This document shows, in pieces, positions 1 to 27,923 of a stretch of DNA of 27,923 nt. The stretch is taken from IMG/VR virus record IMGVR_UViG_3300024520_000403, positions 1 to 27,923 of that record; one strand, given 5' to 3'. The notes under the pieces were generated by a model that made no database searches, had not been told where the DNA came from, and saw nothing but the letters and a program-made list of their open reading frames with translations. Both the position numbers and the translations under genes were made by a program. This DNA comes from a virus. Position 1 is the first letter of the stretch, and each line of letters begins with the position of its first letter.

Positions 1-1
1 A

Positions 2-892
2 AGGGTAACCTCTGAAGAGTATGAGGATGTTGCATATTACACATGCTTGGCGATTGATAATGTGATCGATATTATGGAATACCCTTTTGAACATTTAAAA
101 CGTACAGCACAAGCCACTAGGAGTATTGGTGTAGGTATCACTAACCTTGCACATTACATGGCTAAGAATAAGAAAAGTTATTGTGATGTAGATGGTAAGA
201 ATTTTATACACAGACATGCAGAAATGCATAGTTTCTTCTTACACAAAGCTTCAGTTCGTTTAGCACAAGAGAAAGGGGCGTGTGAGTGGATGTACAGGAC
301 AAAGTATAATGAAGGGTGGTTACCTATCGACACTTATAATAAGAACGTTGATTCAGTACATACACAAAGCCTCATGTACCCTTGGGAAGAGTATCGTGGA
401 CTTCCTGTAAGATTTAGTGTTAATGAAGCCACAGCACCTTATGAGTCATCTTCTGGAGCTACTGCGACAACTAACAGTCTTTACCCTATCAGGTCTTATG
501 TAGTTATTAAGAAATCAGGAACTAATAAGATAGTCTTTGATGCACCTGATATAGATGATCCTGAAGTTAAAGAGTATTATGAACTTGCATGGGATATTGA
601 TACTAAACATATGATCGATGTGTACAGTATTGTTCAGAAGTTTAGTGGACAAGGTATAAGTGCTGACTTCTATAAAGATTATAGTAGATACCCTAATGAG
701 AAGATTCCTGTATCTGAACTAATAGGAGATGCATTGTACGCAACTAAAATGGGAATGAAGAGTTGGTATTATCAGAATGCACGTGCTGGTATTAAGAGTT
801 TAACAGATGTACCAGATACCATAAATATTAAGCAATTAGAAGTCGTAAACGAAGAAGATAGTGAAGATGACTGTGAAGCTTGTAAAATGTAA
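2..892 (+). CDS. nrdA: Ribonucleoside-diphosphate reductase alpha subunit, class Ia (3' part)
   Basis: This is the C-terminal 296 residues of the catalytic subunit that reduces NDPs to dNDPs. The frame is open to the left edge, so the gene starts outside the window; the TTG at 47 is not a start. Recognisable class I NrdA segments are RSIGVGITNLAHYMAK, LPIDTY, and a C-terminal WYYQNARAG whose Tyr-Tyr pair corresponds to the radical-transfer tyrosines 730/731 of E. coli NrdA. The last residues carry CEAC, the redox-active cysteine tail that re-reduces the active site; E. coli has CESGAC, so the spacing here is the tighter CxxC. nrdB follows after 15 nt with an AGAGGAG Shine-Dalgarno sequence, forming an operon. 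The role in phage dNTP supply is established family knowledge. Confidence 0.96.
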   Translation, partial: RVTSEEYEDVAYYTCLAIDNVIDIMEYPFEHLKRTAQATRSIGVGITNLAHYMAKNKKSYCDVDGKNFIHRHAEMHSFFLHKASVRLAQEKGACEWMYRTKYNEGWLPIDTYNKNVDSVHTQSLMYPWEEYRGLPVRFSVNEATAPYESSSGATATTNSLYPIRSYVVIKKSGTNKIVFDAPDIDDPEVKEYYELAWDIDTKHMIDVYSIVQKFSGQGISADFYKDYSRYPNEKIPVSELIGDALYATKMGMKSWYYQNARAGIKSLTDVPDTINIKQLEVVNEEDSEDDCEACKM

Positions 893-907
893 AAGAGGAG
901 ATATTAA

Positions 908-2248
908 ATGACAGTACTTAATTTAAACAATACAGGATGGCAGACAGGAAAGTATCCCCTATTCTTAGGAGAGGATCTAGGACTTCATGATACAATGAAT
1001 CGTCCTTACCCTGAGTTGTTTGATTTATTCAAAACTTTAAAGTCTTTAGATTGGGCTGAAGATGAAATTGACTTATCTCAGTCTAGAATGGACTTCATGG
1101 AGTGTGATGCTGCTAGTTATGATGTGATGATCAAAACATTAGCTTGGCAATATGAAGCTGATAGTGTTGCTTCTAGGTCAATCATTTCACTGTTTGCACC
1201 ATTCATTACTAATAGTGACTTAAATCAACTAATGTTAAGATGGTCAGACAATGAAGCCTTACATGCAACGACTTACTCAGAGATTGTAAGACAATGTATA
1301 AGTAATCCTGATGAAATATTTGAAGAGATAACTAAGAATAAAAACATTACAGAACGTTCAGGTAAAATTGTTGAGTCTTTTAATAACTTAAAAACTTTAG
1401 GAGCTGTGTATACTTTAAATAAGAACGCTGTTCCTGAAGAAGAGATAATGAAGACTATTCTTAAAGCTTTAGTAAGTTTATATTGCTTAGAGAGTATGGA
1501 GTTTATGCCATCATTTGCTTGTACTTTTGCACTTGCAGAAAGGGAGTTATTCTTATCAGCGGCGAGTCTTGTACAGAAGATTATGATTGATGAGACTATT
1601 CATACTAAGTTTGGAGAGGCTATTCTTAATATATTACTTAAAGACCCTAAGTGGTTAAAAGTTTACAACAGTATTAAACATGAAGTTAAAGATATTGTTG
1701 ATAGTATATTTTATCAAGAGTTAAGTTGGAGTAGGTATATCTTTTCGGAAGGGAGAAGTATTGTAGGGTTAAATACTCCTTTACTAGAGGACAGAGTTAA
1801 GTATGTATCTGCACCTACCTACAACTTCCTAGATTTAGATATGCCTTTTGAGGAAGTTTTAGAGAATCCATTACCATGGATGGATGATTGGTTAGATATT
1901 GACTCTCAACAAACTGCTGCACAAGAGACAGATCTTAATAATTACAGATTAAATTCAGTAATTAAGGATACTTATGATTTAACTGACTTTGACTTTGGTG
2001 ACAGGGATTCAGTAAATAAAGAGGAAACTTTTATAGTTTTCTCTAAAGATAACTGTCCCATGTGTACAATCCTTAAAAGTAGGATGAAGGAGAATAATAT
2101 ACCTTACGAAGAAAGTAATATTACTAATGATGAAGAAGGTAGAAACTTTCTTATTAGTGAAGGACTAAGATCTCTTCCTCAAGTATTCACTTCAAACTTA
2201 AATTACATAGGAGACGCTAAGTTCTTCTCAGACAACTATTTAAGTTAA
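908..2248 (+). CDS. nrdB: Ribonucleotide reductase beta subunit fused to a C-terminal glutaredoxin domain
   Basis: Residues 1-365 are a class Ia radical-generating subunit. By alignment with E. coli NrdB the diiron ligands are D85, E116, H119, E195, E229 and H232, the radical tyrosine is Y123, and F199 and F203 line the radical pocket. Y346 matches the radical-transfer Tyr356, and the tail DLTDFDF (357-363) matches the peptide that docks on NrdA. Residues 372-446 form a glutaredoxin: a beta strand TFIVFSK, the active site CPMC (383-386), the cis-proline loop SLPQVF (422-427) and a final YIGD. The fusion puts a dithiol reductant on the holoenzyme next to the CEAC tail of NrdA, which I infer it reduces. 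The NrdA-docking tail, normally the extreme C-terminus, is internal here. The start has AGAGGAG 7 nt upstream. Confidence 0.96.
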   Translation: MTVLNLNNTGWQTGKYPLFLGEDLGLHDTMNRPYPELFDLFKTLKSLDWAEDEIDLSQSRMDFMECDAASYDVMIKTLAWQYEADSVASRSIISLFAPFITNSDLNQLMLRWSDNEALHATTYSEIVRQCISNPDEIFEEITKNKNITERSGKIVESFNNLKTLGAVYTLNKNAVPEEEIMKTILKALVSLYCLESMEFMPSFACTFALAERELFLSAASLVQKIMIDETIHTKFGEAILNILLKDPKWLKVYNSIKHEVKDIVDSIFYQELSWSRYIFSEGRSIVGLNTPLLEDRVKYVSAPTYNFLDLDMPFEEVLENPLPWMDDWLDIDSQQTAAQETDLNNYRLNSVIKDTYDLTDFDFGDRDSVNKEETFIVFSKDNCPMCTILKSRMKENNIPYEESNITNDEEGRNFLISEGLRSLPQVFTSNLNYIGDAKFFSDNYLS

Positions 2249-2285
2249 CCTACTTGAGTTAAACCAACAAATCCCGCCCAATAAA

Positions 2286-2325
2286 AACCCGTTAAGGAAA
2301 GTATCTCTACTTCTCTTAACGGGTT
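2286..2325. terminator. Bidirectional intrinsic terminator between convergent genes
   Basis: The arms AACCCGTTAAG (2286-2296) and CTTAACGGGTT (2315-2325) pair perfectly over 11 bp. The hairpin extends inward through AAGTA/TACTT, interrupted by one G-T wobble and one mismatch. On the minus strand the stem is followed by a short T run (A run at 2283-2287), so it suits the leftward transcript best. It sits between nrdB (plus) and the leftward membrane-protein gene. Confidence 0.85.
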
Positions 2326-2348
2326 GTACCTTTCAAACAGATAAACTA

Positions 2349-2654
2349 TTAATCTAATTCAGATTTTACTATTACGTTATGGATCATATCGTTTATCATT
2401 TCATTATTCAGTTCATTACCTTTTCTTACCCATTCCAGATCATTCTTTATTACCGACACGTTACTATTCAATTCTGAGAATTTCTCACTCATCATTGCTA
2501 TAAGTTTAATAGCATCTTTCAACTCTTCTATATCCTTAGTATTAGCTTGTACTTTGCTGTAGCCAGAACTTAGAGTTAAGAGAAAGGAAGTTATTAGTGC
2601 AACCAGTAATGCTTGAATGCCACCTGTAATGAGACCTTTAGACTCTTGAGGCAT
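2349..2654 (-). CDS. Small membrane-anchored coiled-coil protein (holin or lysis accessory candidate)
   Basis: This 101-aa protein has a short hydrophilic N-terminus, one hydrophobic segment at about residues 8-30 (LITGGIQALLVALITSFLLT), then a helical, heptad-like acidic/basic region from about 40 to 80. One transmembrane helix followed by a coiled coil fits single-span phage holins or spanin-like proteins, and the architecture resembles a reversed XhlA. No endolysin is visible here, so the lysis role is an inference from topology and from its place at the end of the late module. The Shine-Dalgarno is poor (only AACCTAATTAATT before ATG). It has its own candidate promoter and a hairpin in its leader, so it may be expressed apart from the fibre genes. 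Confidence 0.75.
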   Translation of the reverse strand: MPQESKGLITGGIQALLVALITSFLLTLSSGYSKVQANTKDIEELKDAIKLIAMMSEKFSELNSNVSVIKNDLEWVRKGNELNNEMINDMIHNVIVKSELD

Positions 2655-2680
2655 AATTAATTAGGTTAATTGGTTAAGTT

Positions 2681-2715
2681 AAAAATAAAGCTTGATCACA
2701 TCCTTGTGAAGCAAG
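2681..2715 (-). terminator. Leader hairpin with U-rich tail (terminator or attenuator)
   Basis: On the minus strand, TCACA-AGGA-TGTGA is flanked by outer arms CTTG/CAAG (2691-2715) and followed by CTTTATTTTT. It lies downstream of the fibre cluster and of the promoter at 2756-2784 but upstream of the membrane-protein gene. It could end the fibre transcript or attenuate the small gene. Confidence 0.45.
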
Positions 2716-2755
2716 ACAAACTCTTGTTGAAAAACCTTTCACCAATCTTCCTATG

Positions 2756-2784
2756 ATTAAGTGAGATAAATTTAAATTTGTCAA
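2756..2784 (-). promoter_or_regulatory. Sigma70-like promoter for the small membrane-protein gene
   Basis: The -35 box TTGACA (2784-2779) is exact, the spacer is 17 nt, and the -10 box is CTTAAT (4 of 6 matches). The TTGACA contains the TGA stop of the upstream gene. The leader to the next ATG would be about 95 nt. Confidence 0.5.
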
Positions 2785-3386
2785 ACTCTAGTATCAACTA
2801 TTAAGTCTAGTGCAGTTTGATCCACTGCTGCTAAAATATCGGTAGTGAGCTGAACCTGCCCTATTGACCCATCGTCATTTGAAATACTTGTATATAAATA
2901 CTGCATCCGATCAACTGAATTTTGAACTAATGTATTTATATCTGGAAGTAATGTAGTCTCACTAATACCGCCAGAGAGTGTGAATATCAAGTATGGTGTT
3001 GCCGCTGAAAGCTTCAATGGGTTGTTTCTAAGGTACTCGTAATCAGTGTAATACTTATCTGCATCAGATTTTGTCAGTATAACTTTATTACCATCCCAAT
3101 CATCCACACCATCATTCATTAATTCATCACTTCTTAATCCCAATCCATCAATGAGGTTCATTTTATTTGAGAATAAACTACCAGAGGTAGCCATCGCTAT
3201 AACAGCATCACATTGTGCTTCAGTTGAAATGTCAGTACTAATAGAAATCAATTGATCGTCGGTAAGGACACCATTAAGTGACTCATCAATTATATTAAAA
3301 TTAGCATCCATCACACCAACTGCGGATAAAGCTTTCTGTAGTGTGCTAGCACTTCCTAAGTCAATCGTATAATTAAAAGTTGGCAT
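2781..3386 (-). CDS. Structural protein of unknown function, last gene of the fibre operon
   Basis: This 201-aa acidic protein matches no family I recognise. It begins MPTFNYTIDLGSASTLQKAL. Its Ala/Ser/Thr/Asp-rich composition, lack of signal peptide or membrane segment, and predicted mix of short strands and helices resemble its virion neighbours. Its ATG overlaps the TAA of the beta-helix gene as TAATG, so the two are probably translationally coupled and their products may work together, for example as fibre and chaperone or tip. That functional link is inference from coupling only. Confidence 0.8.
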   Translation of the reverse strand: MPTFNYTIDLGSASTLQKALSAVGVMDANFNIIDESLNGVLTDDQLISISTDISTEAQCDAVIAMATSGSLFSNKMNLIDGLGLRSDELMNDGVDDWDGNKVILTKSDADKYYTDYEYLRNNPLKLSAATPYLIFTLSGGISETTLLPDINTLVQNSVDRMQYLYTSISNDDGSIGQVQLTTDILAAVDQTALDLIVDTRV

Positions 3387-4849
3387 TATATAATCATCTC
3401 TTTAACTAAAATTAATATGTCTGAAACTGTAGCCAAAGCTCCACCTGGACCATTACCAACTCCATACTTAACTTCAATAGTATTATTTCCTATAAGCAAG
3501 GGAGTATCTACATTCTTACATTGATATGAATGATTATTTGCGTCTTTTTGTTCAATATCAGACTCAAGGCCTTGAAGAACTCCATTGACAAAGAGACCAA
3601 CTACCGTACTTCTGTTAGCAGTAGAATTTGAACTTTCAAAACTAAATGATATTTCAGCTCTGTCATAGTCCACGTTAATTACCTCAGAAAGTGCAGTTTG
3701 TGGTGACGTGGTATACACACTTGATGTTGTAGCATCACCTACTAGTTCCAGGACTTTTGTTCTTCCTTGTACCCAATCTCCGTAATGCTTCCCCCCAATA
3801 ACTCCATTTAACGTCCCATTAACTGTTAAAGTTCCTGTCATAGAACCAATGACCACAAAAGCTCTAGTACCTGCACCGATGGTAAGGTCACCTTGCAACT
3901 GATTACAATGTAAAGCAAGGTCACTATTACCTGAAGATTCTACACTTCCGAATACTGTTGAACCTCGGTGCTGCAAAACACCCACTCCAGATACTGTCAT
4001 ATTTCCGAAGACAACGCCAACTGTGTCATAAATACATGATCCATCCGTAACGATGGTACTTCCCGCAACGGTATTGGCACTTACGGTCAAGATGCCGTTA
4101 GCTTGTACATTTGCAGCAGTACCTGCCGCAATAGAGCCTGCTCGTACCTTTAAGATACCATTTTGCACCAAGAGTCCTGTAGTACCTGTGTAAACAACAC
4201 CACTAGCATTAAACAGACTTGATATATTTACATCAGCAACATTTACAGGAGAGAGGGGATTATAGTCAAAAAATGTGGCGTTATTATTACTAAATGAAAC
4301 TGTGTTGAAGTTGAAATCAATAGGAGTGGCACAATCCCCTGTGACCATAACACCTTTACTTCCATCACCCCTCAACTGTAACTGACTGATAGTGAAAAAT
4401 ATACTATCACAATTATTCTTTATCTCTACTCCAAGTCCATTATCACCGCCAACGATCAAACCACTCATTGTTGTACCAAAAGAAGATAATGCATCCACCT
4501 CCAGTACTGTTGCATTATCTGTATTGTTAACCAGTGTCTGTGGTTTGAAAGATAGAGAGTTAGCTCCAGAAACCCCAACGAGTCCTGTACTTACAATAGT
4601 TGTATGTTGACCTTCAAATAACACACTATCATATAACGTCAAATCTTCTACGTATACCCCACCTTGTGCTTCGTTTACAAAACCAATACTACTAGGACTA
4701 GGTGTTGGAATTAAACCAGAAGCTCCATCTAAAGCAGCCTGTATGGTTTTCTTAGGATGCTCAATACTTTTACCGTCTAAAGTATCTCCACCAGAATCGG
4801 CATAAAAGAATCCTCTAACTTGATGGTTTATATTAGATCTATATCCCAT
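3386..4849 (-). CDS. Right-handed beta-helix tail spike/fibre protein
   Basis: This 487-aa protein has an N-terminal segment FYADSGGDTLDGKSIEHPKK followed by TIQAAL, the usual opening of phage parallel beta-helix proteins (pectate-lyase-like fold). From about residue 60 to 350 it consists of short repeating strands rich in V, T, N and G (GLLVQNGILKVRAGS, ANVQANGILTVSANT, DLTIGAGTRAFVVIGS). The C-terminal ~110 residues look like a separate beta-sandwich, possibly for trimerisation or receptor binding. Such proteins usually bind or cleave host surface polysaccharide; I see no convincing catalytic motif. The start is preceded by GGAGGTGTAAT and lies 1 nt after the stop of the gene upstream, so it is tightly coupled. 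Confidence 0.85.
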   Translation of the reverse strand: MGYRSNINHQVRGFFYADSGGDTLDGKSIEHPKKTIQAALDGASGLIPTPSPSSIGFVNEAQGGVYVEDLTLYDSVLFEGQHTTIVSTGLVGVSGANSLSFKPQTLVNNTDNATVLEVDALSSFGTTMSGLIVGGDNGLGVEIKNNCDSIFFTISQLQLRGDGSKGVMVTGDCATPIDFNFNTVSFSNNNATFFDYNPLSPVNVADVNISSLFNASGVVYTGTTGLLVQNGILKVRAGSIAAGTAANVQANGILTVSANTVAGSTIVTDGSCIYDTVGVVFGNMTVSGVGVLQHRGSTVFGSVESSGNSDLALHCNQLQGDLTIGAGTRAFVVIGSMTGTLTVNGTLNGVIGGKHYGDWVQGRTKVLELVGDATTSSVYTTSPQTALSEVINVDYDRAEISFSFESSNSTANRSTVVGLFVNGVLQGLESDIEQKDANNHSYQCKNVDTPLLIGNNTIEVKYGVGNGPGGALATVSDILILVKEMII

Positions 4850-4850
4850 A

Positions 4851-5156
4851 TTACACCTCCACCCAAGCTAAAGTTCCTGGTGCGAAACCTCTTACTTCTG
4901 TTGGAGATATTGTCAATGAATTTGGAACGGTAGATCCATTACCATCAACTGTATCGTTAGTTACACCTTCATTAATTATGTAAACAGGTTGAGTTGCATT
5001 TGCTAGTAAAGGAAGTGTTAAGGTATTACCTCCATCACTTATCACATATTGATCTGTTACAAGTATTTGGTAATCTCCACTAACTCTTACTAAGTTAGCA
5101 CCTTCACTAGGAACACCACCGCCACTAGTAGATAATTTACCCATCAAGATAGTCAT
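4851..5156 (-). CDS. Small beta-rich virion surface protein (fibre cassette member)
   Basis: The 101-aa protein has the pattern DYQILVTDQYVISDGG, then TLTLPLL, a D/N/G-rich middle, and an end LAWVEV. This resembles short beta modules common in phage fibre proteins (a YTITATDEVV...VTLP type of segment). It begins MTIL and then a Ser/Gly linker, as does the 574-aa gene that follows the other copy of the upstream 93-aa gene, so both carry the same cassette junction. ATG overlaps the preceding stop as TAATG, with AGGAGGTTG as Shine-Dalgarno inside the preceding gene. The specific function is unknown. Confidence 0.8.
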   Translation of the reverse strand: MTILMGKLSTSGGGVPSEGANLVRVSGDYQILVTDQYVISDGGNTLTLPLLANATQPVYIINEGVTNDTVDGNGSTVPNSLTISPTEVRGFAPGTLAWVEV

Positions 5157-5437
5157 TACACAACCTCCTGAACAGCCAAGATAACTCCATTATCACTGGA
5201 ACACCTACACCAAATTCTATCAGAACCAAAAAGTACATTAGCTACAGAGTAATTCTTCCCCCTACTTGTTATCAGTTTACCCACTTCATCCTCAGTGGGG
5301 ATAGATGAGTCTTCTGTAATGAATACTTTATAGTTACCTTTATTCATTAATTCCATTGCAGTACCTACCGCAATAGTTGAAACTGTGTTGATATCTACCC
5401 AACTGTCAGACACAGCCACTTCGAATACAACTGCCAT
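5156..5437 (-). CDS. 93-aa fibre-cassette protein, copy 2
   Basis: This small beta-rich protein has the core motif SDSWVDIN...TIAVGTAMELMNKG and ends VILAVQEVV. It aligns without gaps to the 93-aa product at 7385-7666 with 12 substitutions, so the pair arose by recent duplication. Similar short proteins accompany phage fibre genes and probably form part of a baseplate or fibre collar; that is family-level inference. Its stop overlaps the next ATG (TAATG). AAGGAAAT lies before its own start. Confidence 0.85.
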   Translation of the reverse strand: MAVVFEVAVSDSWVDINTVSTIAVGTAMELMNKGNYKVFITEDSSIPTEDEVGKLITSRGKNYSVANVLFGSDRIWCRCSSDNGVILAVQEVV

Positions 5438-5461
5438 TATAAATTTCCTTAGTAATTTTAA

Positions 5462-5470
5462 ATTATATCA
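5462..5470 (-). promoter_or_regulatory. Possible extended -10 promoter in the duplicated spacer
   Basis: The minus strand reads TGATATAAT (5470-5462), an extended -10 element 25 nt upstream of the copy-2 93-aa start. No good -35 box is correctly spaced. The equivalent site in copy 1 reads TGATACTAAT. Confidence 0.3.
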
Positions 5471-5489
5471 GTGGTGTGCCTAACCAACT

Positions 5490-5630
5490 TTATTTCAAAG
5501 TTTTAGGACAATATGAAGAACACTCTTCATATTGATTGTATTTTATTGGGTTGTCTCTGTTGATAAATATATTACCTTCTTTAAGACCACCTAAGGTAAC
5601 TAATGAACAACCTGATCCATTGTTCATTAG
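5490..5630 (-). pseudogene. Decayed C-terminal fragment of the 181-aa fibre-cassette gene
   Basis: The minus strand is open for 46 codons ending in TAA and encodes a near copy of the last part of the 181-aa product at 7717-8262. Shared stretches include NNGSGCS, GGLKE, NIFINRDNP, KYNQYEECS and the final PKTLK. Just upstream an in-frame TAA (5631-5633) and loss of similarity end the copy. The ATG at 5627 has no Shine-Dalgarno (the preceding bases read CCTCC rather than GGAGG), so expression is doubtful. It is the left end of a duplicated block whose right end is the 93-aa gene. Confidence 0.85.
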
Positions 5631-5660
5631 TTATAAAAGTCAATACTTAAGGAGGTAATA

Positions 5661-7385
5661 TTACCTCTCTGTTAGTATCATAAAAGATTCCAACTCTGCC
5701 GTTACATTACTAGTTGATGAAAGGTTAGCAACTTGCCACTTAACATAATCGTTAACCTCTAACCTGACCGCGAACTGTCCGTCAAAAAAAGCTACATCCC
5801 TACTACCGAGTAAACTGCTTACAGGCCGTCGTTGTATACCGACATCTTCAAAAGATGAAGTATTGTCATTCCATTTTACAATTTTAAGTGCTAAGTCATT
5901 ATTTGCAGTCCCCTCCAATACTGCATCGAAGTAGATTTTATAATCATGAGGACTAGAACCTAAATGACGAAGTTGTGAAGGAGACGGACTGTCAAAATGC
6001 TCAAGGAGTGAAGTGGTCGTACTTCCGAGTATATCGTAATAATCGCCTTGTACTGTAATTACTGTAGCCACCTCAGTTGTAATAGTGGACCTACCTCCAA
6101 CATGAGTATTGTTTACACCAACATTACCTTCCCAGTGACATGGCAGTTCAGAAGCCTCTATATTAGGTGTGATGTTAGCATCACTAGGGTTTTGCGCCCC
6201 ATTTCTTGTTAAGAGCATACCCTCAAGTTGCAACGTAGATGGATTTGGAAAATTAGATGAGGTGAAATCGAGATAAGATGCGCTGGCAGGAAGGTCTACA
6301 TTTTGATTAGTTTTAAACCTACTATTCATAACAAAACCAGCCCCAGCCTCAAATACAGGACTAGTCATAGCTGGATCTAAACGCCTAACTACAGAACCTT
6401 CTAAAAAATAACCCCCACCCCAAACTCCTGCTAAGGTTAAGGTCGGTTGTCCTCCAAACCTTCCCGTACCTGTCTCAAAACCTTGCATGTATTCTGTTAT
6501 AACACCAAGACTAGTACAGTCGTTATAATTAACCCGTGACATCTCTATAGCACGAAAAGTATCAAGTGCTGTTATGTCATAAACCCTAGAGTTAGTTGTC
6601 CCTGTAATCTCTATCGCGAATTCTGCCCCGATAATATCTCCGCTTCCACCGACAGGAGAAGTGAAAAGTGTGTAGTTGTCATCAGAACAGATTAATTTAG
6701 ATATATTAAAAGAATGACCTCTTAATGTAAGTCCTCCTGAAGGAACCTCTATATTTATACCTGTTCCCGTGAAATCTATAACACCATCTAAGAAATATTC
6801 AACACTAGATGACAAAGTACCTGATAACTCATTAGGAGTCTTAACTGCCACCTGTAAGTCATAGGGATTAGGAGAACCAATTACAGTTAAACCTTGAACT
6901 AAGGCTATATCTATGTAGTTATACTGTCCATTGGACATGGAAGGTCCATTAGCTAAAGTGTTTAAGGCTACCCCTCTATCATGATACATTTGTATCTCTA
7001 CTGTATCCCCTGCTGACAAACTTACATTAACAGATCCTTGCACATGTGCATTCATAACGCCTGTGACTTCAGCATAGGTCGTGGATAAGTAATCATTAAG
7101 TGCACCATTTACATGAAGTTCTAGTATACATTTCTCTCCAGCAGTCCAAGATTCTTCACTTGAAACAGATGCAGATATATTATAAACTCCTTCAACTGTT
7201 GCAGTAAATATACCTAAAGTTCCATTCCATTCCCCCAGTACATCATAATCAGTTTCATTATAAATAATAGTGGTGGCCACAGTTGAAGGTATAGCTTGTG
7301 TTGTCCCTCTAACAACCCTTAAGGATGTTACAGGTCCACTGGAGGTAACAGTCCCTCCATTACCAGAAGAATGAAGTATAGTCAT
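5661..7385 (-). CDS. Fibre/baseplate protein with N-terminal C1q-like domain
   Basis: This 574-aa protein has a Ser/Gly/Thr linker (residues 1-25), then at about 26-165 a C1q/TNF-like jelly roll. Marker segments are YDVLGEWNGTLGIFTATVEG, VYNISASVS, AGEKCILELHVNG and LSAGDTVEIQMYHDRG. The middle (about 180-430) is irregular beta structure with S/T/G-rich turns. Residues ~450-574 form a second beta-sandwich ending FMILTER. C1q-like domains in phage fibres trimerise and bind ligands; receptor binding is inferred. ATG overlaps the stop of the 93-aa gene (TAATG) with AGGAGGTTG upstream. A perfect 16-nt palindrome (5652-5667) covers the stop codon. Confidence 0.8.
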   Translation of the reverse strand: MTILHSSGNGGTVTSSGPVTSLRVVRGTTQAIPSTVATTIIYNETDYDVLGEWNGTLGIFTATVEGVYNISASVSSEESWTAGEKCILELHVNGALNDYLSTTYAEVTGVMNAHVQGSVNVSLSAGDTVEIQMYHDRGVALNTLANGPSMSNGQYNYIDIALVQGLTVIGSPNPYDLQVAVKTPNELSGTLSSSVEYFLDGVIDFTGTGINIEVPSGGLTLRGHSFNISKLICSDDNYTLFTSPVGGSGDIIGAEFAIEITGTTNSRVYDITALDTFRAIEMSRVNYNDCTSLGVITEYMQGFETGTGRFGGQPTLTLAGVWGGGYFLEGSVVRRLDPAMTSPVFEAGAGFVMNSRFKTNQNVDLPASASYLDFTSSNFPNPSTLQLEGMLLTRNGAQNPSDANITPNIEASELPCHWEGNVGVNNTHVGGRSTITTEVATVITVQGDYYDILGSTTTSLLEHFDSPSPSQLRHLGSSPHDYKIYFDAVLEGTANNDLALKIVKWNDNTSSFEDVGIQRRPVSSLLGSRDVAFFDGQFAVRLEVNDYVKWQVANLSSTSNVTAELESFMILTER

Positions 7386-7854
7386 TACACAACCTCCTGC
7401 ACTGCTAGTATAACGCCATTACCACTGGAACATCTACACCAGATCCTATCAGAACCTGTAAGGACATTTACCACAGCGTAATTCTTCGATCTACTTGTTA
7501 TTAACTTACCTACCTCATCCTCTGTAGGGATAGACGCATCTTCTGTAATAAATACCTTATAACTTCCTTTGTTCATTACTTCTACTGCAGTCCCTACTGC
7601 AATAGTTGTTACCGTGTTAATGTCCACCCAACTATCAGATACAACCACTTCGTATACAACTGCCATTTTTAATTTCCTTAGAGTTTTAAATTAGTATCAG
7701 TATTGCCTAACTAACTTTATTTCAAAGTTTTAGGGCTGTATGGAGAACACTCTTCATATTGATTGTATTTGTTAGGGTTGTCTCGGTTAATAAATATATT
7801 ATCTTCCTTAAGACCGCCTAATATAACTTGTGAACAACCTGATCCATTGTTCAT
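7380..7854 (-). repeat. Duplicated fibre cassette, copy 1
   Basis: Partner of 5151-5627. Here the unit is embedded in an intact 181-aa gene, which identifies it as the likely source copy. Confidence 0.85.
7385..7666 (-). CDS. 93-aa fibre-cassette protein, copy 1
   Basis: This is the paralogue of the 93-aa protein at 5156-5437 (81 of 93 residues identical, no gaps). It has SDSWVDIN, TIAVGTAVEVMNKG, a conserved IWCRCSS and the end VILAVQEVV. It sits directly after the intact 181-aa gene and before the C1q-domain gene, with a TAATG junction into the latter. Because the full upstream gene is intact here, this copy is probably the ancestral position. Function is unknown beyond association with fibre genes. 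Confidence 0.85.
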   Translation of the reverse strand: MAVVYEVVVSDSWVDINTVTTIAVGTAVEVMNKGSYKVFITEDASIPTEDEVGKLITSRSKNYAVVNVLTGSDRIWCRCSSGNGVILAVQEVV

Positions 7855-8262
7855 AAATTCTGTTCTGCATTGAGGTAATAAATTCCAAGGAGCTTTTAAA
7901 AAGTTACTTAAAGCTAAGTACCATTCTTCCTCTTTACTTGATTCCTCAATTTCTATTTCTCGTCTACCTCTCTTTTCTCTGATACGACCTTTAACAGACC
8001 CCGCTAAAGCAGTTTCCATTAGCCAAAAGTAAACAAATTTAATTGTGTTAAATAAAACAAGACATTCATTGTCAGGGTATAACTGTTCCCATTGTTCTAA
8101 AAAGTACGCTACGACAGCCCTTGGAATATCCTCCTCAGTTAGACCTAAAAGTAAATAAATAAGATCAACTAAAGAAGAATCGGGAGGGATGATATCTTCA
8201 CCACCTCCCCATTTAAATATACCAGAACCAAAAATACCTGATTGTCGTATTCCTGATCTCAT
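7717..8262 (-). CDS. 181-aa protein with a conserved fibre C-terminal domain
   Basis: Residues 1-30 are glycine-rich (GIRQSGIFGSGIFKWGGG). Residues ~33-181 form a domain also found at the C-terminus of the 801-aa protein directly upstream. Shared anchors are IYLLLGLT, DIP, YPDN, REKRGRREIE, FLKAPW/FLKSPW, LPQCR and PYSPK. The domain is mostly helical with a very basic patch in the middle, unlike the beta-rich neighbours, so it may be a chaperone, adaptor or virion-docking module. That is a guess from context. Its start lies 12 nt downstream of the upstream stop, with AAGGTG as Shine-Dalgarno. I do not recognise a named family. Confidence 0.8.
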   Translation of the reverse strand: MRSGIRQSGIFGSGIFKWGGGEDIIPPDSSLVDLIYLLLGLTEEDIPRAVVAYFLEQWEQLYPDNECLVLFNTIKFVYFWLMETALAGSVKGRIREKRGRREIEIEESSKEEEWYLALSNFLKAPWNLLPQCRTEFMNNGSGCSQVILGGLKEDNIFINRDNPNKYNQYEECSPYSPKTLK

Positions 8263-8274
8263 AATACACCTTAC

Positions 8275-10680
8275 TTAAAGTTTAACGTTACCTCTTAAAC
8301 CTCTTCTACCTATTCTAGGTTTTGGACTATAAGGGGATGTTTCACTGTACTGGTTAAAACTATTAGGATCATCACGAACTCTTTCAACTTCATCCTTTTT
8401 AGTTCCCCCGACAGTTAACCTTGAGTTACCTGCACCGTTAGCTACAAAATCCGCTCGGCATTGTGGTAGTATTTCCCATGGAGATTTCAAGAAATTATCA
8501 AGAGCTGTTTTCCAATTAACCGCGTTATTTGAATTCTCTACTTCTATTTCACGACGACCTCTCTTCTCCCTACGTTTACCACTCACTGCTTTAGCACTAG
8601 CACTCCCGACTAACCAATTGTAGATAGACTTAACAGTGTTATAAATAACCATGCAATTATTATCAGGGTAAATTAAAGACCATTGAGCAATAAAGTAATC
8701 TATCACTTCAGCAGGAATATCTGCTGGAGTTAGTCCAAGTAGTAAGTAAATAATACTAGAACCTAATGCAGATGTTGTTACATAGAATGAAGAATCTGCA
8801 GTACCTACAGTTACCGTTACTGTGCTTGTGGTGTTATTATCTAATGAAGAAAGAACTCTAAGAGTTACAGTATCATCATTAACAACTGTTCCTGCTACTG
8901 TAGTAAAAGCTCCACCATTAATAGAATAACTTCCACCTTCAACTTCAATAGGAGATGCACCAGTTAACCCTAGTACAATTTCTACATTAGAAGGGGTTAA
9001 GGTATTTACATCAACATCAATTACACTGTTAAAAACAAGTTCTGGTATAGGATTTAAATTACCTGCAGTCGTTACTGAGTAATCTGTATCTAATTCACCA
9101 ACACTTAATGTGATTACAGTCTCTGTTAAGTATGAAGCAGATGAAGTTTGTCTTACAGAAACAGTGTCATTTAAATCAATGGTTCCTGTTACAGAAGTGA
9201 AAGCACCTCCGTTAATAGAGAACTCACCACCAGCAGTAACACTTATATCAACTGTGTCTGTAATACCTGTTACAGTTTCTGTGTTAGAGGTGTAAACTGT
9301 AGATAAATCAGCATCAACTACCGGAGTAAATACTATTGCATCTGGTAAGAAGCTTTTTACCGTTGTCACAGTCCAATCTGTTGACCATCCTCCAGCATCT
9401 AAGGTCGTTATGACGGGAGTAAAGTGAGAAGATGAAGAAGTAGTCCTTAATTGTAAAGTGTCCCCTGTATCAACTACAGAAGGCGCTGAGGTGTATGCTG
9501 CACTGTTTAATGAGTACTCACCATCAACCACACTCAATGCTACAGGATTTATTAAACCTTCTACTGTTATTATACCAGATATAGTGACAGTATTTAAAAC
9601 TATATCACTTTGATCTGTGAAATTAAAAGGATATGGCGTTGTATCAGGTCGTGTTATGGAGAATTCTAAAGGAGGAAGTACAGTGCTTGTACTTATGTCT
9701 AAAACTTCCCAATTCCCATACACATCGTCTTCAGGATCAACTGTAGGTAACCATGAACCATCTACTGTTAGTCCTACTTCCGATGAAACTCTTAATTGAT
9801 CTCCAACTTCTGGAGTAAAAGCTCTGTCATTTACTGACAACCAATAGAAACTTTCTGTACTTCCTTCAGCAGGAATAGGTCCTGTAAATAACTCAGAGAA
9901 CCAACCAACTCTATTGAGAAGTGTTAAATCATCTACTTGGACTACAGAAGTAGAGTCATCTGCTATTAAACTTAGTCCTGTAGTTTCCCAAGGAATATTA
10001 ATATCATCAGGAATAGTACAAGTTACTGTAGTCCCGACCTGACCGTCAATTACTAAAGATTCTCCGCCAAGAGTTACAGATGTAATTGGGTCAAATATAT
10101 CAGGAACATCAAAAGTAATAACTCCATCAGGAACAATGTCCCCAGTTAAGTTTTCTATTAATGGTTGAAAAATATCATATGTTTGTTCAGCAGACCTACT
10201 ATCTGTACTTACATCAAATACTGCCCAAGAACCTTCTACATTTAAAGCAGGATCTATTGTAGGAACCCATGAACCATCTACAGTCAATCCAACACTATCT
10301 TCATACTGTAATTGGTCAGGGATTAAAGGAGTTATTCCTAAGTCATTAACTGTTAACCAATAAAAGCTTTCAGTACTTAACTCAGCAGGGATAACTCCGT
10401 CGAACAGAATAGAACCCCAACCAACCCTATCTAGTAAAGTTAATGCTGGGATATCTGCTGAATCTGTTCCATCACTTGCAGTAAGTGTAAGTCCTGCCGT
10501 CCCCCATACAATATTTATATCGAAAGGGATAGTGCAAGTGACTAAATTAGCCACCTCACTATCAATCGTAAGAGATTCACCGCCTAAAGTAGCAGAAGTG
10601 ATTGTGTTAAGATCTGTTGTAGTAAATGTTATAATTTCATTTGGGGCTATAACACCCGTTAAATCACCTATTGCTGGCAT
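8275..10680 (-). CDS. Large modular Ig-like repeat protein (fibre or capsid decoration)
   Basis: This 801-aa protein has five beta modules and a helical tail. Two ~165-residue repeats (about 1-165 and 173-332) share TLGGESL, CTIP, ESFYWL and VGLTVDGSW. Three ~90-residue Ig-like repeats follow (about 350-440, 445-538, 545-636), with cores such as GGEFSINGGAFTSVTGT and VSVRQTSSASYLTETVIT. Residues 641-801 are the same REKRGRREIE-containing domain that is encoded alone by the next gene. There is no signal peptide. Ig-like repeats on virions usually bind glycans weakly; that is family knowledge applied by inference. The length and strictly modular layout suggest growth by domain duplication. Confidence 0.85.
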   Translation of the reverse strand: MPAIGDLTGVIAPNEIITFTTTDLNTITSATLGGESLTIDSEVANLVTCTIPFDINIVWGTAGLTLTASDGTDSADIPALTLLDRVGWGSILFDGVIPAELSTESFYWLTVNDLGITPLIPDQLQYEDSVGLTVDGSWVPTIDPALNVEGSWAVFDVSTDSRSAEQTYDIFQPLIENLTGDIVPDGVITFDVPDIFDPITSVTLGGESLVIDGQVGTTVTCTIPDDINIPWETTGLSLIADDSTSVVQVDDLTLLNRVGWFSELFTGPIPAEGSTESFYWLSVNDRAFTPEVGDQLRVSSEVGLTVDGSWLPTVDPEDDVYGNWEVLDISTSTVLPPLEFSITRPDTTPYPFNFTDQSDIVLNTVTISGIITVEGLINPVALSVVDGEYSLNSAAYTSAPSVVDTGDTLQLRTTSSSSHFTPVITTLDAGGWSTDWTVTTVKSFLPDAIVFTPVVDADLSTVYTSNTETVTGITDTVDISVTAGGEFSINGGAFTSVTGTIDLNDTVSVRQTSSASYLTETVITLSVGELDTDYSVTTAGNLNPIPELVFNSVIDVDVNTLTPSNVEIVLGLTGASPIEVEGGSYSINGGAFTTVAGTVVNDDTVTLRVLSSLDNNTTSTVTVTVGTADSSFYVTTSALGSSIIYLLLGLTPADIPAEVIDYFIAQWSLIYPDNNCMVIYNTVKSIYNWLVGSASAKAVSGKRREKRGRREIEVENSNNAVNWKTALDNFLKSPWEILPQCRADFVANGAGNSRLTVGGTKKDEVERVRDDPNSFNQYSETSPYSPKPRIGRRGLRGNVKL

Positions 10681-10695
10681 TTTATAACCTCTACG

Positions 10696-12567
10696 TTATG
10701 CTTGAATTTCTGAAGTTGTCCAACCGTATTCAAAAGAAGGAATGGGTCCAATAAGTGCAATCAATGCAGGACGTGGATCATAAACGAAAGCTCCATTACC
10801 ACCACCGTTAATAGAAACATCTGTACCAGCTCCAACATTAGAAGAGGGATTGTTACAGTAAATCATAGGAACTAAAGGAGTTCTAGCACACCATAAATTA
10901 AATACTCTCGTAATTCTAGGTACTGCAGGAGCAGCTAAGTCTGCATCAATTATATAAACAATAGGAGGTGCAGTTTTATCAGTTGTGTCTACACAAACAC
11001 CTAATGTACCGCCACCTGAATGAAAAGCTGTGTTGTTGTTAGGTAAGAAGAATGCATTTCCAGTTGGAGTTAAGTTACTTCCATTAACCCATTGCTGTCC
11101 TAAGAAATCTCCAGGATTTACAGCAGGTATAAAACTAAAACCACCAGCGTTATCTGCTATAGTACCGGCTGTTGCACCAGACCACATTCTAGAAGTAGTG
11201 GCTAAAGGTAACATATTCAATACAGATGACAGACCACAACCAAATTCACCATCACCAGCAACTGCTGTAATTTCGAAGTAGCGAAAGGTTCCCCAGTTTG
11301 CATGATTTGCACCAGTACTCAACTTAAACGGATCTGAAGTTTCAAATCTTACATTATTATCTGTTATATCAGCAATATCAGGATGAGTTTTAGCGGCATC
11401 GAATACTGTATTTCCAACATGAGTTAAAGTACCATCTACTAAAATATTAACCGTGTCAGTAAATACACCACCGTAGGTATCTTCATAAGTAGCCCTAATA
11501 CGGTAATAACCTTCTACTTCAGGGGTAAACGTTAATTGTCCTCCTGTAGGAGTTGCTACACCACTATCAGTCCAATTAATGAAATCATTGAACCATTGAA
11601 TGTCAGAGGTTCTGTCTACACCATCAGCATCTGTACATACAGCATCTAATATAATCTCTACACCAACAGCAGGAGATACAGGAGGAGTGGTTGTAATGTT
11701 TAATGACGTAGATCCTGCAGGAGTAGGTCTATTGCCTTCAATACCCCATCCTAGTACTAATCCAGTTGTATCAGCTCCAGCGTTTGTTAACAGCGTGTCA
11801 ACGTCAACGGGAAATGGTCTGTTATTAACATCTCCACCAGTGTTAAGTTTAAAATACCAATCTCTTTCTTGGTCTGTATCGTTTTCTGTTTTAGCAACAA
11901 AAGATACAGGAGTTGTAATACTTAACAGTTGATCAAACACTACAGTATTTAAGTCAACATCTATTACATAGACATGTGGGTTAGTTTGATAGTTAACAGC
12001 AACTACATAATCTCTACCATTAGCAGAAACAGACGCACCGTTATAATAAGCACTTTGTCCAATTAATACAGTATCTAAACCACCACCACCTTGATCTTGT
12101 GCAGAGAGGATATCAGCTTCCACTCCAACTCCCCAAAAAGATCTGAATGTTGGAATAGTTTTCCCTTCACAATGTATAGTTGACCAACCTTGTCCTTGAG
12201 TAATAGTTGAATCTACTTTGTAGACCGAATTACCACCTGGAGCACGTACTCTCAGCCTTTGTCGAGATATGTAAGGAGTCACAGAACCTACAGGTAATGA
12301 TCCTTCCAAAATAAAACGTGGCATAACGATAATGGCGTCAATTCTTATTTGTAATGCTGTTTTAGTTGCACTTGCATCTAGTGCAGTAACTAATGATTGT
12401 GCTGTAGATACATCAGCTTGTTCTGTGGTATATTCAGCTAATTCAACAGCTTCTGTTGCTACTTCTTCTGGTGTGGGAGGTGGTACGAAAGAACCGTCAG
12501 GATATGCACCATACATAATTCCATCGATTGAAGCTAGGATAGGAATTCTACCGTTGATACTAGCCAT
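10696..12567 (-). CDS. Virion surface protein with two SPRY-like domains and an Ig/PKD-like domain
   Basis: In this 623-aa protein residues 1-90 form a helical stalk-like N-terminus (PPPTPEEVATEAVELAEYTT). Residues ~110-280 and ~395-620 look like two related beta-sandwiches that share a pattern of VYVIDVDLN/VYIIDADLA and a TPVSF/TPLVP strand, suggesting SPRY/lectin-like folds. Residues ~290-380 form an Ig/PKD-like module (QWFNDFINW, GYYRIRATYEDTYGG). It is the first gene after the capsid terminator, with ATGGAGA as Shine-Dalgarno. A role in attachment or head decoration is inferred from fold and position. The SPRY assignment is tentative. Confidence 0.75.
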   Translation of the reverse strand: MASINGRIPILASIDGIMYGAYPDGSFVPPPTPEEVATEAVELAEYTTEQADVSTAQSLVTALDASATKTALQIRIDAIIVMPRFILEGSLPVGSVTPYISRQRLRVRAPGGNSVYKVDSTITQGQGWSTIHCEGKTIPTFRSFWGVGVEADILSAQDQGGGGLDTVLIGQSAYYNGASVSANGRDYVVAVNYQTNPHVYVIDVDLNTVVFDQLLSITTPVSFVAKTENDTDQERDWYFKLNTGGDVNNRPFPVDVDTLLTNAGADTTGLVLGWGIEGNRPTPAGSTSLNITTTPPVSPAVGVEIILDAVCTDADGVDRTSDIQWFNDFINWTDSGVATPTGGQLTFTPEVEGYYRIRATYEDTYGGVFTDTVNILVDGTLTHVGNTVFDAAKTHPDIADITDNNVRFETSDPFKLSTGANHANWGTFRYFEITAVAGDGEFGCGLSSVLNMLPLATTSRMWSGATAGTIADNAGGFSFIPAVNPGDFLGQQWVNGSNLTPTGNAFFLPNNNTAFHSGGGTLGVCVDTTDKTAPPIVYIIDADLAAPAVPRITRVFNLWCARTPLVPMIYCNNPSSNVGAGTDVSINGGGNGAFVYDPRPALIALIGPIPSFEYGWTTSEIQA

Positions 12568-12593
12568 TTAAATTCTCCATTGTGTTTTTTAGA

Positions 12594-12623
12594 AACAAAA
12601 AACCCGCCAAAAGAGGCGGGTTT
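12594..12623 (-). terminator. Intrinsic terminator after the major capsid gene
   Basis: On the minus strand AAACCCGCC (12623-12615) pairs with GGCGGGTTT (12608-12600) around a six-base loop, followed by T residues. It probably sets high capsid-to-fibre transcript ratios through partial read-through. Confidence 0.9.
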
Positions 12624-12644
12624 GTATAAAAGACTAACCCGTTA

Positions 12645-13694
12645 TTAAGTTAGTTGGATAATAGCTCCAGGCTTAGTAGTCCAATACAGCTTACGGGCTT
12701 GAGTTTCCAAAGTATGACCTTCATCATTAGCTTCAGTTTGTTCGAAAGAGAACAATTCAGCACCGCCTTTATTAGCCATTGACAACTTGTTAGCAGGACC
12801 CCAGTAACCACGGAATAGATCACGTGTACCACTAGGAACAGCAATACCTTGACCAGCACCTAGTACTTTAACTTCATTACCATCTGCATCGGTGAAAGAA
12901 GGATTATAAGCCATGAAGCGAACTCCACGATGCTCAAAGTTATCAACAACACCCCATTTATAATAATCTACGTTTTCATCACGTAAACGTTGCTTACCGC
13001 TGTTTTGGTACATGTTGTATACATCACGGAACTCAGGATTAGCAACGATCTCATCAAACAAAGCTGGATCAAGGTAAAAGTCAAAACCGCTCATCGCAGA
13101 ACCAGCTTTATAACCAGCAGAACTCTTACGTTTGATTAAAGAAATTTGTTCATCAAGGGTGTTTAAAGCAAGGTCTACTGTGAAATCTGCGGCTTTGTTC
13201 AAACCAAACATGTCATACATGTCAGTGAAACCTGTAGCAGCTCCAGCAGGGATATTACCAACCATTGCTTCAAATCGTAAATACTCATCAGTTTGGTCAT
13301 GAGCTAGTCTAAGATCCATCAACTTATCAGCACGTACAGCAGCAAAAGTTTCTTCCATATCAGAATCACCTGGACGACGTTGACCTTGAATGTCTTGAAC
13401 ATCGATATAGTCATCATCTGAGTAATAAAGAAGAGCCATTGCAAATTGTTGAACGTCACGATCTTTACCAACATTACTACCTTTAGCACGAGGGTTACTC
13501 GCAGGGATCAAACGAATCTCGTTAGAGATACGATCAAAGATAATAGAAACTTGTGAAGTTGTTTTAATATTGAAATCGCCGTTAGCTCGGATAAAGCCAA
13601 ACTGGTTATCAATTTCATTAATCTCGGTAGTCCAATCAGACAAACCGTTGATGTTACTAGGATCGCGTGTTACCGCTTTAAGTAATTCAGTCAT
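12645..13694 (-). CDS. Major capsid protein, lambda gpE family
   Basis: This 349-aa protein has the HK97-fold layout typical of lambda gpE-type capsids. An N-terminal segment (RDPSNINGLSDWTTEINEI) is followed by a beta-rich E-loop region with KDRDVQQFAMALLYYSDDDY. A long helix with DMEETFAAVRADKLMDLRLA follows, then GFDFYLDPALFDEIVANPEF and the C-terminal KLYWTTKPGAIIQLT. No N-terminal delta domain is obvious, so scaffolding probably comes from a separate protein. It follows the gpD-like decoration gene closely (14-nt gap), the same decoration-then-capsid order as lambda D-E, and is followed by a strong terminator. AAGGAAAT lies upstream of the start. Confidence 0.9.
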   Translation of the reverse strand: MTELLKAVTRDPSNINGLSDWTTEINEIDNQFGFIRANGDFNIKTTSQVSIIFDRISNEIRLIPASNPRAKGSNVGKDRDVQQFAMALLYYSDDDYIDVQDIQGQRRPGDSDMEETFAAVRADKLMDLRLAHDQTDEYLRFEAMVGNIPAGAATGFTDMYDMFGLNKAADFTVDLALNTLDEQISLIKRKSSAGYKAGSAMSGFDFYLDPALFDEIVANPEFRDVYNMYQNSGKQRLRDENVDYYKWGVVDNFEHRGVRFMAYNPSFTDADGNEVKVLGAGQGIAVPSGTRDLFRGYWGPANKLSMANKGGAELFSFEQTEANDEGHTLETQARKLYWTTKPGAIIQLT

Positions 13695-13708
13695 TGTTAT
13701 TTATTTCC

Positions 13709-14116
13709 TTAAACCTGAGGGCGTGTCTTAATACCAGTATTACCAACTAAAGCGGTAATAACAGCATCGATTTCTGGTTGAGTATCTACATCTGCACCAT
13801 AAGATAATGCACCATCAGAAACTTGTGAAGGACCATCAGTTAACACAGCAAGTGTGAAGTCTGCAGGTAGTGAAGTTTGATCAACAGCGTAAATGCTTTC
13901 ATCAAGCAAGACACCATCAGCGTTAGCAGTAGTAGCAACTGTAACAAGTGTATATTTACCTGCAACAGAAGTTGATTCTAGAACAGCACCTACTTCCATG
14001 CCAGCGGTGACGGTTACTACAACATCTTCACGACAGTAACCTGATTGCGGATCATATTCATTTTTAAGAACGTCACCGACTTTAGTACCACGTGTACCAA
14101 TTTGACCAGTAGCCAT
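13709..14116 (-). CDS. Head decoration protein, lambda gpD-like
   Basis: This 135-aa protein has a beta-rich core with GMEVGAVLESTS, a central GVLLDESIYAVD and LAVLTDGPSQVSDGAL, the pattern of lambda gpD-type stabilisation proteins (HDPD family). Such trimers cap the capsid three-fold axes and stabilise the expanded head. It lies just before the major capsid gene, as in lambda. GGAG is positioned before its ATG. The family call rests on pattern and position, not a database search. Confidence 0.85.
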   Translation of the reverse strand: MATGQIGTRGTKVGDVLKNEYDPQSGYCREDVVVTVTAGMEVGAVLESTSVAGKYTLVTVATTANADGVLLDESIYAVDQTSLPADFTLAVLTDGPSQVSDGALSYGADVDTQPEIDAVITALVGNTGIKTRPQV

Positions 14117-14135
14117 TTATATATTACTCCAGTAA

Positions 14136-14609
14136 TTATTTATTAGTTTTAGCGTTGCGAGCTTTGATGATTTCAGAAGTAATACTTCTTGATTTTTCTA
14201 GGGAATTTTCTGTTGGCTTAATGTCGCCATCTTTACCTTCCTCTGCTTCACCAAAACTTTTCTTAAGGTCTTCAATTTTATTATGAAGGGCTTCCATTGC
14301 TTTCAAAAGTACTTCAGAGTTACTTGCTTTATGTAAAGCTTCAACAACCTCTTCAGTATTCTCAACACCTTCCCAAGCTTTAACAACTTCGGTCAGCTCT
14401 TCTTTAGCTGCAGTTTCTTTTTCAAGTGCTGCAGCTTTTTGAATTTCTTCTTTTTCTTTTTCAGCAGCTTCTGCACGAGCTTGACTAGCTTTAGCAAGGG
14501 CTGTTAAATCTTCAATAGATTTCTGAAGGTCTTCAAGTTTAGGAGCGTCAACTTCAGCTTCAACGGCCTTAGCAACTTCCACTACTTCTGTTTCTTTTTC
14601 TTTAGACAT
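14136..14609 (-). CDS. Possible nested scaffolding protein (Nu3-like internal start)
   Basis: An in-frame ATG (14609-14607) begins MSKEKETEVVEVAKAVEAEV, preceded by a purine stretch (AGAGAAAAAT). The product would be the 157-aa coiled-coil half alone. In lambda, scaffold Nu3 is made from an internal start within the protease gene C; this layout is analogous. The Shine-Dalgarno is only modest, so the start is inferred mainly from the domain boundary. Confidence 0.45.
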   Translation of the reverse strand: MSKEKETEVVEVAKAVEAEVDAPKLEDLQKSIEDLTALAKASQARAEAAEKEKEEIQKAAALEKETAAKEELTEVVKAWEGVENTEEVVEALHKASNSEVLLKAMEALHNKIEDLKKSFGEAEEGKDGDIKPTENSLEKSRSITSEIIKARNAKTNK

Positions 14610-15371
14610 ATTTTTCTCTATGTTATCGATGCCGCTAGGCACAGTGGGGTTATTATCTGATGCGGCATCAGATATCTTTTCTTCGAAGGACTTCAATACC
14701 ATTGGTAATTCATCTTCTGGGAAAAATTCTTTGTAAGCTTTAGTCACCTTTCCGTAAACTTCACCTTTAACATCAGAATCAATATCTTTATCGAAACGTG
14801 TTAGATGTTCTACCGAAGCTTTAGTAAGCTTTTCACTATCAATCCTAAACTTCCAAGAACTATCGTCCTCAGCGTCAGGTGTATATGCGTAGTTTTTATT
14901 TAACATAGAAGCTGCTTTTTCTACTTCTACATAAACAGTCTTTCTCTTGACTTCTACTTTGTCATCACCTATAGTTACTTCACCTGAAGCATTTACAGTA
15001 TAAGAAGAACAATATGTTCTATAATCCAAGGAGTAATAAACTTTGTCATGAGTAAGCTTTTCAATCCAAACTGAGATATAAATATCTGGAATCAATGCTT
15101 TGACTTTATCTTCGATAGCTTGCTCAACAGTATCTTCAAGACTCATACTGTTTACATCAACTTCAGCTTTTTTAATTTCCGACAAGAGTGATTCCTGTGC
15201 TTCAGTAAGTTCTACTTTAGATTCCTTACCTTTTAATAGGTATGGTTCGTTATTTTCAATAGCATTACCGTTGAATCCATCTGTATTTAGACAGTAGGCA
15301 ATATGCGCAGTTGGGGAAGACATGTCAATATCACTAAGTAAAAACTCAGCTTTGGTATTCTTTACTTCCAT
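14136..15371 (-). CDS. Capsid assembly protein: N-terminal conserved domain plus C-terminal coiled-coil scaffold
   Basis: This 411-aa acidic protein lies immediately after the XkdF-type protease gene and shares a TAATG junction with it. Residues ~90-160 (DIYISVWIEKL...YTVNASGEVTIGDDKVEV) resemble the beta domain that accompanies phage protease/scaffold proteins. Residues ~160-240 (PDAEDDSSWKFRIDSEKL...HLTRF) resemble the DUF6582-like segment seen in the same context. Residues ~255-411 are highly charged and helical with heptad-like repeats (SIEDLTALAKASQARAEAAE), the signature of an internal scaffold. This half can probably be made alone from a nested start at 14609. The role is inferred from context and composition. 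Confidence 0.8.
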   Translation of the reverse strand: MEVKNTKAEFLLSDIDMSSPTAHIAYCLNTDGFNGNAIENNEPYLLKGKESKVELTEAQESLLSEIKKAEVDVNSMSLEDTVEQAIEDKVKALIPDIYISVWIEKLTHDKVYYSLDYRTYCSSYTVNASGEVTIGDDKVEVKRKTVYVEVEKAASMLNKNYAYTPDAEDDSSWKFRIDSEKLTKASVEHLTRFDKDIDSDVKGEVYGKVTKAYKEFFPEDELPMVLKSFEEKISDAASDNNPTVPSGIDNIEKNMSKEKETEVVEVAKAVEAEVDAPKLEDLQKSIEDLTALAKASQARAEAAEKEKEEIQKAAALEKETAAKEELTEVVKAWEGVENTEEVVEALHKASNSEVLLKAMEALHNKIEDLKKSFGEAEEGKDGDIKPTENSLEKSRSITSEIIKARNAKTNK

Positions 15372-15865
15372 TAAGTGTCACCTTCGTAATCAGGATTAGG
15401 TATTCTTTTACCTTCACCTCCAATACTTACCCCACCAAGTTCTCCAGACTTTCTCTTTTCCCAAAGAAACTTATCGGTGAATTGCATCTCAACAACAGGT
15501 TGGCCTCTCTCTATAATCTTTAAAGAACTAGGTACATTAATATCACCAAGATGTACAGTGAAAGGGAGTCGGTAGGCTTTTACAGGATAGAATCCATCAG
15601 TATCGAAAGAGTGGTGAATATTACCTGATATGTTTTCAATGTTTTTATTAAAATTATCTACAAATTTATCTAACTCTTCATCTGTAATTCCATCACCATG
15701 AGCATCTACTTCCCCCGTATTAAGGTAAAGTGGCTCAAAAGCTATCATCTCTTCTTCATCAAGTTGCTTGACGATTTCAATAGTGGTAGGTTTTGGGTTA
15801 GATTTAGAGATACTATTTGAGATATATTTATCTAACTCTTCCTCGGAAGTGTCTTCAATATCCAT
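15371..15865 (-). CDS. Prohead maturation protease, XkdF-like
   Basis: In this 164-aa protein residues ~45-154 match the XkdF-type phage serine protease pattern. There is an opening GEVDAHGDGITDEELDKFVD, then NIHHSFDTDGF with candidate catalytic His84/His85, a mid strand with VVEMQFTDKFLWEKRKSGE, and GVSIGG with candidate nucleophile Ser147. Such enzymes digest the scaffold during head maturation; the next gene encodes the likely scaffold. Candidate residues are assigned by motif, not alignment. The preferred ATG lacks a recognisable Shine-Dalgarno, although it follows a strong promoter by about 90 nt. Confidence 0.8.
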   Translation of the reverse strand: MDIEDTSEEELDKYISNSISKSNPKPTTIEIVKQLDEEEMIAFEPLYLNTGEVDAHGDGITDEELDKFVDNFNKNIENISGNIHHSFDTDGFYPVKAYRLPFTVHLGDINVPSSLKIIERGQPVVEMQFTDKFLWEKRKSGELGGVSIGGEGKRIPNPDYEGDT

Positions 15866-15961
15866 AGTATGTATTCTGTTTATTAATTACCCTTGAAGAG
15901 GGATATAAGAAGCCACTACAAGAATGTAATAGCTTATACGAAATGTCGTATGGTTTAACTC

Positions 15962-15990
15962 ATTATATCATAAGTTATACAGACGTGCAA
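15962..15990 (-). promoter_or_regulatory. Extended -10 sigma70 promoter for the head genes
   Basis: The minus strand shows TTGCAC, a 17-nt spacer ending in TGA, and a perfect TATAAT (15967-15962), so TGATATAAT is an extended -10. The predicted RNA would start just before a perfect 6-bp hairpin (ATACGA-CATT-TCGTAT, 15951-15936), a 5' stem-loop that could stabilise the capsid message. It reads into protease, scaffold, decoration and capsid genes. Confidence 0.75.
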
Positions 15991-16009
15991 CAAGATAAGG
16001 GCAATTAAA

Positions 16010-17656
16010 TTACCCCTTTAAGTTAAAACCATCTCTTAGTTCTTCTGGTAATGACTCTGGATCGAAATAAACCTTCACATCACCTTTTGTTTTATAAACA
16101 CCAACAGAATCTACACGGTAAGGAGATGTTGACTTATTCTCCATATTGTTATCACCACCAGTAGAGTTTTGAGTATTACCTGTACCAGAAGTACCGTTAG
16201 ATTCCCCTGCCCTCGTTTTCCCTTCTACCAAACTCCCCATAGATTTGATAAGTTCCTCTTCCGTCATAGCTTCCATCAATGAAGTATCAAAGTTAAGAAG
16301 TTGATGATAGTAAATAATATTATCTTTTGTTGGAACAAATCCACCGACTGATATAATACGTTGAACCATCTTACTAACTTCATCATAAGATGCTTTATCA
16401 ATCTCACCGGCAACGATCTTAGGCATTTCATCAACAGTTAAATCAAACTCATTCATCACATTAAGTAACTGAGGTAACATGTCCTTATTAAGACCATCTT
16501 CAATAACTTTAATGTCACGTTTGATATAATGTAAGTGTGATGCATTCTTAACTTCAGCACTGTTATAACTACTAGCACCTTCACCTGTTAATGCATGTCC
16601 TGCACCCCAAACATCAAAGATAGCTTTACGTCTATTCTGAATCATTCCAGATGGATCAAACTGTCTACCGGAACCTTCTAACCCTAATAATTTAATACCA
16701 AAATCTGAAACAGAGGAGCTACCTTCTTGCAAATCACTTGGACGTACAAAGTAAGGTTGTTCTCCAGCATGAACATTAGCTGCAGTGATTAATAAATCTT
16801 GAACCATCAAATATTCAGGTGAAGTAGGATCACTATGAGCGATGTCTAATATATCTGCAGGGATAGCAAGTTCAATAATACCTGCTAAGTCTTTTGATGC
16901 TCCGTTAACTTCTAGGTCTTCTAAGAGGACTTTCTCTTTCCACAACTTGTAACAAGCTTTTAATACAGGAGTTCCGAAAGGTGTAGAGTCTGTAGCATTT
17001 TCTCCAAATAAGATAAATTTCTTACGTGGGATTAACTTATAACCTCTACCTCTTGAATTTTCATTAGGGTCAATGAATAAGTTATTATTATGATAATTTT
17101 GGAAGTACTGTGTGTTCTGTCTGGCAGCTACTATCCTTCTACCGCCATTAGTAACTTCAAAAGGTTGACTTTGATCTAAACTTGCTTGAGGTCTGTTTGC
17201 AAGTTGAGATAACTTCCACAAACCTGCATATTCACCTTTTAACTCTTTCCTATAAACTTTTTCTAGGATAGAGAAACCTTTCTCTTTAAATGTCTCAGCA
17301 TTACGAATTGTTTGTAAGAATGTCTGACCTTCTAAAGTTTCAAGATTATTCCTTACAAAATCGGCAGCAGCTTTACTCTTCTCGCTACCTTTCTTATATT
17401 TAACTGTGTACCTAGACCAAGCACCCTCAATAAGGGTGTAGTCGTAGTTAAGTACCGTACTGATAGCATCATCATACTTCATAACTTCATATGTTCTCAT
17501 ACTCTGAGGCCATTTAAGTTCGTATGGAGCTATCCTGTTAATAACATCTTGATAGAAAGAGATACCTGTAGTACCAATACCTGATCTAGGAATTCTTACA
17601 GTAGAGGCTTTCTTTTCTTTCTTAAGGGTTACTTTAGGTTTTCTTGGTTTTGACAA
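16010..17656 (-). CDS. Portal protein, DUF935/Mu gp29-like
   Basis: This 548-aa protein forms the dodecameric ring at the DNA-entry vertex. Typical portal segments are PYELKWPQSMRTYEVMKYDD, then DAISTVLNYDYTLIEGA (wing region), FLQTIRNAETFKEKGFSILE, PRKKFILFGENA, and GTPVLKACYKLWKEK. A helix-rich stem/clip region follows with VWGAGHALTGEGASSYNSAE. The C-terminal ~80 residues are low-complexity (GTSGTGNTQNSTGGDNN) before a short folded tail. The start is TTG (MSKP) with AGGAGAG 8 nt upstream. Position between terL and the protease matches standard head-gene order. Confidence 0.88.
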   Translation of the reverse strand: MSKPRKPKVTLKKEKKASTVRIPRSGIGTTGISFYQDVINRIAPYELKWPQSMRTYEVMKYDDAISTVLNYDYTLIEGAWSRYTVKYKKGSEKSKAAADFVRNNLETLEGQTFLQTIRNAETFKEKGFSILEKVYRKELKGEYAGLWKLSQLANRPQASLDQSQPFEVTNGGRRIVAARQNTQYFQNYHNNNLFIDPNENSRGRGYKLIPRKKFILFGENATDSTPFGTPVLKACYKLWKEKVLLEDLEVNGASKDLAGIIELAIPADILDIAHSDPTSPEYLMVQDLLITAANVHAGEQPYFVRPSDLQEGSSSVSDFGIKLLGLEGSGRQFDPSGMIQNRRKAIFDVWGAGHALTGEGASSYNSAEVKNASHLHYIKRDIKVIEDGLNKDMLPQLLNVMNEFDLTVDEMPKIVAGEIDKASYDEVSKMVQRIISVGGFVPTKDNIIYYHQLLNFDTSLMEAMTEEELIKSMGSLVEGKTRAGESNGTSGTGNTQNSTGGDNNMENKSTSPYRVDSVGVYKTKGDVKVYFDPESLPEELRDGFNLKG

Positions 17657-17678
17657 AGAAATACTCTCCTGAGGTGTA

Positions 17679-18317
17679 TTAACCTAACTCTTCTTTAAGT
17701 TGTAAGATCATATTAGGGAACGATTTGCTTCTTGAAAGATCGATGTTATAAGTATCTTTTACGTAAGTTTCTAATTTAAGTTTACTTCCACTTTTATCTT
17801 CTTTATCTAAGAGAGATTTTAAGAAGTCATAATCTACTTCGACAGGAGCAGGAACCTGAGATTGATCATTAAAGACAAACTCTTCTCCTGAGATAACTTC
17901 TTCAGGTTTACTTAGATCTATTTCATTAAGTTCTACTGGAGTTACAACGGGAGTTAATTGAGTAATCTCTTCTTCACTTCCCACAAATACCAATTTCTCA
18001 TTTTCAGTATCAAAACGTACTTTATCTTTTAAAAATAAAGAGAAATTAGAAACACCTGCAAATGATCTCATTGTGTCAATAGGGATACCGAAATCTTCTT
18101 CAATCTTAGGGAAGAATTTATACCATGTGTAGTAGTTCTTTAAATCTCCGTCATCCATAATAAATCTGTAATTATATAAGTACTGTGAATCACTTAATGA
18201 TAATTTCTGACCTTTAGTTTGCAACATGTCAATCAGTTTGATAAACTCACGGTAACCATAACAACGAATACGATTAACACCTTCATCATAGTAATAAAAT
18301 TTGTTTTTATTGGACAT
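17679..18317 (-). CDS. Unknown 212-aa protein between terL and portal
   Basis: I do not recognise a family. The N-terminal ~110 residues are aromatic-rich and mixed helix/strand (KFYYYDEGVNRIRCYGYREF). The middle is an acidic, Pro/Glu-rich linker. The C-terminal ~45 residues (DFLKSLLDKEDKSGSKLKLE, then SRSKSFPNMILQLKEEL) resemble short SAP/HeH-type helix-extended-loop-helix DNA-binding ends seen in phage packaging-region proteins. It is the first gene after a strong promoter and the terL terminator, so it is co-expressed with the portal. A DNA-packaging accessory role is speculative. Confidence 0.75.
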   Translation of the reverse strand: MSNKNKFYYYDEGVNRIRCYGYREFIKLIDMLQTKGQKLSLSDSQYLYNYRFIMDDGDLKNYYTWYKFFPKIEEDFGIPIDTMRSFAGVSNFSLFLKDKVRFDTENEKLVFVGSEEEITQLTPVVTPVELNEIDLSKPEEVISGEEFVFNDQSQVPAPVEVDYDFLKSLLDKEDKSGSKLKLETYVKDTYNIDLSRSKSFPNMILQLKEELG

Positions 18318-18340
18318 TTAAAGCCAATCCTCTTATAATT

Positions 18341-18365
18341 AAAAAGAAAGGGCAAAACCTGCCCT
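18341..18365 (-). terminator. Intrinsic terminator downstream of terL
   Basis: On the minus strand AGGGCA (18365-18360) pairs with TGCCCT (18354-18349) and is followed by TTTCTTTTT. It sits only a few bases past the start point of the promoter at 18374-18402, so it would end the terL message and also form the 5' end of the next one. Confidence 0.75.
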
Positions 18366-18373
18366 AATTCCGT

Positions 18374-18402
18374 ATTGTATCACAAAAGCAACATCTTATC
18401 AA
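18374..18402 (-). promoter_or_regulatory. Sigma70 promoter with extended -10 before the portal operon
   Basis: TTGATA (18402-18397), a 17-nt spacer ending in TGA, and TACAAT (18379-18374): five of six matches in each box plus the extended TGn. It lies just beyond the terL stop and reads into the 212-aa gene and portal. Confidence 0.75.
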
Positions 18403-18404
18403 TA

Positions 18405-19574
18405 TTACCTAGCTCTAAAAGTCTTAACACTTCTGTTTCCCATACTTCCCCTCATTGCTGATAGTTTAGTTTTAGTATTATTAGTCGGCATTGGGGTTGG
18501 TTTATGTGTCTTAGCTTTAACTAAGTAGTTGTAGCAACTGGCTGCTCCATCAGGGATATCATCTTTACGACTTGAAGTAGATCTCTCTCCATCAAATGTC
18601 TCCAGTTCTTTGTAGAAATGATCTAATGTCTCCTTATTAAAAGTAGATTCAACTATACTTATAAGTCCATTTTGCGCCGCAGAAGAGAATGGTTCAAATC
18701 GAGTTAATTTAGACTTATTAGAGGGTGTTGGGTCTGATTTAACTCTAAAACCTTCAGCACTGATCTTCTTTGCAATTTCACGATAAGCTGTTTGACCAGA
18801 TGCCCCAGGATCTATCGGAAGTACTACATGGCAATCATCTCCATCAATTTTAGATTGTCTTATAATACTGTTATCACGTTGTCCAGGTCTCTGGAAGACT
18901 CTCCCTTTAACCTTAGTGGCCTTATCTTCTGTCTCTGGGTCATAGTCCCCAACGATAATGAACTCTCCGTCACGGGTCTTGAGCATCTTCACAGAGGCAG
19001 TTGCATCGGGGTGTCTATTCTTATCAGATGGTTCAGAAGACGCTAAATCCCAAGCACGAGCCTCTTTACAACCAAAAGGTCTCTTATCTAGCTTATGAAG
19101 CCATTCTCTTTGGAAGTAATTAGATCCTTCAGGTTGAGCGTGCCAACATCCATCTAACAGACGCATACGGTTAACACGGCTTTGAGCTTTCAAGGCAGAG
19201 AGATATTTAGGATTGCTATTAATTAATGCTGGGTTATCAAAGATCGTTCCTCCGATAAACAAGAATGTTAAAGGTGCTACATAAACTTCCTTCCCTTCAT
19301 TCTCATTATAAACCCAACATAAATCAGGGTACTCTTTTTCTAACTCTTCAGCAGTGTCAGCAAACTTAGGCATATCATCAACAATTACAAAATGACGGAC
19401 AACTCCTAGTTTATTTTCATCAAAGTATCCTTCTTCATCAAGATACCAACTTACCCAATGATATACCCAAGATTGATAATCAGGGTTAGTTGTTGCTAAG
19501 AGGAATGAATCATTATCTGCTGCAGATCGTAACCTTCCAATCAAGTAAAGGAATTGACTTTGTTCAAAATGTGT
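18405..19574 (-). CDS. terL: Terminase large subunit, exon 3 (end of ATPase, nuclease domain)
   Basis: This exon gives residues 127-515 of spliced TerL. It opens THFEQSQFLYLIGRLRS, which continues directly from the Walker B end DEL of exon 2. FLLATTNP (about 152) is the coupling motif. The RNase H-like nuclease domain follows with candidate metal ligands D302 (ARAWDLASS), D381 (IDPGASG) and D468 (DIPDGAAS), which cut concatemeric DNA during headful or cos packaging. An apparent TTG start at 19544 is only an in-frame leucine; the true 5' boundary is the intron end at 19575 (last intron base G). The basic C-terminal tail (about residues 480-515) may dock on the portal. A terminator and a new promoter follow. 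Confidence 0.93.
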   Translation of the reverse strand, partial: THFEQSQFLYLIGRLRSAADNDSFLLATTNPDYQSWVYHWVSWYLDEEGYFDENKLGVVRHFVIVDDMPKFADTAEELEKEYPDLCWVYNENEGKEVYVAPLTFLFIGGTIFDNPALINSNPKYLSALKAQSRVNRMRLLDGCWHAQPEGSNYFQREWLHKLDKRPFGCKEARAWDLASSEPSDKNRHPDATASVKMLKTRDGEFIIVGDYDPETEDKATKVKGRVFQRPGQRDNSIIRQSKIDGDDCHVVLPIDPGASGQTAYREIAKKISAEGFRVKSDPTPSNKSKLTRFEPFSSAAQNGLISIVESTFNKETLDHFYKELETFDGERSTSSRKDDIPDGAASCYNYLVKAKTHKPTPMPTNNTKTKLSAMRGSMGNRSVKTFRAR

Positions 19575-20607
19575 CAGTTATGTTCAAAGAAGATCGCTAC
19601 ATCTTCTCCAGTTCTCTTATGAACTTCTGCATGTTTCCATACAGCTCAGACTATATCATCACCCTTTCAAGAGGGTGCTGTGCGCTTCGGTCATCAAAAG
19701 CTTATGACCTACTCTACTAACTCCTTTTCAGGGTTTTCGATAGTCGTTGCACGCCATGTTTATAAGTATAGTAATTAAAATTTTAAGTTTTTTGTTATTC
19801 TTTTATAGCTCTTTCTGTCTCTAATACTCTTAATCTTCCTGACAGTTAAAGAATTGTTAGTACTAATATTAAGTACCTCTTTATCTGTTAATCCACTAGA
19901 GATCTGATGACATATCCATTTTATAGTATTTTCTGATAACAAGTTATAATCCTTAGTACTATTAAGGTCATAGTTAAGTGTTATATTTTTGAAACAACTT
20001 TGGTTTTGTATATTCTTTACTACAGACTTACTCACCCTTTTAATCTTAGCAATGTCTATAGGTCTTGTACCTTCCATTAAGTACTGGCAGATACTTATTA
20101 CATCTCTCTCTGTAAGTTTCGTATTTGGACTGTCAGTACTAGAAGCTTTATGATGAAGTCCTGAATCATATGCATGTTGCACGTTTTCTGAGACTGTACA
20201 CCATTCAAGGTTACTTATACTATTGTTTCTTTTATTACCATCTTTATGGTTAACTACTGGTTTATTATCAATATTATGTAAAAAACTTTCAGCTAATAAC
20301 CTGTGAACATATTTAGTTTTTCTTACACCGTTGTCATTTATAATAGCAACAGTTAAGTAATTACCAAATCCAGTACCTCTTGGTATTAACGTATAATCTC
20401 TTTTTATATTAACAACATCACCATTTCTTGATATTGTATAATTACTAAAATTTTCTATAACTTTCTTCATAAGTATTTCCCCTACTGAGATTCGTGGTAT
20501 ACTTATAAACACATCGCTCAGGATTACCTCCAACATAACTTGGTAAGGCTTCCCCTGAATTCACACAGTTTTCGATGTACATTACTGTACAAAGGCTCTA
20601 CAAATTA
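19575..20607 (-). mobile_element. Group I intron 2 in terL, carrying an HNH homing endonuclease
   Basis: The 1033-nt insertion splits codons L126 and T127. Exon 2 ends ...GAGCTT and the intron ends ...AACTG. P1 forms between exon GCUU and intron GAGC with the required U-G wobble at the 5' splice site, extended by UA/UA. Core elements are P (AATTCAGGGGAAG), Q (GTAATCCTGAGC), R (CAACGACTATC) and S (GATATAGTCTGAG), with P7 pairing GACTA/TAGTC (19745-19741 with 19653-19649). A P9 hairpin CTGTATG-GAAA-CATGCAG (19644-19627) follows. The last base is the omega G. The S-P9 region resembles that of intron 1, so the two introns are related. Confidence 0.93.
19775..20470 (-). CDS. Intron-encoded HNH homing endonuclease (NUMOD4-HNH type)
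   Basis: The 231-aa protein begins at ATG 20470 (MKKVIENF), preceded by AGGGGA; an upstream TTG extension would read through intron core sequence and is unlikely. Residues ~5-30 (YTISRNGDVVNIKRD) are a NUMOD4-like element. Residues ~56-100 are the HNH_3 nuclease: H56, NHKDGNKRNN with H75 and D77, then NLEWCT at 88-92. Two C-terminal helix-turn-helix-like repeats (about 118-163 and 178-224; TERDVISICQYLMEG and SENTIKWICHQISSG) should bind DNA, similar to NUMOD/HTH arms. By analogy with I-HmuI-type enzymes it nicks or cuts intronless terL alleles to spread the intron. Confidence 0.93.
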   Translation of the reverse strand: MKKVIENFSNYTISRNGDVVNIKRDYTLIPRGTGFGNYLTVAIINDNGVRKTKYVHRLLAESFLHNIDNKPVVNHKDGNKRNNSISNLEWCTVSENVQHAYDSGLHHKASSTDSPNTKLTERDVISICQYLMEGTRPIDIAKIKRVSKSVVKNIQNQSCFKNITLNYDLNSTKDYNLLSENTIKWICHQISSGLTDKEVLNISTNNSLTVRKIKSIRDRKSYKRITKNLKF

Positions 20608-20904
20608 AAGCTCATCGAACCCGATCGCGGAGTATTGGAGACCCTGATGGTTCTTTTCTGCATCTTGCTCATGTTCAATATGAGTAAATTCAATACTACC
20701 TGCACCATTAAAAGTAACCTTCATTGGCTGCTCTTTAGATCTTATACCAATAGGTTTGTACAGTTTCTTAGCTTCTGTAAATAAACCACCTGCAGCTTTT
20801 AAAGGAGGGGATGTTCTTCGAAAGATTACCCCTTCGAAATTATCATCAGTTGCTGCATAATAACCTACTTTGTTTAAAAGAAGTCTACTCTTACCACTAC
20901 CTGC
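20608..20904 (-). CDS. terL: Terminase large subunit, exon 2 (ATPase core)
   Basis: Exactly 99 codons, giving spliced residues 28-126. The exon opens AGSGKSRLLL, completing the Walker A loop begun by exon 1 (GGA|AGSGKS), and closes with YSAIGFDEL, the Walker B motif with acidic D124 and E125. VIFRRTSPPL contains the arginine segment usual for TerL. The ATG at 20907 looks like a start but its G is the last base of intron 1, so it is not the initiation codon. A TAA three bases past the exon end belongs to intron 2. The exon is in phase at both ends. Confidence 0.93.
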
Positions 20905-21151
20905 CATAATGGTTAAATGTTACAGTGCAACCGTCTCCGCTACACCTCTGTATGTTTCTATACAGATCAGATCATATCTTCATCCTTTCTCATAAAAGGA
21001 GCCTCACGTTTCGAATCTACTTAGACCCTACGAGCACAATGCTCTGATCGTTACACCCATGAATTTAATCATTCGGCTCGGTATTGCCCTCATCTCAATG
21101 TTAGGGGTTCCACCGAATTAGCGAGGTTTAAAGGCACCACAGGAATTATTT
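20905..21151 (-). ncRNA. Group I intron 1 in terL (247 nt, ORF-less)
   Basis: This self-splicing ribozyme lies between the codons for A27 and A28 inside the Walker A motif. P1: exon GGCGCU pairs with intron GGUGCC, six pairs ending in the diagnostic U-G at the splice site. P (AATTCGGTGGAACCC) and Q (GGGCAATACCGAGCC) form the P4 region. R and S contribute GATCAGA (21049-21043) and TCTGATC (20971-20965) for P7. The P8 loop contains TCCTTT/AAAGGA. P9 is CTGTAT-AGAAAC-ATACAG (20965-20948). The 3' end is ATTATG with terminal G. It would depend on the host, or on the intron 2 enzyme, for mobility. Confidence 0.92.
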
Positions 21152-21232
21152 AGCGCCACCGTAAATCATCACATCTACATTTGTAAGAGCTGCTAACTCT
21201 TGTTTACCCTTTTGAGGTGCTAATACACTCAT
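21152..21232 (-). CDS. terL: Terminase large subunit, exon 1 (N-terminus to first half of Walker A)
   Basis: 27 codons, MSVLAPQKGKQELAALTNVD then VMIYGGA, ending on the U before intron 1. AGAAGAGAA precedes the ATG at 21232. The exon overlaps the last 29 bases of the upstream 116-aa gene in another frame. Read without splicing it continues one codon to a TAA, so an unspliced message would give only a 28-aa peptide. Joined to exons 2 and 3 it yields 515 aa, a normal TerL length, with no frame correction. Confidence 0.92.
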
Positions 21233-21554
21233 TATTATTCTCTTCTAGTTTATCAAGCAGTTCATATACTGGTATGTCTAAGTTTTTAATAACTTTAGCT
21301 ATAGATTCTATTTTCCTGTGTTTAGATTCTGATGGGTCATGACTCTTATAGTACCTAACCACATCATAACTTTCTTTAGGATCAAGATGTTCAAAGAAGT
21401 AATCATGTGCCTCTTGAACCGTAATTAAATCTAACTTAAGCTTACATAAGATATAAGCAACCTCATTGAAGCTTTCACCTGTGTCAATTTCTAAAAGAAA
21501 CTTTTGATCTAATGTATGTATTCCCCCAGACTCTTGTTCGTATATAAAATTCAT
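21204..21554 (-). CDS. Unknown 116-aa protein overlapping terL exon 1
   Basis: A mostly helical, charged protein (FLLEIDTGESFNEVAYILCK, then VRYYKSHDPSESKHRKIES) with no motif I can assign. It overlaps the gene upstream by ATGA and runs 29 nt into terL exon 1, so translation is coupled to both. GGGAGG precedes its start. The small terminase subunit often sits in this position, but I see no clear helix-turn-helix, so a TerS role is only possible. The AT-hook protein at 23394-23729 is the better TerS candidate. Confidence 0.75.
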   Translation of the reverse strand: MNFIYEQESGGIHTLDQKFLLEIDTGESFNEVAYILCKLKLDLITVQEAHDYFFEHLDPKESYDVVRYYKSHDPSESKHRKIESIAKVIKNLDIPVYELLDKLEENNNECISTSKG

Positions 21555-21856
21555 ACTAAACCTCCCTTAAGTTTATCCTTCAACAAATACCCTTCCAACA
21601 ACCAAATCTTTTCCCTAGCATTCTTCTTAGCTATATCTTTACCAATCTCTTCATTAAAATTCTCAGGAGAGACACAATTACTTTCACCTGAAATTTTAAA
21701 TCCATTCTTAAGGGTCAATAGACATACCATAAATGTAGTGTTTGGGAAAACGTAATAGTCCTCATTGACAATACATGAATCAATGTAATCTGGGGTTAAT
21801 CTTGGTGCGTTGAGATTCTTATCTTGGATCTTTCTTTCAAGTTCCTGTTCGTTCAT
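21551..21856 (-). CDS. Gp49/Gp66-family phage protein
   Basis: This 101-aa protein has the core TFMVCLLTLKNGFKISGESN, then CVSPENFNEEIGKDIAKKNA and REKIWLLEGYLLKDKL. This pattern (strand, NGF..GES.CV.P.NF, EIG..IA...A..K.W...G..L) is the small phage Gp49/66-type domain found in many tailed phages. Its biochemical function is not established as far as I know. It is coupled to the next gene by ATGA and follows the 50-aa gene by two bases. Confidence 0.8.
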   Translation of the reverse strand: MNEQELERKIQDKNLNAPRLTPDYIDSCIVNEDYYVFPNTTFMVCLLTLKNGFKISGESNCVSPENFNEEIGKDIAKKNAREKIWLLEGYLLKDKLKGGLV

Positions 21857-21858
21857 TA

Positions 21859-22011
21859 TTATTCTCTTATTTGTTTATCCATTACAACACTCATAAGCGT
21901 TCTTTTTGGATTGAAATCATTACCCTTTACATAAGATAATCTGAAGTATTTATACTTAGTTATAAGATTCTCTAATCTCTTGAAAGGCTTATCAGATTTC
22001 ATTCTAAGCAT
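21859..22011 (-). CDS. Small basic protein, 50 aa
   Basis: A short frame (MLRMKSDKPFKRLENLITKY, then YFRLSYVKGNDFNPKRTLMS) fills an otherwise empty 170-nt gap in a tightly packed operon and stops two bases before the next start. It is rich in Lys/Arg and aromatic residues, with an ordered helix-strand look. The upstream purine stretch GAAGAAGATAACC is a weak Shine-Dalgarno. It overlaps an 8-codon frame (MTEEDNHA) that begins in the ATGA junction of the preceding gene. I assign no function. Confidence 0.5.
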   Translation of the reverse strand: MLRMKSDKPFKRLENLITKYKYFRLSYVKGNDFNPKRTLMSVVMDKQIRE

Positions 22012-22026
22012 GGTTATCTTCTTCTG

Positions 22027-22242
22027 TCATTTATTCGCCCACTCATACAACTCATCACAATTATTAAAATCAGGAATCTTAATGAACCCCTGCTTTGCCT
22101 TCTCTTGTAATTCTTCTAAATATTTGATTGCCTCTTTAGTATCAACTTCAAAAGTAACCACACCTTCAGAGGTGATAGGATTTTTAAGAATAACTTTATC
22201 CGCTGCAATTTGTGCATGTTCTTGTATTGTTTTACTTTCCAT
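22027..22242 (-). CDS. Unknown 71-aa protein, first gene of the terL operon
   Basis: A small acidic protein (MESKTIQEHAQIAADKVILK...EAIKYLEELQEKAKQG) with a helix, a strand (EGVVTFEVD) and a second helix. An excellent Shine-Dalgarno (TTAGGAGGCAATA) lies before the ATG. It is the first gene after the strong terminator at 22273-22308, so it probably leads the transcript that runs through the Gp49-like gene to terL. No family recognised. Confidence 0.75.
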   Translation of the reverse strand: MESKTIQEHAQIAADKVILKNPITSEGVVTFEVDTKEAIKYLEELQEKAKQGFIKIPDFNNCDELYEWANK

Positions 22243-22272
22243 TATTGCCTCCTAATATATTAAATTTGTTAT

Positions 22273-22308
22273 AAAAAAGCCCCAGCACAAACAAGTGTAC
22301 TAGGGCTT
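22273..22308 (-). terminator. Strong intrinsic terminator after the thermonuclease gene
   Basis: On the minus strand a 13-bp stem (22308-22296 with 22289-22277, two G-U wobbles) closes a CTTGTT loop and is followed by TTTTTT. Confidence 0.92.
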
Positions 22309-22333
22309 CTACAGAGACAAAACAGACACAATG

Positions 22334-22370
22334 GTGTCCATACATCTCAAAATGTGCCCACTATGGACAC
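22334..22370. repeat. 9-bp inverted repeat, possible operator or RNA hairpin
   Basis: GTGTCCATA (22334-22342) and TATGGACAC (22362-22370) are perfect inverted arms 19 nt apart, between the thermonuclease stop and the terminator. It forms a stem in the minus-strand 3' UTR or could bind a dimeric protein. Confidence 0.5.
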
Positions 22371-22387
22371 TATAATAGCCATCTTGA

Positions 22388-22424
22388 TACAAGGAAGGAG
22401 AGAGGAGAGAGAGGAAACCTTGTA
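22388..22424. repeat. Polypurine/polypyrimidine tract enclosed by a 7-bp inverted repeat
   Basis: TACAAGG (22388-22394) and CCTTGTA (22418-22424) enclose a 23-nt block of only A and G on the plus strand, built from GGAGAGA-type units. In minus-strand RNA the loop would be all C and U. It lies just downstream of the thermonuclease stop. Confidence 0.55.
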
Positions 22425-22449
22425 CGGATGATCTTATTATTCTTAACAG

Positions 22450-22794
22450 TTAATACTCTTTAAAAACAGCATAACCTTTTTCTACTAAATCTGTACTAAC
22501 ATCAAGTCCATCTAAATAAATATCAGCTATTAACCTTCCATATTTACCAGTCTTATCTTTAAATGTCTGTACAACAACTTCTTTACCCAGTATCATACCA
22601 CTTAGGTAATGCTCTGATTCTAATCCAAAAGGTCTTTCTTCGCCTCTAATCTCAGGAGCATCTATTCCAGCAAGTCTTACTTTTACTTTATGTTTCCATA
22701 TACCTAAACCTAAGTCGATTGAGAGTGTTACTGTGTCTCCGTCATAAACATCTGTGACTAGTGCTTTGTAAACGTATAGTTCTACTTGTTCCAT
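22450..22794 (-). CDS. Thermonuclease (staphylococcal nuclease-like, SNase)
   Basis: This 114-aa protein has the compact OB-fold SNase pattern: VTDVYDGDTVTLSIDLG, then VRLAGIDAPEIRGEERPFG with Arg40, Asp45 and Glu48, and KTGKYGRLIADIY with Arg87. These correspond to the catalytic Arg35, Asp40, Glu43 and Arg87 of the S. aureus enzyme. It hydrolyses DNA and RNA with Ca2+. It has no signal peptide, so it is probably cytoplasmic, in line with host DNA breakdown or DNA processing; that use is inferred. It is shorter than the mature S. aureus nuclease but keeps all catalytic residues. AAGGA lies about 12 nt before the start. Confidence 0.9.
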   Translation of the reverse strand: MEQVELYVYKALVTDVYDGDTVTLSIDLGLGIWKHKVKVRLAGIDAPEIRGEERPFGLESEHYLSGMILGKEVVVQTFKDKTGKYGRLIADIYLDGLDVSTDLVEKGYAVFKEY

Positions 22795-22929
22795 TTGAAT
22801 TACTTTAATCCTTATAAAAAGAAAACATCATAACCATTCCCGAGGGAGAATAATAAAACTTCCTCGCAAGATCTAATTTATAGAAGGATGCACTTCTTTG
22901 GTTCTATTATCTTTGTTTGCTATGATGTT

Positions 22930-22968
22930 AAAAAAGAACCTCTCCGTTAACCTTCTAAGAGGAAGAGG
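22930..22968 (-). terminator. Terminator of the tRNA-Trp-like transcript
   Basis: On the minus strand CCTCTTCC pairs with GGAGAGG (one bulged T) around an internal loop that can itself fold, followed by TTCTTTTTT. It lies 10 nt past the encoded CCA end of the tRNA-like sequence. Confidence 0.75.
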
Positions 22969-22978
22969 CCGTGTTAAA

Positions 22979-23055
22979 TGGCACGCCGAGTAGAAGTTGA
23001 ATCTACAACATACGCTTTTGGAGAACGCTGCTCTACCGTTGGGAATTATAAAAAT
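22979..23055 (-). tRNA. tRNA-Trp(CCA)-like gene with a defective acceptor stem
   Basis: Canonical spacing is kept throughout. D-arm 3' side GGTA-GAGC; anticodon arm GCGTT-CTCCAAA-AGCGT with anticodon CCA; 5-nt variable loop ATGTT; T-arm GTAGA-TTCAACT-TCTAC with T54, T55, C56 and A58; acceptor 3' side TCGGCGT; discriminator G; and encoded CCA (22981-22979). The 5' side is odd. Positions 1-7 read ATTTTTA, giving two A-T pairs, three T-G wobbles and two T-C mismatches against TCGGCGT, and the D-stem ATTC/GAGC has an A-C mismatch. It may be degenerate, edited or processed unusually. A dedicated promoter and terminator bracket it. The 600-nt gene-free stretch around it has no other recognisable gene. 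Confidence 0.65.
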
Positions 23056-23148
23056 GTACTAACAGTATCCAAATTAAAACTAAAAAGTTAAACTCTTTTA
23101 CCTGTCGCAGATGATCGAGTAGTACGCCCCAGCATCGCCTATTTATTT

Positions 23149-23177
23149 AATATACATTAATCTTATAACAATGTCAA
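23149..23177 (-). promoter_or_regulatory. Consensus sigma70 promoter for the tRNA-like transcript
   Basis: TTGACA (23177-23172), 17-nt spacer, TATATT (23154-23149). This is the best-matching leftward promoter in the window and leads to a predicted RNA of about 210 nt ending at the terminator near 22930. The first ~45 nt of the RNA can fold (GCGATG with CATC-T-GC). Confidence 0.8.
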
Positions 23178-23189
23178 CCTTTCAGGCAT

Positions 23190-23238
23190 AAAAAAGCCAC
23201 CGACCTATTGTAATTAAACACTAGATCATTGGTGGCTT
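23190..23238 (-). terminator. Intrinsic terminator after the AT-hook protein gene
   Basis: AAGCCACC (minus strand, 23238-23231) pairs with GGTGGCTT (23201-23194). Inner arms GATCTAGTG/CAATAGGTC extend the hairpin with one mismatch and one wobble, and TTTTTT follows. Confidence 0.88.
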
Positions 23239-23252
23239 AGTAGAACCCTGAA

Positions 23253-23301
23253 TAAGTTAACATGTGCACCAAGTTTCACCTTGATAACATATTTTAACTT
23301 A
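23253..23301. repeat. Nested inverted repeat in the 3' UTR
   Basis: TAAGTTAA (23253-23260) and TTAACTTA (23294-23301) form 8-bp arms. Inside, CAAG/CTTG around a six-base loop gives a second stem. It lies between the 23394-23729 gene and its terminator, so it would be a structured element in that message. Confidence 0.45.
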
Positions 23302-23393
23302 TCCTAAGGAACAATACAATGTTAAATGAACTAAATTGGTACATAATAGTAACCTTACAGGGATAGGGTTATTAGTTTAAGTATCAATAGTTT

Positions 23394-23729
23394 TTAATCT
23401 ACAGCTTTCAATGAGACCAAAGGAGCTGAGTCACTAATTTCAGGAGTTTCAGTTTTAGTAGATTTACTATCCACTGTTTCTTTCTCTCCTTCCATAAATT
23501 TGACAGCTTCTTCAATACACCACTTCGCCGCACCAACTTTATCTTTAATACCAGCGTTTTTCTCTTCACCTGTAGCAACTTTATAAATTGTATCATAAAG
23601 CTTTTCTAGGTTATCAGCACACTTAGCACCAAATTTCTTATATTGCTCATCGACTTTAGCTCTGATAGCCAATGTGCAAGTTGCGTCCGTTTTAGGTGGT
23701 CTTCCAGCTTTTCTTTTTATGTCACTCAA
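23394..23729 (-). CDS. AT-hook DNA-binding protein, candidate small terminase subunit
   Basis: This 111-aa protein opens MSDIKRKAGRPPKTDATCTL, with an AT-hook-like GRPPK that should bind AT-rich minor groove. A helical middle (CADNLEKLYDTIYKVATGEE...KDKVGAAKWCIEEAVKFMEG) resembles the core of small phage TerS proteins, where a short repeated-helix domain precedes a flexible tail. The acidic Ser/Thr tail ends PLVSLKAVD. TerS recognises pac/cos DNA and loads TerL; this assignment is inferred from pattern and from proximity to terL. The start is TTG with a strong AAGGAGG upstream, overlapping the end of the zinc-ribbon gene by 8 nt. Confidence 0.65.
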   Translation of the reverse strand: MSDIKRKAGRPPKTDATCTLAIRAKVDEQYKKFGAKCADNLEKLYDTIYKVATGEEKNAGIKDKVGAAKWCIEEAVKFMEGEKETVDSKSTKTETPEISDSAPLVSLKAVD

Positions 23730-23919
23730 AATTAAATCCTCCTTGAGATCCAGACATGTCTATTAATATACCTGTAACATTCTCACAATCCCACTGGTAA
23801 GTGCTTGTGTAAGATTTAGGAGTGGATGCATCTCTGCATCGAGGGCAAATATCGTTCTCTTTTCTATCTACATTATAAGATGTCGTTGAGAAGAAACTCC
23901 CACACATACATTGAGGCAT
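23722..23919 (-). CDS. Small zinc-ribbon-like protein, 65 aa
   Basis: The protein begins MPQCMCGSFFSTTSYNVD and has a later CPRCRD, so two Cys pairs (C4/C6 and C25/C28) about 20 residues apart could hold one zinc ion. A short tail (TSTYQWDCENVTGILIDMSG) follows. Such small ribbons are common in phage regulatory or replication regions, but no specific role can be given. It overlaps the AT-hook gene, whose Shine-Dalgarno lies inside it, and follows a sigma70-like promoter. Its own Shine-Dalgarno (GGAG) is a little far from ATG. Confidence 0.75.
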   Translation of the reverse strand: MPQCMCGSFFSTTSYNVDRKENDICPRCRDASTPKSYTSTYQWDCENVTGILIDMSGSQGGFNFE

Positions 23920-23983
23920 AGGCTTTAGTAACTCCGTACTTTATTATTATTGTTATAATATTATCATAATACTGTTACTCTCT

Positions 23984-24012
23984 ATATTACCTCAATTATG
24001 GGTCAGTGTCAA
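23984..24012 (-). promoter_or_regulatory. Sigma70-like promoter overlapping the helicase stop
   Basis: TTGACA (24012-24007), 17-nt spacer, TAATAT (23989-23984). The -35 box contains the TGA stop of the helicase gene. A palindromic TATTAT-G-ATAATA lies just downstream. It reads into the zinc-ribbon and AT-hook genes. Confidence 0.6.
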
Positions 24013-25460
24013 ATCATAGGTAAATCATCACTCCATTCATCAATAGAGGATGAATCATGCTGTAACCCATTAACAGTGATATCCTTTTTATCCTCTTCAA
24101 GTTGAATAGCTAATTTCTCTTCTAACCACTCTAATGCTTCATGGTCAACTAAGATATCAGACTCTTTAATCTCACGAGTAAGGTAGATACCCTTTAGTTC
24201 CTTAACACGGCTTAGGGCTACATATAAGAGTGCTGGGGCGAAAGGAAGACCTTGCCCTAAGTCTACTACTGATTCATTTAAAGTCTGTCCTTGGCTTCTG
24301 TTGATCGTCAGAGCGGTACACGGTTTCAATGGTATCTGTTTGAAAGTACCTGAAACTTCTGTATCTAGTTCTTCTTCTCCATCTTCATCATCCTTCATTA
24401 CATAATCAACAGTCTCCCATTCAGCTTGTGATATTAGGACTTCGTTGATAGTGTCATCAAGTCTTACCCAAACACCTTCATCTGCCATATGAGTCACCAC
24501 TCCAGTAGATCCATTGACATACTCACCATCACGATCATTACGTAATATGATAACTTTAAGTCCATCTTTCAAAGATAGTTCCATGTCAGTTGGTATATCT
24601 TTAACTTTAAAATCACCATAACGTTCAGCCGAATACACTCTTATAGGATTAGGATTCTTATCAAACACAACCTTATTATATTCTGCCACTTTTCTATTAG
24701 TAGGCGTCAGGGTAACTTTATCAGTAGGAACTTTACCTCCATGGTAACAGTGCTTATTAAAGTATTTGATGGCATCCTTAACATCTTTATCTAAGGATGT
24801 GAAATAACCTCCATTAGGAAGTTTAATACGTTTACTTTTACCCCTACGGATATGCCCTAACATCTTCCGTAATTCTTCCTCACTTTGCCTCTCATTCTTA
24901 GTTAGTTCTACAAACTTAAAATCCATTTGTTCAAACTGGCGCATCTTAAAGAACTTAGTAGTTTTATAAGATTTCTTAGCTAGTTCTTTCTCCTTATCAC
25001 CCATAACGGCACCAAGCTGGCCTAAATCACCAAACATAATAACTTGGATCTTATAGTCCTTAGTAAACCGACCTACAGCTTTCTCGAAGTGTTTAATTCG
25101 TTGAGAAAGAGCATACATACTACCTGCCGTCAGCATTCCTACTTCATCAATAACAATACGACGAACTGTACCTTTGGCGAACAATTTAGCCACCCTATCA
25201 CTAATTTTAGAAAGAGAACCCCTTGTTGGGTGAACAGTAGGTAAACATAAGGCACTATGCAAAGTAGATCCTCCTATATCTGCTGCACTTCGACCTGTGG
25301 TAGATGTAAACAATGTCTCATGTCCGTACAACTCCCTCAGTCTATTGATGATAAAACTCTTACCAACACCAGCAACCCCAGCTACAAAAAGGTTATTATA
25401 CTCTAAAATCTCATCCCATACCTTCTGCTGTCCTACATTAAACTCTAGTCTCTTACTCAT
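24009..25460 (-). CDS. Pif1/RecD-like SF1B DNA helicase
   Basis: This 483-aa ATP-dependent 5'-3' helicase has the motifs in order. Q-motif-like NVGQQKVWDEI (9-18). Walker A AGVAGVGKS with K34. Motif Ia TSTTGRSA (52-59). Walker B VIDEVGML with D105 and E106. Motif III FGDLGQLGAV (143-152). Motif IV LTKNERQ with R191. TLTPTNRKVAEYN and NGSTGVV for the SH3-like region, motif V LTINRSQGQT (384-393) and motif VI LYVALSRVKEL (412-422) with the arginine finger R418. It probably acts in phage replication or recombination, as Dda does in T4. AGAGGAGAAAT gives a strong ribosome site. The C-terminal tail is acidic. Confidence 0.93.
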   Translation of the reverse strand: MSKRLEFNVGQQKVWDEILEYNNLFVAGVAGVGKSFIINRLRELYGHETLFTSTTGRSAADIGGSTLHSALCLPTVHPTRGSLSKISDRVAKLFAKGTVRRIVIDEVGMLTAGSMYALSQRIKHFEKAVGRFTKDYKIQVIMFGDLGQLGAVMGDKEKELAKKSYKTTKFFKMRQFEQMDFKFVELTKNERQSEEELRKMLGHIRRGKSKRIKLPNGGYFTSLDKDVKDAIKYFNKHCYHGGKVPTDKVTLTPTNRKVAEYNKVVFDKNPNPIRVYSAERYGDFKVKDIPTDMELSLKDGLKVIILRNDRDGEYVNGSTGVVTHMADEGVWVRLDDTINEVLISQAEWETVDYVMKDDEDGEEELDTEVSGTFKQIPLKPCTALTINRSQGQTLNESVVDLGQGLPFAPALLYVALSRVKELKGIYLTREIKESDILVDHEALEWLEEKLAIQLEEDKKDITVNGLQHDSSSIDEWSDDLPMI

Positions 25461-25475
25461 ATTTCTCCTCTCACT

Positions 25476-25739
25476 TTAATGTTGCATTACACTTACTTGA
25501 CCACTAAGGATACCATGGTATTGCATAACAAGAAAGGTCTCTAAATCCTCTTCTTCCATACCATCCATATCTTCTAAGCTTATCTCTAAATTAACCGTCT
25601 CATGCTCTTGTAAGAACAGTAATTGGAATCTCACATAATCATCTCCTGTGAATTCCACATAACTACCTAATTCCTTAGCTCCTATCTTATCACATATATT
25701 CCTTAAGGTTATAAAATATCTAGTTACACTATTATGCAT
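25476..25739 (-). CDS. Unknown acidic 87-aa protein upstream of the helicase
   Basis: The start chosen is ATG 25739 (MHNSVTRYF) because AAAGGAGA lies just upstream; the longer frame to 25856 crosses the divergent promoter region and is unlikely. After a helical N-terminus (RNICDKIGAKELG) it has two short strands (YVRFQLLFLQ, VNLEISLEDM) and a very acidic stretch MDGMEEEDLE. It is the first gene of the leftward helicase operon, 15 nt from it, and could be a DNA-mimic or regulator. No family is recognised. Confidence 0.7.
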   Translation of the reverse strand: MHNSVTRYFITLRNICDKIGAKELGSYVEFTGDDYVRFQLLFLQEHETVNLEISLEDMDGMEEEDLETFLVMQYHGILSGQVSVMQH

Positions 25740-25792
25740 TGTATCTCCTTTCTTCTTATAGTTATTAGTAAGGTTACTACATGTAAAATAAA

Positions 25793-25811
25793 TGTCAATA
25801 ATTATTTGACA
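25793..25811. promoter_or_regulatory. Dyad of divergent TTGACA boxes
   Basis: TGTCAA-TAATTAT-TTGACA places an exact -35 box on each strand 7 nt apart, between divergent operons. The rightward box has a good -10 partner; the leftward one does not have a clear one at 17 nt (AACCTT). The dyad could also be an operator. Confidence 0.5.
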
Positions 25812-25834
25812 AGTTCTTCCTGGTTTTGTATTAT
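25806..25834 (+). promoter_or_regulatory. Sigma70 promoter for the rightward operon
   Basis: TTGACA (25806-25811), 17-nt spacer, TATTAT (25829-25834, five of six matches). It starts about 40 nt upstream of the PagL-like gene, whose Shine-Dalgarno is AAGAGGAA. Confidence 0.8.
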
Positions 25835-25879
25835 TCGAAGTGTACAATATATTCATTAATAAACCAAGAGGAATACAAA

Positions 25880-26377
25880 ATGAACACTAAAAGAACATCT
25901 GCTTTACTTGTCGTCTTGATTATAACATGCTTATCCTTTAATTCTTATACGGCTGAAGCCGCAGAAGGGTATACCTACCATACACCTGTACTACAACCTT
26001 ATATTGAATACGGAAGAACTACAGTTAACTCACACAACTCTCATGCAGGTTATGGGATTGTATACAAATCTAAGTGGGATGTCAACATTAGTACAACTGG
26101 ACAAGGGAATACTAAGAATGGGCACCAAGAACCTAAAGTGTTCTACTCATTATCAAGGATATTTGATTCAAAGGTTGACTTCTTATCTAAGGATGTTAAA
26201 CTGCGACTTGGTTTAGCTAAGACTAAAGGTGTTAATCTGATAGGAGATCATAACTTTAAACTAGGGATTATCTTAGCAGGGGAGGTTGCTGAGTTGGAAA
26301 TATTCCATTATAGTAGTGGTGGTGTATATAAACCTAATACAGGTGTTGATGGAGTTAAGCTGAGAATTAATTTATAG
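25880..26377 (+). CDS. Exported PagL-like lipid A 3-O-deacylase family protein
   Basis: This 165-aa protein starts at ATG 25880 (AAGAGGAA upstream); the frame from 25826 lies inside the promoter. Residues 1-28 form a Sec signal peptide (KR, hydrophobic LLVVLIITCLSF, then AEAA with likely cleavage near 27-28). The rest alternates short amphipathic strands, as in a small outer-membrane beta-barrel. The end IFHYSSGGVYKPNTGVDGVK matches the PagL C-terminal signature: His143-x-Ser145, then PNxG and an acidic residue at His+14 (Asp157, where PagL has Glu). PagL removes the 3-O acyl chain of lipid A. Host-surface change or exclusion of superinfecting phage is my inference; the Glu-to-Asp change leaves activity uncertain. 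Confidence 0.7.
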   Translation: MNTKRTSALLVVLIITCLSFNSYTAEAAEGYTYHTPVLQPYIEYGRTTVNSHNSHAGYGIVYKSKWDVNISTTGQGNTKNGHQEPKVFYSLSRIFDSKVDFLSKDVKLRLGLAKTKGVNLIGDHNFKLGIILAGEVAELEIFHYSSGGVYKPNTGVDGVKLRINL

Positions 26378-26389
26378 AGAGGAATTAAT

Positions 26390-26938
26390 ATGGTTACAGA
26401 ATTGAAGGTTGAGGTTAAGTATAAACTTATTGATAAGGAAGGGTATTGTAACGGTTGTGATATTACCAATTCACTGTTTGATTATCATTTTGAAGATGAC
26501 ATAGTAATACTTGACCATATAGACAGAGATGGTGATGGAATAAAGGATGGATACGTTATTATTGATATGTCCTTAAATGAAGGTAGGTTTTTCGAAGAAG
26601 TATTCGAAGAACAAGAATCCCCTGTTATAGGAAACTGGGATGGAAATTCTCCTATTGAAATGGGTCACAGACTTCTATATAACGGTAACTTAAGACAAGT
26701 AGTTTATAAAGATCCTGATAATGTTGTATGCCTTGCTGACATGGACGGAAAGTATACTACTTGCACAAGCGAGACATGTTCTAAGTTTTCGCCTATTGAT
26801 GGGACTGTTAGGGATAAGAAGGATATTATTTTAGAGAAGTTTGAGGACTATCTAAGCACACAGGATATACCAGAGTACCAATCTTTAATGGAAAGTCTAG
26901 CATTAGTATTACACGAGGTACTTATTGATGATATTTAA
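26390..26938 (+). CDS. Unknown 182-aa protein with an N-terminal domain shared with the DUF3310 protein
   Basis: Residues 1-75 (VKYKLIDKEGY...DGYVIIDMSLNEGRFFEEV) parallel the N-terminus of the protein at 27170-27790 (KTYRLIDEQGF...TDGTCVITYDEYKYFEEV), a small beta domain seen in phage accessory proteins. Residues ~75-130 hold a second such unit (MGHRLLYNGNLRQVVYKDPD, then ADMDGKYTTCTSETCSKFSP with four Cys/Thr positions). The C-terminus is helical and acidic. GAGAGGAA sits before the ATG. A read-through operon with the PagL-like gene is likely. Function unknown. Confidence 0.75.
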   Translation: MVTELKVEVKYKLIDKEGYCNGCDITNSLFDYHFEDDIVILDHIDRDGDGIKDGYVIIDMSLNEGRFFEEVFEEQESPVIGNWDGNSPIEMGHRLLYNGNLRQVVYKDPDNVVCLADMDGKYTTCTSETCSKFSPIDGTVRDKKDIILEKFEDYLSTQDIPEYQSLMESLALVLHEVLIDDI

Positions 26939-27170
26939 TATGAACCAAGGACAACAACTGAATATTACCTTAAAAGGTGTGACTGTTGAGAAGATGGATA
27001 TTTTCATTGATAGGATTATTAAGGAACAAGGTTATACCTTACATATGTTAGGTCAATATATCCACAATACATTGCAAGCAAGGACACATCCTAATTTAGT
27101 AGAAGAAGAAGCTTATAAACATATACTTAGACGAATTACACAACGACATAAACAACAGGAGAATGGATAA
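26928..27170 (+). CDS. Unknown 80-aa protein
   Basis: ATG 26928 is preferred because GAGG lies 9 nt upstream; ATG 26940 directly after the previous stop is the alternative. The protein has a strand-rich start (GQQLNITLKGVTVEKMDIFI) and two helices (RIIKEQGYTLHMLGQYIHNT; EEEAYKHILRRITQRHKQ) with a basic end. It overlaps both neighbours (TAATG with the next gene), so all three are translated as a unit. No recognised family. Confidence 0.7.
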   Translation: MIFNMNQGQQLNITLKGVTVEKMDIFIDRIIKEQGYTLHMLGQYIHNTLQARTHPNLVEEEAYKHILRRITQRHKQQENG

Positions 27171-27790
27171 TGATTGAGAAATTAGAAGCTGGTAAGACTT
27201 ATAGATTGATTGATGAACAAGGTTTTATTGTCGAAGATGATGGTAATTTGGGAATAATAAATGACTACTTCTCAGATGGTGAAATTTTAGTCGATGAGGT
27301 TATAGGGTATGTTGGTTATACAGATGGTACATGTGTTATTACCTATGATGAGTATAAGTACTTCGAGGAAGTTGTAACAGAGGATATTACAACAGAAGAG
27401 GAACCTCCTTCAGTTTCAGAACCAACTCAAAACGCAATCGATAGGCAAGTAGGAGGTAGTCACTACACTGACCAGAAAATGCAACCTATTGAGCTAGCTT
27501 ATAAACTTAACGCAACTCCAGCTTTCTGTAAAGTGGCTAAATATTGCTCACGGGTTAAAGATGATATGAATCAGCAAATTGATAAAGCTGTACATTGCGT
27601 TGAATTAGATAAAGCTTTAAAAGATCCAAGAAGTTATCCCAAAATTGAACTTAGTCTTACATTAGATTTGATTAAGGAATTCACAGAGTCATACTCACTT
27701 CGATATGCACTGTTTAACCTGTACATTGAAAACTACAACCTATGCTTTGATGACCTAGAGGCATTCCGTAATGAAAAACATAGTAGTTGA
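27170..27790 (+). CDS. DUF3310-containing protein with an extra N-terminal domain
   Basis: In this 206-aa protein residues ~1-70 are the small domain shared with the 182-aa neighbour, and residues ~75-90 form an acidic linker. Residues ~91-150 are a DUF3310 domain: VGGSHYTDQKMQPIELAYKL, then FCKVAKYCSRVK and DKAVHCVEL, the pattern found in T7 gp1.7 (reported as a nucleotide kinase) and relatives. A helical C-terminus follows. A nucleotide-metabolism role would fit the NrdAB and nucleotidase-like genes nearby, but that is inference. AGGAGAA precedes the ATG, which overlaps the previous stop as TAATG. Confidence 0.82.
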   Translation: MIEKLEAGKTYRLIDEQGFIVEDDGNLGIINDYFSDGEILVDEVIGYVGYTDGTCVITYDEYKYFEEVVTEDITTEEEPPSVSEPTQNAIDRQVGGSHYTDQKMQPIELAYKLNATPAFCKVAKYCSRVKDDMNQQIDKAVHCVELDKALKDPRSYPKIELSLTLDLIKEFTESYSLRYALFNLYIENYNLCFDDLEAFRNEKHSS

Positions 27791-27923
27791 TGTAGACCTT
27801 ACCGTAGTGGATACAGATTTAGCTTGGATGAAGTACTTACAAACCTTATACCAAAATCATTACGGTAGGGTGAAAAATGTAACATTAGGTGATAAATGGA
27901 ATTATGATTTAGGTTCATATTTC
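27771..27923 (+). CDS. HAD-family 5'(3')-deoxyribonucleotidase-like protein (5' part)
   Basis: The 51 codons before the window end begin MKNIVVDVDLTVVDTDLAWM. DVDLT is HAD motif I (DxDxT) with the nucleophile Asp at residue 7 and the second Asp at 9. Small phage HAD proteins of this form are usually 5'(3')-deoxyribonucleotidases or polynucleotide phosphatase domains acting on nucleotide 5' ends; which one cannot be told from this fragment. It overlaps the DUF3310 gene by 20 nt, with GAGG upstream, and is truncated by the window. Confidence 0.8.
   Translation, partial: MKNIVVDVDLTVVDTDLAWMKYLQTLYQNHYGRVKNVTLGDKWNYDLGSYF

Follow-up and report, generated by a model that had tools for sequence, protein, structure and literature searches.

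A Vibrio-phage-like virus carries a gene for a probable distant relative of the lipid A deacylase PagL

Alteration of the O-antigen by phages is known, and small exported eight-stranded barrels of the lambda Lom and Ail-OmpX family occur as accessory phage genes, Lom itself having no catalytic triad. Trimming of lipid A by phage enzymes appears to be undescribed in the literature that we searched, and no description of a phage-borne PagL, the lipid A 3-O-deacylase (PF09411), was found there. PagL genes nevertheless sit in many phage contigs. When IMG/VR was scanned for the pattern HYSNx5PNxG and the matches were then scored with profiles, Pseudomonas-type PagL was detected in at least about 100 contigs, a count that may include flanking host DNA. 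One such protein matched phrog_15758 with an E-value of 6e-111, and in contig L160 the PagL gene is accompanied by genes of the replication O-like and DnaB types. Diverged forms were found in at least seven contigs (L151, L152, L242, L137, L251, L252 and L254), the first three of which encode one and the same protein. The products are about 150-165 aa long where complete and combine an N-terminal signal with a C-terminal HYSN...PNxG motif; those of L151/L152/L242, L137, L251 and L254 score above the PF09411 cut-off, with E-values from 5e-7 to 1e-11. Those of the diverged phage proteins that were compared with INPHARED by tblastn had no match there. Phage structural genes accompany the PagL-like gene in L151, L242 and L251: a portal gene lies slightly further along in L242, and L251 contains a head maturation protease together with a T4-like RNA ligase. 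In L151 (617-1105) and L242 (10671-11159), the gene stands in the packaging module, where it directly follows the gene for the large subunit of terminase on the downstream side. A phage-borne PagL is not unique to the phage studied here, and the "distinct takeover strategy" put forward in the first-pass annotation was overstated, PagL genes being already present in so many phage contigs.

The window analyzed here, i.e. the whole stretch of 27,923 nucleotides, is an IMG/VR virus fragment (IMGVR_UViG_3300024520_000403) whose kin are the Vibrio phages PWH3a-P1 and ICP1 and the Aeromonas phage phiA009, with identities of 62-68% for terminase and 65% for NrdB. It encodes a Mu-type portal, a capsid E protein and an S78-type protease. 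The hosts are Gram-negative bacteria, and the virus is probably virulent, judging from its relatives. The gene of interest (25880..26377, + strand) encodes a PagL-like exported protein of 165 aa, and its GC (0.36) and GC3 (0.29) agree with the phage values. The strong promoter that had been claimed for it is present as the sigma-70 type sequence TTGACA-N17-TATTAT (25806..25834, +), with 11/12 consensus matches; relaxing the threshold gave 10 promoter-like sites against 11.4 expected, so that only the strength of this promoter is notable. A ribosome-binding-site-like AGAGG (25867..25871, +) can be read 8 nt before the ATG. A signal peptide, as proposed, is also apparent: by eye, the N-terminus, MNTKRTSALLVVLIITCLSFNSYTAEAAEG, is a typical Sec signal with a K/R n-region, hydrophobic residues 7-23 and an AEA/AEG c-region, which places the signal peptide at about residues 1-27 (25880..25960, +; AEA/A), and AlphaFold2 (AF2) predicts a helix over residues 3-20.

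The protein shares with PagL (P. aeruginosa 2ERV) an apparent signal peptide, the size and the predicted number of strands, as well as H-x-S, N-x-G, an acidic residue at His+14 and the position of this motif at the C-terminus. It differs from PagL in scoring below the PF09411 cut-off, in having Ser in place of the Asn after the catalytic Ser, in its final residue (Leu instead of the usual Phe or Tyr, which counts against the PagL reading) and in being phage-borne, and its barrel beyond the motif is unrecognisable by sequence. Members of phrog_15758 likewise represent a PagL-type gene in a phage genome; whereas they are near-canonical (HYSNAGIKQPNDGIE) and Pseudomonas-like, the window protein is highly diverged and belongs to a Vibrio-phage-like contig. 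The seven contigs with diverged forms retain HYSN and, where tested, pass the Pfam cut-off, in contrast to the window protein, which does neither and shows no detectable pairwise match to their products. Our best explanation, which we consider to have an even chance of being correct as a whole, is that the product is exported and forms an outer-membrane barrel, probably of eight strands, with a distant kinship to the lipid A 3-O-deacylase PagL. Of its parts, a PagL-related barrel is likely; an active lipid esterase has even odds or slightly less; and any one particular role, superinfection exclusion for example, is improbable.

The motif lies within HYSSGGVYKPNTGVD and comprises H143-Y-S145, P152-N153-T-G155 and D157, the last being His+14, and thus the H-x-S, PNxG and acidic residue are present in PagL spacing, as previously annotated. 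The degenerate DNA pattern of the motif has one match in the window and none in 100 shuffles; the C-terminal stretch of the protein is HYSSGGVYKPNTGVDGVKLRINL. Residues were tallied by aligning the window protein with 89 Gammaproteobacterial PagL homologues using hmmalign. His143 (26306..26308, +) and Ser145 (26312..26314, +) correspond to the catalytic His and Ser of PagL, which are found in 87/89 and 89/89 homologues, respectively. In Salmonella, PagL activity requires both the His and the Ser of the H-x-S motif (PMC4958258). The PNTG sequence at residues 152-155 (26333..26344, +) contains the conserved N-x-G (N in 87/89 and G in 86/89), and Asp157 (26348..26350, +) is equivalent to the third triad position, which is Glu in P. 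aeruginosa. The first-pass annotation had regarded this Asp as a peculiarity, but the position is occupied by N in 39, D in 30, E in 12, T in 4, S in 3 and Q in 1 of the homologues, and Asp is ordinary among PagLs. The real deviation, which had been overlooked, is the loss of the Asn after Ser: Ser146 (26315..26317, +) replaces a near-invariant residue (N in 87/89), the two other exceptions being Ser in L284 and His in L282. In the P. aeruginosa PagL structure paper this Asn is reportedly placed in the oxyanion hole, and its replacement is a ground for doubting catalysis.

The alternative that survives best, although we consider it rather unlikely, is an outer-membrane barrel that derives from PagL, is no longer catalytic and acts as a surface or membrane protein, e.g. 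in receptor masking, comparable to lambda Lom. It is favoured by the change from Asn to Ser beside the nucleophile and by the existence of bacterial PagL relatives (L116 and L117) that are, judging from their sequences, probably inactive, so that activity loss would occur in the PagL family. In these two relatives the catalytic His is replaced by Arg or Tyr (RLSN and YLSN). On the other hand, the window protein has kept the His, the Ser, the N-x-G and an acidic third residue in a sequence that is otherwise almost too diverged to recognise; such retention suggests that the active site is under selection. A barrel of the Ail/Lom type was rejected, as the window protein has no Ail/Lom Pfam match. 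The retention of the catalytic residues in an otherwise diverged barrel would also suit an active outer-membrane esterase directed at another lipid of the phage's own host, such as a phospholipid or another LPS acyl position; we regard this as quite improbable, since nothing in the data points to a particular substrate and all characterised PagLs act, to our knowledge, on lipid A.

The kinship of our preferred candidate, the distant PagL relative, was evaluated with several profile comparisons. PF09411 was the sole match among 24,736 Pfam models (E=5e-4, residues 133-163), in a listing that extended up to E=10 and from which HMMER filters remove most weak matches; the score of 20.6 bits lies below the gathering cut-off of 23 bits. 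The E-value was 1.3e-5 when the contig was taken as the search space, and hhalign gave E=7.6e-5 with a probability of 62. No match was found in PHROGs, NCBIfam or PDB sequences. Four PagL profiles were used, built from 112 bacterial homologues, 29 diverse Gammaproteobacterial homologues, five phage homologues, and the Gammaproteobacterial and phage sets taken together. The window protein scored 15-20 bits in them, a level reached by 0/5000 shuffles in any profile, although a single shuffle fell no more than 0.5 bit short in the phage profile. Of 11,735 viral ORFs scored with the combined profile, 107 attained the window protein's score and none without HYSNx5PNxG came within 6 bits of it; as the contigs of these ORFs had been chosen by that very pattern, the comparison tests specificity and not independence. 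When the region before the motif was scored alone, 4-8% of shuffles equalled the window protein, and therefore the homology rests on the C-terminus. At the sequence level, these comparisons show a statistically significant similarity to PagL over the last ~30 residues and a weak one beyond them. PagL is present in 108/369 Gammaproteobacteria genomes, and in these 369 genomes the window protein itself had matches at chance level only. No close homologues were found in INPHARED phages, in PLSDB, or in IMG/VR, either by a peptide scan or with the pattern HYS[SN]GGx3PNxG.

The predicted fold points weakly in the same direction. AF2 modelling with the five phage relatives yielded a signal helix and eight strands (residues 26-33, 58-63, 66-73, 86-99, 104-116, 124-133, 137-145 and 155-163), in which H143-S145 closes strand 7 and D157 belongs to strand 8; the strand number is that of the barrel assumed in the first-pass annotation, at a mean pLDDT of only 57.6 (pTM 0.48). 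When the PDB was searched with Foldseek, the PagL structure 2ERV took first place (E 8e-3, prob 1.00, TM only 0.36-0.39), followed by PagP; the fold match is only weakly independent, because the AF2 input alignment was itself PagL-like. A single-sequence AF2 run was uninformative (pLDDT 39), with the last hairpins alone formed. The earlier suggestion of PagL-likeness is thus supported by Pfam, the shuffles, hhalign and, weakly, the fold, and falls short at the Asn. An unrelated small secreted phage protein that resembles PagL at its C-terminus by chance is very improbable: the signal is limited to ~30 residues and the model confidence is low, but neither the shuffles in the four profiles nor the motif-less viral ORFs came up to its score, and the signal peptide and strand pattern also fit PagL.

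Because the Pfam cut-off is missed and the conserved Asn is absent, the protein was not filed as a PagL member; it may work like PagL nonetheless, and lipid A 3-O-deacylase activity is plausible. The protein would be made after infection from the gene that opens a rightward run, and it would be exported and inserted into the outer membrane by BAM. Ser145, His143 and Asp157 would then remove an acyl chain that is ester-linked to lipid A, or to a similar outer-leaflet lipid, and the cleavage would alter the packing or the LPS of the infected cell. We tentatively propose, as a possible rather than a probable scenario, that this virus, Vibrio-phage-like and probably virulent, uses its own diverged PagL with an altered oxyanion residue to remodel lipid A in the cell that it infects, and that the enzyme belongs to a larger, undescribed group of lipid A deacylases in phages. 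If active, such phage enzymes could change adsorption, vesicle shedding and how permeable the envelope is in lysogens or infected cells. Expression of PagL in Salmonella increases vesicle output and does not raise rpoE, cpxR or rcsC transcripts (PMC4958258), and hence gives no support to stress damping. Roles of the window protein in receptor alteration, superinfection or envelope stress are speculation.

PF09411 was absent from 23 records of relatives, namely six from INPHARED and 17 from IMG/VR (drawn from 20 loci found through terminase, several of them fragments), which makes the gene an accessory one; it would be of the moron type in this phage lineage. A contig 99.8% identical to the window phage (L256) stops short of the PagL-like locus, and no sister phages were recovered through the helicase or the 206-aa neighbour. 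The gene points away from the helicase side and is the first in a rightward run whose next starts are at 26390, 26925, 27170 and 27771. The next genes, all on the + strand, encode 182 aa (26390..26938; phrog_18833, E=9e-4), 81 aa (26925..27170; phrog_7791) and 206 aa (27170..27790; phrog_10946 and a weak DUF3310 match). The products of 26390-26938 and 27170-27790 have a common N-terminal module (phrog_18833), and the latter has an extra DUF3310-like part.

Several other features were observed in the window. The terminase large subunit looks split into a Walker-A part (20605-20907) and a C-terminal part (18405-19544), with an HNH_3 endonuclease ORF (19775-20536) between the two, an arrangement suggestive of an intron or a homing element. 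Two terminase ORFs are also present in Aeromonas phiA009. In the NrdB encoded at 908-2248, the C-terminus seems to be a fused glutaredoxin-like part (FSKDNCPMCTILK). Finally, near-identical 93-aa ORFs, i.e. a duplication, are found at 5156-5437 and 7385-7666, between large tail-type ORFs.
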